Source of the DNA: Chitinophagaceae bacterium
GTDB taxonomy: Bacteria; Bacteroidota; Bacteroidia; Chitinophagales; Chitinophagaceae
Assembly: GCA_014379345.1 (NCBI GenBank)
Contig: JACMLY010000030.1
Location: forward strand, 186,001 to 250,000
Direction of reading: 5' to 3'
DNA: 64,000 bases
Shown: positions 1 through 64,000 of the stretch, one piece after another
Numbering within the stretch: position 1 is the stretch's first letter
How the letters are laid out: each line of letters begins with the position of its first letter
Program-made: the position numbers and the translations under genes
The notes under the pieces: generated by a model
Told to the model about the DNA's origin: nothing
Database searches by the model: none
The model's input: the letters and a program-made list of their open reading frames with translations, nothing else

Positions 1-257
1 ATCGTTTGAAGGTTTTAGTTCTTTGATACAACAGTGTTTTCGCCGTGTCACCTGGATCCCTGTAGGCAGGTTCGTGCCTTCTTTTGTGAACCCCCGCCGT
101 ATAGTCACAAGAATCACATCAAATTTTATAGTGAACGTTTTTCGATTTATATGCCACTCGTCCACCAACCATTTTTTATATATTATTTACCGGTCACAAA
201 AAATATTATTTATGCTTTATGAATCTTCGTAACTTAAGTATATAAAAATCGTCGTGT
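1..257. other. leading intergenic stretch, no gene seen
   Basis: No reading frame here has a recognisable domain or a plausible start. The short open frames on the plus strand give low-complexity, Arg/Phe-rich translations typical of chance. The AT-rich part near 170-250 probably holds the promoter of the small gene at 258, but I see no good match to the Bacteroidota TTG/TAnnTTTG pattern. Confidence 0.5.
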
Positions 258-422
258 ATGAAAAGATTATTGGTGATCCTCATTTTAGTTGCCTTTGCGG
301 GGGCTGTGGCCTTTGCCAGTCTTAACAGCATGGACAAAAAGCAAGGCCAGGTCAAGAAGATCGAGAAAAAAGAAATCAAGAAAAAGAAGGAATGCAAACG
401 CACTTGTTGGCTTTCTTCGTAA
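258..422 (+). CDS. small secreted Lys-rich protein (54 aa), unknown function
   Basis: I do not recognise a family. The product starts MKRLLVILILVAFAGAVAFA, a clear Sec signal peptide of about 20 residues, and continues with a short, very basic tail dominated by Lys and Glu (KKEIKKKKE) that ends CKRTCWLSS, with two cysteines three residues apart. The mature peptide would be only about 34 residues. It has the right length for its frame and is followed 10 bases after the stop by a strong hairpin with a T run, so it is probably a genuine monocistronic gene. The charged tail resembles in character, though not in sequence, the coiled-coil protein at 4184. Export to the periplasm or cell surface is inferred; a structural or cation/DNA/envelope-binding role cannot be distinguished. 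Confidence 0.55.
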   Translation: MKRLLVILILVAFAGAVAFASLNSMDKKQGQVKKIEKKEIKKKKECKRTCWLSS

Positions 423-432
423 AACAGATTCT

Positions 433-463
433 AAGCCCGGCGCCCGCATCGACGGGCTTTTTT
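433..463 (+). terminator. Rho-independent terminator of the 54-aa gene
   Basis: AAGCCCG at 433-439 pairs with CGGGCTT at 453-459 around a 13-base loop, and the right arm runs into six T residues. It lies 10 bases past the stop at 422. Classic intrinsic terminator geometry. Confidence 0.75.
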
Positions 464-556
464 GTTTCCTCCCTAATCAGGAAACTGAACTCGTGATGCA
501 GGTTTTACGCTGCTGTAAAATTTTCCTCTCAATCTGGTTAAACCTGAACATACCTA

Positions 557-687
557 CCTTCTGTGTATCTCTGTGCTCTCGCTCCTTTACCTCTGTAAAT
601 AAAAAACTCTTGCATTATTAGGGGCCTTATGTTTAAGACCGAAGTTAACCACAGCGGAAACGGAGGTCTACACAGCGGATACGAAGG
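557..687. repeat. imperfect long inverted repeat (TTAACCACAG type)
   Basis: The arm at 557-605 (words CTCTGTG, CTCC, TACCTCTGTAAATAAA) is the imperfect reverse complement of 644-687 (GTTAACCACAGCGG, GGAGGT, CACAGCGG, GAAGG), with a spacer of about 40 bases. The element sits between convergent genes (258 plus, GNAT minus). Related arms recur at 6107, 17455 and 56217. It accounts for most of the 350-base gap from 423 to 771; I see no gene in the rest. Confidence 0.6.
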
Positions 688-771
688 TTGAATTTCAGTC
701 AGCCTCTATTCACAGGCGTAGAATGTATCAATGCGGGGTTCAGTTAAGAAAAAAATTATCATTCATGTTTT

Positions 772-1281
772 TTAGAGCGTTGATAGCTTCCAATCAGATT
801 TGTCAAGTGACATATTTAAAACCGTCCAGATTTTGCCTTTTAGTTCCCGTTCTTTTGTTTTTTGGGGGTTGACCAAAAATCCTGCTTTTTGGTAACATCT
901 TATTGCAGCTGTATTCCAATTGAAAACATTCAGTTCTGCTCTTTCTGCTTTACACTGTATAAAAGCAATTTTCAATAATTTATTCACGATCCGGAGGCCA
1001 ATTCCAAATCCCCGGTAGGCCTGTTCGCCGATAATTATCCGGCATAGTACTGCGGTATTTTTTTCCAGATATATTTCACCATGACCGATAGTCATGTTCG
1101 TTGAAGACAGTACAACTTTATATACAAAACGGTTATCATCTTCCAAATAAATTTGCAGTTGGTTTTGCGTGAGCGGAAAGCTAAAAATGGAGCCGGCAAA
1201 CTGAAACATTGCTTCTTCGCTCTCCACCCAGGAAATAAGTTTTTCAAAATCGGTGTCTGCAAAGGGAAGAAGCTCAATCAT
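772..1281 (-). CDS. GNAT family N-acetyltransferase
   Basis: Acetyl-CoA-dependent N-acetyltransferase of the RimJ/RimL-like (Acetyltransf_3) type; the substrate cannot be told from sequence. The acetyl-CoA pyrophosphate loop is visible as QAYRGFGIGL, preceded by the beta strand AVLCRIIIG and followed by the typical C-terminal NWNTAAIRCYQKAGF, where the Asn and the Tyr/Gly-Phe motif mark the family. I take the start at the internal ATG (169 aa, product beginning MIELLPFADTDFE) because the domain begins there and AAAGGG lies just upstream; a longer frame to 1326 adds 15 unrelated residues. It is transcribed alone on the minus strand, convergent with the small gene at 258. Cytosolic. The family call is firm, the role open. 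Confidence 0.85.
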   Translation of the reverse strand: MIELLPFADTDFEKLISWVESEEAMFQFAGSIFSFPLTQNQLQIYLEDDNRFVYKVVLSSTNMTIGHGEIYLEKNTAVLCRIIIGEQAYRGFGIGLRIVNKLLKIAFIQCKAERAELNVFNWNTAAIRCYQKAGFLVNPQKTKERELKGKIWTVLNMSLDKSDWKLSTL

Positions 1282-1476
1282 AGTATGACCCTTTAATAAA
1301 TTGGTGTGAATTTCGTTTGTGTTCATGTTGTAACGGAATAAAATTAAGATGTTTAACGGAATGGGATCACGCGCTTCCGTTTTTTGAATTCATTTAGTTA
1401 TCCCTAAATGATTTAGCTTTAATAGGAACATAATTTGTTCGACTGAACTCTAATAATCTATAAAATTCAACTAGAA

Positions 1477-2616
1477 ATGAGAAGATATTTTTATTTACTA
1501 AGTATGATTTTGTTTTTATGCATTTTCAGTGATCACAGCTTCGCTCAAAAAATGATCCGGCTGATTGATCGGAAAGCCTCTCCTGAAACAGTGAACTTAT
1601 TTCTCAACTTACATGAGCTTTCAAAAAAACATATTTTGTTCGGTCATCAGCATGCTACTGAATATGGGCATGGATGGTTTGGCGATTCGAGCCGTTCAGA
1701 TGTGAAATCTGTTACCGGTTCTCATCCTGCCGTTATAGGCGTAGATTTTTCCGGTTTATCAGGCAGGCCTGATAGTTCCATAGAAAGAACAAAGAACTCA
1801 TTAAGGGCGAATATTCAAGCTACTTATAACCGCGGGGGAGTCGTGACAATAGCCTGGCATTTTTCTAATCCGATTTCGGGCGGAGGTTTCTATTGGAAAG
1901 ATTCAGTATCTCTGCCGGCTGTGAAATTTATCATTCCCGGTAAGGAACATCATGAAAAATATAAGGCGATCCTGCGGGGAATAGGATCTTTTGTAAAATC
2001 TGTTAAAGGAAAAGATGGTAAAACTGTTCCCATGATCTTCCGGCCGTTTCATGAATTTGATGGAGACTGGTTTTGGTGGGGATGGGCGCATTGTACTCCG
2101 GAAGAGTTTAAATCGCTTTGGCGATTTACGGTTTCTTACCTGAGGGATAGCCTGGAGGTTCATAATTTTATTTATACTTTTTCACCCGATAATAAATTTA
2201 ACAGCCAGGCACAATTCCTGGAAAGATATCCCGGCGATGAATGGGTAGATATGGTGGGCATGGATAACTATGGTGACTTTGGCAGGGATGGAAAATACAA
2301 TCTCGAAGCTGGCATCAGGAAACTAAAAATTGTTTCGGATTATGCCAGAAGCGCCGGCAAACTCGCTGCATTCACTGAAACCGGGCTTGAATCAATCCCG
2401 AATAAAACATGGTGGACAGAAACTTTACTGAAAGCCCTGAAATCTGCGGATATCCAATTGAGCTATGTGTTGGTATGGCGCAATGATACGAGAAGTCCGA
2501 CGCACTACTATGCGCCATTTCCAGGTCATGTAAGTGAACCTGATTTCCTGGTATTCTATAACGATCCATACACATTGTTTGAGAAAGATTTGAAAGGAAT
2601 ATATAATCGACGCTAA
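1477..2616 (+). CDS. glycoside hydrolase family 26 beta-mannanase
   Basis: Secreted endo-beta-1,4-mannanase-type enzyme (GH26, TIM barrel, retaining mechanism). A signal peptide covers residues 1-24 (ending DHSFAQ). FGHQHATEYGHGW at 55-67 is the characteristic N-terminal GH26 motif of Bacteroidota enzymes. E193 in FRPFHEFDGDWFWW is the general acid/base and E301 in AAFTETGLE the nucleophile; W128-H129 in IAWHFSNP is also conserved in the family. Length 379 aa fits a single catalytic domain without a carbohydrate-binding module. No SusC/SusD pair or other mannan genes lie nearby, so it is not part of a visible polysaccharide utilisation locus. Upstream TAATTTG near 1430 resembles a weak minus-7 box. 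Activity on mannan versus glucomannan cannot be decided. Confidence 0.9.
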   Translation: MRRYFYLLSMILFLCIFSDHSFAQKMIRLIDRKASPETVNLFLNLHELSKKHILFGHQHATEYGHGWFGDSSRSDVKSVTGSHPAVIGVDFSGLSGRPDSSIERTKNSLRANIQATYNRGGVVTIAWHFSNPISGGGFYWKDSVSLPAVKFIIPGKEHHEKYKAILRGIGSFVKSVKGKDGKTVPMIFRPFHEFDGDWFWWGWAHCTPEEFKSLWRFTVSYLRDSLEVHNFIYTFSPDNKFNSQAQFLERYPGDEWVDMVGMDNYGDFGRDGKYNLEAGIRKLKIVSDYARSAGKLAAFTETGLESIPNKTWWTETLLKALKSADIQLSYVLVWRNDTRSPTHYYAPFPGHVSEPDFLVFYNDPYTLFEKDLKGIYNRR

Positions 2617-2651
2617 AATCTAAACGGCCTAAGCTTGCGTCGATTACTGAT

Positions 2652-3563
2652 CTAGCCTTTTTTGTTAAAAGAATTACTGATCAGTTGCGTTAGCATTCTT
2701 GCAACCGTTCCATTCCCGTCATCAAGAGCTGGATTAAAAATGCTCACACTCATTCCGATTATTTTTTTTGTTGACAGAAGTTTTTTTAGCAGCTGCTCAC
2801 AGTGCTTAAACGAAAGTCCTTCCGGAATTCTGTAATCGACTGCAGGGTTCTCATCGTCTGCCAGTGCATCCGTATCAAAATGTATCCAGAAGCTTTCTAC
2901 TTTCATTGCGTTCATTTGTTGAATGATCTTTTGAGCAGTAGCAGAAATGCCGGCTTTTTTTATGGATTTATAATCTAAACAATGTATGTCTGTTTGCCGG
3001 ATATCCTGCGATCCATACTTTTTAGTTTCCTCCCAATCGCGTTGACCGATATGGATTACATGCTGTTCGGCAACGTACGGCATCAGACGATCAATATTGG
3101 TTAACAATTCAGGACCTCTTCCCGTAACTATGGCGAGGTCCATGTCTGCAACCTCTCCTGTAATTGATTTTTCAGGTTGATAAAAATCTGCATGTGCGTC
3201 ACAGAATAGCAAACCGAAATTACCCCTGGCTTTTAACGACGGAAGTATTCCGATAAGTATACTGCAATCGCCTCCTAATACCAAGGGAAAATGATTTTGA
3301 TGGAGGGTGTTTGAAATCTCTTTCATCAAATCTTCAGAGAAGGCCCTGATATTTGCCGCGTTTAGACAACCTGTCTCCACATCCCTGTCAAACTTATAGT
3401 GCGAATTCAGGGTAGGCACGATGATTTGCGGAATTTTGATATATAATTTTTCACGCAGCCCGTTTGCTAACAGCGTTTCGGCAAGTTTCTCCACACCTGT
3501 CGGTTTTAATCCCAGGATGGAAGGAGCAGAGATAATTTGTATGTCGGGTATGTCTCCCATCAC
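2652..3563 (-). CDS. arginase/agmatinase-family ureohydrolase
   Basis: Member of the ureohydrolase superfamily, which hydrolyses a guanidino group to release urea using two Mn ions. The ligand set matches human arginase in spacing: GGDC (C100), DAHAD (D122, H124, D126) and HFDTDALAD (D230, D232). The first ligand, normally His in GGDHS, is Cys here; I recall GGDC variants elsewhere in the family, so this may be a natural subgroup with altered metal use. Substrate (arginine, agmatine, formiminoglutamate, other) is unclear. 303 aa is the usual length. It lies 9 bases downstream of the secreted protein gene 3573-4091 on the same strand, so the two are probably co-transcribed. Cytosolic. Confidence 0.85.
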   Translation of the reverse strand: MMGDIPDIQIISAPSILGLKPTGVEKLAETLLANGLREKLYIKIPQIIVPTLNSHYKFDRDVETGCLNAANIRAFSEDLMKEISNTLHQNHFPLVLGGDCSILIGILPSLKARGNFGLLFCDAHADFYQPEKSITGEVADMDLAIVTGRGPELLTNIDRLMPYVAEQHVIHIGQRDWEETKKYGSQDIRQTDIHCLDYKSIKKAGISATAQKIIQQMNAMKVESFWIHFDTDALADDENPAVDYRIPEGLSFKHCEQLLKKLLSTKKIIGMSVSIFNPALDDGNGTVARMLTQLISNSFNKKG

Positions 3564-3572
3564 GTGAAACGC

Positions 3573-4091
3573 TTATTGTTTCATTAATTCCATTTCAAAA
3601 GTTTGTGTCCAGTTGGTTGCATCATTACTCCTGTATCCTTTTTCGATCCACTTTTTATTTACTACGCGGATAGTGTATTTTATGTAACCTCCCGGATACT
3701 TTAAGCTCCATTCGAAAATATTCGGTTCGATGATTTTTGCATCTGCTTCCATGAAGGAACCATCAGACTGAAATATTCTTAAAATATATTGTTTGGTGTT
3801 TACGTTAAATGACACAATCCCCAAAGCATCGTTGACTACGGTGGTCGAATCCTCCAAAGCTATTCCAAATGCCTCAATCTGAATAGCTGTTCCGCTTAAT
3901 TTGGCCATTACAGTTTCTGTCTCACGGAATGACTGCTTCCTGCCACCTGTTTCTGTCCAACCGATGCCTTTCCAACTTCCGTCCATGAAAAGAAGCTTGT
4001 TCATGGCTGTTATTGTTTCTTTGGGGGTTTGGGAAACGAGTGGTTGCAGCATTACGATAAACACAACAAGAAAAAAAGTTATTTGTTTCAT
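3573..4091 (-). CDS. secreted protein of unknown function, lipocalin/DUF1579-like
   Basis: A signal peptide (MKQITFFLVVFIVMLQPLVSQ) is followed by about 150 residues rich in alternating beta-strand pattern: FMDGSWKGIGWTETGG, FRETETVMAKLSGTAIQIEAFG, and a C-terminal FEWSLKYPGGYIKYTIRV then ATNWTQTFEMELM. The GSWKG-type opening, the ETE pair and the closing F-E-M strand recall the small beta-barrel DUF1579/heme-binding-like families that are common as secreted proteins in Bacteroidota, but the match is by pattern only. 172 aa, periplasmic. It precedes the ureohydrolase by 9 bases and is likely the first gene of that two-gene unit; no functional link is evident. Confidence 0.6.
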   Translation of the reverse strand: MKQITFFLVVFIVMLQPLVSQTPKETITAMNKLLFMDGSWKGIGWTETGGRKQSFRETETVMAKLSGTAIQIEAFGIALEDSTTVVNDALGIVSFNVNTKQYILRIFQSDGSFMEADAKIIEPNIFEWSLKYPGGYIKYTIRVVNKKWIEKGYRSNDATNWTQTFEMELMKQ

Positions 4092-4183
4092 TTTACTGTT
4101 TGTTGCCCGTTTTAGAAGTCCATAATCTTGCCCAAAATTCGGTGGCTCGATTTTTTATAAAAATATATTAAAGGGAGATTTTT

Positions 4184-4468
4184 ATGAAAACCATCATTAT
4201 ATTTATTTTTCTAGGCATGAGCCTTGGATATTCAAAGCTGTCTTTTGCACAGGTAGACAGTGCTAAATTAGTTAAGACGGAGAAGGAACTCGAAAGGAAT
4301 AAAAAAGATGTAGATAAATTGGAGAGGAAAATTAATAAGGAGGAGAAAAAAATTAAAAGAAGAGAAAGAAAAGCTCAAAAAACAGAAAAAAGAAGAGAAA
4401 AAGAGCTTAAAAGGATCAGAAAGCAAGAGCAGGAAATAGAGAAGATAAAAAAGGACTCAACTCAATAA
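4184..4468 (+). CDS. secreted charged coiled-coil protein (94 aa)
   Basis: Function unknown. Residues 1-22 are a signal peptide (ending KLSFAQ); the rest is one long amphipathic, highly charged helix built from Lys/Glu/Arg heptads (for example KTEKELERNKKDVDKLERK), predicted to form a coiled coil in the periplasm. There are no cysteines or recognisable domains. An AAGGGAG just upstream of the ATG is an unusually good Shine-Dalgarno-like site for this phylum. Downstream, GGGTATA (4478-4484) and TATACCC (4498-4504) could form a hairpin, but without a T run. Small Lys/Glu-rich secreted helices are frequent in Chitinophagaceae; a structural or envelope-spacer role is only a guess. Confidence 0.65.
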   Translation: MKTIIIFIFLGMSLGYSKLSFAQVDSAKLVKTEKELERNKKDVDKLERKINKEEKKIKRRERKAQKTEKRREKELKRIRKQEQEIEKIKKDSTQ

Positions 4469-4642
4469 ATTTTCTTAGGGTATACGATACCAAAGACTAT
4501 ACCCATCATTCTGCAAATTTTCTTCGACCAATTGTCTTCAATGTGCGAGATCGCCACATAGCGATTTCAAACTTTCGGGAAGAATTAAAAACCTGTGAGA
4601 CTGTAAGTGGTGAGACCGTACGTGCAGCATGCCCTCCACCTA

Positions 4643-6031
4643 TTACAGCAATGTTCCAGACATAAATAAATAAGCCATTGAAAAATAAATAACCAGCCCT
4701 GTTACATCGACCAGGGTAGCTACAAAGGGTGCAGAGGAAGTGGCAGGATCTGCACCGAGTTTTTTGAGGATCATGGGCAGCATAGAGCCGGTGACCGTTC
4801 CCCATAATACTACACAGAGCAATGAAAAGCCAACAGCCAGGCCGATCTGCGTTCCGTGTTCACCATATGTATTAAAGATACCGTTCCACACTTCCAGCCT
4901 GATAAAGCCAATCAACCCAAGTACGCTACCTAGTAAAATACCCGAAATGATTTCTCTTCGCATCACTCGCCACCAATCGCTAATGGTGATTTCACCAAGC
5001 GCCATCGCCTGTATAATAAGCGTTGAAGCCTGTGAGCCCGTATTGCCACCGCTTGAAATAATCAGTGGGATGAATGTCGCGAGTACCACAGCTTTGGCAA
5101 TCTCATCTTCGAAATAGCCCATAGCGGTGGCTGTGAGCATTTCGCCTAGAAACAAAACGATCAGCCATACCACTCGTTTCTTGAAAAGTTTTAAAATAGG
5201 CATTTCAAGGTAAGGTTCATCTAAGGCTTCGGTACCACCGATCTTTTGAATGTCTTCACTGAACTCTTCGCTGGCAACCCATAGCACATCGTCAATGGTA
5301 ATGATGCCAAGCAGGATATTTTTGTCATCGATGACTGGCAGCGCAACGCGGTTATTCATTTTAAATACTTCATTGGCTATCTCCTGGTCATCATTTACAT
5401 GAAGGGTGATAAACCGGTAATCAATGATCTCGTCTACCAGTTTTTCAGGACTGGCAAGAAGGATTTCGCGAATACGGATATCGTCGATAAACTCGCCTTT
5501 ATCATTCACCACGTAGATCACATCAATGGTTTCACTGGCCTTACCGACTTCGCGGATATGATCGAGTACTTCTTTTACATTCCAGTCTACCTGTACCGCT
5601 ATATAATCCGGTGTCATCAGTCTTCCTACACTTCCCTCAGGATAGCCGAGAAGGGATAACGTGATCCTTCTTTCTTCGGGATTGAGCAGGCGGATGAGTT
5701 CTTTTACCACTTCACTTGGAAGTTCTTCCAGAAAGGCGGTACGGTCATCGGCAGGTAATTCATTTAAAAGCTCAGCTGTTTTATAAGGAGGAAGTTCGTG
5801 GATGATGTTTTTTTGTGTAGACAGATCGAGGATCTTAAACACGCTGACAGCCCGGTGTACATTCATATTACCGATGATCTGACTTTCATATTCAGGAAAT
5901 TGATTGATCAGTTCTGCAACGTCGCTAATGTTTTGATCATTCAGGAATTTGCGGATACGAAGCGTGTCATCGGTTGCGATGATTTCTTTAAAATCTTCCA
6001 GCAGGGTAATTTCTTCTTTTTCCTCGGCCAT
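4643..6031 (-). CDS. mgtE: magnesium transporter MgtE
   Basis: Inner-membrane Mg2+ channel/transporter. Domain order is canonical: N-terminal superhelical MgtE_N domain (about 35-135, with LPADDRTAFLEELP), a CBS pair that senses cytosolic Mg2+ (about 140-265, containing LMTPDYIAV and LLGIITIDDVLW), a connecting helix, and five membrane helices (about 285-462) with the pore signature GGNTGSQASTLIIQA. 462 aa is the normal length. It is transcribed alone; upstream lies a long inverted repeat and then the divergent SET gene. No M-box-type leader is evident. Assignment is firm. Confidence 0.95.
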   Translation of the reverse strand: MAEEKEEITLLEDFKEIIATDDTLRIRKFLNDQNISDVAELINQFPEYESQIIGNMNVHRAVSVFKILDLSTQKNIIHELPPYKTAELLNELPADDRTAFLEELPSEVVKELIRLLNPEERRITLSLLGYPEGSVGRLMTPDYIAVQVDWNVKEVLDHIREVGKASETIDVIYVVNDKGEFIDDIRIREILLASPEKLVDEIIDYRFITLHVNDDQEIANEVFKMNNRVALPVIDDKNILLGIITIDDVLWVASEEFSEDIQKIGGTEALDEPYLEMPILKLFKKRVVWLIVLFLGEMLTATAMGYFEDEIAKAVVLATFIPLIISSGGNTGSQASTLIIQAMALGEITISDWWRVMRREIISGILLGSVLGLIGFIRLEVWNGIFNTYGEHGTQIGLAVGFSLLCVVLWGTVTGSMLPMILKKLGADPATSSAPFVATLVDVTGLVIYFSMAYLFMSGTLL

Positions 6032-6106
6032 GCGCGAATTTACTTTTCTATTGTGAGAATTCAGAATACAGAACTATCGTTTATCGGGTTAATGAACATA
6101 TCTACG

Positions 6107-6236
6107 CCTCTGCGCGCCTCTGTGCCCTGACTCCTGCACTTCTGTGGTTAAATCTCTTCGCATTCGGAGGCTTCGTAAATGTATGACCATAGTTAACCAC
6201 AGAGGTGCAGGGGGTAAGGTACAGAGGCGCGCAGAG
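6107..6236. repeat. long inverted repeat (TTAACCACAGAGG type)
   Basis: Left arm 6107-6151 (CCTCTGCGCGCCTCTGTGCC ... CTTCTGTGGTTAAA) is a near-complete reverse complement of right arm 6191-6236 (GTTAACCACAGAGG ... GAGGCGCGCAGAGG); spacer about 40 bases. Because it lies between divergent genes (mgtE and the SET gene), it cannot simply be a terminator for both. It fills most of the 340-base gap; no gene is seen there. Confidence 0.75.
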
Positions 6237-6373
6237 GATGCGGATCTCTTTTGAGGTCAGCAGCGCCTTCACCAGACCTGGCATTCCTACATACAGGATG
6301 ATAACGTGATGAAGTATATTGCAGGCTTGCATAGTTTAGCATCACGGCTTGATGATTTTTTGAATACGAAACG

Positions 6374-6757
6374 ATGATTTTACCTTGTTTATACATAGCT
6401 GCTACAAAAAAAATGGGACGGGGCATTTTTACATCCAAGAACCTGAAGATGGGTAAGGTGGTTGAAATTGCGCCGGTTATCGTGATGGAAGGCTCAGACA
6501 GGGAATGGCTCGACAAGACACTACTGCACGATTATATTTTTGAATGGGGTGGCAAGAAAAAGCAGTGTTGTATGGCCTTGGGTTGGATTGCATTGTATAA
6601 TCATTCTTATCACTCGAATTGCGAATATGAAATGGATTATAAAAAGCAACTGATCCAGATCATTACTGTTCGCGATATCAAAAAAGGCGAAGAACTTTTT
6701 ATCAATTACAATGGCGAATGGAATAATTCAACGAAACTATGGTTCGAGACACGCTAA
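6374..6757 (+). CDS. SET-domain protein lysine methyltransferase
   Basis: A stand-alone SET domain that would methylate a protein lysine using S-adenosylmethionine. Seen motifs: KKMGRGIFTSKNLKMG at the N-terminus (the GxG SAM-binding segment), NHS at 76-78 with SNCEY following, and GEELFINYNG at 105-114 where Tyr112 is the catalytic tyrosine. There are no pre-SET or post-SET cysteine clusters, so it is a minimal version of 127 aa. Such proteins occur sporadically in bacteria; the target is unknown and histone-like proteins, ribosomal proteins or others are possible. It is monocistronic, preceded by a long inverted repeat. Family call is firm. Confidence 0.85.
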   Translation: MILPCLYIAATKKMGRGIFTSKNLKMGKVVEIAPVIVMEGSDREWLDKTLLHDYIFEWGGKKKQCCMALGWIALYNHSYHSNCEYEMDYKKQLIQIITVRDIKKGEELFINYNGEWNNSTKLWFETR

Positions 6758-6938
6758 TGTTGGGCGCAAATGGGCGCGAATTTTGGGGGACGCGGATGTT
6801 AACGATTTCTGACCGGGATTGAAGACCGTACAATAAAAAATAAGGACAAAAAAATGACTAGTCTAATATATGATATCCCTGATTGTTTTTGGAAGCCATG
6901 TTTCAAATAAGCTATTAGCGTTAAGAAGCGTTAAAAAA

Positions 6939-8363
6939 CTAGCGTCGGTTTACGTGATATTTTAACGAAAAATACATTCCGTAGCTATTCAACTGCAAGT
7001 TTCCAAAACCAATTCCCCTAACCGGGATTTTAAGATATGGTTCTGCCTGAAGTGAAAAATGTTTATTCAGATTTTTTTCAAAGCCCGCAGATATATTCAG
7101 GATCGAAAGCCAATGATTTCCGTTCGATGAAAGGCTCCTGTAGCGGTAACCCGGAGTGCCATTCGTATACTGGTAATAATAATGATAATCTTCCTTTTTC
7201 ATCAGGTAAGTGGAAAGCCCGGTATTCACAAAGAACCGGTAATTGTTATTGGTGTTAAGGTCGTAACGGACATTCAGCGGGATATCGAACATATAACAAT
7301 GCCCGTCCACTTTGTCAAGCTGCACGTTGTCGAGCCAGGTCCCTTTTGGCGGATTAAAATCTTTTCCGAGTGATGAATAATTCTTTTTGGTATATAAAAC
7401 GCCGGTGTTTACACTCCATCGTTGCGATAAGCGATAACCAAGCTGTATCCCCACGATGAAACCTGCCTTGTCTGTATTTTTAAATTTTACAGTGCTCATA
7501 TCAGGCGCGCCCACGGCACCTATCTCAAATCCTTTTCTAAAATGGGCTTTATTTTTAGACGATAGAGGTTTTTTTGTAACGGAATTCGAAGCAGAATCGA
7601 TGTTTGTTTGTTCAGCCATTGATTGAGCGGCGGTATCAATAGACAATTCCGGTTTATTCTGTGTTACGGACGTTGTGGCGGATGAATCATCATTTGTCTT
7701 TTTTGTGTGGGCAGAAGCAGTATGCCGTTGATCATCTTTTTTAATGAATTCATCTCCGGGTTCGGAAGATTCGGGGATCGAAGATGTTTCATCAGCAAAC
7801 CGCCTATTTTTCCTATTCTTCTTTTTTGTATTTATTATAATATTATTAGCCGCAACAACATTACGGAATGCATTTTTTTTATCCGGGTTTGATTGGACTA
7901 TAGTAACCCCTGTATTACTCCGCACAATTGGCTTTCCGGTCAAGCTTTCTTTTCTTTTCTGAATAGCTATTGCTTCGCTGCCAGGAACCGGGAGAACCTG
8001 ACCGTCTTTTTTCTGCTGGGAATGATTGGTTTTAGCATCGGCTGATCGATCAACCCGAGATGACTGGCCGGCTTCTGTATTTTTTAAGGCAGGTGATTCA
8101 GAAAGCGCTGTGCCCTGTTTTAAAACAGTTATTTGTGGATCATTGTTGCCTGTCAGGATCCATAGTAAACCGCCACCGGATAGTAAGGCGAGTAACCATA
8201 CAAAAAAGAGAAAACGCCGCCTTTCTTTTCTGCCTGTTTGGGGCAGGTGTTTATTGAGCGTCTGTTCAAGCTTGTCCCAGCCCGATGTATTTTGATCTAC
8301 ATCATACTGTTCTGCAGCTTGCCTGCTCAAACGGTCAAGGTCTTTATCAGAAAGGGGATGCAT
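6939..8363 (-). CDS. TM-anchored outer-membrane beta-barrel protein, likely anti-sigma partner
   Basis: The 474-residue product joins a short N-terminal cytosolic part (1-48), one membrane helix (about 50-71, FLFFVWLLALLSGGG), a long Ser/Lys/Asp-rich low-complexity linker (about 75-270) and a C-terminal PorT-like barrel of antiparallel strands (about 275-474, starting FEIGAVGAPDM and including VGIQLGYRLSQRWSVNTGVLY). Its gene overlaps the upstream ECF sigma gene by 17 bases. I infer that the N-terminal part binds the sigma factor and the linker crosses the periplasm to a barrel, merging the roles usually split between an anti-sigma protein and its outer-membrane sensor. No signal peptide is present; the internal helix would have to act as anchor. 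The N-terminal anti-sigma role is inference; the barrel resemblance is good. Confidence 0.7.
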   Translation of the reverse strand: MHPLSDKDLDRLSRQAAEQYDVDQNTSGWDKLEQTLNKHLPQTGRKERRRFLFFVWLLALLSGGGLLWILTGNNDPQITVLKQGTALSESPALKNTEAGQSSRVDRSADAKTNHSQQKKDGQVLPVPGSEAIAIQKRKESLTGKPIVRSNTGVTIVQSNPDKKNAFRNVVAANNIIINTKKKNRKNRRFADETSSIPESSEPGDEFIKKDDQRHTASAHTKKTNDDSSATTSVTQNKPELSIDTAAQSMAEQTNIDSASNSVTKKPLSSKNKAHFRKGFEIGAVGAPDMSTVKFKNTDKAGFIVGIQLGYRLSQRWSVNTGVLYTKKNYSSLGKDFNPPKGTWLDNVQLDKVDGHCYMFDIPLNVRYDLNTNNNYRFFVNTGLSTYLMKKEDYHYYYQYTNGTPGYRYRSLSSNGNHWLSILNISAGFEKNLNKHFSLQAEPYLKIPVRGIGFGNLQLNSYGMYFSLKYHVNRR

Positions 8364-8937
8364 ACAGGTTAAAATGGGATTTACTGAGTAATAGTTTTCT
8401 AAGGTTGTCTCTGGCTTTCGAGAGGTTGGATTTTGAGGCTCCTACTGATATGCCAAGCTTTTTCGAAATTTCCTCATGGCTCAATCCTTCGATCACGAAT
8501 AGGTTGAATACGGTTCTGTAGGCCGGAGATAATAATTTAATGGCGTTGATGATCTCCTTATAAGATAGTACATCCAGACCGTTTTCACTATGATCAGGCA
8601 ATTTATCCGATTCTTCGCTTAAAATATGTCCGTTTACCGATGATCTGTTCTTCCGGTAATGATCTATACAGGTATTTACTAAAATTCTTTTGAACCAGCC
8701 TTTAAGAGATAGTAAACTATCTTCCTGCCTGAACTCATCAAACTGATCTAACTTTTTGTAGAGTTTCACGAACGCCTCGTTCATGATTTCCTCTGACTCT
8801 TCAGTATGATTGGTGTAACGATAACAGATTTTCATAGCAAAGCCCCGAAGGATGTAATACAATTCCTTTTGGCTGTTGCGGTCATTGTTGCGACAACCAT
8901 TCAGCAATGCGGCTATTTTTGCATTCTCAGTGAGCAA
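8347..8937 (-). CDS. ECF RNA polymerase sigma-70 factor
   Basis: Extracytoplasmic-function sigma factor that directs RNA polymerase to specific promoters. Region 2 is seen around residues 20-90 (RGFAMKICYRYTNHTEESEEIMNEAF and KLYKKLDQF, the core-binding and minus-10-melting helices) and region 4 around 130-190 (LLSPAYRTVFNLFVIEGLSHEEISKKLG plus the recognition helix VGASKSNLSKARDNL). 196 aa is typical. Its 3' end overlaps by 17 bases the gene for a TM-barrel protein that probably regulates it, implying translational coupling. Transcribed on the minus strand from the 8938-9051 gap, where I see no convincing promoter. Regulon unknown. Confidence 0.93.
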   Translation of the reverse strand: MLTENAKIAALLNGCRNNDRNSQKELYYILRGFAMKICYRYTNHTEESEEIMNEAFVKLYKKLDQFDEFRQEDSLLSLKGWFKRILVNTCIDHYRKNRSSVNGHILSEESDKLPDHSENGLDVLSYKEIINAIKLLSPAYRTVFNLFVIEGLSHEEISKKLGISVGASKSNLSKARDNLRKLLLSKSHFNLYASPF

Positions 8938-9051
8938 GGATAATATATTTCCTTAATTATGACTATATAGGCCCTGGTGATATAAGTTACAGACTTTTGC
9001 GACTTCTTGCTATACGTGATATTATCTGCCATGGTTGCCGGTTTGTTTAAC

Positions 9052-10473
9052 CTATTTCATAGCAAACCTATTCACCGGCGGAATTCCGATCACCGCGATA
9101 TTTCCCTTGATAAACAATTGTACCTGAATGGTATTCTTTTGAGGCAGCAGGCCGATCAGCTTCAACTCCTGAAAATCGCCCCTGGTAGATAGCCAATCGG
9201 TTAGCTGTTGATTTAGCCTGGCTTCTATGATCGTCTTGTTATTTTTGATAAGCTCTCCAATATCAAAGACCGACTGATCTTTTAGTTTTCTCATGATCTT
9301 TCTGCGGAACATTCCTTTCGCAATATTGACAAGCATATCCCGTGAGTCAACCGAAAAACTGATATCAGGCATTGTCAACACTTGCTTCGCGGTATCCAAC
9401 AGGGGAGTGCCGCCCAGGTGCAGGGTTCCCGTTTTATTCCCATCGAAAGAAACATCTATAAGTAATTTATTTTCATCCGTACCCGCCAGGTTAATGTTTT
9501 TAATGATAAAGGTTCTGCCTTCAACCTCGAAGGGTTTATTACGGAGGCTGTCGTTTAATAATTTTGAGAGGAAACTGTAATCATACACCGCGTTCAAATA
9601 AGCTGCAATTCCGGGGGTACTTTCGGTGTTATTGAAAGAAGGCAGGTATTTTCTTGTAACGATAGACAAACTATCGGATGAAAATTGGGGAGTTCCCTGG
9701 AAGCCGACCGAAAATTGAAGTGTATCCCTTGAATAATTGAACTTTCCGACCCGCAAAATGGCCGGGTTAAGATTCAGGTAGCCATATTTGCTTACAGGAA
9801 AAACGCGGTTGCCCTTTGTTTTCCATTGTTGCAGCAAGTCATTAGCGTTGAAAGCCTGCACAAATTGGTCGAAACTGATAGTATAGGTTTCAATCGACGC
9901 CCGGATACTGTCCATTACTTCTTTAGTCATATCCGTCTGCAGCAGGGAAACCACGCATTTATCTCTTGCCAGTAACTGATCGATTCGGGTGGTGGTACGT
10001 ACCTGGTATTGAGACATCAGTTCAAGGGAAGATTTGATACTGATCGCCACTTTTCGCATCGCTTCGCTTCCGAATCCACAGCTTCCGGATACCCATGGTG
10101 ACACCTGTTTATCGAAAGCACACACGGTTTTGCTTCCTGCGATCTGGTAATTGCCGGTAAAGGCAATGGTTACATTATTATTCGTACAGCTGAACGTAAA
10201 AGGAGATCGTACAAAACGGTATTTATAACGGAAATCGCAGGACGGTTGAAAATAATTCGGCCAGTTATCCGAGGTAAATTCTTTGGCGGTCATCGAATCC
10301 ATCATGGCCAATAATGGCTTCATGTACACTTTTACAGGTATGTTTATTTGCGATGCTGGTAAAGCGGGAAGTGTGCGGGCTGGTGGATTGGTGGATAATA
10401 TCTTTTTGCTACTATTACACGCATTGAAAACCATGATCGTACAAATCAGCAAAAGCCACCTGTTTAGTTCCAT
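9052..10473 (-). CDS. DUF4403 family lipoprotein
   Basis: A lipoprotein of the DUF4403 family, which is widespread in Bacteroidota and Proteobacteria and has no established function. The N-terminus MELNRWLLLICTIMVFNAC carries a lipobox ending at Cys19, so the protein should be lipid-anchored. The body has repeated beta/alpha units with phrases such as INIPVKVYMKPLL, QFSVGFQGTPQF and a C-terminal GLLPQKNTIQVQLFIKGNIAV; in known structures of the wider group this resembles lipid-binding tubular folds, but that comparison is from memory. 473 aa is full length. It lies 16 bases downstream of the nucleotidyltransferase gene on the same strand, though a shared role is not obvious. Confidence 0.8.
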   Translation of the reverse strand: MELNRWLLLICTIMVFNACNSSKKILSTNPPARTLPALPASQINIPVKVYMKPLLAMMDSMTAKEFTSDNWPNYFQPSCDFRYKYRFVRSPFTFSCTNNNVTIAFTGNYQIAGSKTVCAFDKQVSPWVSGSCGFGSEAMRKVAISIKSSLELMSQYQVRTTTRIDQLLARDKCVVSLLQTDMTKEVMDSIRASIETYTISFDQFVQAFNANDLLQQWKTKGNRVFPVSKYGYLNLNPAILRVGKFNYSRDTLQFSVGFQGTPQFSSDSLSIVTRKYLPSFNNTESTPGIAAYLNAVYDYSFLSKLLNDSLRNKPFEVEGRTFIIKNINLAGTDENKLLIDVSFDGNKTGTLHLGGTPLLDTAKQVLTMPDISFSVDSRDMLVNIAKGMFRRKIMRKLKDQSVFDIGELIKNNKTIIEARLNQQLTDWLSTRGDFQELKLIGLLPQKNTIQVQLFIKGNIAVIGIPPVNRFAMK

Positions 10474-10489
10474 AGATTACTTTTAATAT

Positions 10490-10957
10490 CTATTTGGTCT
10501 TTCTTTTGAGTTGCTTTATATCATCAAGGTCTTTTAAACGACCTGCTTTCTTCTTAGCATCTATAAGATGATTGATATGAAGAGTTCTCACTAGTAAATC
10601 TCCATCTTTATACTGATGCGACACCTTAAAACATTCGACATAATCTAATCCTTTGACTTTTGTCATAATATCAATAGCTACCGGTTTTCGGCCAAACTTA
10701 AAAACGTCCCACTTCTTATGCTCTAAGAAATTTTCTTTTGTCATGTCAAATACAGGCATATGAAAAGCGTAAAAAGCTTGTACCAGTTTTTTGTAATTGT
10801 CAGCTGTTCGTTCCACCCAAACATCCATATCTCCAGTAACTCTGGCATGGCCATGGATAATAACGGAGAATCCTCCGACTAAGATATAAGAGACATCATT
10901 GTCATTTAACGCATTTAGAAAATCCCGGAAGTCATCATTAAACAGATTGCCCATCAA
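10490..10957 (-). CDS. nucleotidyltransferase-fold protein, possible toxin-antitoxin component
   Basis: A 155-aa member of the minimal nucleotidyltransferase (MNT/AbiEii-like) superfamily. The signature is GGFS at 28-31 followed by D43 and D45 in TGDMDVWVE, the two metal-binding carboxylates, and a third acidic candidate in AIDIMTK. C-terminal helices read HLIDAKKKAGRLKDLDDIKQL, a common ending in this group. The start overlaps the stop of a 70-aa gene by 4 bases (ATGA), so the two are co-translated. Related enzymes adenylylate or pyrimidylylate tRNA or partner proteins in toxin-antitoxin systems; whether that holds here is inference. Confidence 0.75.
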   Translation of the reverse strand: MMGNLFNDDFRDFLNALNDNDVSYILVGGFSVIIHGHARVTGDMDVWVERTADNYKKLVQAFYAFHMPVFDMTKENFLEHKKWDVFKFGRKPVAIDIMTKVKGLDYVECFKVSHQYKDGDLLVRTLHINHLIDAKKKAGRLKDLDDIKQLKRKTK

Positions 10958-11166
10958 CTGTGTTTACAGATTGAAAAAATTAATTTATCCATTCTGGGCG
11001 GATTATTCATATCGAATTTGTATGCAATGCTTGTGAGGTACAATGCTATTTCAAGTCGTTCTTCCGCACTATGATTGTGATAGTTTCTCATTTCGTCATC
11101 TGCTTCCCGAAACGTCATGGCTTTAAAAGCGGTCTTGTCTAGACGATATTTTTTTGGTTCGCTCAT
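10954..11166 (-). CDS. 70-aa helical protein paired with nucleotidyltransferase
   Basis: No recognised domain. The product is short, charged and predicted helical (KTAFKAMTFREADDEMRNYHNHSAEERLEIALYL is split over two helices), ending IFSICKHS. It overlaps the following nucleotidyltransferase gene by 4 bases, the hallmark of coupled pairs. It is too short to be a standard HEPN partner and has no visible RxxxxH motif. The most economical guess is a regulator or antitoxin of the downstream protein, with low certainty. The region upstream (11167-11300) has no good promoter match. Confidence 0.6.
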   Translation of the reverse strand: MSEPKKYRLDKTAFKAMTFREADDEMRNYHNHSAEERLEIALYLTSIAYKFDMNNPPRMDKLIFSICKHS

Positions 11167-11500
11167 GCCATAAAATTAAGTTGTTTTACTACTGCTAAAA
11201 ACATAGTAAAATACGATGTGAAGAGTATAAATCCAAACAGGCGCCGGGGCCTTTATCGTTTATCCAAAGTTTTTTAAATTGAAGATTAAACATTCAATTT
11301 TTAAATGAACGGGAAACCATCCTTCTGTAAGTTATTGCCTTTTTTCACCCTGTTATACACCCAATCCAACCGATTACCCATTTCTGTCGTCTTTTCCACT
11401 TATCAGTTGCTATTTTTGATTTGCTGTAGTAGGATACCCACCCTTGAAACAGCTATCCGTCCCTCATTTGTCAAATTTGTTTTTCATAGGAATATACAGT

Positions 11501-11529
11501 CCCTCTTTTTCTAAAGAGGGTTTTTTTTT
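11501..11529 (+). terminator. strong plus-strand terminator with no gene in front of it
   Basis: CCCTCTTT (11501-11508) and AAAGAGGG (11513-11520) form an 8-bp stem around TTCT, followed by nine T residues. It reads on the plus strand, but the genes on either side are minus-strand. A TATTTTTG at 11411-11418 fits the minus-7 box; no TTG is found at the right distance. The rest of the 490-base gap (11167-11659) holds no gene I can support; the 69-aa open frame at 11305 runs into this hairpin. Confidence 0.6.
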
Positions 11530-11530
11530 G

Positions 11531-11676
11531 GTGAGTGGTCAGTGGTGAATGGTCAATGGTGAATGTCTTATCGAAGCATACATGTTCAATTTTCAATGCT
11601 CAAGCGGAAAACAAAATATTCAAGTCAATACATTCTTAACAACTTGAGCCATTTACCACTCACCACTCACCATTCC
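11531..11676. repeat. inverted pair of GTGAGTGG-type tandem repeats
   Basis: Degenerate direct repeats GTGAGTGGTCAGTGGTGAAT at 11531-11565 face their inverted counterpart CCACTCACCACTCACC at 11655-11676. The right arm overlaps the 3' end of the histidine kinase gene and encodes its last residues (NGEW) and stop codon. The same word recurs at 38756-38781. Confidence 0.6.
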
Positions 11677-14600
11677 GATTGACCAATGGCAGGCGCACAA
11701 TTACTTTTGTGCCTGCAGGCGACCGGGATTCATCAAACTTATCAATCACGGAAACGCTTGCTTCCTTACCGGTCTTTTCACTAACCAGTTGTAAACGTTC
11801 TTCGGTAACCTGCAGTCCCACGCTGTTATGAGAGGATATTCTCTTGCTTTTCAACGCTGCTGCCCGTTCTCTGCCTACACCATTGTCTTCAACGGTACAT
11901 TCCAAATGGTTATTCACAGGCTTCAACGATATGATTATGTTGCCTTTTCCCTTTTTATGCGCAATACCGTGCAGTATAGCATTTTCTATATAAGGTTGAA
12001 TGATCATCGGCGGGATGGCAATATCTTCCTTCCGGAGCGATGAATCTGTTTCAATAGAAAAATCAAATCCGTTATTAAACCGCAACTGCTCAAGTTCTAT
12101 ATATAAATACAACTGGTCAAGTTCACTGGCCAGGCTTACCCATTCCTGCCGCGAATTATCCAGGATCAAACGCATGAGACGCGCAAATTTTACCAGGTAT
12201 TTTTCTGCATTATCGCTGTCATTTTGTAAAACAAAAAGACGAATGGCGTTGAGAGAATTGTACAGAAAATGCGGGTTCATCTGTGAACGCAGGGCCTTCA
12301 TTTCGGAGGCCGTTATGCGTTCACGGAATTCTCCTCTGATTTTTTCTTCTTTCACCAGCCTTTGTTCGCGGATTTTCATGATCAATACGATACCGGCTAC
12401 AAAAATCGCTATCGTTGTTGCCCGGAACCACCAGGTTTCCCAGAAAGGCGGCTTGATATCAATGCTCAATACAGCCGGCGGACTCCATTCACCGCCTTTA
12501 TATTTCGCTTTTACTTCAAATGCATATAATCCCCCATCTACACCTGTATAGGTAGCAAAATTTCTGTTACCGCTATTCACCCAATCCTTGTCGTAACCTT
12601 TCAGCCTGTATGAGTACTCGATAGAATTATCAGGTAAAGAACTTAATGAGGAAAAATCGATGGTAAAAAAATTTTCTTTGTATGAGAGCCGGATGGTATC
12701 AATACTTTTATAAAGAGGTTTTGGTTTTTCAAATATGGAAATATTGCTGATCACCGGAACAATCCCCGCCTTTTGCTGATTTGCCAGCAAGGGATCAACT
12801 ACAATAAAAGTATTGTCATTTCCCAATACAAGTTTGCCATTTTTCAAAAGATATTTTCCTTTCGAATAGAAATTGTTTTCCCGCTGCCCATAATCAATTT
12901 TTGAGTGCTCGATTTTTTCAAGATGAGGATCAAAAATGGTAAATCCTTCGTATGATCCAACCCAAATCTTTCCCTGCCCATCGGGTATAATGCGATTGCA
13001 AACATCCATTACGAGCCCATCACTTTCACGCCACGCCTTAAAATGTTCCGTTGCCGGGTCAAACCGGATCAATCCACCCCCTTCGGTAGCCAGCCATATT
13101 TTCCCTTCTGTATCCGCATGCATATCATTTATGGGCCGTTGAAATACCAACGGTTTTTGGTTTGCCGGTGGAACATAGGAGTAGAACAGGTCCTTTTCAC
13201 GGGTATATTTATAGAGCATTCCGGAGTAGGTTCCGAACCATAGATTCCCTTGTCTGTCTTCGGTGAATGCCTTTACAGCGGTGATTTTCGCCTGTTCTAT
13301 AAAAACACTGTCGGGGTTATACCGCCTGTAAGAATTTGCAACCGGATCAAACCTATATAAATACCTGGCACCCGCGCTAAACCAGATATCCCCTTTGCTG
13401 TCGCCATAACACCAGCTGATGCCGGTTTCTGCTATTTTTTCTGATTCGGGTATTCCATCAAAGGACCTGAATTTCCTTAGTTCCGGATTGAATATTGTGA
13501 TGCCCCGGGGTGTACTTAACCATAATTCCGTTTTTATTTTTGTAAGATGGGTTACTTGCTGATCTCCCCTGGCAAGCGGGTAGTGTTCATAATGTCCCGC
13601 ATTAAAATCATAGTTGTATAACCCGAGGCCGCTGAACCATAATTTCCCCGATTCATCTTCGGTGAGGCCGGTAATGTTGCCTGGATCCTGAACGGACCTG
13701 ATGTTGTCCGCGGGTTTGTATATGCTATAAAAAGAAACAGTAGGATCATAGATCGATAATCCATACATTCCTCCAATATAAATGCTGCCATCTTTTGCCT
13801 GAATGACATCCCAGAAAAAATCCGAATTAATGCCCGAAGGATTTGCAGGATCATGCTTTATTCGTTCCCATATTCCTGATATGGCATCCCGGAAATAAAC
13901 CAGGTTATTCCACGAGCACACCCACGTATTATTATTGATATCAAAAAAAATTGCAGCCAGGCTTGCCTCAGTTTGCTTATCATTTTTCTTAACACCTTCA
14001 TCTGTGTAAGAAATGGCTTTTTCTGCGAATGAATAAGAAACGATTTTTAACCGGCCATAATCCCCATACACAAGCCTGTTTTTGCGATCGAATGATATCG
14101 GGAAAATTTCACAGTCGTTGAAAACCGGCAATTTTTCAGGGTTGTTCTTGTAATTATAAAAAATCTTTTTTTGAAGGTCGAAGCAATTCAGGCCTTTATC
14201 GGAGCCCAGCCATAAATAATGGTTAACAGGATCTTCTTTCATTGCATTCCGATGGATCCTGTTTGAACTAATGGATGTGGAATCCGAAGGGTTATTCTTA
14301 TAAGAAATGAATGATCTTTTTTCAGGATCGAATTCGTATAAACCGCCCAGGGAGGTAACCCATATCCGTCCACTGCGATCGCAGACAATATTTGTGACGT
14401 CATTCGCCCGCGAGGCATCCCTCGATTGAGGTTCGAGCAGGTAATTAGTAAATACGTTCCTGCTTTTCAGGTAGTGGCTTACCCCATTTGCAGTACCTAT
14501 CCAAATGTTCCCACTACTGTCTTCGCACAGATCATTGATATTATTGTGAGCAATCGCTGCAGGATTATTGCGATCTGATTTAAAAACGACAAACCTTGAA

Positions 14601-14794
14601 CCGTCATACCGATTTAGCCCATTGAATGTTCCTACCCAGATATATCCTTCCCTGTCCTGGAAAAGACAATTGACAAGGTTATATGATAAGCCGTTTTTAG
14701 TGGTAAGGGTTCTAAAAGAAAAATGGTGAGGCTGTGCAATACACACCTGGAAACATAGCAGGATAGCAAAGGGGTATGAAATTCTTTTGCTCAA
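11660..14794 (-). CDS. two-component sensor: Reg_prop propeller, Y_Y_Y, LytS-type histidine kinase
   Basis: A 1044-residue inner-membrane sensor. After a signal peptide (residues 1-20, ending VCIAQ) come two seven-bladed-type regulator propeller regions (about 25-690), with blades marked by repeated GYIWVGTFNGLNRYD-, GNIWIGTANGVSHY- and GKIWLATEGGGLIRFD-like units, then a Y_Y_Y domain (about 700-775), a membrane helix (about 788-807), and a cytosolic His_kinase domain with phospho-acceptor H842 in QMNPHFLYNSL followed by an ATPase (IIQPYIENAI, VEDNGVGRERA). In Bacteroidota such sensors often detect polysaccharide fragments. There is no fused receiver and no adjacent response regulator; the nearest LytTR regulator is at 16647. 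The last codons lie within a dispersed GTGAGTGG repeat. Confidence 0.92.
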   Translation of the reverse strand: MSKRISYPFAILLCFQVCIAQPHHFSFRTLTTKNGLSYNLVNCLFQDREGYIWVGTFNGLNRYDGSRFVVFKSDRNNPAAIAHNNINDLCEDSSGNIWIGTANGVSHYLKSRNVFTNYLLEPQSRDASRANDVTNIVCDRSGRIWVTSLGGLYEFDPEKRSFISYKNNPSDSTSISSNRIHRNAMKEDPVNHYLWLGSDKGLNCFDLQKKIFYNYKNNPEKLPVFNDCEIFPISFDRKNRLVYGDYGRLKIVSYSFAEKAISYTDEGVKKNDKQTEASLAAIFFDINNNTWVCSWNNLVYFRDAISGIWERIKHDPANPSGINSDFFWDVIQAKDGSIYIGGMYGLSIYDPTVSFYSIYKPADNIRSVQDPGNITGLTEDESGKLWFSGLGLYNYDFNAGHYEHYPLARGDQQVTHLTKIKTELWLSTPRGITIFNPELRKFRSFDGIPESEKIAETGISWCYGDSKGDIWFSAGARYLYRFDPVANSYRRYNPDSVFIEQAKITAVKAFTEDRQGNLWFGTYSGMLYKYTREKDLFYSYVPPANQKPLVFQRPINDMHADTEGKIWLATEGGGLIRFDPATEHFKAWRESDGLVMDVCNRIIPDGQGKIWVGSYEGFTIFDPHLEKIEHSKIDYGQRENNFYSKGKYLLKNGKLVLGNDNTFIVVDPLLANQQKAGIVPVISNISIFEKPKPLYKSIDTIRLSYKENFFTIDFSSLSSLPDNSIEYSYRLKGYDKDWVNSGNRNFATYTGVDGGLYAFEVKAKYKGGEWSPPAVLSIDIKPPFWETWWFRATTIAIFVAGIVLIMKIREQRLVKEEKIRGEFRERITASEMKALRSQMNPHFLYNSLNAIRLFVLQNDSDNAEKYLVKFARLMRLILDNSRQEWVSLASELDQLYLYIELEQLRFNNGFDFSIETDSSLRKEDIAIPPMIIQPYIENAILHGIAHKKGKGNIIISLKPVNNHLECTVEDNGVGRERAAALKSKRISSHNSVGLQVTEERLQLVSEKTGKEASVSVIDKFDESRSPAGTKVIVRLPLVNRNGEW

Positions 14795-14881
14795 CAGCGT
14801 TCAGGTTTAACCAAAGATATGGGACTGACAAGAAAATAGGTACCATTTATTTGCCCAAACCCACCAGCTACTCATTTACGG

Positions 14882-14911
14882 TTGAAAATGCAACGATTCA
14901 ATATAATTTTG
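14882..14911 (+). promoter_or_regulatory. Bacteroidota-type promoter for the 26-aa lipopeptide gene
   Basis: TTG at 14882-14884, a 19-base spacer and TAATTTTG at 14904-14911 give an exact match to the minus-33/minus-7 pattern (TTG, about 19, TAnnTTTG) of the primary sigma factor of this phylum. The best promoter match I found in the window; a start point near 14917 would leave a leader of about 27 bases. Confidence 0.7.
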
Positions 14912-14943
14912 TGTCATCATTATCAGTTAACCATTAGCCTACT

Positions 14944-15024
14944 ATGAACAAGAAAATTTTCAACATTGAGCCCGTGATCGGCGCCATGATACTGATCATG
15001 GGTTTAACAACGGGATGTTCCTGA
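14944..15024 (+). CDS. 26-aa lipoprotein-signal-like peptide
   Basis: ATG at 14944 opens MNKKIFNIEPVIGAMILIMG and ends LTTGCS. The last residues form a lipobox (LTTGC) directly before the stop, so signal peptidase II processing would leave only a lipidated Cys-Ser and release a hydrophobic peptide ending MGLTTG. It has a consensus promoter 33 bases upstream and a strong terminator 130 bases downstream, so it is very probably transcribed on its own. No homologue family is recognised. Possibilities are a leader-derived signal peptide (as for enterococcal pheromones, an analogy only), a tiny envelope peptide, or a non-coding RNA with a chance frame. It lies between two LytS-type kinase genes. 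Confidence 0.45.
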   Translation: MNKKIFNIEPVIGAMILIMGLTTGCS

Positions 15025-15154
15025 AACGTGAAAAGGGAGAAGCCGGACGTGAAAGCATGCCGTTTCACTTCTTACTTCTCACTCCTCACGATTATAAGGT
15101 TAACCAACATAATTTCTCATATCAGTTAGTTTTGGTCGGTTATTGCATATTTCG

Positions 15155-15185
15155 AAAGCGGATTGAATAAATCCGCTTTTCTTTT
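15155..15185 (+). terminator. intrinsic terminator of the 14.9-15.2 kb transcript
   Basis: AAAGCGGATT (15155-15164) pairs perfectly with AATCCGCTTT (15170-15179) around a 5-base loop, followed by a T-rich tail. It closes the short transcript that starts near 14917. Between stop and hairpin (15026-15083) lies an imperfect GTGAAAAGGGAGAAG/CTTCTCACTCCTCACG inverted repeat, a relic of dispersed repeats. No further gene is seen up to 15396. Confidence 0.75.
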
Positions 15186-15396
15186 GCCAGATAGGGGTGT
15201 GGATGGTTAGTTATAGGTTAAAACCTGCCAAATATCAACTAACCCTAAAGAGATTACACGGACAATGATAACTTTAGACCAGTTTGATGGTTTTCTGCAG
15301 GTTTGCATATGATTATCATTGATTTTGTAGTTGTAGATTCGTTCATATGATGTAAGAACACGTGAAAAGAAAACCCTATCATCTTCCCATCCAATA

Positions 15397-16650
15397 ATGT
15401 CGGATATGTTTTTATGGCGACCAAATAGTGCACAATATAAACGGGTGGCAGTGCTTGCAGAAGAACTGGAGATTGAGCGCGCTATCAATTATTTTGCTAC
15501 ATCCATGGTTAATCAGCATACGGTAGATGAGATTCTCTGGGATGTGACCAAAAACTGTATCGGCCGGCTGAAATTTGTTGACTGCGTTGTTTACCTGCTT
15601 GATGAAGAAAGAAACATTCTTGTTCAAAAAGCCGCATACGGTCCAAAGAATCCACGCAGCTACGAAATATTTCATCCAATCGAAATCCCTATTGGAAAGG
15701 GGATCGTGGGAAGCGTGGCTAAAACCGGTAAAGCTGAAATTATCAGGGATACGACAAAAGACAACAGGTATATAAAAGATGACGACATGCGGTTGTCGGA
15801 AATTACAGTTCCTATCATTTGTGATAATAAAGTCATCGGGATCATCGATGCGGAACACCCGGAAAAAAACTTCTTTAAACCAAGGCACCTCAAAATACTT
15901 ACCAAAATTGCTGCCTTAAGTGCAGGTAAGATCAATAAAGTTCAAATTGAAGAAGCATACCGTCAAACAGAATTTAAGCTGATTGAAAATAACCGAAAAA
16001 TTGCAGAGACCAAACTGCTTGCTTTGCGGTTACAAATGAACCCACATTTTATTTTTAATAGTCTTACCGCGATCAATAATTTCATCCTCAACAATGATGC
16101 TGAGCATGCATCCGGCCTGCTCACCAAATTTTCCCGTTTTGTGCGGCAGGTTTTAGATAATTCCAGAACGGAATGGGTATCGCTGCAGGATGAATTGAAA
16201 GCGCTACAGATTTATATTGAATTGGAGCAGTTGCGTTTTGAAAATAAGTTTGAGTTGAATATAAAAGTAGGCCCGGATGTGGACCGCGAAATGGTTCATG
16301 TTCCACCGCTTATCATCCAACCATATGTTGAAAATGCAATCTGGCATGGACTGTTACACAAAAAAGAAGGAATTGCAATTCTTTCCATCAATTGCTGGAA
16401 GGAAGAAGACAGATTGTACCTCCAAATAGAAGATAACGGCATTGGCCGGCAGGCTTCGGCGAAAATCAATAAGAACAATGCGTTGACTTCACATAGATCA
16501 CACGGCATGAAAGTGACCGAAGAACGATTACAGATTCTTAACCAGGTGTATAATGTGGAGGCGGTTGTAAGCGTCGTTGATTTATTGTTGGGCGATTATC
16601 AGCCTGCAGGCACACAGGTAACATTAAGAATGAAAATAAAAAGATCATGA
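15397..16650 (+). CDS. GAF-domain LytS-type sensor histidine kinase
   Basis: Soluble histidine kinase of 417 aa. A GAF domain (about 28-180; GKGIVGSVAKTGKAEIIRD and VPIICDNKVIGIIDAEHP are typical) is followed by a short coiled linker, a His_kinase domain with phospho-acceptor H217 in LQMNPHFIFNSL, and a GHKL ATPase (IIQPYVENAIWHG, IEDNGIGRQAS). It has no signal peptide or membrane helix, so it probably senses an intracellular ligand or partner. Its stop overlaps the start of the LytTR regulator gene by 4 bases (ATGA), establishing the cognate pair. The ATG at 15397 starts a few residues before the GAF region; the upstream region shows only a weak GATTTTG box. Confidence 0.9.
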   Translation: MSDMFLWRPNSAQYKRVAVLAEELEIERAINYFATSMVNQHTVDEILWDVTKNCIGRLKFVDCVVYLLDEERNILVQKAAYGPKNPRSYEIFHPIEIPIGKGIVGSVAKTGKAEIIRDTTKDNRYIKDDDMRLSEITVPIICDNKVIGIIDAEHPEKNFFKPRHLKILTKIAALSAGKINKVQIEEAYRQTEFKLIENNRKIAETKLLALRLQMNPHFIFNSLTAINNFILNNDAEHASGLLTKFSRFVRQVLDNSRTEWVSLQDELKALQIYIELEQLRFENKFELNIKVGPDVDREMVHVPPLIIQPYVENAIWHGLLHKKEGIAILSINCWKEEDRLYLQIEDNGIGRQASAKINKNNALTSHRSHGMKVTEERLQILNQVYNVEAVVSVVDLLLGDYQPAGTQVTLRMKIKRS

Positions 16651-17387
16651 CAGCAATTATTGTAGATGATGAAAAGCATTGCAGGGATGTATTGGGATTG
16701 TTAATACAGAAACATTGTCCTACTATTCACTTAGTATCCAGTTGTTCCGATGGGTCCGGCGCTATTGAAGCTATTGAAATGCATCATCCCGACATCGTTT
16801 TTCTGGATATTGAGATGCCCGGGATGAGTGGTTTCGATATGCTTGAGGCCTGCCGTTTTACCAATTTCGAAGTGATATTTACAACTGCTTATAATGAATA
16901 TGCAATCAAAGCGATACGTCATAATGCGCTGGACTATATTCTGAAGCCGATCGATAAAGATGAGTTGGTGCAGGCCGTAGGCCGTATGCAAAAAACCAGG
17001 CCGGAAAAAGAAGCTACCCGGGTAGATAATTTTATAGAATACCTTACCCGCCAGAAAATGGGCGACCGTATCGCTTTGCCCACTTCGGACGGCCTGCAGA
17101 TCTTGCAAAGTGAAGAGATCTGGTATTGCGAATCAGAAGGTGGGTATACCCGTTTTTATTTGACCAATGGAAAAATTTCTCTCATTTCAAAAACGCTTAA
17201 AGAAGTAGAAGATGTGTTAGAGATAAAAGGATTTTGCCGGGTTCATCACAGCTACCTGATCAACCTCCGCTATGTACAAAAATATGTGCGTGGCGATGGG
17301 GGAGAGGTCATCATGTCCAATGGAAAAAATATTCCTGTTTCAAGGAACAAAAAACAGGAGTTCCTGAATTTTCTAGAGAAGATATGA
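16647..17387 (+). CDS. LytTR-family response regulator
   Basis: DNA-binding response regulator of 246 aa, cognate to the kinase at 15397. Receiver domain 1-120 with acidic pair D7-D8, phospho-acceptor D54 in VFLDIEMPGMSG, the Thr of FTTAYNEYA and the Lys of ILKPIDK. The LytTR DNA-binding domain occupies about 140-240 (GLQILQSEEIWYCESEGGYT, then FCRVHHSYLINL and ISRNKKQEF-like end VSRNKKQEFLNFLEK). The 4-base overlap with the kinase implies coupled translation. It could also serve the orphan kinase at 11660. Target genes are not evident; no direct-repeat LytTR site was identified nearby. Confidence 0.93.
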   Translation: MTAIIVDDEKHCRDVLGLLIQKHCPTIHLVSSCSDGSGAIEAIEMHHPDIVFLDIEMPGMSGFDMLEACRFTNFEVIFTTAYNEYAIKAIRHNALDYILKPIDKDELVQAVGRMQKTRPEKEATRVDNFIEYLTRQKMGDRIALPTSDGLQILQSEEIWYCESEGGYTRFYLTNGKISLISKTLKEVEDVLEIKGFCRVHHSYLINLRYVQKYVRGDGGEVIMSNGKNIPVSRNKKQEFLNFLEKI

Positions 17388-17454
17388 CGATAGCCCGTTG
17401 TTGCGTCACTCAAACTGATCGTGAATAAAAGCGTTACTTCTCACGTCGTGTTAG

Positions 17455-17605
17455 TTACTCCGTTCCCTCTATGAATACCTCCTATGCCTTTGTGGTTAAA
17501 AAACTTTCGCAGCGGTAAAATCTTGTATTCGTTGTTGGTCTTATAACACAAACAAAGGCATCTAATTTAACCACGGAGGTACACACAGAGGGGACCGGAG
17601 TAATA
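17455..17605. repeat. long inverted repeat (TTAACCACGGAGG type) with a decayed REP in its loop
   Basis: Left arm 17455-17502 (TTACTCCG, CCCTCTATGAATACCTCC, TTTGTGGTTAAA) is the imperfect reverse complement of 17564-17605 (TTTAACCACGGAGGT, CACAGAGGGG, CCGGAGTAA). In its loop, 17531-17556 reads GTTGTTGGTCTTAT...CAAACAA, a degraded form of the RAYT-associated palindrome. It lies between convergent genes. Confidence 0.65.
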
Positions 17606-17618
17606 TCAAATTGTATCC

Positions 17619-17642
17619 GTTGTTGGTGTTATCACCAACAAC
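17619..17642. repeat. RAYT-associated palindrome, intact copy downstream of the transposase
   Basis: GTTGTTGGTG at 17619-17628 and CACCAACAAC at 17633-17642 are perfect 10-base arms around TTAT. It lies 32 bases beyond the stop of the RAYT gene. Identical arms recur at 29451-29474, and near-identical ones at 18314-18337. Confidence 0.8.
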
Positions 17643-17674
17643 AGCCGTTGAGGAAACTTATTCCTGATAATGCG

Positions 17675-18178
17675 TTAAAAATCCCCCATCATCGATGCCA
17701 GTCTCATAAAACCGGGCCGAGGAATATTTGTACTCTCAGGGGTTGCACTTAATCGCCACCTTTCCTGAACTGGATTATTATGTATGTATTCCAATTTTTG
17801 AATAAACAACTTGTACGTGCACAAGTCTACGCTCAAAGCATTGCGTTCCCAAAGTTGATATTTTCTGTCTTGCGCATTTACTTCAAATTCTTTTAGCCAT
17901 AACGAATTGTATTTAAACAAATCGAATTTTATTTGTTGTGCAGTGAATTTTAAAAAATCTCTTTTAACATCTTTAAGTTTATGCCCTGGTTGAATCTGCC
18001 ATATTAAATGAAGATGATTCGGCATGATTACAAAACAATATATAATTACACGTTTTTCCTTTACTAAAAACCGAAGACTCTCAATAACGATATCTTTATA
18101 TTTATCTTCTTTTAGCAATTGTTTCCATTCTAAATTAGTGGCTGTAAAAAATTGAGGATAGATGTTGGAAAATTTCAT
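17675..18178 (-). CDS. REP-associated tyrosine transposase (Y1/HUH family)
   Basis: Single-strand DNA transposase-like protein of the IS200/TnpA-REP (RAYT) group. The HUH metal-binding motif is seen in CFVIMPNHLHLIWQ, with the two His two residues apart; the catalytic Tyr is expected in the C-terminal helix KLEYIHNNPVQERW, which carries the family hallmark YIHNNPV. I start it at the ATG giving MKFSNIYPQF (167 aa), because a longer frame to 18268 reads through one of the flanking palindromes. Palindromes with GTTGTTGGTG arms lie on both sides, the classic arrangement of RAYTs with the REP sequences they mobilise. Expected role: cutting and moving short palindromic elements. Confidence 0.88.
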   Translation of the reverse strand: MKFSNIYPQFFTATNLEWKQLLKEDKYKDIVIESLRFLVKEKRVIIYCFVIMPNHLHLIWQIQPGHKLKDVKRDFLKFTAQQIKFDLFKYNSLWLKEFEVNAQDRKYQLWERNALSVDLCTYKLFIQKLEYIHNNPVQERWRLSATPESTNIPRPGFMRLASMMGDF

Positions 18179-18250
18179 ATTCGAATTTCTATCGAAATGA
18201 TTTTTTTTCTGAGATGTTTTTCTCTCTGTATGCTGTTTTTTGCCAGCAGT

Positions 18251-18270
18251 GGTTGGTGTTATTACCAATA
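18251..18270. repeat. degenerate RAYT-associated palindrome
   Basis: GGTTGGTGTTATTACCAATA is a shortened, imperfect copy of the GTTGTTGGTG palindrome, 73 bases upstream of the RAYT start I chose. Confidence 0.55.
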
Positions 18271-18313
18271 AGAGGGCGAAATTTTATTTAATGAGCGGGG
18301 TGTTTCCTCCGCT

Positions 18314-18337
18314 GTTGTTGGTGTTAACACCAACGAC
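18314..18337. repeat. RAYT-associated palindrome upstream of the transposase
   Basis: GTTGTTGGTG at 18314-18323 faces CACCAACGAC at 18328-18337 around TTAA, one mismatch from perfect; the flanks CGCT and GGCG extend the symmetry. Confidence 0.75.
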
Positions 18338-18416
18338 GGCGTCTGTTCTTTACTACTGAGGACGAAGACAAATTTTTTCATCAAATTATCGACAGCTGAA
18401 ATGCTATTTTTGTGTG

Positions 18417-19523
18417 ATGATTAGAACTTACAGTGCCGTCTATTACAATTCTTCCGGCAGGTTTTTCAACGCTACTATTTTCCTTTCAAGTATAACGCTA
18501 TCGATCCGTTATGTTGACGAGCACAGTGAATCAAAAGATGTGTATTGGCTGGCTGAAAATGTTCTTTCAATAAATGAAGAAGGACTGGCATCAACCATTA
18601 TCTATCAAAATAAAAATGGTGAGACGGAGCGGCTGTTGATCCACGATCCGGAATTGGTTCAGGCAATCAAAAAGCATTTCAGTCATTTGCATTTTGTAGT
18701 CGGATGGAAACATCAATTGCTGGGCAATACAAGGAATAAAATCATTTTATTTTTTTCTGTTATTATTTTTGCGATCCTGGCCGGGTATTTCTGGTTCGTG
18801 CCATGGCTGGGGGAGAGGATTGCCCGGAATATTTCGAAAGAATGGGAGATTAGCATGGGAGAGAAGATGCACCAGTCAATGATGGGCCGGTATAAGATCG
18901 ATTCTTCAAGCACAAAACTCATTAATGAATTTTACAAAGCACTCCATTATAAGATTGACTATCCTATTTCCATTACAGTAGTTGAATCAAAAGAAATCAA
19001 TGCATTTGCTGTTCCGGGGGGAAATATAGTTATCTATAATTCTCTTTTGAGCAGGATGCAAAAACCAGAAGAACTGGCGGCATTGCTATCTCACGAAGCA
19101 TCACATATAGCGCAGCGTCATTCTTTGCGCAACATTTTTCGAAGCATGGCCAGGAAGATGTTCCTGCTGGTAATTGTAGGAAATGAGTCTGGCATCGCAG
19201 GCTTCCTGGTGAACAATGCGGATGACCTCAAAGGGCTCGAATATTCAAGGTCTCTCGAAACAGAAGCAGACAATCATGGCATAGCTTTAATGCTGTCGAA
19301 TAATATTGACGCAACCGGAATGGTTGCCTTAATGGAAACGCTGCAAGAAGAAGCGATGGGAAAAGAGTCAGCTGCTTTTTTAAGTACACATCCGGTATTC
19401 GACAACAGGATAGAAAATATAAAACAGCAAATCGCGGGAATTAATACACAGCCCGTATCAAGTGAATTACAGGAGTCGATTTTTGGAAAACTTCAAAAAC
19501 GTCAACGGAGTGGAGATTGGTAA
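18417..19523 (+). CDS. M48-family membrane zinc metallopeptidase
   Basis: Zinc protease of the M48 (Ste24/HtpX/BepA-like) family. An N-terminal beta-rich cytosolic domain (about 1-95, starting MIRTYSAVYYNSSG) precedes one membrane helix (about 108-129) and the catalytic domain, with the zinc motif LLSHEASHIAQRHS and the third ligand in the downstream LETEADNHGI helix; DNRIENIK is the usual closing motif. So the protease domain faces the periplasm if the N-terminus is inside. Both GTG (18414) and ATG (18417) are possible starts. TATTTTTG at 18405-18412 fits a minus-7 box but lies almost on the start codon and lacks a TTG partner. Likely a quality-control protease. It converges with the receiver gene at 19531, 7 bases away. 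Confidence 0.88.
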   Translation: MIRTYSAVYYNSSGRFFNATIFLSSITLSIRYVDEHSESKDVYWLAENVLSINEEGLASTIIYQNKNGETERLLIHDPELVQAIKKHFSHLHFVVGWKHQLLGNTRNKIILFFSVIIFAILAGYFWFVPWLGERIARNISKEWEISMGEKMHQSMMGRYKIDSSSTKLINEFYKALHYKIDYPISITVVESKEINAFAVPGGNIVIYNSLLSRMQKPEELAALLSHEASHIAQRHSLRNIFRSMARKMFLLVIVGNESGIAGFLVNNADDLKGLEYSRSLETEADNHGIALMLSNNIDATGMVALMETLQEEAMGKESAAFLSTHPVFDNRIENIKQQIAGINTQPVSSELQESIFGKLQKRQRSGDW

Positions 19524-19530
19524 TATTTTG

Positions 19531-19926
19531 TTACCGGGTAGCCAATTCCACAATAGCTGCCACGGTATCATTGAAGCCTTTTATACTGCTGGGTTTCGTG
19601 AGATATTTATCGGCTCCCATTTTATAAGAGTAATCAATATCGTCCTTTGCCGTGGAAGTGGTGAGTACCAATAATGGGATATTTTTAAAACCTTCGAAAG
19701 ATTTTATTGTTTTGAGGATATCCTTGCCATGCACCTTCGGCAGGTTAAAATCCATCACGATCACATGCGGAAGAACAGTACACTCCCTTAGATATGTTGA
19801 TACTTTATCCCCTTCTCTTACTACGTTCATAGTAAATAAAACACTATTATCCTTTAAGGATTCCTGCAGCAACTCTATATCATCCATATCGTCTTCAATC
19901 AAAAAGATTCTCAATGGGTTGTCCAT
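19531..19926 (-). CDS. single-domain response regulator (CheY/Rcp1-like)
   Basis: A stand-alone receiver of 131 aa. The acidic triplet is in FLIEDDMDDIELL, phospho-acceptor Asp in VIVMDFNLPKVHGKDIL, the Thr in LVLTTSTAKDDI and the Lys in YLTKPSS. The form with long DDxDD start and KPSS end matches the Rcp1-type receivers that pair with phytochrome-like or PAS histidine kinases. No kinase gene is adjacent. A close paralogue lies 116 bases upstream (20042-20443), pointing to tandem duplication. Confidence 0.93.
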   Translation of the reverse strand: MDNPLRIFLIEDDMDDIELLQESLKDNSVLFTMNVVREGDKVSTYLRECTVLPHVIVMDFNLPKVHGKDILKTIKSFEGFKNIPLLVLTTSTAKDDIDYSYKMGADKYLTKPSSIKGFNDTVAAIVELATR

Positions 19927-20041
19927 TTATTTGATTTTTGACAATATTTAAAAATTCCGGCCTACCAGGTCTGCAATTGTTTTGCAAAAAGAAAGCCACT
20001 ATAAGATAGGTATTGTGACTTACATAATAAATTATTATAGG

Positions 20042-20443
20042 TTAATTGGAGGCTAATTGGACAATAGTTCCCACGGTGGCGTTGAAACCCTGAATAGTAG
20101 TGGGTTTGGTGATAAAACTGTCGGCCCCCATATTGCAGGAGTATTCGATATCTTCTTTTGCCGTAGAAGTTGTTAAAACGATCAGCGGAAAATTTCTGAA
20201 CTCTTCATTGGCTTTTATCTGCTTAATGATCAAGTTTAAATCCATGACAATAATATGTGGCAATCTTTCACAATTCTTCAGGTATTCCTGCACTTTGTCG
20301 CCCTCCGTTACCACGTCCATTTTGTATTGTACGTTATTGTCTTTCAATGAAACTTCTAATAATTCAATATCATCCGCATCATCTTCTATTAAGAAAATCT
20401 GGATACGCTCTGGCATGATTTTATTTGTTGAAATAATTGCCAA
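20042..20443 (-). CDS. single-domain response regulator with a shortened active-site loop
   Basis: Paralogue of the receiver at 19531, 133 aa with a slightly longer N-terminus. The acidic cluster (FLIEDDADDIELL), Thr (LIVLTTSTAKEDI) and Lys (FITKPTT) are kept, but after the phospho-acceptor (IIVMDLNL) the sequence jumps straight to IIKQIKANEEF. Compared with the paralogue (MDFNLPKVHGKDILKTIKSFEGF) seven residues corresponding to PKVHGKD are missing, an in-frame loss of 21 bases that removes the conserved Pro and Gly of the beta3-alpha3 loop. Phosphorylation or switching may be altered. The frame is otherwise intact, so it is kept as a gene. Confidence 0.85.
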   Translation of the reverse strand: MAIISTNKIMPERIQIFLIEDDADDIELLEVSLKDNNVQYKMDVVTEGDKVQEYLKNCERLPHIIVMDLNLIIKQIKANEEFRNFPLIVLTTSTAKEDIEYSCNMGADSFITKPTTIQGFNATVGTIVQLASN

Positions 20444-20632
20444 TTTAATTAAATAATACGTCTGATACCCGGTTTACGATCGGATGACGTAGAGAAACAA
20501 ACTAAGCTTGCGGAGCCAAACGATAGGGGAAGTAAGAATTCCATTACTTCGTCAAGATCAATGAACAAGAAGCCCGACGGTTTACTGTATAGCAACGAAA
20601 CTACCGCAGATTAGCAACCAGCGCATGGAAAA

Positions 20633-21010
20633 TCAGTAAAATACTGGTACCAGGAAAATAATTGTGCCTGAGATGAATAGTATTGTAAGCACATGAACCC
20701 GCCAGTGATTGAGCGGCAAAAATATAAACTGTTCTATCGTTCTTCCCAGCCAGAATATTGACATTCCAACAAGAAATGCTTTTCCAAGCGAAGTCGTATA
20801 TAAATCTCTGGTAAAGAAAAAGCAAAGAAAGGCTGAAAAAAGAAAAAGGTAGATCAGCCTGAGATTTAGGATCTGCATGATCGCCCTGTTATTTCTTTCG
20901 ATTTTCTTTAATTCCGAAGACCAGTTAAAAAGCTTCCAGAAACAAGCATGGAATACTGCAAAAAGAACACTGTGCAAGCCGCAGAAGTATATGATTGTGT
21001 TCTTTTCCAC
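20633..21010 (-). CDS. small integral membrane protein, unknown function
   Basis: No recognised family. 125 aa with four predicted membrane helices at about 5-27, 50-67, 76-96 and 104-124 and few charged residues outside the loop SSELKKIERNNRA. A His-containing pattern (CGLHSVLFAVFHACFWKLF) in helix 1 and NHWRVH before helix 4 are the only notable polar features. It is transcribed divergently from darA at 21123, with about 110 bases between them, so it might share a control region with the pigment cluster, but nothing else links it to that pathway. Confidence 0.65.
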   Translation of the reverse strand: MEKNTIIYFCGLHSVLFAVFHACFWKLFNWSSELKKIERNNRAIMQILNLRLIYLFLFSAFLCFFFTRDLYTTSLGKAFLVGMSIFWLGRTIEQFIFLPLNHWRVHVLTILFISGTIIFLVPVFY

Positions 21011-21122
21011 AGTATGTTTTGGATTACAAAAATACGCGTATAGACAATAAATTATATTCGTATTTCTTGAATGCTTTTTCTATTTTGCGCCCTTGAAAAT
21101 CGGGGTCATTCACACATTATTG

Positions 21123-22037
21123 ATGAAAAAAATTCTTGTTGTATATTTCTCGCAATCGGGCCAGCAAATGCGAATATTGCAATCCCTTGTAACGCCTTTT
21201 CTGGATGCAGGTCATGAAGTTGTGTTTGAAGAATTGCAACCTCTTGAACGATTCCCATTTCCCTGGAGCGCTTATGAATTCTTCAATGCATTTCCCGAAA
21301 CTTTTACCCAACAGCCCATTGCCTTGCGGGCGCTGTCATCTAATTCGCTTCAAAATTTCGACCTGGTGATCCTGGGTTATCAACCATGGTTTTTGACGCC
21401 TTCCAGGCCCGTCAGCTCTTTTTTACAGTCGAAGGATGGTAAGCGTATTCTTCAAGATAAGAATGTAATTACTGTGCTTGGCTGCCGTAATATGTGGCTG
21501 GGTGCGCAGGAAAAAGTAAAGCGCGGGCTAAAAGAAGCAAATTCAAAATTGGTTGGGCATATGGCACTGGTAGACCGGTCAGGCAACCTTACCAGTCTGA
21601 TCACCATCTTACGCTGGATGTTTACAGGGAATAAAGATTCGTTCTGGTTTTTTCCACCCGCGGGAGTTTCTGAAAATGACATTAATCATGCAGCCGTTTT
21701 CGGAAACCTGATAAATGAGGCGATGCAGGCAAATGATTTTGATAACCTGCAGGATGTATTAAATAAAGAAGGAGCTATTGAAGTAAAACCTAATTTGGTA
21801 CTACTGGAGAAGCGTGGCCAGAAAGCATTTTCAGTATGGGCAAGATTTGTTGCGATGGGTGGTGCAGTTCACTCAACAGGCCGCAAGCTCAGGGTATATC
21901 TATTTATGTATGTTCTGCCAACGGCAATTTTTATATTATCTCCATTGTTGTGGTTGCTTTCCCGGATCATGCTGATTGTAAAGCGTAAACAGCTTGATCT
22001 GGAAGTATCTTATTATAAACAGAATTCCCTGCGATAA
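21123..22037 (+). CDS. darA: DarA-like dialkylresorcinol-forming enzyme (flavodoxin-like fold)
   Basis: First gene of a flexirubin/dialkylresorcinol-type cluster. The N-terminus KKILVVYFSQSGQQMRIL is a flavodoxin-like phosphate-binding loop, and the rest (FDLVILGYQPWFLTPSRPVSSFL, VITVLGCRNMWLGAQEKV) matches proteins annotated as dialkylresorcinol condensing enzyme DarA; a hydrophobic segment near the C-terminus (about 255-280) may bind the membrane. In the Dar pathway DarB condenses two fatty-acid-derived units and DarA aromatises the ring. I prefer the ATG at 21123 (304 aa) over a TTG at 21093. A hairpin follows the stop, then darB after 122 bases. Confidence 0.82.
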   Translation: MKKILVVYFSQSGQQMRILQSLVTPFLDAGHEVVFEELQPLERFPFPWSAYEFFNAFPETFTQQPIALRALSSNSLQNFDLVILGYQPWFLTPSRPVSSFLQSKDGKRILQDKNVITVLGCRNMWLGAQEKVKRGLKEANSKLVGHMALVDRSGNLTSLITILRWMFTGNKDSFWFFPPAGVSENDINHAAVFGNLINEAMQANDFDNLQDVLNKEGAIEVKPNLVLLEKRGQKAFSVWARFVAMGGAVHSTGRKLRVYLFMYVLPTAIFILSPLLWLLSRIMLIVKRKQLDLEVSYYKQNSLR

Positions 22038-22040
22038 GCC

Positions 22041-22065
22041 GGGTCTGACCGTCCCGGTCTGACCC
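22041..22065 (+). terminator. GGTCTGACC hairpin after darA
   Basis: GGGTCTGACC (22041-22050) and GGTCTGACCC (22056-22065) form a 10-base stem with one central mismatch and a 5-base loop, followed by a moderately T-rich stretch. It may attenuate rather than end transcription, because darB continues the same pathway. Related hairpins occur at 42104 and 44315. Confidence 0.5.
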
Positions 22066-22159
22066 TGTTTTAAGATTTTTGCACATTGCAATATCATTTT
22101 AATCAGCTTTTCTAATAAAAATCAAATTTCTTAATATTGCTTTTAAACCTGAAGTAGAG

Positions 22160-23299
22160 ATGAAGAGGAATGTTTATATCACTCGCCTGTCGAAATATTT
22201 GCCTAATGATCCGGTTTCTAATGAAGAGATGGAAGATATTCTGGGTTTAATTAATGGGTTGTCTTCAAAGGCAAAACCGCTGATCTTACGAAACAATCAG
22301 ATCAAAACACGTTATTATGCCCTCGATAAAAAGGGAAATGCCACACATTCCAATGCAGAATTGACTAAACGGGCGGTTGAGAATTTATTCAATGAGAAAT
22401 TCAAACTTGAAGATGTTGACGTACTTTCCTGCGGTACCTCAAGTCCTGACCAGATACTGCCCGCTCATGCAGCCATGGTACACGGTCTTCTCGGCGGACA
22501 CCGTATAGAGATCAATTCTGCAACAGGAGCATGCAGTGCCGGAGTACAGGCATTGAAATTCGGTTATCTGTCGGTATTGGCGGGGGACGCTGAGAATGTT
22601 GTTTGTGCCGGATCCGAAAGGTTTTCGATATGGATGCTTGCAAAATATTTTAAGGAAGAAGCACATAAGATAGCCCTACTGGAAGGCGATGGGATCATTG
22701 CTTTTGAAAAAGATTTCCTGCGTTTCATGTTATCAGATGGTGCCGGTGCCGCATTGTTACAAGGCAAACCGAACGAAGATGACCTGTCATTGCGGATTGA
22801 TTGGGTTGAACAGCGCTCTTTCGCCAATGAACTGCCTACCTGCATGTATTCGGGCTCAATAAAAAAAGAGGATGGATCCATCGTAGGTTGGAGTGATATG
22901 GAACAGGATGAGTGGACAGCCCAGTCTGTTTTTGCCGTGAAACAAGACACCAAACTGCTGGGAGAATGGATCATTAAAAAAGGAGGTGAATTTCTGGTTG
23001 ATCTCATTAAGAATAGAAATTTAGAGTTATCATCTCTTACCTGGTATCTTCCGCACCTGTCATCCCAATATTTTGGTCCCCGGATCGAGAAGGAGCATGC
23101 TGCATTAGGAGTTGATATTCCCAAAGAAAAATGGTTTACCAATCTTTCTACAATCGGCAATGTAGGCGCGGGTTCGCCTTACCTGATGCTCGAAGAAATG
23201 TTCAACTCCGGCAAACTTAAAAAAGGTGATACCTTGCTGATGATGGTCCCTGAGAGTGCGCGGTTCAATTATGCATATATTCACATGACAACGGTCTGA
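22160..23299 (+). CDS. darB: StlD/DarB-family beta-ketosynthase
   Basis: Ketosynthase III-like enzyme that joins two beta-keto acyl thioesters into the cyclohexanedione precursor of dialkylresorcinols. The thiolase-fold catalytic triad is visible: C125 in NSATGACSAGVQAL, H299 in WYLPHLSSQYFG and N334 in TIGNVGAGSP. The opening VYITRLSKYLPNDPVSNEEMED is typical of FabH relatives. 379 aa is full length. It heads the tightly packed run of seven further genes to 29341 and works with DarA. Assignment as DarB/StlD rather than FabH is supported by the neighbours and by the absence of the usual FabH spacing. Confidence 0.88.
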   Translation: MKRNVYITRLSKYLPNDPVSNEEMEDILGLINGLSSKAKPLILRNNQIKTRYYALDKKGNATHSNAELTKRAVENLFNEKFKLEDVDVLSCGTSSPDQILPAHAAMVHGLLGGHRIEINSATGACSAGVQALKFGYLSVLAGDAENVVCAGSERFSIWMLAKYFKEEAHKIALLEGDGIIAFEKDFLRFMLSDGAGAALLQGKPNEDDLSLRIDWVEQRSFANELPTCMYSGSIKKEDGSIVGWSDMEQDEWTAQSVFAVKQDTKLLGEWIIKKGGEFLVDLIKNRNLELSSLTWYLPHLSSQYFGPRIEKEHAALGVDIPKEKWFTNLSTIGNVGAGSPYLMLEEMFNSGKLKKGDTLLMMVPESARFNYAYIHMTTV

Positions 23300-23325
23300 C
23301 AATAATTCTGTTAACATTTATTCAT

Positions 23326-23748
23326 ATGCAGCAAGATGAAGTTCCACAGGATGAGAAAAACCTGAATGAAGGCAAACTTGCCAAATTGTATTATGCAACG
23401 GATGCAAAGGGGCATTATACAAAGGTCAATAGTATCGGGTGGGAACCTGAAACGGTTGCCATGGAACAGGCATGGGATGTTGTACATGCCGAAGTGGAAG
23501 CGGCACGTCAGAAAGTAATTGCCGGTAAAGCAAGCCCGGTATTATATTACCTTAAAAAAAATATCATGAACGTTCCCATGGTGGCAGGTTATATGGGAAC
23601 GCTCAGTGTCATCGTGCGCCTGCATATGCTGCCGTTTTTCTTTCATAAGCTTAGCCAGAAGACGTTGGAAAGATATGCTTACACTTTTCGCATTACCGTT
23701 GAAGAACTTTTAGATACGGAAAAATTGAAGGATAAACATGAGAGCTAA
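23326..23748 (+). CDS. conserved protein of the dialkylresorcinol cluster, unknown function
   Basis: 140 aa, not recognised as a characterised family. The N-terminal third is acidic (QDEVPQDEKNLNEGKLAKLYYATD), a central helix holds the segment EVEAARQKVIAGKASPVLYYL, and a hydrophobic part (NVPMVAGYMGTLSVIVRLHMLPFFF) could touch the membrane. It lies 26 bases after darB and overlaps the next gene by 11 bases, so it belongs to the operon. From memory, a small protein of unknown role occupies this position in other flexirubin clusters. A scaffold or helper for the condensing or transfer step is plausible but unproven. Confidence 0.65.
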   Translation: MQQDEVPQDEKNLNEGKLAKLYYATDAKGHYTKVNSIGWEPETVAMEQAWDVVHAEVEAARQKVIAGKASPVLYYLKKNIMNVPMVAGYMGTLSVIVRLHMLPFFFHKLSQKTLERYAYTFRITVEELLDTEKLKDKHES

Positions 23749-24745
23749 TTTTACACACCGGCAGTCGGCGCATTGCGAAAATGGAGTTGTTTCAAATCTC
23801 TTACGTTTTCACGGCCTCGAATTCGATGAACCTATGATTTTTGGGATCGGTTCAGGGCTTTTCTTTTCGTACCTCCCTTTTGTTAAGTTGAATGGTATTC
23901 CGGTTGCATCGTACAGGATATGGCCCGGGCATATTTTTAAAAGATTTGCAAACCGGATAGGCGTTAAAATAGAAAGAAAGAAATACTCCACGCCAAAAGC
24001 TGCGATGGACGCACTCGACAGCATGCTGGAGAAAGGGCAACCGGTAGGCATGCTCACTTCCGTATTTTATCTCGATTATCTTCCGGCCGCGTACAGGTTT
24101 CATTTCAATGCCCACAATATTATCGTATTTGGAAAAGAGAACGGTCGCTACCTGGTAAGTGATCCTGTGATGGAATATACCACCGACATTTCACCGGAAG
24201 ACTTGATCCGTGCGCGCTTTGCCAAAGGTGTTCCGGAACCCAGCGGAAGAATGTATTATCCCGTCACATTACCGGGTAAGTATGATCTCGAAAAAGCGAT
24301 CTGGACAGGCATTAAACAAACCAGCGATCATATGACACATATCCCTGTTCCATTATTTGGTGCAAAGGGTATGAAATATCTTTCAAAACGGTTACGCTAC
24401 TGGCCTGATCGTTTGGGCGACCGGAAAGCAATTCAATGGCTGGGTAATCTTATTCGTATGCAGGAGGAGATCGGGACGGGGGGGGCGGGCTTCCGTTTCA
24501 TATATGCTGCATTTCTAGACCAAGCGAGCACGGTTCTCAATAATGAAAAATTATTCGATCTCTCCGGCCAGCTTACAAAAAGTGGTGATCAATTGCGCGA
24601 ATTCGCCTATTATGCCGGCCGCGTTTGTAAGAACCGAACATCAGATACGCGATCCTTTTCAGAGTTGGCCGCAATGCTGGAAGATTGTTCCCAAAAAGAA
24701 CAACAGATTTTCAGTGAACTCTATCAAATAAGCAAGGCGAAATGA
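23738..24745 (+). CDS. BtrH-like acyltransferase (BtrH_N domain)
   Basis: Papain-like acyltransferase related to BtrH, which moves an acyl group from a carrier protein to an acceptor in butirosin synthesis. The BtrH_N catalytic residues are apparent: C13 in AHCENGVVSNLL, H126 in NAHNIIVFGKENGRYLV and D142 in SDPV; the C-terminal half (from about 170) resembles the DUF4872-type partner. 335 aa is full length. The gene overlaps its neighbours by 11 and 4 bases. In this cluster the obvious acceptor would be the dialkylresorcinol and the donor the polyene acyl-ACP, giving the flexirubin ester; that is inference from family and context. Confidence 0.82.
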   Translation: MRANFTHRQSAHCENGVVSNLLRFHGLEFDEPMIFGIGSGLFFSYLPFVKLNGIPVASYRIWPGHIFKRFANRIGVKIERKKYSTPKAAMDALDSMLEKGQPVGMLTSVFYLDYLPAAYRFHFNAHNIIVFGKENGRYLVSDPVMEYTTDISPEDLIRARFAKGVPEPSGRMYYPVTLPGKYDLEKAIWTGIKQTSDHMTHIPVPLFGAKGMKYLSKRLRYWPDRLGDRKAIQWLGNLIRMQEEIGTGGAGFRFIYAAFLDQASTVLNNEKLFDLSGQLTKSGDQLREFAYYAGRVCKNRTSDTRSFSELAAMLEDCSQKEQQIFSELYQISKAK

Positions 24746-25491
24746 ACGAGCCCATAGTTCGCATTCAATCCATAACAAAACAATATAAAGGTTCTTCTCA
24801 ACCCGCGATCAATGATCTTAGTCTACAGATATTACCCGGATCGGTATTTGGCCTGCTGGGTCCCAACGGTGCCGGTAAATCGACGCTGGTAATGATGCTT
24901 TGTGGTTTGATGCGACCCGATACAGGATCCATTCATTTACTCGGAATGGACACAAAAGAAAAAGGCGCCGCGATCAGGAAAAGAATAGGCGTTGCTCCGC
25001 AGGAGATCGCACTGTTTCCCACCTTAACGGCCATGGAAAACCTTGTTTATTTTGGAAAGATGTATGGCCTGGATATCCATACCATCAATAAACGCATCGC
25101 CGATCATCTTGAAATATTCGGATTGGCTGATAAGTCACATAAAAGGGTGCATACATTTTCCGGTGGAATGAAACGCAGACTCAACCTAATAGCCGCCTTA
25201 CTTCACGATCCCGGATTGCTGATATTGGATGAGCCTACCGCCGGGGTTGATACACAATCAAGAAATATTTTGCTGGATTTTTTAATATCGTTAAAGGAGA
25301 AAAATATTAGCATCATCTATTCTTCGCATTTATTGGAAGAGGCCGAAAAAATATGCACACACATCGCCATCATCGACGAAGGCAGGCTGGTTACCGAAGG
25401 TGTTCCTGCTGCCTTGATCGAAAAGCACGCCGACTGCCCATCGCTTGAATCTTTATTTTTAAAGCTTACGGGGAAACATATCCGCGATTGA
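24742..25491 (+). CDS. ABC transporter ATP-binding protein
   Basis: Nucleotide-binding subunit of an ABC-2 type exporter. Walker A GPNGAGKST at about 40-48, signature FSGGMKRRLN at about 137-146, Walker B LLILDEPTAGVD, and the switch His in SSHLLEEAE are all present. 249 aa. It starts inside the previous stop (ATGA overlap) and its own stop overlaps the TTG start of the permease (TTGA). The exporter probably moves the pigment or a lipid-linked intermediate out of the inner membrane; the cargo is inferred from the operon. Confidence 0.93.
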   Translation: MNEPIVRIQSITKQYKGSSQPAINDLSLQILPGSVFGLLGPNGAGKSTLVMMLCGLMRPDTGSIHLLGMDTKEKGAAIRKRIGVAPQEIALFPTLTAMENLVYFGKMYGLDIHTINKRIADHLEIFGLADKSHKRVHTFSGGMKRRLNLIAALLHDPGLLILDEPTAGVDTQSRNILLDFLISLKEKNISIIYSSHLLEEAEKICTHIAIIDEGRLVTEGVPAALIEKHADCPSLESLFLKLTGKHIRD

Positions 25492-26759
25492 AGATCATAG
25501 CTACTATAAGAAAAGAATCGCTCCTGTTAATCAGGGATCCGGGTGGTATGGCTTTGATCTTCCTGATGCCCTTGGGGCTGGTTATCGTAATGGCACTGAT
25601 ACAGGATGCTCCTTTCAGGGATTACCAGGAAACAAAACTGGAAGTAGTGTTTGTAGACAATGATAAAGATTCATTGGGAAAGAAAATACAAAATGTTTTC
25701 CTTCAATCTCCCAATATTGAATTTGTGCAGGAGAGCGATAGCAATAAAGCAAGATCAGTGGTACGATCAGGTAAATATAAAGCTGCTATTATAATCCCTG
25801 CAGGTGCCAGTGAATCTTTACGCAAAAAAAATAAACAACTGATAGCCCGCATTTTTGCAAATCTTGGTTATCCAGGCGCTTCGAATGATTCAACGGAATT
25901 ACCAACCGCGAACATCCTGGTTTTGTTTGATCCTGCGATCAAAATTAATTACAAGCAGGCACTCGCCTCCGCCGTTGAAAAGGTGATTGCCAATGTGGAA
26001 TCAGAATGGATTGTAGACCAGTTACAAAATCAGTTGCGCGGAAACAACTCTTCAAAAGAAAAAATGAAGGTCGATTTTTCCGGTGTAATCAATGTGCAGC
26101 AACAATATGCCTCAAAACATACGAATGAAAACATGGTATTGAATTCTGTACAGCACAATGTTCCGGCATGGACCATGTTTGCAATGTTCTTTATCCTTTT
26201 TCCCCTTGCGGGGAATTTTATTAAGGAGCGTGAAGAAGGGAGTATGCTCCGGTTGCGGTTGATTTCCGGCTCCCAGTTCCCGGTAATGGCCGGCAAATTC
26301 TTATTTTATTTCGGTATCTGCCTGTTACAATTTATGTTGATGATCCTTGTCGGTATTTTTATAATGCCTCTGTTAAACTTGCCGCAACTTGGATTGGGAA
26401 ATAATATAATCGGAATATTGCTCACAGCATGTTCTGTTGCAATGGCTGCTACCGGTTACGGACTTCTGATAGCTGTTTTTTTCCGCACGCCGCAGCAGGC
26501 TCTTTCGTTCGGTTCCATTTCTGTGGTCATACTGGCGGCACTCGGTGGGGTATGGGTGCCTGTTTATGTAATGCCTGAAATGCTCCAGGGGATCAGCCGG
26601 TTTTCGCCGTTGAACTGGGGGCTTGAATCGTTCAATAATTTGTTTTTGCGGGATGCCTCTACGCTTACTATCTTGCCAGACGTTTTAAAGTTGATCGTGT
26701 TCGCAATGATCACTTTAAGCATCAGTATCTTTATTCATAAATCAAGAACTATATCATAG
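25488..26759 (+). CDS. ABC-2 type transporter permease
   Basis: Membrane subunit of the exporter, 423 aa. One N-terminal helix (about 20-38, GGMALIFLMPLGLVIVMALI) is followed by a large extracytoplasmic domain (about 40-220) and a bundle of five further helices (about 225-420), the LinJ/YhgE-like ABC2_membrane_3 layout; TMFAMFFILFPLAGNFIKEREEGS is the characteristic elbow. The start is a TTG that overlaps the ATPase stop by 4 bases (TTGA), a rare start codon imposed by coupling. Ends 18 bases before the ACP gene. Confidence 0.9.
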   Translation: MKIIATIRKESLLLIRDPGGMALIFLMPLGLVIVMALIQDAPFRDYQETKLEVVFVDNDKDSLGKKIQNVFLQSPNIEFVQESDSNKARSVVRSGKYKAAIIIPAGASESLRKKNKQLIARIFANLGYPGASNDSTELPTANILVLFDPAIKINYKQALASAVEKVIANVESEWIVDQLQNQLRGNNSSKEKMKVDFSGVINVQQQYASKHTNENMVLNSVQHNVPAWTMFAMFFILFPLAGNFIKEREEGSMLRLRLISGSQFPVMAGKFLFYFGICLLQFMLMILVGIFIMPLLNLPQLGLGNNIIGILLTACSVAMAATGYGLLIAVFFRTPQQALSFGSISVVILAALGGVWVPVYVMPEMLQGISRFSPLNWGLESFNNLFLRDASTLTILPDVLKLIVFAMITLSISIFIHKSRTIS

Positions 26760-26777
26760 CACTTAAACTAAGAGTAC

Positions 26778-27053
26778 GTGGAGAACAATACCCAAACCGT
26801 TGAAGAATTGATTCCGCAGGTAAAAGTGGGGATCATTAAACAACTGAACATAGAAATAACACCCGAAGCTTTGGATGAAAACACAGCGCTGTTTGGTGAA
26901 GGACTAGGGCTGGATTCGATCGACGCCCTGGAATTGATTGTAATGATCGACCGCGACTATGGCATTAAGATCGGCGATCCCAAAGAAGCAAGAAAAGTAT
27001 TCCAAAGTGTTCGTATAATGGCTGAGTATATTCAGGAGAACAGGAAAAAATGA
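26778..27053 (+). CDS. acyl carrier protein
   Basis: 91-aa carrier protein. The phosphopantetheine attachment Ser47 sits in GLGLDSIDALELIVMID, the expected D-S-I/L motif, flanked by the usual four helices; the C-terminal helix is RIMAEYIQENRKK. The start is a GTG at 26778. It overlaps the ketosynthase gene by 4 bases. It should carry the growing polyketide or polyene chain between ketosynthase, chain-length factor and the BtrH-like transferase. Confidence 0.92.
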   Translation: MENNTQTVEELIPQVKVGIIKQLNIEITPEALDENTALFGEGLGLDSIDALELIVMIDRDYGIKIGDPKEARKVFQSVRIMAEYIQENRKK

Positions 27054-28258
27054 GCCGGCGTATTTTCATAACAGGCTATGGAATTATTACTTCAATAGGC
27101 AACAACGCAGATGAAAATTATCAGTCCCTGATCAACCGGAAATGTGGTTTCGGTGGCCTGGAGATCCTGGATACAATTCATAAGCAAGATCTCCCCGCCT
27201 GCGAAATTAAATTATCGGATGATCAACTTTGCGAGATCGCTGGCGTGTCTTTAAAACAGGGATATACCCGCACAACTCTTTTAGGGATCATCGCAGCAAA
27301 GGAAGCAATGCGTATGGCATCATTGACACCTGCTGAAATACGAACTGCAGGATTATTGTCAGCTACAACAACCGGTGGTATACGCGAGCTTGAACGGCAT
27401 TACTATCCGTTACAGGATCCCTTTCAGCATGGAGATTTTGAAGTATTTACGGATACTGCTAATCCCGGAGAGCACTCGGAGCGGATGGCTGAGGAATTTG
27501 GAATGAAGAGATATATAGCAACCGTTAGCACCGCTTGTTCTTCATCAGCCAATACCATCATGCTGGGAGCAAGGCTTATCAGAAATGGTGAACTTGAAAC
27601 GGCAATCTGTGGAGGAACAGAAGCACTCTCGAAATTTACCATCAATGGATTTAATTCATTGATGATTCTCGACAAGGAACATTGCAGACCCTTCGACATT
27701 TCAAGAAAAGGATTGAATCTAGGAGAAGGCGGCGCTTATCTTGTTCTTCAATCGGAAGATATGGTTCAACGGTCAGGTAAAACACCACTTGCAGAATTAA
27801 CAGGTTATGGAAATACGAACGACGCGTTTCACCAAACCGCCTCTTCTCCCGATGGTGCCGGTGCATTTCTTGCAATGAATATGGCATTGAATACAGCCTC
27901 ATTAGTGGCATCGGAAATCAGTTATATCAACACACATGGTACTGCAACTGAAAATAATGATCTTTCTGAAGGCCTGGCAATACAGAAATTATTTGGCGAC
28001 CGTGTTCCTCCATTCAGCTCAACAAAACCATATACGGGGCATACCCTGGCTGCGGCCGGAAGCATTGAGGCCGTGTTTTCTATACTGGCGATCAGGCATG
28101 CGGTCATATTTCCAAACATAAATTTCAACATCCCCATGGATGAGCTTTCAATTACACCAGAAAAAGAACTTATTGAGGGTAGACCCTTGAAAAATGTATT
28201 ATCAAATTCTTTTGGGTTTGGTGGAAATGTATCCTCATTGCTTTTTTCGGCTGTATAG
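27050..28258 (+). CDS. beta-ketoacyl-ACP synthase (KAS II-type) of the pigment cluster
   Basis: Condensing enzyme of the FabF/ApeO type, 402 aa. Active-site C163 in VSTACSSSAN, H296 in NTHGTATENND and H331 in KPYTGHTLAAAG complete the Cys-His-His set; GFGGNVSSLLF at the C-terminus is typical. It overlaps the ACP gene by 4 bases and is followed 3 bases later by a catalytically altered paralogue, so the two form a KS/chain-length-factor heterodimer as in type II polyketide and aryl polyene systems. Confidence 0.92.
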   Translation: MSRRIFITGYGIITSIGNNADENYQSLINRKCGFGGLEILDTIHKQDLPACEIKLSDDQLCEIAGVSLKQGYTRTTLLGIIAAKEAMRMASLTPAEIRTAGLLSATTTGGIRELERHYYPLQDPFQHGDFEVFTDTANPGEHSERMAEEFGMKRYIATVSTACSSSANTIMLGARLIRNGELETAICGGTEALSKFTINGFNSLMILDKEHCRPFDISRKGLNLGEGGAYLVLQSEDMVQRSGKTPLAELTGYGNTNDAFHQTASSPDGAGAFLAMNMALNTASLVASEISYINTHGTATENNDLSEGLAIQKLFGDRVPPFSSTKPYTGHTLAAAGSIEAVFSILAIRHAVIFPNINFNIPMDELSITPEKELIEGRPLKNVLSNSFGFGGNVSSLLFSAV

Positions 28259-28261
28259 ATC

Positions 28262-29341
28262 ATGAACAATACTAATTACTATATCAATGGATTAGGCATT
28301 GTATCGCCCCAAAGAACATTTGACAACAATCGATTTCTTCAGGAAATTGTTTCCTATCACGCGAATGTACTCAGCGCTATTGCGCCTGATTTTAAGGAAT
28401 ACATCAATCCTATTCAATTGCGCAGATTAAGCCGGATGCTTCGCATCGGGTTAACGGCCGCTATCATTTGTATAAGAGATTCAGGAATTGCAAAACCAGA
28501 TGGTATCATAACAGGAACGGGTTATGGATTTCTGAATGATACGGCAAAGTTTGTTTCAGAAATGCTGGCACAGGAAGAACAACATGTGACACCTACTTTT
28601 TTCATGCAGGGAACGTACAATGCACTATCGGGGCTTGTTGCATTGACACTAAAGTGTAATGGCTATAATAACACGTATGTGAACAAAGGATTTTCTTTTG
28701 AAACATCCTTACATGATGCGATGATGCAATTGAATGAAGGGAACTTAAAAAATTTTTTGGTAGGAGCGTACGATGAAGCAGATGAGGTACAATATAAAGT
28801 CAATTCGAGGATAAACCATTACAAGAAGCACCATATAAATAGCCTGGAACTTTTTGAGCACAATACAGATGGTTCGTTGCAGGGAGAAACCGCTGCATTT
28901 TTTTCCATATCAAAAGAAAAAGGACAAGAATGCTGGTGCATTGTAAAAGGGGTAAGAATGGTCTTCCGGCCGTATTCATTAGCGGAATTGGAACAGGAGC
29001 TCGATGATTTTCTTTTGAAGAATAAAACAGCAACCGGTGATATCGATCTATTGATAAATGGCGTCAGCGGCGACCCGCACAATGACCACTTCTTAATAGA
29101 ACTTAAACAAAAATTTTTTCAACAGGCGTCTGAAGTACGGTTTAAACATTTGTGTGGTGAATTTTGCACAGCATCGTCATTTGGATTATGGTTAGGCGCA
29201 TCAATATTGAAAAAGCAGCAGATACCTTCCGCAGTACAGTTCAATCTTGTCTCTTCTCCCCGCCCCATAAAAAACGCTTTATTGGTTAACCAGTATATGG
29301 GGAGGAACTACTCTTTTATTTTATTGAACAAAAACGTATAA
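28262..29341 (+). CDS. ketosynthase-like chain-length factor, no active-site Cys
   Basis: Thiolase-fold ketosynthase homologue of 359 aa without the nucleophile. The segment that aligns with the KS active site reads NKGFSFETSLHDA, with Phe in place of Cys, and the second His motif is GVSGDPHNDHF rather than THGT. N-terminal NYYINGLGIVSPQRTF and the GTGYGFLNDTAKF strand keep the fold. It starts 3 bases after the KS stop. Expected role is the non-catalytic partner that sets polyene chain length. Last gene of the cluster in the window; a hairpin follows. Confidence 0.85.
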   Translation: MNNTNYYINGLGIVSPQRTFDNNRFLQEIVSYHANVLSAIAPDFKEYINPIQLRRLSRMLRIGLTAAIICIRDSGIAKPDGIITGTGYGFLNDTAKFVSEMLAQEEQHVTPTFFMQGTYNALSGLVALTLKCNGYNNTYVNKGFSFETSLHDAMMQLNEGNLKNFLVGAYDEADEVQYKVNSRINHYKKHHINSLELFEHNTDGSLQGETAAFFSISKEKGQECWCIVKGVRMVFRPYSLAELEQELDDFLLKNKTATGDIDLLINGVSGDPHNDHFLIELKQKFFQQASEVRFKHLCGEFCTASSFGLWLGASILKKQQIPSAVQFNLVSSPRPIKNALLVNQYMGRNYSFILLNKNV

Positions 29342-29370
29342 GGTCTTGTGAGATCATCGCGAAACAAAAA

Positions 29371-29400
29371 AACCTGATAAAGACCTTATAGGTTTAAAAA
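29371..29400 (+). terminator. terminator-like hairpin after the pigment operon
   Basis: AACCTGATAA (29371-29380) pairs with TTATAGGTT (29387-29395) with one bulged G and loop AGACC; the AAGGTCTT at 29340-29347 can also pair with AAGACCTT at 29380-29387. Followed by TTTAAAAA, so a weak T tail. Confidence 0.5.
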
Positions 29401-29450
29401 ATAAATGTTCAGTCACAGTGCTCAATATTCAAGGATTGTACTTGCTTGCT

Positions 29451-29474
29451 GTTGTTGGTGTTTTCACCAACAAC
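29451..29474. repeat. solitary copy of the RAYT palindrome
   Basis: GTTGTTGGTG (29451-29460) and CACCAACAAC (29465-29474) are identical in arm sequence to the palindrome beside the RAYT gene 11 kb away, with loop TTTT instead of TTAT. It sits between the convergent pigment operon and aconitase gene. Confidence 0.8.
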
Positions 29475-29549
29475 AGCGGAGAAGGAAATTTACCGCGCAA
29501 AAGGTAATCGCAAAATTTTGTGATCCCTGCCCACGCTGTTGTCGTTGTT

Positions 29550-31823
29550 CTAGTAGTCCTGGTCCTGGAATTGGCGGCGGATCACATTCAGTGCTCCACC
29601 TGCTTTGAACCATTCTATTTGTGGCTGGTTGTATGTATGATTTAACAATACTTCATCCGCAGTGCCGTCTTTATGATTCAGGATCATTTTTAATGGCCGA
29701 CCGGATGCGAAAGAAGAAAGTCCCACAATATCAATCGAATCATCTTCCAATACTTTGTCGTAATCTTCTTTCTTAGCGAATGTCAATGCGAGCATTCCCT
29801 GTTTCTTGAGATTGGTTTCATGTATCCTCGCAAAGCTTCTTACAATAATGGCACGAACACCAAGATGCCTTGGTTCCATGGCGGCATGTTCTCGCGAAGA
29901 ACCTTCACCATAGTTTTCGTCGCCCACCACAACGGATCCTATACCTGCAGCTTTATAAGTCCTGGCCGTGGCTGGTACCGGTCCATATTCCAGCGTCAAC
30001 TGATTTTTTACAAAATCAGTTTTCTCGTTGTAATAATTTACAGCGCCGATCAACATATTGTTTGAAATATTATCGAGGTGACCGCGAAATTTTAACCAGG
30101 GTCCGGCCATAGAAATATGATCGGTCGTACATTTCCCTTTGGCCTTGATGAGTAGTTTCAAACCGATAAGGTCGGTGCCTTCCCAGGCTGCAAAAGGTTC
30201 CAGTAATTGTAAGCGTTGTGAATCGGATTTTACCACCACCTGTAGTCCACTACCATCTGTAGCGGGTGCCTGGTAGCCTGCATCGCCCACATCAAATCCA
30301 TTCGGTGGCAATTCAAAACCTGCCGGTTCATCAAGCATTACCATTTCACCATTTTCATTTTTTAATTTATCCTTTAAAGGATTGAAAGTAAGATCGCCGG
30401 CAATGGCAAAAGCAGTTACTACTTCAGGCGATGCCACAAAAGCATGCGTGGAAGCAAGGCCATCATTGCGTTTCGCAAAATTTCTGTTGAAGGATGTGAT
30501 GATTGAATTTTTGCGGTTAGGATCATCTATATGACGTGCCCACTGGCCAATACAAGGCCCGCATGCATTGGCAAGAACAACTCCTCCGATCTGGTTAAAC
30601 GTTTTTAAATAGCCATCACGCTCAATAGTAAACCTCACCAGCTCGCTACCGGGTGTGATCGTGAATTCGGATCTTGTTTTCAGTTTTTTATCAACAGCCT
30701 GTTGCGCCAGAGAAGCTGACCGACTTATATCTTCATAAGAAGAGTTGGTACATGATCCGATCAGGGCCACTTCAAGTTTCTGGGGCCAGTTGTTCACTTT
30801 TACGGCGTCTGCAAATTTACTGATAGGCCATGCAAGGTCTGGAGTGAAAGGCCCATTTACATGCGGTTCCAGTTCACTCAGATTAATTTCGATGAGTTGA
30901 TCATAATATTTTGCAGGATCCTTGTATATATCTTCATCGGGGCGAAGGTGCTCTCGAACTGCATCGGCTAAGGCAGCCACTTCTTCCCGACCGGTGGCTT
31001 TCAGATAGCCAGACATTTTTTCGTCATACGGAAAAACAGAACAGGTGGCACCGATTTCCGCACCCATATTGCAGATCGTGGCTTTACCGGTGGCACTGAG
31101 GCTATCGGAACCCTCACCGAAATATTCAACGATGGCTCCTGTTCCTCCTTTAACGGTGAGAATACCGGCCACTTTCAAGATAACGTCCTTGGCCGCTGTC
31201 CATCCATTCATTTTGCCACTCAATTTTATGCCGATCACTTTCGGCATCTTCAATTCCCAGGGCAATCCGGCCATCACATCCACTGCATCTGCACCGCCCA
31301 CGCCGATGGCCAGCATACCTAAACCACCTGCATTGGGGGTATGGCTGTCGGTCCCGATCATCATTCCGCCGGGAAATGCGTAGTTCTCCAAAACCACCTG
31401 GTGAATGATACCTGCTCCTGGTTTCCAGAAACCAATTCCATATTTATTTGAGATAGAAGACAGAAAATCGAATACTTCCTTGTTTATTTCCAGCGAAGTT
31501 GCCAGATCGGCAACTGCTCCCGTTTTGGCCTGGATAAGATGGTCACAATGCACGGTAGAAGGCACGGCCACACTTGCGCGTCCGCAGGTTGAAAATTGAA
31601 GCAAGGCCATCTGGGCCGTTGCATCCTGCATAGCAACGCGGTCGGGTGCGAAATCTACATAGTCCTTGCCCCGGTCAAAGGTTTTGGAAACGGGTTGATA
31701 AAGATGCGTGTATAAAATTTTCTCCGTAAGGGTCAACGGTCTGTCAATCAATGTACGGGCTTTGACGAGTTTGCCGGGCATTTCTTTATATATTTTCCTG
31801 ATTAAATCCAGATCGAAAACCAT
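29550..31823 (-). CDS. aconitate hydratase
   Basis: TCA-cycle aconitase (citrate to isocitrate), 757 aa, cytosolic, with a [4Fe-4S] cluster. Cluster cysteines are visible in [11 protein letters not shown] and [10 protein letters not shown]. Domains 1-3 fill about 1-500 and the swivel domain about 570-740 ([29 protein letters not shown]). The size and FAGGALN-type ending resemble the mitochondrial-type aconitases common in Bacteroidota. Monocistronic here; upstream TAAAATTG close to the start is a one-mismatch minus-7 box. Confidence 0.95.
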
Positions 31824-31998
31824 AGTATCAATTTTAGATTTTAAAGTAATGCAAGGTTTTTAGGCAGATTTTTTAAGGAATGCAACCCATTCAGGTTTAT
31901 CGTTAAAACTCCCAAATTTGCTGCGAAATTACCTAAAAAATGACTTCATAGGGCATTGACTATGCTTTGTTTTCAGCGAAATATTTTAAATTAGTGGC

Positions 31999-32220
31999 AT
32001 GAACCGTCTGCGTTATTTTATTGAGTGGAAATTATTCGGTGTATGTACGGCCATAGGCGAAAAAATGGGTATCTCTCCCTCGCGTATCAGAACATGGTTC
32101 ATTTACATTTCTTTTCTAACAATGGGTTCGCCCCTCATCGCTTATTTTATACTTGCTTTCTGGTTAAATATGAAAAGGTATATACTTTCTGTTCGTCGAA
32201 ATCCTCTCTGGTACGAATAA
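31999..32220 (+). CDS. PspC-domain membrane protein
   Basis: 73-aa protein with the PspC fold: FGVCTAIGEKMGISPSRIRTWFIY leads into a hydrophobic helix (about 35-58, ISFLTMGSPLIAYFILAFWL) and a basic tail. PspC domains take part in phage-shock or envelope stress responses, but this stand-alone form is common in Bacteroidota without psp genes nearby and its role is unknown. Inner membrane. A weak TATGCTTTG lies 30 bases upstream. Confidence 0.8.
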   Translation: MNRLRYFIEWKLFGVCTAIGEKMGISPSRIRTWFIYISFLTMGSPLIAYFILAFWLNMKRYILSVRRNPLWYE

Positions 32221-32382
32221 GACCGGGATGCCTTGGATTAGGGGATTTATAAGGTCGATGTTAAATTTCAGCGATTTGATTTTTAGATGATACATACCTT
32301 ATAATATAATTCTATTGTCAGCACCGGTTTTATTTGTGCAGATTAATAAGATCTAAAATGCTTCACGATCAGCAAGTCTATG

Positions 32383-32497
32383 TTCCTTCTATGTTACTAT
32401 GATTCTATGTGGTAAAAATTCTTGCACAGTTTTGAAAATGATTCATGCGCAGGCAATTTACCATATAGAATCATAGGCGCAAAGCAAGAATACAGGA
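32383..32497. repeat. inverted repeat between convergent genes
   Basis: Left arm 32383-32420 (TATGATTCTATGTGGTAAAAATT at its end) is the imperfect reverse complement of 32455-32497 (AATTTACCATATAGAATCATA at its start). It lies between pspC and kdsA and may stop both transcripts. Remaining sequence from 32221 to 32382 shows no gene. Confidence 0.65.
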
Positions 32498-32510
32498 GAA
32501 ATTATTTAAT

Positions 32511-33338
32511 CTACATCATCAAGGTCGCTTTACGCAAATTCACCAGTTGTTGTAACAATCCTTCCAGTAATTCTAATCGCAACATATTTGCTCCATCACT
32601 TTTTGCTATGGCGGGGTTGGGATGGGTTTCGATGAACAGTCCATTGGCGCCGGCTGCAATAGCAGCTTTAGCGATGGTGCCGATCAGTTGCGGATTGCCG
32701 CCGGTAACCCCTGATGACTGGTTGGGTTGCTGAAGGCTATGTGTACAATCCATCACCACCGGGGTACCATGTTCCTGCATCCAGGGAATATTGCGGTAAT
32801 CCACTACCAGATCCTGGTAACCAAAGCTATTTCCGCGTTCTGTAAGGATGATGTTTCCGTTACCGGCATTTTTAATTTTTTCAACCGCAAATTTCATAGA
32901 AGGCCCATTCAGAAATTGTCCTTTTTTAACATTTACTATTTTGCCTGTCTCTGCTGCGGCTACAAGAAGATCCGTTTGCCGGCACAGAAAAGCGGGTATC
33001 TGGAGAATATCAATATATTTTGCAGCAATGGCTGCTTCCTCGTGTGCATGGATATCAGAAGTAGTGGGAAGCTTATATTTTTCTCCCGTTTTTTTTACAA
33101 GTGATAACGCAGCCTCATCACCAATGCCTGTAAATGATGAGGCGCTGGTACGATTTGCTTTTCTGTACGATGCCTTGAACACGTAAGGAATACCGAGATT
33201 ACGGCAAATCAACGAAACTTTGTCTGCGATCTCCATAACTATTTCCTCACTCTCCACAACACAGGGCCCGGCTATAAGGAAGAAATTATTTTCATCGTAT
33301 GACTGATGACTAAACAGATCCTTCAAAAATTTTTCCAT
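32511..33338 (-). CDS. kdsA: 3-deoxy-8-phosphooctulonate synthase (KDO-8-phosphate synthase)
   Basis: Condenses phosphoenolpyruvate with arabinose 5-phosphate in KDO synthesis for lipopolysaccharide. A TIM barrel of 275 aa with FFLIAGPCVVES at about 21-32, KASYRKANRTS near 55-66, PTTSDIHAHEEA, LTERGNSFGYQDLVVD and the C-terminal GLFIETHPNPAIAKSDG. The SDIH Cys/His region (FLCRQTDLL, IETHPNP) is consistent with the family. A perfect TATCTTTG box (33344-33351 on this strand) lies only 6 bases from the start codon, which would give a nearly leaderless mRNA, but no TTG partner is seen. Cytosolic; single gene. Confidence 0.96.
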   Translation of the reverse strand: MEKFLKDLFSHQSYDENNFFLIAGPCVVESEEIVMEIADKVSLICRNLGIPYVFKASYRKANRTSASSFTGIGDEAALSLVKKTGEKYKLPTTSDIHAHEEAAIAAKYIDILQIPAFLCRQTDLLVAAAETGKIVNVKKGQFLNGPSMKFAVEKIKNAGNGNIILTERGNSFGYQDLVVDYRNIPWMQEHGTPVVMDCTHSLQQPNQSSGVTGGNPQLIGTIAKAAIAAGANGLFIETHPNPAIAKSDGANMLRLELLEGLLQQLVNLRKATLMM

Positions 33339-33365
33339 AAATACAAAGATAGTTGGAGTTTTTAG

Positions 33366-33436
33366 TTTAAGGTTTAAGGTTTAAGGGTTTAAGGTTTAGG
33401 GTTTAGGGTTTAGGGTTTAGGGTTTAGGGTTTAGGG
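33366..33436. repeat. tandem heptamer array, TTTAAGG then TTTAGGG
   Basis: Four copies of TTTAAGG(G) at 33366-33394 run into six perfect copies of TTTAGGG at 33395-33436. A facing inverted arm CCTTAAACTTTAAACC lies at 33509-33524. The unit is identical to the plant-type telomere repeat, certainly by coincidence. It lies between divergent kdsA and the dehydrogenase gene. Confidence 0.9.
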
Positions 33437-33599
33437 TGAATAATGTAATTGTTCATTTTCTTCAATTAATATTATCCACTTTTAAACGTATGGTTTAAAC
33501 AAAGGCAACCTTAAACTTTAAACCAGGATTTATATTCGCGTTAATTAGTATCAAATAGTGTTAATTAGTGTAATATTTTTGCCAACTTAAAATCAGGCA

Positions 33600-34556
33600 A
33601 TGATTAAAGACAAGATCTTAGTGATAGGCGCAAGCGGACAGATAGGGGTGGAGCTCACACTTGCCTTACGGAAACTATACGGCAATGCAAACGTAGTGGC
33701 TTCGGACCTTCGCGAAGAAAATGATTTGCTGAAAGGTTCGGGGCCGTACGTATCTCTCGATGTAATGAACAAGGAAATGTTGCACGTACAGGTGATACGG
33801 CAAAACTTTACCCAGATCTATTTGCTGGCGGCAATACTGTCAGCAACAGGCGAAAAAAACCCGAATCTCGCGTGGAGTTTGAATATGCAAAGTTTGTTAA
33901 ATGTGCTCGATATTGCCCGTGAGGAAAAACTGTATAAGGTATACTGGCCAAGCAGCATCGCTGTATTTGGTCCTACTTCCCCGAAGGAAAATTGCCCGCA
34001 GCAAACGATCATTGAACCAACCACCGTGTATGGCATCAGTAAGTACGCGGGAGAATTCTGGTGCAATTATTTTCATCAGCGTTTTGGAGTTGATGTTCGC
34101 AGCATGCGTTATCCGGGATTGATCAGTTATAAATCGTCACCGGGGGGTGGAACTACCGACTATGCCGTAGAGATTTTTCATGAAGCGCTCGAAGAAAAAA
34201 AATATACCTGCTTTTTAAAACCGGAGACTTACCTGCCCATGATGTATATGCCCGATGCAATACGGGGAACGATCGAACTAATGGAAGCGCCGGCTGATAA
34301 AATATCGATACGGACCTCCTATAATTTTTCGGCAATGAGTTTTTCTCCGGCAGATATTGGCAATGAAATAAAAAAATATATACCTGAATTTTCATTGATG
34401 CATAACCCCGATTATCGCCAGGCTATCGCCGACAGCTGGCCGAAAAGTATCGATGATTCCATCGCCCAGAATGATTGGGGATGGAAGCCTGAATATGATC
34501 TTCAACGGATGACGAAGGATATGTTGAATAACCTGCCTGCCGGCAGGCAGGTTTGA
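33600..34556 (+). CDS. SDR-type L-threonine 3-dehydrogenase
   Basis: NAD-dependent short-chain dehydrogenase of the UDP-galactose-epimerase-like L-threonine dehydrogenase group (threonine to 2-amino-3-ketobutyrate). Seen: NAD-binding GASGQIG at 10-16, catalytic YGISK in TTVYGISKYAGEFW, and YPGLISYKSSPGGGTTDYA, a segment I associate with this subgroup; PMMYMPDAIRGT is also typical. 318 aa. The final residues (LPAGRQV) are encoded by a dispersed palindrome at 34531-34552, so the natural C-terminus was probably a little different. TATTTTTG at 33574-33581 is a good minus-7 box without a TTG. Function call fairly sure; other epimerases possible. Confidence 0.85.
   Translation: MIKDKILVIGASGQIGVELTLALRKLYGNANVVASDLREENDLLKGSGPYVSLDVMNKEMLHVQVIRQNFTQIYLLAAILSATGEKNPNLAWSLNMQSLLNVLDIAREEKLYKVYWPSSIAVFGPTSPKENCPQQTIIEPTTVYGISKYAGEFWCNYFHQRFGVDVRSMRYPGLISYKSSPGGGTTDYAVEIFHEALEEKKYTCFLKPETYLPMMYMPDAIRGTIELMEAPADKISIRTSYNFSAMSFSPADIGNEIKKYIPEFSLMHNPDYRQAIADSWPKSIDDSIAQNDWGWKPEYDLQRMTKDMLNNLPAGRQV
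34531..34552. repeat. perfect CCTGCCTGCC palindrome inside a gene 3' end
   Basis: ACCTGCCTGCC at 34531-34541 is followed directly by its exact reverse complement GGCAGGCAGGT at 34542-34552. It supplies the codons for LPAGRQV and ends just before the stop at 34554-34556. From experience this palindrome is dispersed in many Bacteroidota genomes. Confidence 0.9.
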
Positions 34557-34668
34557 GGGGTTGAGACTGGAATACAGAGTACTGAATACAGAATTCAGGA
34601 GTCAAAATCATCGACGACAAAAATGGGTGTTAAGCCGCTCTCCTTTGAAGAGGGGTTGGAGTGAGTTC

Positions 34669-34697
34669 AAAAAAAAACCTCTCCGGTCGAAGAGGTT
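34669..34697 (-). terminator. intrinsic terminator of the 195-aa barrel gene
   Basis: Read on the minus strand, AACCTCT (34697-34691) pairs with AGAGGTT (34682-34676) over an 8-base loop and is followed by a run of nine T residues counting the paired ones. It lies 22 bases beyond the stop at 34720. Next to it, 34634-34664 holds a CTCTCCTTTGAAGAGGGG-type dispersed repeat. Confidence 0.75.
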
Positions 34698-34719
34698 CAA
34701 TATTATATGAAGACTTGTT

Positions 34720-35307
34720 TTAAATAATTCTGAAACCAACGTAAAGTTGAAAACCCTGGTTTTTCCATTTTTCCTTATTATCGATATCGTTGATATTAGA
34801 AAGTCCAACTACATACCGGCCGCCTATTTTAGCGCCACCAATATTTAACTGTATGCCACCTAACATAGAGAAATCACCACTTTTGAAAGCCTCTCTTCCA
34901 TTTGTGAACAGATCCTCTTCTTTATTTAATAAGATACCAAATTGTGGCCCGGCCTGCAGCGTCAATATTTTTGATGGTTTAAAGCTTAGTAAGAGAGGGA
35001 TACTCAGGTAATTTAATTTTCCTTTGAAATTATTGACCCCGCCAGAGTAAAGGTCATCGAACTCACTACCCGTACGAAAATTTGTCTGATTCCACAATAC
35101 TTCTGGTTGTAAACCCCATTTAGGACTTAAGCCAATTTCAGCAAAGGCTCCAAGATTGTACCCGAATTTGTATTCATCTTCAAACTGTTTACCATCTACC
35201 TTAAAAATATTTGCACCTCCTTTAACTCCGATATGCAAACCTTGTGCGAAACCAATTGAACTGAAAACCGTGGCCAGGATTAATAAAGAAAAGAATCTCT
35301 TTTTCAT
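34720..35307 (-). CDS. PorT-like outer membrane beta-barrel protein
   Basis: 195 aa with signal peptide (1-21, ending SIGFAQ) and an eight-strand-type barrel: GLHIGVKGGANIF, FGYNLGAFAEIGLSPKWGLQPEVLW, LSIPLLLSF, LTLQAGPQFGILL, and a C-terminal aromatic-rich strand QGFQLYVGFRII. This fits the outer-membrane beta-barrel (OMP_b-brl_2) family, whose members are abundant in Bacteroidota; individual functions are mostly unknown. Single gene, with its own terminator. Confidence 0.85.
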   Translation of the reverse strand: MKKRFFSLLILATVFSSIGFAQGLHIGVKGGANIFKVDGKQFEDEYKFGYNLGAFAEIGLSPKWGLQPEVLWNQTNFRTGSEFDDLYSGGVNNFKGKLNYLSIPLLLSFKPSKILTLQAGPQFGILLNKEEDLFTNGREAFKSGDFSMLGGIQLNIGGAKIGGRYVVGLSNINDIDNKEKWKNQGFQLYVGFRII

Positions 35308-35409
35308 ATTCTTTGTTTTTAGTTGTAGAATAGATTTTCAATATACATGCCAAGCTAAAAGGTTTCTTGTTAATTATTTTTCAAAATGAATTGGAAATAA
35401 ATATGTTAA

Positions 35410-36420
35410 TCAAAAACTAACGGCTGCTGTAAGAGAGAAAACGGTGTTAAAGCGATCTTCAGCCTCCGGCAAATAATAATCAAACAACACCTGGGGCTGG
35501 AGCATGAACCTCCCTTTGAGGTAGCTGCTGCGAAGCACCATACTGAGCGATTGCGGCGAAAATTCGGTTTTGTCGGTAATATTACTATTGCCTGGTGTTG
35601 AGTTAACACGAATAGCTGCAGGAAGGGTATAGGTATATGAAGTATTGAATCCGAAATTCTGCGTGCCGCTATTGAAGAGTATGACCGGGGTGATTGTTAT
35701 ATTATCATCTTTCACCAACACATCATACCAGTTAAAATCTTTGCGTAACGACAGCGTCAGAGAAAGATCATTGATCGATTCTTCATTTTTAATAGTCACA
35801 TAGTACTGGTTGCTTTGCTGCAACAGCCTCCTATAGATCTTATATTGTCTTTTTTCATATTCTGTCTTGCTTCCCCACCCATAACTAACGCTTATTGAAG
35901 GCCGCAGCCACCATTTCTTATAACTGAAATAGGCAAATATTTCATTCTGTATGGGTGTCGTGTAAAAAGTAACAGAATCTTTGCTAAGGTATTTTGAAAA
36001 CGAAATGCCCGTTGAAAAACTTCTTTTGATCACATCGAATGACGGTGTAAATACATACTGGTAAAAACCGGCCTTATTGTTTTCATTGATCATATATCCT
36101 GTTGCTGAAATTCCCAATCCTGACTTATGGAAATAACCAAGAGAAGGAGACAGGATGAGTTTTTTCTGGGATGTGAGAAAAACCGAATTTTTATCTTCAA
36201 AACTGAAAATTCCGGTACCAATACCCATGCTCGCGTTAAAGAAACTTTTGGGAGCTGCGATTGAATCGAGAAAGCTGTCAAAATCTTTCATCAGGGAGTC
36301 AATAAGAGACGTCGTATCGCTATTCATGAATAATGAATCGATCCTGTTTTTCTGGGCTTTCACATCATTGGCAAATGCAAAAAGCAATACCATTAGTAAA
36401 GAAGTAAAAAATAATTTCAT
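35410..36420 (-). CDS. predicted outer-membrane beta-barrel protein, unknown family
   Basis: 336 aa. Signal peptide 1-22 (ending NDVKAQ), a short Asp/Ser-rich segment (DSLMKDFDSFLDSIAAP), then alternating strands with aromatic girdles (ISATGYMINENNKAGFYQYVF, KKWWLRPSISVSYGWGSKTEY) and a final strand TVFSLTAAVSF ending in Phe, the usual barrel-assembly signal. I cannot name a family. It follows the metallophosphoesterase in the same direction, with a TTTAAGG-type inverted repeat between them, so separate transcription is likely. Confidence 0.7.
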   Translation of the reverse strand: MKLFFTSLLMVLLFAFANDVKAQKNRIDSLFMNSDTTSLIDSLMKDFDSFLDSIAAPKSFFNASMGIGTGIFSFEDKNSVFLTSQKKLILSPSLGYFHKSGLGISATGYMINENNKAGFYQYVFTPSFDVIKRSFSTGISFSKYLSKDSVTFYTTPIQNEIFAYFSYKKWWLRPSISVSYGWGSKTEYEKRQYKIYRRLLQQSNQYYVTIKNEESINDLSLTLSLRKDFNWYDVLVKDDNITITPVILFNSGTQNFGFNTSYTYTLPAAIRVNSTPGNSNITDKTEFSPQSLSMVLRSSYLKGRFMLQPQVLFDYYLPEAEDRFNTVFSLTAAVSF

Positions 36421-36433
36421 GCAGGTTGTTTGA

Positions 36434-36533
36434 GTGTTTAAAGTTTAAGGTTTAAGGTTTGGTCGGTAGAAGACAATCGTTAATCAGGAACCAACCAAAA
36501 CTTTAAACTTTAAACTTTAAACTTTAAACTTAA
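36434..36533. repeat. inverted pair of TTTAAAG/TTTAAGG heptamers
   Basis: GTTTAAAGTTTAAGGTTTAA at 36434-36460 faces a run of CTTTAAA units at 36500-36533; flanking GGTTTGGTCGG and CCAACCAAAA extend the symmetry. Same family as 33366 and 57486. Confidence 0.75.
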
Positions 36534-36563
36534 CGCCCTTGGACTCCTAAAATTGTGACAGGT

Positions 36564-37811
36564 TTAACCTAACTCTATTATGGTTATCTCAGGTAAAATG
36601 CCAACTCTTCCCGGGTATCCGATAAAGCCGAAACCACGGTTTACATAGAGCTTTTGCTTCTCTTTTTCATACAATCCTGCCCATTGTTTATACATATATT
36701 GAACCGGGCTCCACCTGAATCCCGGCAATTCAACACCAAATTGCATACCATGAGTATGGCCCGAAAGGGTCAGGTCAATGTCTTTATATAGCTCCAGTAC
36801 TTCTCCATCCCAATGGCTGGGATCGTGGCTCATTAAGATTTTAAAAGGAACGGTTTCTGTTCCGTTGTGAGCTTCTTTCAGTCGCCCATATTTCGGGAAG
36901 TTTCCTTTGGCACCCCAGTTTTCAATGCCCAGCAATGCGATCTTATCACCATTTTTTTCTAAGATGATATGTTCATTCATTAACAATCGCCAGCCCAGTT
37001 GCCCATGGACCTCCTTGAGATTTTGGAGATTGGCTGATTTAATTGCCGGACTTTCCCAGCTTACATAATCACCGTAATCATGGTTGCCCAATATAGAATA
37101 AACACCGAGCGGTGCTTTCAGACGACTAAAAATTTCCATATATTCTTTCATCTCGATCGCACGATCATTCACCAGGTCGCCTGTAAACAGGATCAGGTCG
37201 GGGTTTTGCTTTAGAATTTTTTCAACCCCTTTCTCAACGGCCTTTGTATCCATAAAGCTGCCTGAATGGATATCGGAGATATGAGCAATCTTTAATCCTT
37301 TAAAGGCGGAAGGCAGATTGTTAAACAACAGCGGAATCTTTTTTATCTGATAGTTGTATTTATTGCTGAATCCATACACCAGGGTGCCCAGAAGACCTCC
37401 CCCGACCGCGATTCCGAGCCAGCTCAGAAATGCGGAGCGTGTAATTCCTTCGGAAGAGGTTGATACTGGTACCGACGGGTTACTGAATAATTTACCAATG
37501 ATCCAGGTAGCTGCCCGTCGTATATCATCCATGGCAAAAAACATCGATGCGACGAGTTTTGAAAAAAACAATCCGACTATAATTGCAAATACATAGGTCC
37601 GGAGGGGCTTTGGCCAGGTTTCATAATTGACATAAGGCATCGCGATCAGCATTCCAATCACGGCCACGGACAAAACCCAGTAAATAATAAAAACGGCCAG
37701 CTTCAACCTCGGTGAACTTGCCGGAACTATCCATTTAACGACTTGAAAAATATAAATATCCAGCACCAGCATGATGCCTACAATGATCCAAAGAAAACCC
37801 GGATTACGCAT
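36564..37811 (-). CDS. membrane-anchored metallophosphoesterase
   Basis: 415 aa. Four N-terminal membrane helices (within about 1-150) lead to a calcineurin-like phosphoesterase domain with all metal motifs: ISDIHSGSF, FTGDLVND, GNHDYGDY, MSHDPSHW and LSGHTHGMQFG. The layout resembles YkuE/YaeI-type phosphoesterases; YaeI is a UDP-2,3-diacylglucosamine hydrolase-related enzyme, but this longer form with several helices has unknown substrate. The C-terminal INRGFGFIGYPGRVGILPEITII-like end is typical (YVNRGFGFIGYP is seen). Catalytic side probably periplasmic or at the membrane surface. Confidence 0.88.
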   Translation of the reverse strand: MRNPGFLWIIVGIMLVLDIYIFQVVKWIVPASSPRLKLAVFIIYWVLSVAVIGMLIAMPYVNYETWPKPLRTYVFAIIVGLFFSKLVASMFFAMDDIRRAATWIIGKLFSNPSVPVSTSSEGITRSAFLSWLGIAVGGGLLGTLVYGFSNKYNYQIKKIPLLFNNLPSAFKGLKIAHISDIHSGSFMDTKAVEKGVEKILKQNPDLILFTGDLVNDRAIEMKEYMEIFSRLKAPLGVYSILGNHDYGDYVSWESPAIKSANLQNLKEVHGQLGWRLLMNEHIILEKNGDKIALLGIENWGAKGNFPKYGRLKEAHNGTETVPFKILMSHDPSHWDGEVLELYKDIDLTLSGHTHGMQFGVELPGFRWSPVQYMYKQWAGLYEKEKQKLYVNRGFGFIGYPGRVGILPEITIIELG

Positions 37812-38022
37812 CGGTGATTATTTTATTGTAAAAATCGTCGGGGGTAAAGAAATCCGACAAGATAGTTGAGATGCAAAACAAAGACCCTTTATGATTTGTT
37901 ATTTTATAAAATGAATGTTGAAACGGTGCGAACTACCTGTTTCAACTGTTCAATTAACAAAGAAGACGATTGACCCATTCAAATATTTTGAACGCTAAAG
38001 CCTATTTTTGTCCCTTACCCAT

Positions 38023-38055
38023 GGTGAGCGAAGTCGAACCAGCGAAGTCGAACCA
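38023..38055. repeat. GTGAGCGAAGTCGAACC repeat, one and a half copies
   Basis: GTGAGCGAAGTCGAACC followed by AGCGAAGTCGAACCA. The inverse form TTCGACTTCGCTCACCA lies at 39693-39710. A dispersed word I have often seen in Bacteroidota genomes; it creates the false N-terminus MVSEVEP in an upstream-extended frame of the next gene. Confidence 0.75.
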
Positions 38056-38074
38056 CCGTGAACGAATTCAAGCC

Positions 38075-38758
38075 ATGTATATAACCTATTACGGACACTC
38101 CTGTTTTTCTGCCAGGATCAATAATAAGCAAGTGCTGTTTGATCCATTCATAACCCCCAATGGTCTTGCAAATACGATCGTTGATGTTGATAAAATTGTT
38201 GCCGATTATATACTGGTCTCCCATGCTCATTACGATCATATGGCGGATTGCATCCGCATTGCGGGCAGAACAGGTGCAAAAGTGCTCGGCAACTGGGAAA
38301 TTTCTGAATGGCTGCAAAAGCAGGGTGTTACCAACACTCACGCCATGAATATAGGCGGAAAATGGAATTTTGATGAATTTTCTGTCAAATCTGTTGTAGC
38401 ACATCATTCTTCCAGTTTTTCTGACGGATCCTATGGCGGAAACCCGCTTGGATTTATTATTACGAGTAGTGAAGGTAATTTTTACTACAGCGGAGATACC
38501 TCTTTAACGCTCGATATGCAGTTAATACCACGATGGGCAAAACTAAATTTTGCTGTTTTATCGATTGGAGACAACTTTACCATGGACGCTGCCGATGCGG
38601 CGGAATGCAGCCGGATGATCGATTGTAAAACCATTATCGGGGCACATTACGACACTTTTGGTTTCATTAAGATCGATCATCAGAAGGCGAAAAAAGCATT
38701 CGAGGCCGTTGACGCAGAATTGCATCTGCTGAAAATTGGGGAAACGAGGAAATTTTGA
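38075..38758 (+). CDS. UPF0173-type metal-dependent hydrolase
   Basis: Metallo-beta-lactamase-fold hydrolase of the UPF0173/YtkL family, 227 aa from the ATG at 38075. The family start MYITYYGHSCF, the zinc motif SHAHYDHMAD, VVAHHSSS and GDTSLTLDMQLI are all in place, and the C-terminal IGAHYDTFGFIKID holds the last His. An upstream extension to 37970 crosses a dispersed repeat and is rejected. Substrate unknown. The stop codon lies at the edge of a GTGAGTGG repeat run. Cytosolic. Confidence 0.9.
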   Translation: MYITYYGHSCFSARINNKQVLFDPFITPNGLANTIVDVDKIVADYILVSHAHYDHMADCIRIAGRTGAKVLGNWEISEWLQKQGVTNTHAMNIGGKWNFDEFSVKSVVAHHSSSFSDGSYGGNPLGFIITSSEGNFYYSGDTSLTLDMQLIPRWAKLNFAVLSIGDNFTMDAADAAECSRMIDCKTIIGAHYDTFGFIKIDHQKAKKAFEAVDAELHLLKIGETRKF

Positions 38759-38781
38759 GTGGTGAGTGGTGAGTGGTGAGT
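38756..38781. repeat. GAGTGGT tandem repeat at a stop codon
   Basis: TGAGTGG repeats at least three times starting with the stop codon TGA of the hydrolase gene. An inverted, weaker counterpart (CAACTCACAACCCAC) is near 38845-38860. Same word as at 11531-11676. Confidence 0.65.
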
Positions 38782-38892
38782 AATTTTCGAAAGGCAGGCT
38801 ACTTAATTTAGATGGAGTAGGTGAACGTGGTAAGCACAACTGACAACTCACAACCCACAGTCATAACCCTGTAATAAAACAATGAATCAAGA

Positions 38893-39693
38893 ATGGCGCG
38901 AATAATTGGTGTAGCAAATCAAAAAGGTGGGGTAGGAAAAACAACCTCCGCCATAAATCTGGCAGCAAGCCTGGCAGTACTGGAGTTTAAAACGTTATTG
39001 GTTGATGCGGATCCGCAGGCCAATAGCACCACCGGCGTTGGCTTCGACCTGCATAATGTACAGCAAAGCCTGTACGACTGTATGGTGAACTCCACCTCCG
39101 CACGGGATGTGATCCTTAAATCAGAGATCCCCAACCTCCACCTGATCCCTTCGCATATAGACCTGGTGGGTGCTGAAATAGAAATGATCAATTATCCCAA
39201 CCGCGAAAGTGTGTTGAAAGGCATTCTTGAGCCCATAAGGCCAGATTATGAATTTATCATTATCGATTGTTCGCCCTCACTGGGACTAATAACGGTGAAT
39301 GCCCTCACAGCTGCAGATTCGGTGATCGTTCCTGTTCAAACTGAATTCTTTGCATTGGAAGGCCTTGGGAAATTATTGAATACCATAAAAATTGTTCAGA
39401 GCAGATTGAATACGCAACTGGTTATTGAAGGAATTCTGATGACGATGTACGATGGAAGATTAAGATTGTGTAACCAGGTGGTGAGCGAGGTTCGTAAGCA
39501 TTTTGATGAGATGGTCTTTAATACGATCATTCATCGCAACACACGCATCAGCGAAGCTCCCAGCGTAGGAAAACCGGTCATCTTGTACGATGCACAAAGT
39601 AAGGGCTCCATGAATTACCTGAACCTTGCCAAGGAAATACTCCAGAAAAATAACAAGACCAAAATTACCCAGGAAGAAAGAGTGTTTGAATAG
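38893..39693 (+). CDS. parA: ParA/Soj chromosome-partitioning ATPase
   Basis: Walker-type ATPase that, with ParB, moves the replication origin region. Deviant Walker [16 protein letters not shown] at about 11-25, Walker A' [16 protein letters not shown] at about 36-51 and Walker [15 protein letters not shown] are visible; 266 aa is the chromosomal ParA size. It begins the conserved parA-parB-DUF5683-dapB run. No parS site was recognised nearby. Confidence 0.96.
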
Positions 39694-39710
39694 TTCGACT
39701 TCGCTCACCA
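39693..39710. repeat. inverse copy of the GTGAGCGAAGTCGAACC repeat
   Basis: TTCGACTTCGCTCACCA lies directly after the parA stop, in inverted orientation to the copy at 38023, so the two flank the hydrolase and parA genes. Confidence 0.7.
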
Positions 39711-39762
39711 CAAACTAATGCGCTCACTATCAAACTAAAAAATTACAAACAACAAACATTCA

Positions 39763-40680
39763 ATGACCACGCCCAAACAAAATAAGGATGCGTTAGGAAA
39801 AGGGATACGCTCTTTATTGCAGACGATTGACGCCGATCTGAAAACAACTTCAGGCACACTAAAGAGTAATGTGGTGGAAGCAGTTATTACCATGCAGCGC
39901 GTACCTGTTGAGGAGGTAGAAGCAAATCCGAAACAGCCCCGAAGGGATTTTGACGAACAGGCATTGAATGAACTTGCCACCTCTATCAGGCTTCATGATC
40001 TGGTGCAGCCTGTTACTGTTACAAGGTTACCGAATGGAAAATTCAGGCTTATATCGGGTGAGCGTAGATGGAGAGCTGCAAAGCTGGCCGGCCTGAAAGA
40101 TATTCCCGCATACGTACGACAGGCAAATGACCAACAGTTATTAGAACTCGCATTGCTTGAAAACCTGCAGCGAGAAGACCTGAATGCCATGGAAATCGCA
40201 TTGAGTTATAAACGCATGATGGAAGAATTGAATCATACACAGGAACAGGTTGCGGAACGAATGGGTAAGGAGCGAAGCACGGTAGCAAATTATATCAGGT
40301 TATTGCGCCTGCCCCCGGATATCCAGGTGGCCGTTCGAAAAGGCGATCTTAGCATGGGACATGCCCGTGCGTTAGTGAACGTTGATACGGTCGACAAACA
40401 ACTCTATATTTTTAACGAGATCAAAACACGAAATCTCTCTGTACGACAAACCGAAGACCTGGTAAGAAAACTTTACAAATCATCACCGGCTGTTAATCCT
40501 TCGGTAAAAAACGATCTGACTCCCACACTTAAAAAAATTGAGGATAATTTAGCAAGCCATTTAAGCACTAAAGTAAAGCTCAGTCATCATAAAAAAGGGC
40601 ATGGTTCTATTTCGATTGAGTACTTTTCTGTCCAGGATTTAAATAAGATCCTGGAACAATTAGGCGTATCGGCTAACTAA
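39763..40680 (+). CDS. parB: ParB/Spo0J chromosome-partitioning protein
   Basis: CTP-dependent DNA clamp that loads at parS. N-terminal ParB domain with VEANPKQPRRDFDEQAL and the GERRWRAAKLAGLKDIPAYV CTP-binding motifs, then the helix-turn-helix (LNHTQEQVAERMGKERSTVANYIRLLRLPP) near 150-185, and a short C-terminal dimerisation region. The opening KDALGKGIRSLL is the ParA-stimulating peptide. 305 aa. Preceded by parA and followed at once by the DUF5683 gene. Confidence 0.96.
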   Translation: MTTPKQNKDALGKGIRSLLQTIDADLKTTSGTLKSNVVEAVITMQRVPVEEVEANPKQPRRDFDEQALNELATSIRLHDLVQPVTVTRLPNGKFRLISGERRWRAAKLAGLKDIPAYVRQANDQQLLELALLENLQREDLNAMEIALSYKRMMEELNHTQEQVAERMGKERSTVANYIRLLRLPPDIQVAVRKGDLSMGHARALVNVDTVDKQLYIFNEIKTRNLSVRQTEDLVRKLYKSSPAVNPSVKNDLTPTLKKIEDNLASHLSTKVKLSHHKKGHGSISIEYFSVQDLNKILEQLGVSAN

Positions 40681-40689
40681 GTGTTTTGC

Positions 40690-41367
40690 ATGATGAAAAC
40701 TTTCTTGTTTTTTTTATTGGCTGTGTTCATACATTCTATTGCTTTCCCGCAGCAAACAGATTCTATTAAAATAAAAAACGATTCATCAGTTATAAAGGAT
40801 ACCGTAGGAAAAGAAGTGATGAAGATCGATACCCTTGCCAAAAAAAAATTCATTCCCCGTAAAGCTACTCTGCGCTCGGCAATCATACCCGGTTGGGGAC
40901 AGATATACAATAAAAAATATTGGAAGCTTCCTTTGGTGTATGCCGCGGTAGGGATTCCTGTGTACGCTTTTGTATACAATAGGGGCTGGTATACTAAAAC
41001 ACGCGATGCCGCTAAAATGATCGCCAATAATGACACGATTGATTGGCGTAACAGGGTTGATCCGAAATTACATGTTTTTTTTCCTACTCAGGCTGCATTG
41101 GGCTCGTTGCTCAATTACCGAAATGAGTACCGGCGGGATATGGATTATTCAATTTTATTTGTGTTACTGGCATGGGGGCTGAATGTAGTGGATGCCACGG
41201 TGGATGCGCATTTGAAAGGGTTTGACATTAGCGATGATCTTAGTTTAAAAATCAAGCCCACTATCCTTTCAGGAACCAGTACTGCCGGAATCAGCCTGGT
41301 CTTTACAATCGGGAAAAATAATTCTTATCGAAAAATAAAACACAGGTGGCAAGTCTTCTTAAATTAG
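40690..41367 (+). CDS. DUF5683 family membrane protein
   Basis: Function unknown. From ATG 40690 (225 aa) the protein has a signal peptide (ending FPQQ), a Lys/Asp-rich linker (SIKIKNDSSVIKDTVGKEVM) and the DUF5683 core with RSAIIPGWGQIYNKKYWKLPLVYAA followed by further hydrophobic segments (ILFVLLAWGLNVVDATVDAHL). A GTG at 40681 directly after the parB stop is an alternative start. It lies in the conserved block between parB and dapB seen across Bacteroidota, and the two genes are almost contiguous on each side. Confidence 0.88.
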   Translation: MMKTFLFFLLAVFIHSIAFPQQTDSIKIKNDSSVIKDTVGKEVMKIDTLAKKKFIPRKATLRSAIIPGWGQIYNKKYWKLPLVYAAVGIPVYAFVYNRGWYTKTRDAAKMIANNDTIDWRNRVDPKLHVFFPTQAALGSLLNYRNEYRRDMDYSILFVLLAWGLNVVDATVDAHLKGFDISDDLSLKIKPTILSGTSTAGISLVFTIGKNNSYRKIKHRWQVFLN

Positions 41368-41372
41368 TGTAA

Positions 41373-42089
41373 ATGAAAATCGCTCTGATCGGATATGGAA
41401 AAATGGGAATGGCAATTGAAGAAGTTGCCATTCAGCGTGGCCATGAAATTGTTCTGAAAGTCAATATCGACAATCTTGAGGATAATACGGTCAAGAACAT
41501 TCAAAGAGCAGATATTGCGATCGAATTTACAGGTCCCGGGAGCGCTTTTGAAAATATTACGCAGTGCTTCGAGGCAGGAGTGCCCGTGGTTTGCGGTTCA
41601 ACAGGGTGGCTGGATCGCTTTGATGATGCGAAAGCATACTGCACTAACAAAAATGGAGCTTTACTATATGCAAGCAATTATAGTGTAGGCGTCAATATTT
41701 TTTTTGCGCTGAATAAAATGCTCGCCTCTCTTATCGCTCCGCATCAGGAATATGATGTAAGCATTACAGAGATCCATCATACCCAAAAAAAAGATGCTCC
41801 CAGCGGCACTGCAATCAGTTTGGCGGAACAGATTCTTGAAAAGCTTACAAACAAAAACAAGTGGATCAATCAGCAAAGCAATGATCCACATCAACTATCC
41901 ATTGTGAGTGAACGTATTGATCCGGCACCCGGTACGCATCGCGTACATTATCATTCAAGTATTGATGACATAGAGATCATTCATACTGCCCACAATCGCC
42001 AGGGCTTCGCCACCGGCGCGGTGCTTGCCGCTGAATTTATACGCGGAAAGAAAGGTATCTTTTCAATGTCGGATGTACTGGGGATCTGA
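41373..42089 (+). CDS. dapB: 4-hydroxy-tetrahydrodipicolinate reductase
   Basis: NAD(P)H-dependent reductase of lysine and diaminopimelate synthesis. N-terminal Rossmann motif GYGKMGMAIEEVA, the E-F-T-G segment (AIEFTGPGSAFENI), catalytic EIHHTQKKDAPSGTAISLAE with its H-H pair and K, and a C-terminal HNRQGFATGAVLAAEFIRGKKGIF are all typical. 238 aa. Starts 5 bases after DUF5683. The lepB gene that often follows in related genomes is absent here. Confidence 0.96.
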   Translation: MKIALIGYGKMGMAIEEVAIQRGHEIVLKVNIDNLEDNTVKNIQRADIAIEFTGPGSAFENITQCFEAGVPVVCGSTGWLDRFDDAKAYCTNKNGALLYASNYSVGVNIFFALNKMLASLIAPHQEYDVSITEIHHTQKKDAPSGTAISLAEQILEKLTNKNKWINQQSNDPHQLSIVSERIDPAPGTHRVHYHSSIDDIEIIHTAHNRQGFATGAVLAAEFIRGKKGIFSMSDVLGI

Positions 42090-42103
42090 CCAGTACAATA
42101 TCT

Positions 42104-42160
42104 GTCAGACCAGGACATCGGACTGAAAAATTTTTCTCCCGTCTGACGTCCTCGTCCGAC
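42104..42160. terminator. imperfect hairpin after dapB
   Basis: The 20 bases 42104-42123 (GTCAGACCAGGACATCGGAC) match the reverse complement of 42141-42160 at 16 of 20 positions; the loop contains TTTTTC. Probably ends the par-dapB transcript. Confidence 0.55.
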
Positions 42161-42252
42161 GCAATCAGTCAACCTTCAGCAAAAATATCGCGCCCAATCA
42201 TATTAAATTCTTTGAAAACGGGATATTAAATGTTCCTAAACCATCCTTACCG

Positions 42253-42441
42253 ATGAAATCATTGGTTATTGCATGTATTCTGGTAGTATGCAGTCGAGGC
42301 ATCCTCGCGCAGGATAATTTTGCCGACAGCCTGCTGAACATTATTGGTTCGTCCTCTCCGGATAAACAGAAATTAAGGGCATACGTTGAACTCACGGGAC
42401 GATTGTTGCCTCATTTGTGTGTAAATTCAGGCAATATATAA
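42253..42441 (+). pseudogene. N-terminal remnant of a sensor kinase (62 aa)
   Basis: The frame encodes a signal peptide (MKSLVIACILVVCSRGILAQ) and about 40 residues (ADSLLNIIGSSSPDKQKLRAYVEL) like the start of secreted TPR-repeat histidine kinases of Bacteroidota, then ends after LPHLCVNSGNI. The expected TPRs, membrane helix and kinase domain are missing, while a LuxR-type response regulator gene follows only 32 bases later, the usual partner arrangement. I infer a large internal deletion. It could instead be a small secreted protein. Confidence 0.5.
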
Positions 42442-42473
42442 TCTGTATCCAGGAATGAAATCTACGCGGAAAC

Positions 42474-43116
42474 ATGAGACAGAATAAAATTAAATTGGCT
42501 ATAGTGGATGATCACCAGATAGACATCGATGGGCTTTTTGTCGCTTTTGCAGGATCAGGACAATCTTCAGATCGTGCATACTACTACCGATCCCCAAAAG
42601 GTATTACAGTTTATGGAACAGAAGCCGGTTGATCTTTTATTGACCGATGTAATGATGACGGAGATGAATGGCGACGAATTGGCAAAAAAGGTTAAGGCCA
42701 GGTTTCCAGTGGTGAAGATCCTTGCGCTTTCTATGAGCGGGCAGGGAGATCTTGTCAACGCAATGATCGAAGACGCAGATATATGCGGCTATGTGTTAAA
42801 AAATATTGGGAAAAAGGAATTGATCCAGGCGACCGACAAAATTGCCAAAGGGGGAATATATTTTAATGATGAAGTGATCGCTGAGATGGCTAAGGCGAAC
42901 AAACGTAAAAAAGCCAATGAAGATTGCCATTTAACCGAGCGGGAAACAGAAATTATCCGCCTTATTGAAAGGGAGTTTAGTAATAAGCAAATCGCGGAAA
43001 GTTTATTCATCAGTGAGCGGACTGTTGAAACGCATCGCAAAAACATTTTTAGAAAAACGAGAACAAGTAGTGTCATTGGATTGATCAAGTACGCATACGA
43101 GCACAAACTGGTTTAA
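42474..43116 (+). pseudogene. LuxR-family response regulator with a frameshift
   Basis: From ATG 42474 the sequence encodes MRQNKIKLAIVDDHQIDIDG, the normal start of a NarL-type receiver, but a run of five T at 42535-42539 carries one T too many: removing one gives GLLSLLQDQDNLQIVHTT and joins directly to the intact frame. That frame holds phospho-acceptor Asp in LLLTDVMMTEMNGDE and a C-terminal LuxR helix-turn-helix (LTEREIIRLI-like ETEIIRLIEREFSNKQIAESLFISERTVETHRKNIF). So the gene is complete except for a single-base insertion. A sequencing error is equally possible; the remnant kinase upstream favours decay. Confidence 0.75.
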
Positions 43117-43193
43117 ACAAGTGGCGTAATGATGCGGTAGCCCAATGCGCGTAATTATCTTGAATTAGCTAACTTCCACAAAATTTTTCCTTC

Positions 43194-43625
43194 ATGCTTT
43201 CTAAAAAAGCACAGTACGCTTTTCAGGCTTTAATGTATATGGCTGATAAAAAAGACAATCAACCCACTTTGATTGCAGACATTGCCGCGCGGAAAAAGAT
43301 TCCCCTTAAATTCCTGGAAAATATATTGCTTGAACTTAAGAATGCAGGTATTCTTGAAAGTAAAAAGGGAAAAGGGGGTGGTTATTATTTTAAGGTTCCT
43401 CCCCGGCAGATTCCCCTGGCCCGTGTAATGCGGCTCATTGATGGTCCTATCGCCTTATTGCCTTGTGTAAGTTTATATTTTTATGAGCACTGTAAAAATT
43501 GCGATGAGGGTGGTTGCGGGCTCCATGACACCATGATATTGGTTCGGGACGCGACTTTAAAAATATTGGAAAAGAAAACGGTCGCTGACATCGCCACCAT
43601 CGGAATAGGTCCCGTTTTCAAATAG
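43194..43625 (+). CDS. Rrf2-family transcriptional regulator
   Basis: Winged-helix regulator of the Rrf2 family (IscR/NsrR relatives), 143 aa. MLSKKAQYAFQALMYMA and IPLKFLENILLELKNAGILES-KKGKGGGY form the winged helix; cysteines C91, C100, C103 and C108 (HCKNCDEGGCG) are placed as in members that bind an Fe-S cluster, so it could sense redox or iron-sulfur status. Its product is often an activator or repressor of nearby genes, but the next gene, acylphosphatase, starts 8 bases later and has no obvious link. Confidence 0.9.
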   Translation: MLSKKAQYAFQALMYMADKKDNQPTLIADIAARKKIPLKFLENILLELKNAGILESKKGKGGGYYFKVPPRQIPLARVMRLIDGPIALLPCVSLYFYEHCKNCDEGGCGLHDTMILVRDATLKILEKKTVADIATIGIGPVFK

Positions 43626-43633
43626 GCTCAGCA

Positions 43634-43906
43634 ATGATTCAAACGATTTCGATCATCGTTACGGGTAAAGTACAGGGAGTATTTTACAGGCAAAGCACAA
43701 AGGAAAAAGCTTTAGAACTGAATATTACGGGTGTGGTCAGCAATCTTCATGATGGGTCCGTTAAGATCATTGCCAGCGGAGACGCCGATCAACTCCACAA
43801 GTTGGCTGAATGGTGTTGGCAGGGTCCGCGAAGAGCAAAGGTGATGGGAGTTACTCAGGAAACACTTGCGTTGCAAACCTTCGATGCATTCACTATCGAA
43901 AAATAA
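43634..43906 (+). CDS. acylphosphatase
   Basis: Small enzyme (90 aa) that hydrolyses acyl phosphates. Catalytic Arg lies in GKVQGVFYRQSTKEKA and the Asn in GVVSNLHDGSVKIIASG, the two family motifs; the alpha/beta ferredoxin-like fold is complete. It is 8 bases downstream of the Rrf2 gene, probably one transcript. Confidence 0.95.
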   Translation: MIQTISIIVTGKVQGVFYRQSTKEKALELNITGVVSNLHDGSVKIIASGDADQLHKLAEWCWQGPRRAKVMGVTQETLALQTFDAFTIEK

Positions 43907-44002
43907 TTCCCAGCTATGTAGAAGTTTTTCTACACGAAGCTTTATTTCTTTCATAAATCTCTTTAAGAAGGTGCTGGTAAAACATTTGTACTATATACAC
44001 AA

Positions 44003-44263
44003 ATGAACTTTATGAAACTGTATGAATTCAATAGGATGGATAAAGACAGTCAGGCACAAACTCTGAAAGACTATGGTGTGCTGATTGAAGAACGACTTGA
44101 AAAAGAAGACCAGGTGCTGGTTTACCAGATGCAATCGTTTTATGCAGAAGTTTATTATCATAAGGGATACAAGATCATTAAAAGGCTCAGAAGCTTTACC
44201 AGTGCAGAGAATGTTTTCCCCTATGTAAGAAATACCGACATTTCAAATTTTAAATTGAATTAA
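44003..44263 (+). CDS. small conserved cytosolic protein, unknown function
   Basis: 86 aa with no named domain. Pattern KLYEFNRMDKDSQAQTLKDYG, then a Glu/Lys-rich helix (VLIEERLEKEDQVLVYQM) and a beta part FYAEVYYHKGYKIIKRLRSF suggests a compact alpha/beta protein. A second ATG at 44012 (MKLYEF) may be the true start. Similar small proteins occur as hypotheticals in Chitinophagaceae, to my recollection. A hairpin follows 51 bases after the stop. Confidence 0.7.
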   Translation: MNFMKLYEFNRMDKDSQAQTLKDYGVLIEERLEKEDQVLVYQMQSFYAEVYYHKGYKIIKRLRSFTSAENVFPYVRNTDISNFKLN

Positions 44264-44314
44264 TCGTTTTAGAAAATTATAATATAGACGTCTTCTATCA
44301 TGTTTTTTTGAGGT

Positions 44315-44340
44315 AACCTTAGTCCGGTCAGACTAAGGTT
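44315..44340 (+). terminator. hairpin after the 86-aa gene
   Basis: AACCTTAGTC (44315-44324) pairs perfectly with GACTAAGGTT (44331-44340) around CGGTCA, followed by TTGTATTTTA. Probable terminator; the loop word CGGTCAGAC recurs in other hairpins here. Confidence 0.65.
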
Positions 44341-44540
44341 TTGTATTTTATAACGGTTTACCTTGTTCCCTTTTAGTATGCAATCATCCCCGGGTTCCAA
44401 AAATAGTTCTACGCGTTGTACTTTCTCCGTTGTGCTTAAAAATATTTGCGGTATTCCAGCTCTCTTTAATCGATAAAAGATATAGGTGGATAGTTTTTTA
44501 TTCTTAAATTGGACGCTCTAAAAACTCTAAATTACCTGCC

Positions 44541-45287
44541 ATGTTGAAAAGACCAGCCTTATGTATTGCCATGTGTTGTATTGCCATTTTTATGTTTGCG
44601 CAAGACCGGAAAGGAGGTGATCCAAAACTCTCGGAGTATTGGACTCCCGAAGCAAAAAAGATAACGCCCGGTAAAACCCAGGCTGATCCTCCTTCGGATG
44701 CTATCGTGTTGTTTAACGGCCAGGATGCTTCTCAGTGGGTTGATACAGCGGGCAAGTCCGTGAAGTGGAATGTTTCGAATGGCGCATTGACGGTGGTTCC
44801 CAAAGAAGGGATGATCAAAACCAAACAAAAGTTTGGAGACTGCCAGTTGCATATAGAATGGCGTTCTCCTTCTGAAGTGAAGGGTGAGGGCCAGGGTCGT
44901 GGCAACAGCGGAATTTTTCTGATGGAGAGATATGAGTTACAGGTATTGGACTCCTATGAAAGTAAAACCTATGTAAACGGACAGGCAGGAAGTATTTATA
45001 AGCAACTTCCTCCCATGGTAAATGCCACACGCGGACCGGGCGAATGGCAGACTTATGATGTTATATTCACTGCGCCTCGTTTTTATGAGAACGGACTGAT
45101 AAAATCACAGGCTATCATTACTGTATTTCACAATGGAGTATTGGTCCAGAATCATATGGCATTATGGGGAAGCACGCAATATATCGGCACGGCTAAATAT
45201 GAAAAGCATGGTGAGAAAGAATCGATCTCTTTGCAAGACCATGGCAATCCGGTTAGCTTTCGCAATATCTGGATCAGGGAATTATAA
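44541..45287 (+). CDS. secreted DUF1080 (3-keto-disaccharide hydrolase-like) protein
   Basis: 248 aa; signal peptide ending IFMFAQ, then the DUF1080 jelly-roll: IVLFNGQDASQWVDTAGKSVKWNVSNG, HIEWRSPSEV, GNSGIFLMERYELQVLDSY and the closing SISLQDHGNPVSFRNIWIREL. Members of this family cleave 3-keto-glycosides or bind sugars, usually in the periplasm. A second, shorter relative is encoded at 55478. The gene is transcribed alone and ends at a strong shared hairpin. Confidence 0.9.
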   Translation: MLKRPALCIAMCCIAIFMFAQDRKGGDPKLSEYWTPEAKKITPGKTQADPPSDAIVLFNGQDASQWVDTAGKSVKWNVSNGALTVVPKEGMIKTKQKFGDCQLHIEWRSPSEVKGEGQGRGNSGIFLMERYELQVLDSYESKTYVNGQAGSIYKQLPPMVNATRGPGEWQTYDVIFTAPRFYENGLIKSQAIITVFHNGVLVQNHMALWGSTQYIGTAKYEKHGEKESISLQDHGNPVSFRNIWIREL

Positions 45288-45319
45288 ATCTTCAACCAAG
45301 CAATTACCTCCCTTGGTCT

Positions 45320-45362
45320 CTTCGTGTCTTCGTGGCAATTTTTTTGCCACGAAGACACGAAG
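45320..45362. terminator. 18-bp perfect hairpin, bidirectional terminator between convergent genes
   Basis: CTTCGTGTCTTCGTGGCA at 45320-45337 is the exact reverse complement of 45345-45362, with a 7-base T-rich loop. It separates the DUF1080 gene from the 1449-aa gene and could stop both. The arm words (CACGAAGACAC) recur in the inverted repeat at 62597-62656. Confidence 0.8.
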
Positions 45363-45379
45363 GGAGACACGGAATCAGT

Positions 45380-48300
45380 TCAGTTTTTCTGTTGTTTCAT
45401 GTCTTGAAATACATCTGACCTTAATTTCTGCATCGGAAAAAGAGGTCCGGGTTCCAATTTTGAATTGTCCACTTCGTCATGTCCAATTATTGCGGTGATA
45501 TTGTAGTTCTCTTTTAAGAGTTTACAAAGTTCCATAAGGGCATTAATTTGCGCCGGCGGGTATATTTCCCAATAAGTTTCTGCATTATCGGATTTATAAT
45601 ACGCAGCTTGTACTCTGTTAGCAGGCAGCTGGGCTTTATCAACAAGAGATAAATAATAATCACCCTGCTTTTGAACCCGGCCACAATTAATCAGTGAAAT
45701 AGCGATGGAGGTTTGGTTAAGGCGTTCACCATTATACGTGCTTTGTCCTGCATGATAAGCAGCCAGGTTCAATGGCACCAGTTGTGTGATTTCGCCATTT
45801 CTATCTATGATGATATGTTCAGATGCCTGGCTCGAAGCTTCGGTTTGAAAGGCGATCACCGATTTTAGCGAATTGCTCATAGAGGCGTGAATAACAATCG
45901 TCTTTATCTCAGACATCACCCCTCCTTTCTTTGCTCCGCTTATTTGGGTAACTGTTTTGCCATTGACCAGATTATTGTCTACACTGAAAGGGAGATCCAT
46001 TCCGCCTGCACTTGTTTTCCAATTGATCACAAAATAATTGCGGTCAAACTCAGTTAAACCGCTTGGAGCTGGATACTCCTTCTGAATTGTTTGCATGAAG
46101 TCAATATTTGCTTTCTGTAAAATTTGAGCCACCTGTCCCCGAATAATGCTGTAGGCATTTGTGTTTTCGTAAATATCCACCGTAACCTCAAGCGTAGATT
46201 GATCTTTCGCTTTCTTGATCTGTTCAGCTATCGTTGTAAGTTTTGATCTTTCGCGAGGTGTAAGAACAGATGATTTAACGGGCAGAAATATAGTGTCTGA
46301 GCTGCTTTTATTATAATAATAGCCCATTCGAACAAAATCTCCACAAGGCTTCAGTTCATTAAGGGGCGTTTGATCTACTCTCTTGTCACCAAGGGGGCAC
46401 GAAGTAAATTCAAATGAATTTGGCTGAATATTTCTGATGAAGAATACCTGCTGGTTATCGGGAGATCTTATTAAAGCGTTCGAAACAATTTTATAAATAC
46501 CGTCGTTTCCAAGACAGATATTACGTATGTCGTAGGTAACGGGGTAATCGCCCCTATTGGTTGCATAGTGAAACTTTTTACCCTCAATATCCATCGCCAG
46601 AAAACCTGCGTTACTGTTTCCTGCCCAGATCTCATTCAAACTGTTCGGCAAGACATCAATAGCAATGGGATTGCAGACATTGCCCCGCAGGTTAAGAAAT
46701 AAAATAGGAATTGACTCGGGTGTTCTGATCTCCTCAATAAATTCCGTTGTTATATTTATCCCGAGATCAGTCTTTAATCGCATCGCAATTGAATCGGCTC
46801 TTCCTTTTTGTTTTTGTTCATAATAAACAATCCGGGATGAATCAGTAAAGTCCATCTGAGTTGCGGATAGCGAAAACCTTGAAAGTGCATCTGCCAACTG
46901 GTCAGCAATTCCGGTATATGACGCCTGGTCGTTGAATCTGACCATCAGTGGGAGAGGTGGCAACGGTGGAGAAAGTTGTAACGTATAGCCTGCAGCATTC
47001 AATCTTATACTCGTCTCTATTGAATTAAGCCCATTGCCAGAATTGACTACCAGCACAGAAGGTTTCGTGGAGTCGATCAAAACATTTCTCATAATAATTG
47101 AACTGTCTGAAACCTTTTCTCCCTGGTATGTGGTATCGTCGGTAAAAAGAGAAAGGTTCATTCCTGAAACTGCGGCAGTATCTGTTGATAAAAGATTGAA
47201 TTGAATATCAGCATATTCCTGCAGCCTGCTATAATTCGATCTGTTACTGAAGAATTGAAAAAGCAGGTACAATCCGATCAATAAAATAATAGCAGCTGCG
47301 ATTCTGCGAATATTTTTTTGCCATGAGATCTTCTTTTGTTGCTCAACATCTTTTAATTTAAAATATTCCTGTGGCGTTATCGATTCAACTCCTTTATCAT
47401 TTTTTAATAAGGTGTTCTTTGCATGATCCAGGTAATTTTGAAGAGGGTAATCAAGCCATTCCTGCCGTACATATTCTTTCATCTGCTCTCTTTCATTATC
47501 AGTTAAGTCATTTGCGTCAGGGTTTTGAGTGTGTAATAAAAACCTGTTAACTGTTTTATTCAGCTCATACTCATTTTTTACCAGTGAAGAGTCTGTGATT
47601 TCGGTTCCTGCCTCTTCCAGCAATTGAACCATTGTGTTACGTGCAATGATCTCTGTTTTGGAATTAAGATATTGAAGCATCTGCAATCGAAGATCGTCCG
47701 GTTGCGCGCCGGATTGCATCCATTTTATTCTTGAAATTTTTAGGAGATTGCTGTAGGTAACCAGGTGATTCTGTTGCGAAGAATTTTCTTCTATCGCCTT
47801 TCCTATTGCAACGGTTACTTTCCAGTCAACATAAGGATATACTGCCAGGGCACACACCCATTGCAATAGTTCTTCATCACTACCCAGGTATTCTTTTAAT
47901 TCACTCCATTCATCAAAATTCACGAATCGTGATGAATATGCAGAAGGAAGAGGTATTTTTTTGAATTTTTCCCTGTTAATAAGATCGTTTATTTCTCCGA
48001 TGATCAATTGATGTGCATTGAGGTCTGCAGGTACAACGGTGAATCCTTCATTTAATAAAGCGGTTTCTTTATAATCCCAATCATTGACCGGAACCGGGGT
48101 AACGATGATCTTGTGTTGCCACAATTTGAATTTTTCATTCACCCACGGCTTGAGTTTCGTGCCCATGGTTTGAAAAAATGCATCCGTATTGCTGAATATA
48201 AACAGAACGGTATTGGGGTAGAGGCGTGCTACTTTATCAACAGTCAACATGCTGTGATTAAGCTTCTCATTGCTCAATAACAATGGCTCTTTGTAAAAAT

Positions 48301-49729
48301 AATAGGCGGTGATATTTACCTGCTCATTCTGTAGTTTTTTTAGAACATATTCAAACAACTGCACCTGGTGGCCACCTGAATTTCCCTTGTCGAGAAGTAC
48401 TAAAAAGTCTGTCGGTTGTGTCCTCGGAGTGAAGATCAATGACGGAAATCCACCGGAACGGATCGTATTACTGATCGTTCGCCTCAGGTTTAAGAGCATT
48501 ACGTCGCCCACATGTCTTTTCCGCATCGCCTCAGCCATCTGACTGATCTCTTTTTCCGTGGCTATTTTATCGTTTTGTGTTTTAAATTCAATTGTATAGG
48601 GTCCTGTGTAATCTTGTGTTGGCGGAGGCTGGGTTTTAAAGGGTTCTTTATTTTTTCTTCGTTTAAAATACAGGACAAATGAAGCAATTCCTGCTGGCAA
48701 TGCTAAGGCGTACAGTAACACCCAGAGGATTGCTTTCCAGTTTTTATTTTCCTGTAACTGCAATGGCCGGGTTGCTGTAACAGCGAGCTCGTAGGACGGG
48801 GTTTCACTGAGATAGGCGGTCAGCGAATCGGTACTGCAATAAGCTTCGCCGGTTTGCACAAGTAGCGAAATTCGGTAAGCTTTGTTCGATTGATAAGTAT
48901 TTGTGAAAATCTTTTTAGTTGAAAATAGGCTGTCGTTAATGTACCAATTGAATTTGTATTTCGCACTGTCTGCGGAAGGGTTTGTAAATTCGGCAGTATA
49001 GGTTTTTCTTATAGAGTTTGTGTTTTGACTAACAGTTTGTCTTTGTATGTTAACCGTTGGGGTTCTCTCACATTGTACTGTCAGGTCCGGCGCAATCGAC
49101 CGGCTTAAGGTATCGTTTTCTGAATTTAAAAGCCATGCCATTGCCTTATGAACACCGGGAACAGGGAAGGATTTTTTCACCGTTCTCGTGTTTTTATAAA
49201 CGCTATCATCGATCTTAATTACTACGGAATAGTTCCTGACATTATCCGTATCATTCAACTGAACACGAAAAATCACAGAATCGTTCTGAACCGCATATGT
49301 TTCTTCGGAACCTGTAAATGTTTCAACAAGCAGCATAACAGAAGGAGGGATCTTTTTGGAATCATTCCAATAATAGATCGCGATGCCGATCAGTACAGGG
49401 ATAAGAATTGCGGCTGCGATCTTTGAAATTTTCCTCCATGAAATACTTTCAAGTGGTTTGGTTGACTGAATAACAAAGCCTGGTGTAATTGCATCCGCAT
49501 ACTTATCAAATACCCGGATAAAATGTTCCTGCTCTTCCTTATTGCGGCAAATGAAAGGACTTAACACTGCTTTCAATTCCCGGAAATCTCTTAGTTCATC
49601 TTCATCAAGATTCGCTATTACTTTTTGAATATCGAGCAGGGTTGATGTACTGATATCGAATCCTTCAGATTTTAATAAGGCCAGCAAAGAGGCCAGGGGT
49701 ATCGCGGTATGTAGTGAGTTTGCGGGCAA
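45380..49729 (-). CDS. 1449-aa triple-spanning protein: vWA-like and peptidoglycan amidase domains
   Basis: Third gene of a MoxR operon. Regions seen: helical N-terminus (1-100); TM1 (about 101-121); two Ig/PKD-like beta regions (about 130-325); TM2 (about 331-355); a vWA-like domain (about 440-585) with degenerate MIDAS (D447, G449, S451 in LVLLDKGNSGGH); a helical part (600-800); TM3 (about 809-828); mixed alpha/beta regions (about 890-1215) that faintly resemble LytR_C and OmpA-like folds; and a C-terminal amidase (about 1270-1445). The amidase shows H1281 (IVIHAS), H1326 (AAYHAG), H1417 (IIGHDE) and E1426 (LEPGP, usually Asp). With the N-terminus inside, the vWA is cytosolic and the amidase periplasmic. 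Proposed role: transducer that turns a cytosolic signal into cell-wall cutting. Confidence 0.75.
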   Translation of the reverse strand: MPANSLHTAIPLASLLALLKSEGFDISTSTLLDIQKVIANLDEDELRDFRELKAVLSPFICRNKEEQEHFIRVFDKYADAITPGFVIQSTKPLESISWRKISKIAAAILIPVLIGIAIYYWNDSKKIPPSVMLLVETFTGSEETYAVQNDSVIFRVQLNDTDNVRNYSVVIKIDDSVYKNTRTVKKSFPVPGVHKAMAWLLNSENDTLSRSIAPDLTVQCERTPTVNIQRQTVSQNTNSIRKTYTAEFTNPSADSAKYKFNWYINDSLFSTKKIFTNTYQSNKAYRISLLVQTGEAYCSTDSLTAYLSETPSYELAVTATRPLQLQENKNWKAILWVLLYALALPAGIASFVLYFKRRKNKEPFKTQPPPTQDYTGPYTIEFKTQNDKIATEKEISQMAEAMRKRHVGDVMLLNLRRTISNTIRSGGFPSLIFTPRTQPTDFLVLLDKGNSGGHQVQLFEYVLKKLQNEQVNITAYYFYKEPLLLSNEKLNHSMLTVDKVARLYPNTVLFIFSNTDAFFQTMGTKLKPWVNEKFKLWQHKIIVTPVPVNDWDYKETALLNEGFTVVPADLNAHQLIIGEINDLINREKFKKIPLPSAYSSRFVNFDEWSELKEYLGSDEELLQWVCALAVYPYVDWKVTVAIGKAIEENSSQQNHLVTYSNLLKISRIKWMQSGAQPDDLRLQMLQYLNSKTEIIARNTMVQLLEEAGTEITDSSLVKNEYELNKTVNRFLLHTQNPDANDLTDNEREQMKEYVRQEWLDYPLQNYLDHAKNTLLKNDKGVESITPQEYFKLKDVEQQKKISWQKNIRRIAAAIILLIGLYLLFQFFSNRSNYSRLQEYADIQFNLLSTDTAAVSGMNLSLFTDDTTYQGEKVSDSSIIMRNVLIDSTKPSVLVVNSGNGLNSIETSIRLNAAGYTLQLSPPLPPLPLMVRFNDQASYTGIADQLADALSRFSLSATQMDFTDSSRIVYYEQKQKGRADSIAMRLKTDLGINITTEFIEEIRTPESIPILFLNLRGNVCNPIAIDVLPNSLNEIWAGNSNAGFLAMDIEGKKFHYATNRGDYPVTYDIRNICLGNDGIYKIVSNALIRSPDNQQVFFIRNIQPNSFEFTSCPLGDKRVDQTPLNELKPCGDFVRMGYYYNKSSSDTIFLPVKSSVLTPRERSKLTTIAEQIKKAKDQSTLEVTVDIYENTNAYSIIRGQVAQILQKANIDFMQTIQKEYPAPSGLTEFDRNYFVINWKTSAGGMDLPFSVDNNLVNGKTVTQISGAKKGGVMSEIKTIVIHASMSNSLKSVIAFQTEASSQASEHIIIDRNGEITQLVPLNLAAYHAGQSTYNGERLNQTSIAISLINCGRVQKQGDYYLSLVDKAQLPANRVQAAYYKSDNAETYWEIYPPAQINALMELCKLLKENYNITAIIGHDEVDNSKLEPGPLFPMQKLRSDVFQDMKQQKN

Positions 49730-49814
49730 ATTATTATGTTATTTAAACCAGCGTCGACGTCAATCCTCAATCATTGACCGTAAACGGTGGTCGGTCGACT
49801 GTCGACGGTAATTA

Positions 49815-50909
49815 TCACCCTGCTATTTTTTCCTTATCGTCTTTACTTTTGGCTATTATCGGCAATGTATATTGCAGGATTGTTTTCTGATTGGCTGAGA
49901 GTTTTTTAAAATCGACGTCTTCTGAGAAAAAACCTTCTATTTCAAGCACCTTGATCCATTCCAGCAATTCGGCATTGGAAGGAGGTTTTTCCATCATTTT
50001 TTCTTTGTATTGTTGAAATTCCGAAATCACTTTGCTCACTTTGTCCTGCAAATTTTTAAATTTTTTTTCAACGTCAGCCTCCGGTTCATCTTTATACACA
50101 ACTTTGAGGTAGGGCTGCATTCGCGCGCATACGATCTTATACAATGCCTCTTCGGTAGGAGAGGGAATATGATAAAACAAACATCTTCGTAGAAAAGCAT
50201 CCGGCAGGTTTTTTTCGAAGTTGCTGGTCATGATGACGACGATCCTCGCTGTAGGCTCATTTTCTTTTTGAACCGCCCTGCGGACCCTTATATTATTCAG
50301 CTCACTGATCATGAATTCGTAATGCTCAATTTCATTCAGCAAATCATTCGGAAAATCACGTGGTGCTTTGTCAATTTCATCGATGAGAACCACCGATCCA
50401 CTAGGCTGCACTTCTATTGTCGAAAAATTTTTTAAAAGTTGCAGGTCCCGCAGATTTTCATCGGCAAGTATGTTTTCTTTACCATAAGTCTGAAGAATTG
50501 CTTTGCCCAGCGCATTCAATTGGATAAAGGGATGCGCCTGGTTACCTGCTGTTCCATTCTCTTTTACCTGGTCTACATGTTTTTTCTGAAAGTGACCGAT
50601 GGCATCATACGAATAAAAAAGATCAGAGGCGTTTGATGTGGTTTTGGTATTAAAAATGAGTGGTGTTGCTGCAAATTCGGCGAAGCCGTTTAATTCCAGC
50701 GTGTTCATCTTATTAAGCTCATGCGCTACTTTAAATGCAAGCTGGGTTTTACCAGTACCCGGCGCTCCTGTAACCAATAAAGGTTTTTGAAGCCAAATAG
50801 CCATATTCACTGCTTTTGCCAAACTCTTATCGTCTATTACATAATTTCTTGGGTCAAGATCAGCAGTGGTCTGGATATTTTTAAGATCGAATAATTTAAC
50901 ATCGGGCAT
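49815..50909 (-). CDS. MoxR-family AAA+ ATPase
   Basis: 364-aa AAA+ ATPase of the MoxR group, whose members act as chaperones that remodel partner proteins, often ones with vWA domains. Walker A GAPGTGKT at 48-55, Walker B VVLIDEIDKAP at 173-183, sensor 1 N230 in VIMTSNFEKNLP and arginine finger candidates R241-R242 in AFLRRCLFYHIP. The DUF4062 gene ends 3 bases upstream and the 1449-aa gene starts 85 bases downstream, with GTCGAC-rich inverted repeats in that gap. Expected partner is the vWA-like domain of the downstream protein. Family call is firm; partner is inference. Confidence 0.92.
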   Translation of the reverse strand: MPDVKLFDLKNIQTTADLDPRNYVIDDKSLAKAVNMAIWLQKPLLVTGAPGTGKTQLAFKVAHELNKMNTLELNGFAEFAATPLIFNTKTTSNASDLFYSYDAIGHFQKKHVDQVKENGTAGNQAHPFIQLNALGKAILQTYGKENILADENLRDLQLLKNFSTIEVQPSGSVVLIDEIDKAPRDFPNDLLNEIEHYEFMISELNNIRVRRAVQKENEPTARIVVIMTSNFEKNLPDAFLRRCLFYHIPSPTEEALYKIVCARMQPYLKVVYKDEPEADVEKKFKNLQDKVSKVISEFQQYKEKMMEKPPSNAELLEWIKVLEIEGFFSEDVDFKKLSANQKTILQYTLPIIAKSKDDKEKIAG

Positions 50910-50912
50910 TGT

Positions 50913-52226
50913 TTATGGGTTTTTAGATTTATCGAATAATATCTTGTCCAAAATAATTTCGGCCTTCGACATAGAAAATGTTTGCTCAGGTTGATTGTAA
51001 TAGAGAGGAAAATATTTTTGCAGGGTATCACTGATCTTATCTTCGTTCTGCTCAATTTTTCTTGCCCTTAACCAATCCTCAATGTCATAAATGCATATTT
51101 TTTCCAGGCGCGGAAGCTTATTGTCTTTTAAGAATGAATTGTCATCGGTAATCTGGCTGCTCAATTGTTTATCCTGGTCGCCTTCTGATTGGCGGAATAG
51201 AAGGAATATCAATATTTTCTTTTCTTCATTTTTACTTTTCAGAGAGCCGATCTCATTATAAAACAGTTCAATTGCTTTTTTATAGATAAGGATATTGTTT
51301 TCCTTCAGATATGAGCTTTCAATGATCAGATTAATGATGAGAACATCTTTTTTCCCTTTTGCCTGTGCCAGGGCGTCAAAAATATCATCGGTGGTGATCT
51401 GTCTTAGTGGGATTGATAGTTGTTCGATGAGCTGCGTTCTGATCTCGTTTTTTATCCGCGCTAATAATTGCAATTCGCTTTGTAAAGGGAAGTATTTAGT
51501 AACAACCGACACCTCCACAATATTTTTCCCTTCATATTTGAACTGGCACGCATAACGGTTTACAAAGGATGTATGGCTATCGTCTTTCTGGCCAGGCAAT
51601 AAAAATAAATGAATCGGATTTTGATAATTGGTGATGTAAAAGGAATTATCAAATGCGTCCGCCTGGTTGTACCGGTTGCAGAAGTATTTGAGATCATCAG
51701 AAAATTCATTTTGATCTTCTGTCGGTTTTTCAACTTCCGGCTTCTGGAAAAGACTTTTGAATGCAGGTTTGTTCAGCTCTCTTCGCAATGACGCAAGAAC
51801 GATTCCCGGAAGATCCTCTGCATTTTTAAAATTGGCAATGCCATGCGATCTGCCCAATTGATCCACAAATTTCAGTAAGCGTTCATCTGTACGTTCAATT
51901 TCCTTTTTAAAACAAAGGATCACCATTCCTTCTTCCTTGCATTTTTTACAGGCGGCATCATACTCAAACTCGGTAAATGATTTTCCTAATAAGACATTGT
52001 CTATTTCAGGGATAGATCCGTATGATTCTCCAATAAGAATAATGTAGATCGGGCATTGTCGTACATAATCCTCCACTTCATCTTTGGGATGACGTGTAAA
52101 AGCGCCGAACCATTCCATGCAGCATACTTCATAGTCGGCTGTCTTCAACATGTCGGTCAGCGATTTTCTTTCCTTTTCCAGGTCTTTTTTGGTAGACGAT
52201 AGGAATATCTTTTGGTTGGTTAACAT
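50913..52226 (-). CDS. DUF4062 protein with an inactive-STAND-like C-terminus
   Basis: 437 aa, first gene of the operon. The DUF4062 domain (about 5-150) is recognised by KIFLSSTKKDLEKER, CCMEWFGAF, IYIILIGESYGSIPE and the acidic SFTEFEYDAA (E86, E88); it has a TIR/SLOG-like Rossmann pattern, and similar domains head many NACHT/STAND proteins. From about 178 the text FCNRYNQADAFDNSF, PIHLFLLPGQKDDSHTSFV and later strands ALAQAKGKKDVLIINLII resembles STAND ATPases whose P-loop is lost, that is an inactive sensor module. No membrane helix. Likely the sensor or adaptor of the system. A promoter with TTG and a 19-base spacer lies just upstream. Confidence 0.72.
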   Translation of the reverse strand: MLTNQKIFLSSTKKDLEKERKSLTDMLKTADYEVCCMEWFGAFTRHPKDEVEDYVRQCPIYIILIGESYGSIPEIDNVLLGKSFTEFEYDAACKKCKEEGMVILCFKKEIERTDERLLKFVDQLGRSHGIANFKNAEDLPGIVLASLRRELNKPAFKSLFQKPEVEKPTEDQNEFSDDLKYFCNRYNQADAFDNSFYITNYQNPIHLFLLPGQKDDSHTSFVNRYACQFKYEGKNIVEVSVVTKYFPLQSELQLLARIKNEIRTQLIEQLSIPLRQITTDDIFDALAQAKGKKDVLIINLIIESSYLKENNILIYKKAIELFYNEIGSLKSKNEEKKILIFLLFRQSEGDQDKQLSSQITDDNSFLKDNKLPRLEKICIYDIEDWLRARKIEQNEDKISDTLQKYFPLYYNQPEQTFSMSKAEIILDKILFDKSKNP

Positions 52227-52246
52227 GAGCAGGCATAAATTCTGCG

Positions 52247-52277
52247 CAAAATTTACGTTTTAATTTGCTTATGGCAA
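52247..52277 (-). promoter_or_regulatory. probable promoter of the DUF4062-MoxR-amidase operon
   Basis: Read on the minus strand: TTG (52277-52275), 19 bases, then TAAATTTTG (52255-52247), one base longer than TAnnTTTG. The start codon at 52226 is about 20 bases further on, so the leader would be short. Second best match to the phylum pattern found in the window. Confidence 0.5.
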
Positions 52278-52588
52278 TACCCTAAACCGGTATGTGCGCA
52301 TGGATCGATTCATTGAATACCTGATAATTGATACCAGCCAGGGCAATACGAAATAATATTCAGTCTGATTTTAAGCTATCCTGATGAAATTATCCCGGTT
52401 TAAAACAGGCAATCATTCTCACTAGCTAATGATGTGCTTCCCTATTTCTGCAAGCAGATATCTGACGATCCAATTCATCGAATTAATCCGGGCCCTGGTC
52501 ATTGGCACTAAACTTGACCTATATAGCCTTCTTCGAAAAATCCGATAATTATTGGGAGGAAGTGTTATTTTGTCATTGAAATTTTTGT
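52278..52588. other. intergenic region between divergent operon and lon, no gene seen
   Basis: About 310 bases of unremarkable sequence. It should contain the lon promoter; GTTATTTTG near 52563 is a partial minus-7 match. No repeat of the dispersed families and no palindrome of note. Confidence 0.5.
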
Positions 52589-54991
52589 ATGAAAGAAATG
52601 AATTTTTTATTGAGCCCTGAAGATGAGATGGATTTTATGCCCATAATCCCTTTAAATGAAAATGATGGTGATAACAGCCCGGAGACTGTATTTCCCTCCG
52701 AATTACCCTTACTTCCCCTGAGAAATACTGTTCTTTTTCCCGGAGTGGTTCTGCCGATCACTGTCGGCCGTGACAAAAGTATCAAGGCGGTTAATGACGC
52801 TTATAAGGCTGACAAATTGGTTGGTGTTGTTGCACAAAAAGACAGTGATGTTGAAGATCCCACCGTAACCGATCTGGAAGATATTGGAACCATTGCACGG
52901 ATTGTGAAACTGATAAAGATGCCCGATGGAGGAACTACCGTCATTATACAGGGAAAACGTCGCTTCAAAGTCGGAACTATTTTAAGTGAAGACCCCTATT
53001 TCAAGGCATCAATTGAATTGCTGGAGGAAGAAGAGGCGCCGAAAGATCAGAATTTTGAAGCCTATGTATCAAACATAAAAGATCTTGCTACACAGATCAT
53101 TCAATTATCTCCCAATATGCCTTCAGAAGCGGGAATTATTTTAAAAAATATTGAGAATCCTTCTTTCCTGATCCATTTTATTTCAAGCAATCTAAATACA
53201 GAATTAGTAGAGAAACAGAAATTGCTTGAACTAAACCATATCCAGGCGAGAGCCGACCTGTTGATGCAGTTATTGCAACGGGAATTGCAATTTGCAGAAT
53301 TGAAAAATAAGGTTACCACAAAAACAAAAACCGAGCTTGATAAACAACAGCGTGATTATTTTTTGCAACAACAATTGAAGAGTATCAAAGATGAGCTTGG
53401 TGGCGATAATAACGAGCGGGAAGTAAAGGAGATGCAAAAAAAGGCCGAAGCAAAAAAATGGCCACAGGCTGCAAAGGATCTTTTTCAAAAAGGGATAGAA
53501 AAGCTGGAGAGAATGCATCCCAGCACACCGGATTATTCAATCGTATACAATCACCTCGACCTGATGCTTGATCTTCCCTGGGAAGATTATACGGAAGATT
53601 CTTATGACCTGAAGAAAGCAAAGAAAATACTGGATATCGATCATTACGGCATGGCTAAAGTAAAAGAACGCATACTTGAATACCTGGCGGTGTTGAAACT
53701 AAAGGGGGATATGAAAAGTCCGATTTTATGTTTTGTAGGCCCTCCCGGAATCGGCAAAACTTCGTTAGGAAGAAGTATTGCCAGTGCGATGAACCGGAAA
53801 TATGTGCGTTTAAGTCTTGGTGGACTGCATGACGAAAGCGAGATCCGGGGACATAGAAAAACATATATAGGAGCCATGCCCGGAAGGATCGTTCAATCGA
53901 TCCGCAAGATCAAATCTTCAAACCCGGTGATGATACTCGATGAGATTGATAAAGTGGGAAAGGATTTCAGGGGCGATCCTTCATCAGCGTTATTAGAAGT
54001 GTTGGATCCCGAACAAAACAATACGTTTTACGATAATTACCTCGAGCTTGAATACGACCTGAGTAAGGTATTATTCATTGCTACCGCCAATGATATAAAT
54101 AATATTCAGCCCGCGCTTCGCGACCGCCTTGAGATCATCAACCTGAGCGGATATGCCGTGGAGGAAAAAATTGAAATTGCCAGGCGCCATCTTCTGCCCA
54201 AACAGAAGGATGTGCATGGATTGAAAGATACCAGCTTTAAGATCGGCGATAAGATACTTGAAAGAATCATCCAGGATTATACCAGGGAAAGCGGCGTTCG
54301 CGAATTGGATCGTTATATTGCTTCCGTGATGCGTTACCAGGCCAAGGAGTTTGCGATGAAAGGCAAAATAAAATCCAGCGTTTCTCCGAACGATATTGAA
54401 AAGATCTTGGGCAGGGCACGATTCAGTAACGAATTGTATAAAGTTGCCAATATGCCCGGTGTAGCTGTAGGACTTGCCTGGACCTATGTTGGGGGTGATA
54501 TTTTATTTGTTGAAACCAGCCTCAGCGAAGGTAAAGGAGAATTGAAATTAACAGGCAACCTTGGAAATGTGATGAAGGAAAGTGCAAGCACTGCATTAAC
54601 CTATTTGCAGTCGAACGCAAAAAAACTCAATATCGATAATGATATTTTCAATAAAAAAACAGTGCACGTGCACGTTCCCGAAGGTGCTGTTCCAAAAGAC
54701 GGGCCGAGTGCAGGCGTTACAATGATCAGTTCCATAGCATCTGCTTTAACCGGTAAAAGAGTACGCTCTTACCTGGGTATGACCGGCGAAATTACTTTGA
54801 GAGGGCAGGTGTTGCCGGTAGGAGGGATCAAGGAAAAAATTCTAGCTGCGAAAAGAGCGGGTTTGAAAGAGATTATTTTGTGCTGGCACAATGAAAAAGA
54901 TATACAGGATATTGATCCGTCTTTTATCAAAGGATTAAAGTTCCATTATGTAAAGACGATGCAGCAGGTACTGGATATAGCCTTGGATTGA
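52589..54991 (+). CDS. lon: ATP-dependent Lon protease
   Basis: Cytosolic quality-control protease, 800 aa. N-terminal LON domain (about 30-240, PLRNTVLFPGVVLPITVGRD), AAA+ module with Walker A GPPGIGKTS and Walker B MILDEIDKVG, and the C-terminal protease domain with the Ser-Lys dyad S707 (KDGPSAGVTM) and K750 (GGIKEK), spaced 43 residues as in the E. coli enzyme. Single gene, divergent from the DUF4062 operon; a hairpin follows the stop. Confidence 0.97.
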   Translation: MKEMNFLLSPEDEMDFMPIIPLNENDGDNSPETVFPSELPLLPLRNTVLFPGVVLPITVGRDKSIKAVNDAYKADKLVGVVAQKDSDVEDPTVTDLEDIGTIARIVKLIKMPDGGTTVIIQGKRRFKVGTILSEDPYFKASIELLEEEEAPKDQNFEAYVSNIKDLATQIIQLSPNMPSEAGIILKNIENPSFLIHFISSNLNTELVEKQKLLELNHIQARADLLMQLLQRELQFAELKNKVTTKTKTELDKQQRDYFLQQQLKSIKDELGGDNNEREVKEMQKKAEAKKWPQAAKDLFQKGIEKLERMHPSTPDYSIVYNHLDLMLDLPWEDYTEDSYDLKKAKKILDIDHYGMAKVKERILEYLAVLKLKGDMKSPILCFVGPPGIGKTSLGRSIASAMNRKYVRLSLGGLHDESEIRGHRKTYIGAMPGRIVQSIRKIKSSNPVMILDEIDKVGKDFRGDPSSALLEVLDPEQNNTFYDNYLELEYDLSKVLFIATANDINNIQPALRDRLEIINLSGYAVEEKIEIARRHLLPKQKDVHGLKDTSFKIGDKILERIIQDYTRESGVRELDRYIASVMRYQAKEFAMKGKIKSSVSPNDIEKILGRARFSNELYKVANMPGVAVGLAWTYVGGDILFVETSLSEGKGELKLTGNLGNVMKESASTALTYLQSNAKKLNIDNDIFNKKTVHVHVPEGAVPKDGPSAGVTMISSIASALTGKRVRSYLGMTGEITLRGQVLPVGGIKEKILAAKRAGLKEIILCWHNEKDIQDIDPSFIKGLKFHYVKTMQQVLDIALD

Positions 54992-55004
54992 GATTTTAGT
55001 TGGG

Positions 55005-55048
55005 GATCTTTGCATCAATTCTTCCTTTTGAATTTCAAGATCTTTTTA
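55005..55048 (+). terminator. lon terminator
   Basis: GATCTT (55005-55010) pairs with AAGATC (55037-55042), with an inner AATTC/GAATT pairing, and five T residues follow. It lies 13 bases past the lon stop. Confidence 0.6.
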
Positions 55049-55128
55049 TTGCAGGTTTCTAGGTATCCGACTGTCTTGCTATTCTATATAGGTGGATCGT
55101 AAAAGTATAAATATTATTCTGGCGTCAC

Positions 55129-55434
55129 TCATTCACCATCGGGTAAATTTCCATTTTCCGCAGCTCTCGCAGCAACCTCATATTTATTATTGAAATATCC
55201 ATTTGTCAGACTTTCAATAAGATAGCTTACAACAAAGGGAATGAAACCGTGTTTCCTGTATTGACGGATATGTTCCATCTCGTGATTTAACCAGCACTCG
55301 TTACTCAAAAATTCGCCGCGGGATGTATTGTGTAAATGAATTGTATTTCCAATAACAATGGCTATCTGTGTGGACCTCAGTTTCCACGCTGCAATGCGGG
55401 CAATGAACGAATTTTCTTTGATCTGAAACTGCAC
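55129..55434 (-). CDS. small HExxH protein, DUF4157-like putative metallopeptidase
   Basis: 101 aa. The zinc motif reads WLNHEMEHIRQYRKHG (H-E-M-E-H), the pattern of DUF4157-like minimal metallopeptidases, preceded by strand IGNTIHLHNTSRGEF and followed by a helix FIPFVVSYLIES and the acidic EVAARAAENG, where Glu could be the third ligand. No signal peptide. The domain occurs alone or as part of larger proteins; substrate unknown. It sits 43 bases after the DUF1080 gene on the same strand. Confidence 0.72.
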   Translation of the reverse strand: MQFQIKENSFIARIAAWKLRSTQIAIVIGNTIHLHNTSRGEFLSNECWLNHEMEHIRQYRKHGFIPFVVSYLIESLTNGYFNNKYEVAARAAENGNLPDGE

Positions 55435-55477
55435 AACATGAAATTAAAATATTTATTAGTCTGTTTATTCGTGGTAT

Positions 55478-56080
55478 TTAGTCTTTCAGTTGTTTGATCT
55501 TAATATCTCTCCATCGAACTTTTATTCCCCCTCCGTCGTGAATCTGCAGCGCTATAAATCCTTCGCCTTTGCCGATCTTCTCATCTTTCAGGTAAACCAT
55601 TTGATGGCCATTTAGCCAGGTAGTTACTTCATCGCCTATCACATGTATTTTTAGTTTATTCCATTCTTTTCCCTTCAGCCATTTTTCATCTTCGGGTTTG
55701 GGTTGTATGATCCAACCGCGGCCATACGATTCATAAATGCCGCCTGTATGATGCTCTTCTGGTGCAACTTCAACCTGCCAGCCATTGATCTTGGTGCCGT
55801 CAATACCTGACCGAATAAATACACCGCTATTGCCATTTGCCTCCAGTTTGAAATCAAGTGTAAGGAGAAAATTCTTGTATTTTTTGTTGGTGGATAAGTA
55901 ACCATATTGTTTATCGGGTCCGCTTTCACATACGAGTTGTTTGTTTTCCACATACCATTTTTCTGTTCCGTGGATCGTCCAGCCTGTCAGGTCCCTGCCA
56001 TTAAACAATTTAGCCTCCTGGGCTGTGGCGATATAAAAGATCAAGAAATTCAATAACAAAAGAAACAAATACTTCATCAT
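55478..56080 (-). CDS. secreted DUF1080 family protein (short form)
   Basis: 200 aa with signal peptide (ending IATAQ). Core motifs KLFNGRDLTGWTIHGTEKWYVEN, NFLLTLDFKLEANGNSGVFIRSG, EVAPEEHHTGGIYES, and GFIALQIHDGGGIKVRWRDIKI match DUF1080/3-keto-disaccharide hydrolase. It is the minimal one-domain version, periplasmic. Likely acts on oxidised sugars; no other sugar genes adjoin. Confidence 0.92.
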   Translation of the reverse strand: MMKYLFLLLLNFLIFYIATAQEAKLFNGRDLTGWTIHGTEKWYVENKQLVCESGPDKQYGYLSTNKKYKNFLLTLDFKLEANGNSGVFIRSGIDGTKINGWQVEVAPEEHHTGGIYESYGRGWIIQPKPEDEKWLKGKEWNKLKIHVIGDEVTTWLNGHQMVYLKDEKIGKGEGFIALQIHDGGGIKVRWRDIKIKQLKD

Positions 56081-56216
56081 GAATGATTTTTTAATAGTGA
56101 CATGGAAATAGTTCGAGCGGTGAAAATCGGCCTTAAATATATAGTAAGATGATCAAAAAAATGGAATTCTTCAGTAATTGTTACCTGCCCGTTTTCGAAT
56201 TATCAAATTGATTCTC

Positions 56217-56341
56217 CCTCCGCGCCTTTGTGACTTACCTCCTGTACCGCTGGGGGTAAAAAACGCTGGCATCGTCGTATATGCAGCACCAAAGTTTAAC
56301 CACAGCGGTACAGGAGGGTAATGCACAGCGGCGCACAGAGG
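56217..56341. repeat. long inverted repeat (TTAACCACAGCGG type) between divergent genes
   Basis: Left arm 56217-56262 (CCTCCGCGCCTTTGTGAC, CCTCCTGTACCGCTG) is the near reverse complement of right arm 56294-56341 (TTTAACCACAGCGGTACAGG, GCGGCGCACAGAGG). It fills most of the 320-base gap from 56081 to 56400, and the extended frame starting at 56281 is an artefact of it. Confidence 0.75.
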
Positions 56342-56400
56342 TGTATTCTCTCAGCAAAGTATTCCATCTGTTTTCTTACCTTACATTTTTAAGCATCATT

Positions 56401-57480
56401 ATGCCAGCATTCACCGTTGATCCGAATATCGCAAAGGCCAAGACAATCAGTACTGAATTTTATACGGATCCCCATTATTTTACTGCAGCAAAAGAAAAAA
56501 TATTTTCTCAAACCTGGCAATTTGCAGGAGATACGGGCTTCGTCAATGAGCCTGGTGAATGTTATCCATTTTATTTACTCGAAAATTACCTCGACGAACC
56601 CCTCGTGTTGACAAAAAATAAAGAAAACAATATTTTTTGCCTGAGCAATGTATGTACGCATAGAGGTACGATCGTGGTGCATGAGCAGTGCAAAGTCGCA
56701 CATCTGCGCTGTCGTTACCATGGACGATTGTTCAACCTGGATGGCGCCTTTCGTTCTATGCCTGAATTCAAAGAGGTAGAGAATTTTCCCAGCAAGGATG
56801 ATGATCTTACCCGTTTGCCCATTTTTCAATGGGGCAATTGGCTTTTTACGTCATTAAATAAAAGCTGCAGGTCTGAGCCATATTTCAAGGAGATGACCGA
56901 CAGGATCGGATGGTTACCGGTGAATGATTTCGTTTTCAGACCTCAACTTTCCAAAAGCTATCTTGTAAATGCTCATTGGGCACTCTATTGTGAAAATTAC
57001 CTCGAGGGCTTTCACATTCCATTTGTTCATGCGGGGTTGAATGCTGTTATCGATTTTGGCAACTACACTACCGAACTCTTTAAATATTCGAGTCTTCAAC
57101 TTGGGATAGCCAAAGACGAAGAAGATATTTTTGATCTGCCTGCGGATTCACCCGATCATGGAAAAAAAGTAGCGGCCTATTATTTCTGGGTTTTTCCAAA
57201 TATGATGTTTAATTTTTATCCCTGGGGATTGAGTATTAATCTTATTCAACCCCTCAATATTCAGCAATGCAAAGTGTCCTTTTTAACTTATGTGTGGAAG
57301 GAAGATAAATTCAATAGCGGAGCCGGTGCAGATCTAAATATTGTTGAAATGGAAGATGAAGAAGTTGTAGAAGCCGTACAAAAAGGCATTCGGTCGAGGT
57401 TTTACAAATATGGCCGGTACTCGGTTACCCGGGAGCAGGGAACGCATCATTTCCATCGAATTATTAGCGAATTCATGTGA
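56401..57480 (+). CDS. Rieske-type aromatic ring-hydroxylating oxygenase, alpha subunit
   Basis: Non-heme iron oxygenase, 359 aa from the ATG at 56401 (MPAFTVDPNI). The Rieske [2Fe-2S] ligands are C85/H87 in NVCTHRG and C104/H107 in LRCRYHG. The mononuclear iron site is in ENYLEGFHIPFVH (H205 and H210). Length and motifs resemble choline monooxygenase and phenylpropionate dioxygenase-like alpha subunits; no beta subunit, ferredoxin or reductase gene lies nearby, so it may use a general reductase. A longer frame from 56281 runs through the inverted repeat and is rejected. Confidence 0.9.
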   Translation: MPAFTVDPNIAKAKTISTEFYTDPHYFTAAKEKIFSQTWQFAGDTGFVNEPGECYPFYLLENYLDEPLVLTKNKENNIFCLSNVCTHRGTIVVHEQCKVAHLRCRYHGRLFNLDGAFRSMPEFKEVENFPSKDDDLTRLPIFQWGNWLFTSLNKSCRSEPYFKEMTDRIGWLPVNDFVFRPQLSKSYLVNAHWALYCENYLEGFHIPFVHAGLNAVIDFGNYTTELFKYSSLQLGIAKDEEDIFDLPADSPDHGKKVAAYYFWVFPNMMFNFYPWGLSINLIQPLNIQQCKVSFLTYVWKEDKFNSGAGADLNIVEMEDEEVVEAVQKGIRSRFYKYGRYSVTREQGTHHFHRIISEFM

Positions 57481-57485
57481 TGGAT

Positions 57486-57608
57486 GTTTAAAGTTTAAGG
57501 TTTAAAGTTTAAAGTTGAGGCACCATGTTCTTTATGATTAGTAGCAAGTGTTTTGCTAATCCTGGATATAAACCTTGAACCTTAAACTTTAAACCTTAAA
57601 CCTTAAAC
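57486..57608. repeat. inverted pair of TTTAAAG/TTTAAGG heptamers
   Basis: TTTAAAGTTTAAGGTTTAAA at 57486-57519 faces CCTTAAACTTTAAACCTT at 57578-57606, with about 50 bases between. Lies between the Rieske gene and the methyltransferase gene, codirectional. Confidence 0.75.
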
Positions 57609-57662
57609 GCTATTTCAGAACGAGAAGAGGCTAAAGCAGAATAAAACATTATTTTTACCGGG

Positions 57663-58988
57663 ATGATAGCAAACCCTTCGGCAGAAGTTGACTTGACTAT
57701 TAAGAATAATCTTAAAAATAAACTCGACCAGTCTGACAAGGCATTTCATCGCTGGTACAGATTCGTTCTTTCTTTTCCTCCACATTTGGTACGGAGATAT
57801 ATTCACGAATTTAAATTATCTAAAGATGATCTGATACTTGATCCATTTTGTGGAACCGGCACTACTTTGGTTGAAGCAAAAATTCAAAATATCAATTCTA
57901 TAGGCATCGAGGCAAATCCGTTTGCTCATTTTGCCACCAGTGTTAAGTGCGATTGGAACATCTCCGGCACCGAGCTTCTTGAGTTGGCTAAAAAAATATA
58001 CAACTCGGTTACAATGCAGATTCTAAGCAATGGGATCACTGATGAGCCCTCAAAGCAAAATGTAAAAGTGCCACAGCTTGCTCAATTGACGCCTGAGCAG
58101 GATAAGCTGCTTCTTAAAAATTCAATAAGTCCGTTGCCGCTTCACAAATGCTTAAAGTTGATAGAGGAAATCAACAAATACAATAAAACACCATACTATA
58201 AATATCTTTCTCTGGCAGTGGCAAATGCTGCAGTGCATCAGTTCAGCAATCTTAAATTCGGTCCTGAAGTTGGGGTCGGGAAAATCAAAGATGATTTTCC
58301 GGTGATTTCTTGCTGGTTAGATCAGATCGAAAAAATTGTGACTGACCTTGAGCAGTCACTGAGTATAACCACCACTGCACAAGCAGAAGTTTTTCTAAAT
58401 GATTCAAGAAATGTTATCGATTATCTGAATGGCCGCAAGGTATCGGCTGTAATTACCTCTCCCCCATACCCGAATGAAAAAGATTATACCAGGACCACAA
58501 GACTTGAATCTGTTTTACTGGGCTTCATAAATGACAAAAGTGATCTCAGGAAATTCAAAAAAACATTATTGCGATCAAATACCAGGGGAGTATATATCGG
58601 GGATGCAGATGATCACTATGTCAAAGACTTTTTGGAAATCCAACGCATAGCAGAGGAGATAGAAAGCCAAAGGATCAGGCTTGGAAAAACTTCAGGATTT
58701 GAAAAGCTTTATCACAAAGTTGCAAAATTGTATTTCGGAGGAATTGCAAAGCATTTAATGGAGCTTCAGCCCATACTTAAACCGAATGCTCACCTGGCTT
58801 ATGTGGTGGGCGACCAGGCTTCTTATCTGCGTGTGATGATTCGTACGGGAAATTTGATTGCCGGGATCGCCCGATCATTGGGTTATGAGCTTGTAAGATC
58901 TGATCTATTCAGAACCAGGTTTTCAACGGCAACAAAAACTGATTTAAATGAAGAGGTGGTTATCCTACGCTGGCCGGGTAAAAAGTAA
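57663..58988 (+). CDS. orphan DNA methyltransferase (N6-adenine or N4-cytosine)
   Basis: 441-aa amino-group DNA methyltransferase. The SAM-binding motif I is LILDPFCGTGTTLVEA at about 57-72 and catalytic motif IV is ITSPPYPNEKDYT at about 264-276; TSPPY is often found in N4-cytosine enzymes. Motif order I-IV with the target region between them (about 100-260) is the pattern of large N-terminal-SAM types. No restriction endonuclease, specificity subunit or other defence gene is adjacent, so it is solitary here. Target site unknown. TATTTTTA near 57650 is a partial minus-7 box. Confidence 0.88.
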   Translation: MIANPSAEVDLTIKNNLKNKLDQSDKAFHRWYRFVLSFPPHLVRRYIHEFKLSKDDLILDPFCGTGTTLVEAKIQNINSIGIEANPFAHFATSVKCDWNISGTELLELAKKIYNSVTMQILSNGITDEPSKQNVKVPQLAQLTPEQDKLLLKNSISPLPLHKCLKLIEEINKYNKTPYYKYLSLAVANAAVHQFSNLKFGPEVGVGKIKDDFPVISCWLDQIEKIVTDLEQSLSITTTAQAEVFLNDSRNVIDYLNGRKVSAVITSPPYPNEKDYTRTTRLESVLLGFINDKSDLRKFKKTLLRSNTRGVYIGDADDHYVKDFLEIQRIAEEIESQRIRLGKTSGFEKLYHKVAKLYFGGIAKHLMELQPILKPNAHLAYVVGDQASYLRVMIRTGNLIAGIARSLGYELVRSDLFRTRFSTATKTDLNEEVVILRWPGKK

Positions 58989-59049
58989 AGGTGGGTTCAA
59001 TTACAGATATAAAAAAAAGAATACATGCAACACTGCATGTCTCATTGTT

Positions 59050-59967
59050 TTATTCGATGATAACTTTTTTTGTACCGTAGTACAATTGCAAGGAATCGCG
59101 GATACGGGAAGTGTCGGCAGGCGCGGCGGGTATCGCCATATATAGCCTGTACCTAAAAGAATCCTTGGTATCCCAGTATAAGTTTGGGTTTGCCGGTTTT
59201 AAGTCGTTATACCGTTTCATCACATAATTTCTACTGGCAAGCCGGAAAATAAATTTATAAGTTTTTACTGCCGGTAATGCCGTGTTAACCGGCACAGCAG
59301 AATCAGGAGCGGTAATGACGGAATCTGGTTTGATACTTTGCGCCGTATCCGGAGCCGGGATAACCGGTTGGACGGGATTGGCGCCGGCGGCCCGGCTACC
59401 CTCATTATCGGTGTTGTTATTGTATAAGCTGTAGCCTCCCCAGATGATCGCTCCAAGTCCAACCAAAATGGCCAATACAATCCAGATCGCTCTTCCGGAA
59501 TTCCCGCTTTTCGCTGAACTGTTGTATTCCTGTTCATACCCTTTCTTCGAAGCTGATGCTTTTGTTTCTTTTTCTGTTAAAAAATTTTCCAGTTTTTCAA
59601 GTAATGGTAGACCCGGGTAAAATTCGTATGCCCCGGCCCTGCTTTTTTGAAGAGTTCCGATGCCCTCGAGGTGAAATGGCTTGCCTATATTCAGTAAAAT
59701 TTTCCCATCAGATAGAAAAGATTCGAGATCAGATTCTGCAAGGGGTCGTATTTTTCCCGTTTGGGTGCGGATAAATTCTATGAACTCCTCATCGGGTTTG
59801 GCGATGCTTTTTTGGGTAAAACGTATTTGTTGTACAAGTTCATGCGAATTTTTATCTGTGATCTCGGGAATTGTAACAGAGGGGTCAATAGAAAACACGC
59901 CTATGCCGGGTAAATTCAACTGTTTGTGCTGGTAAAGAAATTTCGCGAAGAGCAGAGTTAACTTCAA
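59050..59967 (-). CDS. HU-CCDC81-like protein with TM and C-terminal SPOR-like region
   Basis: 305 aa. Two HU/CCDC81-type segments (about 1-60, KQLNLPGIGVFSIDPSV, and 65-125, PFHLEGIGTLQKSRAGAYEFYPG), then a Lys/Ser-rich linker, one membrane helix (about 160-180, AIWIVLAILVGLGAIIWGG), a proline-rich part and a C-terminal region YKFIFRLASRNYVMKRYNDLK ending LQLYYGTKKVIIE, similar to SPOR-like ends of this family. The layout is that of cytosolic DNA-binding-like domains tethered to the inner membrane with a periplasmic peptidoglycan-facing end; role in nucleoid-envelope linking is speculative. Confidence 0.8.
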   Translation of the reverse strand: MKLTLLFAKFLYQHKQLNLPGIGVFSIDPSVTIPEITDKNSHELVQQIRFTQKSIAKPDEEFIEFIRTQTGKIRPLAESDLESFLSDGKILLNIGKPFHLEGIGTLQKSRAGAYEFYPGLPLLEKLENFLTEKETKASASKKGYEQEYNSSAKSGNSGRAIWIVLAILVGLGAIIWGGYSLYNNNTDNEGSRAAGANPVQPVIPAPDTAQSIKPDSVITAPDSAVPVNTALPAVKTYKFIFRLASRNYVMKRYNDLKPANPNLYWDTKDSFRYRLYMAIPAAPADTSRIRDSLQLYYGTKKVIIE

Positions 59968-60087
59968 GGTATTGTAGATTTTGCCACAAGGTAGATATTA
60001 ATTGCCTGCACGCAAACACTCAAACCGATATCTGCCCTATTTTTGTGGTATCGTCATGTATGATCTCAAAAAACTGCGATACAAAAT

Positions 60088-60417
60088 ATGTTAAGCGAGC
60101 AGGAGAAGATGTTTATAGACTATTGGGAGGCAAACCGGCTTAAAGAGAAAAAAATAATGAAGCAATTGCTCATTGGTTTACCGGTTGGCGCATTGTTCGG
60201 ATTACCTGTTATATTTATGCTTTTTTCGGGAAGGTTCTGGTATAAAAGGGCAGATATGGAGGCAAATAGCCATCTCAATCCTTTGGTTTTATTAACCGCT
60301 GTTGTCATGATCATTATTTTTGTTGCGATTTTCTATAAGCGCCATCAATGGGATATGAAAGAGCAGCAATATCTTGAAATAAAAGCCAAAGAGAAGAGTG
60401 AAGAAACTAAACCCTGA
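60088..60417 (+). CDS. small membrane protein (109 aa), unknown function
   Basis: Two membrane helices (about 24-45 and 64-85) with a charged N-terminus (EQEKMFIDYWEANRLKEKK) and a Lys/Glu-rich C-terminal tail (EIKAKEKSEETKP). No family recognised. TATTTTTG at 60038-60045 is a good minus-7 box, lacking a TTG at the right distance. Next gene is FKBP, 63 bases away; the pairing has no evident meaning. Confidence 0.7.
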   Translation: MLSEQEKMFIDYWEANRLKEKKIMKQLLIGLPVGALFGLPVIFMLFSGRFWYKRADMEANSHLNPLVLLTAVVMIIIFVAIFYKRHQWDMKEQQYLEIKAKEKSEETKP

Positions 60418-60480
60418 CTATGCAGCTATACGTATGCCTAAATTGTCTTAGATCTGCATGGGTAATTTGAAAATGATGCT

Positions 60481-60969
60481 ATGAAAAAACTTGTCTTGTG
60501 CTTATTGTGTGTGTGGTTTTTGGCGGGGAGCTGTATAAAGAAAGAGTCGGGGTGTGCCTCGTCAAACAATATTGTAGCTCCTTTATCTGAGCAGCAGGTG
60601 ATTGCTGATTACCTGGCTGCCAATAGTATTTCTGCTACCAAACATTCAAGTGGGTTGTATTACCAGATCTGGCAACAAGGTACCGGAGAGAGCCCCAACA
60701 ATTGTTCAGCCATTGTTATTAATTACGTCGGCCAGCTTGCAAATGGCAATAAGTTCGACGAAGGCAAGAATGTGGCTTTTACACTGGGAAGTTTGATAGA
60801 AGGATGGAAATATGGAATGCCGCTCATTCAGAAAGGAGGAAAAATTAAATTGTACATTCCACCCTCGCTGGGATACCGTTCTTCAGATATAAAAGATAAT
60901 AACGGTACAGTCGTGATCCCCGCCAATTCAATGTTGATATTTGATATCACACTTTTGGATTTTCAATGA
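60481..60969 (+). CDS. FKBP-type peptidyl-prolyl isomerase, lipoprotein
   Basis: 162 aa. Lipobox ending at C18 (WFLAGSC) anchors it to a membrane. The FKBP domain (about 70-162) shows SAIVINYVGQLANGNKFDEGKN, GSLIEGWKYGMPLIQKGGKIKLYIPPSLGYRS, and NSMLIFDITLLDF. It folds periplasmic or surface proteins by cis-trans proline isomerisation. A weak TTG-17-TAATTTG element lies just upstream. Confidence 0.92.
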   Translation: MKKLVLCLLCVWFLAGSCIKKESGCASSNNIVAPLSEQQVIADYLAANSISATKHSSGLYYQIWQQGTGESPNNCSAIVINYVGQLANGNKFDEGKNVAFTLGSLIEGWKYGMPLIQKGGKIKLYIPPSLGYRSSDIKDNNGTVVIPANSMLIFDITLLDFQ

Positions 60970-61106
60970 TATTTCTACTTGGTTTAAAATGTTCCGGAAG
61001 TTCATGCGCAAAATCCGGCAATAAATCGTTGACAAAAGAGCCTATGCGTGCCTGCTAACTTTGCAGCACCATCCCATTCAACTAATTTTGTTCAAAATCA
61101 CCTGTA

Positions 61107-62534
61107 TTGCCACACGAAGCTATCTCGGTATTCGATATGTTTAAAATAGGAGTGGGCCCTTCCAGTTCACATACCCTCGGCCCCTGGCGTGCTGCTCAGC
61201 GTTTTTGCGAAAACCTTTTTTCTTCGGAACAATTGTCTGCTGTCATCGCAATCAGGGTATTGTTATATGGTTCCCTTGCTAAAACAGGAAAGGGGCATGG
61301 CACCGATATTGCCATTATGCTTGGACTTTGCGCCGATGACCCCGTGACGTTCGACGTAAATAATATAACACCTAAGATCCAGGATATTGAGAACATGCGA
61401 AAACTGATTCTGCATGGTCTGCATGAAATTGATTTTGATCCACGTGAAGACATTGAATACCTGGCAACAGAATCACTTCCCTTCCATCCCAACGCAGTTA
61501 CATTTCTGGCTACATTACGTAACGGAAAAAATATTGCCGAAACTTACTATTCAATCGGGGGCGGGTTTGTAGTCAGGGAAGGCGAAAAAAATGCGGCGAC
61601 ATCTGCAGTACAATTGCCTTTTCCAATTAATAAAGCCGATGATCTTTTACACTGGTGCAGGAAAACGGGCTTAAGTATCAGTGAGGTGGTGATGGAGAAT
61701 GAGAATTCATGGCGCACAGAAATGGAAACCCGGAAGGGCGTATTGAAGATCTGGCAAGTAATGAAAGATTGCATGTTCCGCGGATGCCATGCAAATGGGA
61801 TATTACCAGGAGGTCTTCATGTACAGAGAAGAGCTGCTGACCTGAATAAAAAGTTGTTGAAAGATGCCGCGTATACAGATTATGAATCGTGGATGAATAC
61901 AATCAGGAACGGGGGAAATGATTTTAAATACACACTCGACTGGGTGAGTTGCTTTGCATTGGCAGTTAATGAAGAAAACGCTTCTTTCGGCCGGGTTGTG
62001 ACCGCTCCGACAAATGGAGCCGCCGGTGTGATTCCCGCTGTCTTGCAGTATTATATCATTTTCAATGATGGCGATAAGGATGACAAGATCATTCAGTTCT
62101 TATTAACAGCAGCGGAAATAGGAAGCATTTTTAAAAAGGGAGCCACTATATCTGCAGCGATGGGTGGATGCCAGGCGGAGATAGGTGTATCCTCAGCAAT
62201 GGCAGCGGCAGGCCTCGCTGAAGCCATGGGCGGTACCCAGCGACAGGCCCTGATGGCTGCGGAGATCGCCATGGAACATCACCTGGGACTTACCTGCGAT
62301 CCGATAGGCGGTCTTGTACAAATACCCTGCATAGAACGCAATACCATGGGCGCTATTAAAGCAATTACAGCCTGTCAGCTTGCATTACAAAGCACCCCCG
62401 ATTTTGCGAAAGTTTCACTCGATGGCGTGATCCGAACAATGTGGAACACCGCAAAGGATATGGATCTGAAATACAAAGAAACCGCTGAAGGCGGGCTGGC
62501 AATCCATATTCCGATCAGTTTGAGCGAATGTTAA
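61107..62534 (+). CDS. L-serine ammonia-lyase (iron-sulfur type)
   Basis: Converts L-serine to pyruvate and ammonia with a [4Fe-4S] cluster, 475 aa, one-chain form with beta and alpha domains joined. [25 protein letters not shown] opens the beta domain. The alpha domain contains [17 protein letters not shown] and [20 protein letters not shown], giving the three cluster cysteines. The start is a TTG (61107), since the frame has no ATG before the motif. TAACTTTG at 61056-61063 is a perfect minus-7 box, but its TTG partner sits 24 bases away, too far. Cytosolic. Confidence 0.95.
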
Positions 62535-62596
62535 AGCGCCGCATTATTTATTACAATTCCATATTGTATACCTGATGCCCCGTCTTAGTGTCCTTC

Positions 62597-62656
62597 CTTC
62601 GTTTCTTGGTGTCTTTGTGGCTAAAAAAATTGACACGAAGACACCAAGACACGAAG
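62597..62656. terminator. CACGAAGACAC inverted repeat between convergent genes
   Basis: 25-base arms 62597-62621 and 62632-62656 are reverse complements with three mismatches, 10-base A-rich loop. Shares its words with the perfect hairpin at 45320. Likely ends both the serine lyase and mqnE transcripts. Confidence 0.7.
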
Positions 62657-62666
62657 AGAAAAGCCT

Positions 62667-63836
62667 TTAATTCAGCATCGGGTTTGTTTCAATTTCCTTT
62701 AATTCAATAGCAGAATAATCCCGGATAGAATTGTAAAGAGTATCTCTTTCAACGGGCTTTCTTTTAACCTGTTTGATGAGGGTAACCAGTTGAGCCGTTG
62801 TCATGGAAGGATTCTGTTCTTCTGATCCGGCCATCGAGTAGATCTTTGTAGAATCATCGATGGTGCCATCAATATCATTCACACCAAATGATAAAGTCAA
62901 TTGGGCATTTTGTCTACCCAGCATAGGCCAGTACGCTTTTAAATGAGGGAAGTTATCAAGGTACAATCTTGAAACAGCATACATCTTCATGTCCTCGATG
63001 ATTCCCGATTCGGGCACATGGCTCATTTCATTATCCTTATTTCGGAACTTGAGTGGAATGAAAGTATTGAAGCCGCCTGTTCTATCCTGTAGTTGTCGTA
63101 ATCTCTGCATATGATCGATCCGGTGCCAGTATTTTTCGAGATGACCGTATAGCATAGTAGCATTGCTATGCATGCCTGCGCGGTGCGCTGCTTCATGTAT
63201 ATGCAACCAGCCATCGGCGTCAACCTTATCATGACTGATCATTTCACGGATTTCCGGATGAAAGATCTCTGCGCCTCCTCCGGGTATTGAATCCAATCCC
63301 GCATTTTTTAAAAATTGAATTCCCTCCTCCACACTCATCTTCGCCTTGCGAAACATGTAATCCAATTCAACAGCTGTGAAGCCTTTAATGTGAAGGCTTG
63401 GCCTGTGGGCTTTGATCTTCTGCAATAATTCTCCAAAATAGGGCAGGTTCATTTTTGGATGAACACCCCCTACAATATGGACTTCCGTGACAGGCTTTCC
63501 ATCATAATTTTTTACGATATCGAGCATTTGATCGATGCTGAGTTCCCAGCCTTCTTCACGGTTCGCATATAAACGTGAGTAAGAACAAAATTTACAGGCG
63601 AATACACAAACATTGGTAGGTTCAATATGAAAATTGCGGTTGAAGTAAGTTGTATCTCCGTGCAATCTTTCACGTACAAAATTTGCAAGAGCGCCCAAAA
63701 AAGGAAGGCCGCCGCTTTCAAAAAGCAGCAATCCATCCTGATCTGATATTCTTTGGTTGTTAATTATTTTTTCGGCAATATGTTGCAGATCTTTATTTTT
63801 TTCCTGTCCAACGATCCGGTTAATATTTTCTATCAT
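62667..63836 (-). CDS. mqnE: aminofutalosine synthase MqnE
   Basis: Radical SAM enzyme of the futalosine route to menaquinone, 389 aa. The SAM cluster motif is C77/C81/C84 in CVFACKFC, with SIPGGGAEIF (the MqnE hallmark; the related MqnC has AEIL), HIHEAAHRAGMHSNATMLYG, FNTFIPLKF and TLSFGVNDIDGT. Identifies menaquinone production through futalosine, as in many Bacteroidota. No other mqn gene lies in the window. Start at 63836 precedes a repeat-rich region reaching the window edge. Confidence 0.93.
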   Translation of the reverse strand: MIENINRIVGQEKNKDLQHIAEKIINNQRISDQDGLLLFESGGLPFLGALANFVRERLHGDTTYFNRNFHIEPTNVCVFACKFCSYSRLYANREEGWELSIDQMLDIVKNYDGKPVTEVHIVGGVHPKMNLPYFGELLQKIKAHRPSLHIKGFTAVELDYMFRKAKMSVEEGIQFLKNAGLDSIPGGGAEIFHPEIREMISHDKVDADGWLHIHEAAHRAGMHSNATMLYGHLEKYWHRIDHMQRLRQLQDRTGGFNTFIPLKFRNKDNEMSHVPESGIIEDMKMYAVSRLYLDNFPHLKAYWPMLGRQNAQLTLSFGVNDIDGTIDDSTKIYSMAGSEEQNPSMTTAQLVTLIKQVKRKPVERDTLYNSIRDYSAIELKEIETNPMLN

Positions 63837-63864
63837 TTCAAATTCAATTTCGAAGTACGAGGGA

Positions 63865-64000
63865 AGAAGTTAGAAATACGAAGTTAGAAGTTAGAAGTAC
63901 GAAGTTAAGAAGAGAATGTAAGATGTACGATGTAAGATGTACGATTTTTGATGTACGATGTAAGGTGGAGTCTCTTTAACTTCGTACTTCTAACTTCTAA
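63865..64000. repeat. GTTAGAAGTACGAA-type inverted repeat, cut by window end
   Basis: Left arm 63865-63912 repeats AGAAGTTAGAA/AGTACGAAG; a middle tract 63914-63962 repeats ATGTAAGATGTACG; right arm 63974-64000 reads CTTTAACTTCGTACTTCTAA and is the inverse of the left arm. Upstream of mqnE. Confidence 0.75.

Follow-up and report, generated by a model that had tools for sequence, protein, structure and literature searches.

The window, a stretch of 64,000 nucleotides of a Chitinophagaceae genome, contains a small putative transcription unit between two genes for LytS-type histidine kinases (Table 1). The promoter, the 26-codon frame and the terminator described by the first-pass annotation all lie where it had placed them, and such a unit fits the sequence. 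Beyond that annotation there are a 16-bp hairpin within the frame, an intergenic palindrome at 15024-15093, a fold of the entire interval 14918-15190 with a z-score of -5.3 (-3.4 for the frame alone) and a conserved element at 15113-15136.

Table 1. Coordinates of the features of the window unit, its neighbours and the related copy in the same genome
Feature	Position	Strand	Details
Reg_prop / Y_Y_Y / LytS-type histidine kinase gene, divergent neighbour	11660..14794	-	
Promoter, Bacteroidota primary-sigma type	14882..14911	+	TTG-N19-TAATTTTG, from sequence
26-codon frame MNKKIFNIEPVIGAMILIMGLTTGCS, lipoprotein-signal-like, putative coding	14944..15024	+	ATG 14944, TGA 15022-15024
Perfect 16-bp RNA hairpin within the 26-codon frame	14966..15007	+	arms 14966-14981/14992-15007
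Imperfect intergenic palindrome, GTGAGAAGTGAG-type	15024..15093	.	31-nt arms; similar repeats in other family genomes
sRNA 3' module, match to covariance model R1	15102..15185	+	30.4 bits, E 2.8e-4 across the 64-kb window
Conserved seed TTTCTCATATCAGTTAGTTTTGGT of the putative sRNA family	15113..15136	+	core 15123-15136
Intrinsic terminator	15155..15185	+	perfect 10-bp stem 15155-15164/15170-15179, U-run to 15185
GAF / LytS-type histidine kinase gene, neighbour	15397..16650	+	
Mini-lipoprotein copy MKKIVLIAIVLCYLVGCGVSYM and sRNA module in the own genome	G000:C124:12297-12448 (L177, L288, L384)		between outer-membrane-type genes, read from translations

Primary-sigma promoters of Bacteroidota carry a TTG element at -33. 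The window promoter fits the TAnnTTTG box of this sigma factor (PMC9723704), and its expected transcription start is at about 14918. The genome to which the window belongs (the own genome) has 44 TTG-N19..21-TANNTTTG sites per 1.72 million strand-bases, which gives 0.005 expected per 200 nt. The promoter was absent from the output of a sigma-70 scan, and a sigma-70 identity was rejected, as it is the Bacteroidota box that matches. The terminator hairpin was absent from the output of a simple terminator scan. The palindrome was matched between genes at five loci of other family genomes (L004, L006, L133, L134 and L137), and a Y1_Tnp (IS200-like) gene is present in the window at 17675-18268 on the minus strand. 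A repeat origin for the whole unit was rejected, the repeat-like part being confined to the palindrome.

The frame gives little indication of being a gene when taken by itself. The lipobox pattern has a small residue at -1, cysteine at +1 and leucine at -3; the LTTGC of the window has G at -1, T rather than L at -3 and L at -4, and passes a loose pattern only. Comparable tiny ATG frames with a loose lipobox numbered 15 (12 distinct stop codons) in 861 kb of the own genome and 11 in one shuffle. As this frequency is near the shuffle level, the frame by itself is no evidence of a gene. No DNA match over the frame was found in 58 relatives, with the ten best candidates of each genome scored, or in 393 further genomes of the family, with the two best scored in each, and a search for orthologues of the locus through the kinase gene gave none that was close (best 55% identity). 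The first-pass annotation had set conservation of the frame in relatives against conservation of the RNA alone; no relative of the frame was found, and the RNA element proved to be conserved.

A number of the weak DNA matches from other genomes map to 15105-15158, which holds the seed followed by the terminator. The 14-base core of this seed, CAGTTAGTTTTGGT, is present in 205 of 294 family genomes, and it occurs at six sites in the own genome, against none for the core read backwards as a control. A terminator was observed within 26 nt of the core in 92 of 103 distinct occurrences; the mirrored side had one in a single case out of 103, and random positions had one in 47 of 1000. The 103 comprise 80 fetched regions pooled with the core loci listed, and the 11 that lack a terminator were retained. 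CTCAT lies at most 10 nt upstream of the core in 80 of the 103. An alignment (A1) was made of 57 of the 79 non-window copies with CTCAT. The core is invariant in A1 by selection, the copies having been collected by the core, and AG precedes it in every row. The terminator stem covaries: for every one of its eight pairs, one or more of the 57 sequences have both partners changed, with 1-5 sequences broken per pair and the outermost pair being G-U in 15.

The reverse complement of the seed, ACCAAAACTAACTGCTTATGAGAAAA, resembles a Bacteroidota start region, and at two loci (L136 and L142) it lies upstream of open frames. The minus strand at 15117-15136 also reads as a good start region, as at these two loci, so the conserved letters might be the start region of a lost gene (ACCAAAACTAACTGATATGAGAAAT) rather than plus-strand RNA. 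The minus frame of the window, however, ends after six codons, U-run and terminator both belong to the plus strand, and across the family the terminators stand on that same side of the core (92 of 103) with a covarying stem, all of which makes a lost gene very unlikely.

The module, that is, the seed followed by its terminator, is conserved, and it is nearly confined to Chitinophagaceae in scans with the covariance model R1. Of 48 family genomes, 34 had a best R1 match below E = 1e-10; the 31 other genomes of the order that were scanned had none, their best match having an E-value of 0.0015 (36.1 bits). Among 247 genomes of the phylum, seven had a match at E ≤ 0.01 (20 candidates scored per genome), six of them belonging to Chitinophagaceae. 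A plasmid search gave no match. No Rfam family was matched at the gathering score by the window or by 14 loci, and permissive scans gave sub-threshold rows only. No description of this seed, of the peptide or of Chitinophagaceae sRNAs was found in open-licence PMC text (titles and the beginnings of abstracts), where the one string match was in an alfalfa paper. Four loci (L156, L172, L237 and L252) hold a different element, with the same 14-base core and a longer spacer before the hairpin, preceded by TATAAAA..GTATAGG or TATACAAA..GCATAAG.

Promoter-like blocks were observed upstream of the module. TTTAAC[AG] occurs between -105 and -30 in 26 of 80 members (shuffled mean 1.7) and GG-N10-GC in the same interval in 30 of 80 (shuffled mean 3.7), while a first ECF pattern was present in 6 of 80 (shuffled mean 0.5). 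Family-wide sigma-54 promoters were considered because of the GG-N10-GC block and were rejected, as the mini-lipoprotein copies described below fit AAC-N17/18-GTC; the other copies, given how few members have the first ECF pattern, may differ from these in sigma factor.

The window copy took no part in the building of R1, and in a control of 502 kb of kinase loci, some of them from Chitinophagaceae, the best score was 24.5 bits. Rescaled to the whole genome, the E-value of the window match is about 0.02, which lies beyond the limits of about 0.011 and 0.01 of the R1 genome surveys and explains the absence of the window copy from them. For the same reason, the exact core before a terminator is a stronger argument for membership than the R1 score. 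The core is exact, and a terminator hairpin with a U-run follows on the same strand. The window reads TTTCTCATAT before the core where the family has TTTTCTCATAAG, with one base missing and one changed; over CTCATAAG, the difference from the family amounts to one base lost and one changed. The spacer between core and hairpin is 18 nt, compared with 2-6 nt in the family, and the window copy is therefore called a diverged relative and not a typical member. The sequence of its hairpin is unrelated to that of the family, and its promoter is also different. A second, weaker R1 match in the window, with a hairpin and U-run, was observed at 11469-11532 on the plus strand (26.8 bits). Judged on its letters, the 3' part of the unit belongs, as a diverged copy, to a many-copy RNA family of Chitinophagaceae that is apparently undescribed. 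The fallback of the first-pass annotation, that the transcript is a small RNA, is thus the best supported of its proposals.

It is also conceivable, if somewhat unlikely, that the window copy is a decaying remnant in which the seed alone looks intact, the frame arose by chance and the promoter is incidental. The intergenic DNA has no orthologue in the 58 relatives or the 393 family genomes (10 and 2 best candidates scored per genome, respectively), the frame is near chance frequency, the R1 score is low and an intergenic repeat lies between frame and seed. Decay accounts poorly, however, for an exact core and a perfect terminator stem where all else has diverged, and for a good promoter of a kind expected only 0.005 times per 200 nt.

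Pairing of the seed with the start regions of the own genes was assessed, with the first ATG, a crude choice, taken as the start of each gene. Nine of 629 start regions contain the 8-mer AAAACTAA, compared with 1 of 619 upstream regions and 0 of 630 for either of two in-gene windows. With energies of -16 kcal/mol or lower, duplexes of the family seed were predicted for 23 of 629 start regions, 11 of 630 in-gene regions and 9 of 619 upstream regions, and 15 shuffled family seeds reached a mean of 11.1 start regions (maximum 20). The corresponding numbers for the window seed were 15 start regions, 8 in-gene and 11 upstream, with a shuffled mean of 5.7 (maximum 11). At or below -14 kcal/mol, the family seed gave 53 start regions, 38 in-gene and 41 upstream, and one shuffled seed gave 58. 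Mean duplex energies showed no difference between the regions (-9.35 for start, -9.46 for in-gene and -9.29 for upstream). The enrichment in start regions is therefore modest. Among the products of the ten targets with the best pairing, Pfam recognised a TonB receptor, an IRK channel, a DUF5777 beta-barrel, a CHU_C type IX cargo protein, a DUF5362 protein and a 7TMR-DISM kinase; one had no family and one (BetR) was below the cut-off. Start regions of SusC-like genes were considered as a class, for which the regular expression caught only two genes.

The module is also found on 13 phage-like viral contigs (L411-L423), with the exact 24-base seed, a terminator and R1 scores of 66.5-88.5 bits. 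In 10 of these 13 loci, the seed begins 3-9 nt after the end of an open frame of 60 codons or more, an arrangement that suits an element of mRNA 3' ends as well as an sRNA. The module might be a conserved 3'-end element of the mRNAs of small genes and phages, in which a site for an RNA-binding protein precedes the terminator and which serves to end transcripts and make them stable; this would make the window unit a tiny mRNA with such an end. The cellular copies behind small membrane peptide frames are in line with this, one closely following a DUF5670 small membrane protein frame (L369) and others following single-TM peptide frames (L145 and L246). A small hydrophobic frame just upstream of the module was nevertheless missing from 146 of 158 distinct copies. 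Its presence in the other 12 compares with 7.5 copies on average and at most 12 after shuffling (13 of 161 copies before removal of duplicates, shuffled mean 7.0), so that most copies look non-coding. The promoter-like blocks at -105 to -30 also speak against a 3'-end element, which is regarded as unlikely, and so does the seed itself: it contains CAU, the complement of the seed is an ideal start region, and AAAACTAA is present in nine start regions. sRNAs derived from mRNA 3' ends would satisfy both views.

Four of the 12 copies with a hydrophobic frame, from four genera, share the same frame of 22-23 residues; one of the four is the copy at G000:C124, on another contig of the own genome. A profile (A2) was built from these four mini-lipoprotein copies. 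At E < 1e-9 it detected 20 of 394 genomes, four being the query copies and 16 new; one further match at a contig edge had an E-value of 4.8e-6, with a leftover part of the module scoring 36.9 bits. Matches were obtained in 87 genomes in all, the 66 left aside all being weaker than 1e-4. The module lies downstream of the mini-lipoprotein stop codon in all 20 copies, with scores of 67.8-88.6 bits and a distance of 28-123 nt between stop and core. The peptide, for example MKKIILIAIVLMYLVGCGISYM (22 aa), is under purifying selection, with a pooled pS of 0.576 and pN of 0.120 over 190 pairs (ratio 0.21). Many of the genomes compared lie close together, but the same bias was seen for the own copy against the other 19. 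The tail CG[IV]SYM is kept in 19 of the 20 peptides. The promoters of these copies have AAC-N17/18-GTC[TA] and a TATA-rich stretch and are of ECF type; a weight matrix made from them gave 21-35 bits for 15 of the 20 copies it was trained on and lower scores for the remaining five. In Flavobacterium, a CGT -10 box marks ECF promoters (PMC9723704). The mini-lipoprotein family is thus a conserved gene in 20 of 394 genomes and is linked to the module.

The frame of the window stands in a comparable place, its stop codon being 98 nt from the core and so inside the range of the 20 copies. Tiny frames with a loose lipobox number 15 in 1.72 million strand-bases, so that about 0.002 would be expected in 200, and this rarity argues for a link between frame and module, an argument weakened by the fact that the window was picked for the frame. 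In the own genome, A2 at E ≤ 0.05 gave one match, at C124, and none at the window. A search of the window for the ECF-type promoter (AAC-N17/18-GTC[TA] and TATA-rich stretch) ranked the promoter of the unit 55th, with 2.05 bits and an N18 spacer. In kind and in position the window frame would suit a mini-lipoprotein, but its letters do not, and it is best treated as a candidate gene, unproven. A gene made up almost entirely of a lipoprotein signal peptide does exist as a conserved family, at G000:C124 and in 19 other genomes; for the window frame itself, for which no relative was found and which has T at -3, the claim is doubtful.

The neighbouring genes at 12 module loci were a release factor 1 gene, lgt or a DUF520 gene, and outer-membrane-type or other genes; no kinase was read among them, with a Pfam check of six neighbours. 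Certain sites recur. The module follows the release factor 1 gene at L174, L183 and L186 (and, by eye, L180 and L188), with a VanZ-like gene on the other flank (a sub-threshold Pfam match in L174), and it lies between lgt and a DUF520 (yajQ-type) gene at L182 and L187 (by eye, L178).

These neighbourhoods bear on the signalling role that had been suggested for the window peptide. Enterococcal sex pheromones derive from lipoprotein signal peptides, and the window frame is likewise a short lipoprotein-type signal sequence; it adjoins two LytS kinase genes that might sense such a pheromone, and a true mini-lipoprotein family exists in the clade. In contrast to the enterococcal system, there is no full-length lipoprotein here and no known receptor or protease, and in the mini-lipoprotein copies it is the tail CG[IV]SYM that is itself conserved. 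The window frame is unconserved, LTTGC is a poor lipobox, the 12 other loci have no neighbouring kinase, and neither a receptor nor processing of the peptide found support. A pheromone sensed by the adjoining kinases is thus extremely improbable, and the proposed link to them was unsupported.

The module can be compared with other small RNAs. In dual-function sRNAs of the SgrS/SgrT type, the ORF of a small protein lies in the 5' part and the base-pairing region in the 3' part. The mini-lipoprotein copies have the same order, with the differences that the peptide is a lipoprotein signal with a tail of 2-7 residues (cysteine counted) and that the 3' module is common to paralogues without this ORF; in the window, the peptide part is putative. 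FopS and GibS of Bacteroides thetaiotaomicron are, like the module, paralogous, multi-copy Bacteroidota sRNAs (14 copies of FopS), and FopS shares with it a single-stranded seed followed by a terminator hairpin (PMC11697453). According to that study, pairing of the FopS seed takes place close to the start codon of SusC-like outer-membrane mRNAs, with binding near start codons shown experimentally in B. thetaiotaomicron, and the FopS sequence is also reported from a phage; pairing of this kind is likewise predicted for the module seed, and the module too is found on viral contigs. Unlike the module, FopS is about 65-70 nt long, with its seed at the 5' end and sigma-ABfr promoters, and the study left out putative sORFs and reports homologues from Bacteroidaceae (PMC11697453). 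The module differs in that its seed abuts the terminator, in its near confinement to Chitinophagaceae, in the ECF-type promoters and mini-lipoprotein of some copies, and in matching no Rfam family at the gathering score. The comparison with FopS is one of description. Being complementary to start-codon regions, the element resembles the seed of a base-pairing sRNA of the FopS kind, and the module would by analogy bind near start codons, FopS being the experimental precedent. Rfp18 of Flavobacterium psychrophilum is another conserved Bacteroidota sRNA with predicted mRNA targets; it is described as widely conserved in the genus Flavobacterium and as pairing via its third stem-loop (PMC9723704), and here also the comparison is one of description.

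Overall, the window unit is probably a diverged paralogue of a multi-copy small-RNA gene of Chitinophagaceae, whose RNA part is conserved and whose peptide part is uncertain. Transcription from near 14918 to 15185 would yield a structured RNA of about 270 nt, with a largely single-stranded seed, CUCAUA-UCAGUUAGUUUUGGU, at its 3' end ahead of the terminator hairpin. This seed may pair with initiation regions of the form ACCAAAACUAACUG..AUGAGAAA, several of them in mRNAs of envelope proteins, and would thereby block their translation. The window frame appears to occupy the slot held by the mini-lipoprotein in 20 other copies, one of them in the own genome; it may encode a lipidated dipeptide, or may equally be idle. 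Against this explanation stand the low R1 score and the long spacer, the phage copies, the lack of an orthologue and a target enrichment that is only modest.

A further reading, put forward tentatively and judged rather doubtful, is that the window holds a second, fast-evolving version of a dual-function gene, in which one transcript provides both a lipopeptide that is nearly all signal and a base-pairing sRNA directed at the envelope. Apparently, no gene of this type is described in the open-licence PMC literature, to the extent that it was searched. If this reading is true, the conserved copy, with MKKIILIAIVLMYLVGCGISYM, its ECF-type promoter and the module, would be an envelope-stress unit: the lipopeptide would report on, or titrate, lipoprotein processing, and the RNA would shut off the synthesis of outer-membrane proteins. 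The window copy would make a different lipopeptide from a housekeeping-type promoter. This raises the question of why a cell keeps, beside an RNA aimed at start codons, a lipoprotein whose mature part is about six residues long. If the pairing view is true, AAAACTAAC start regions would be the expected target class of the module seed. Little is known of the sRNAs of Bacteroidota outside the gut genera, and these observations point to a base-pairing RNA that is spread through the family in multiple copies, has a fixed seed, is also carried by phages and recurs at certain sites.
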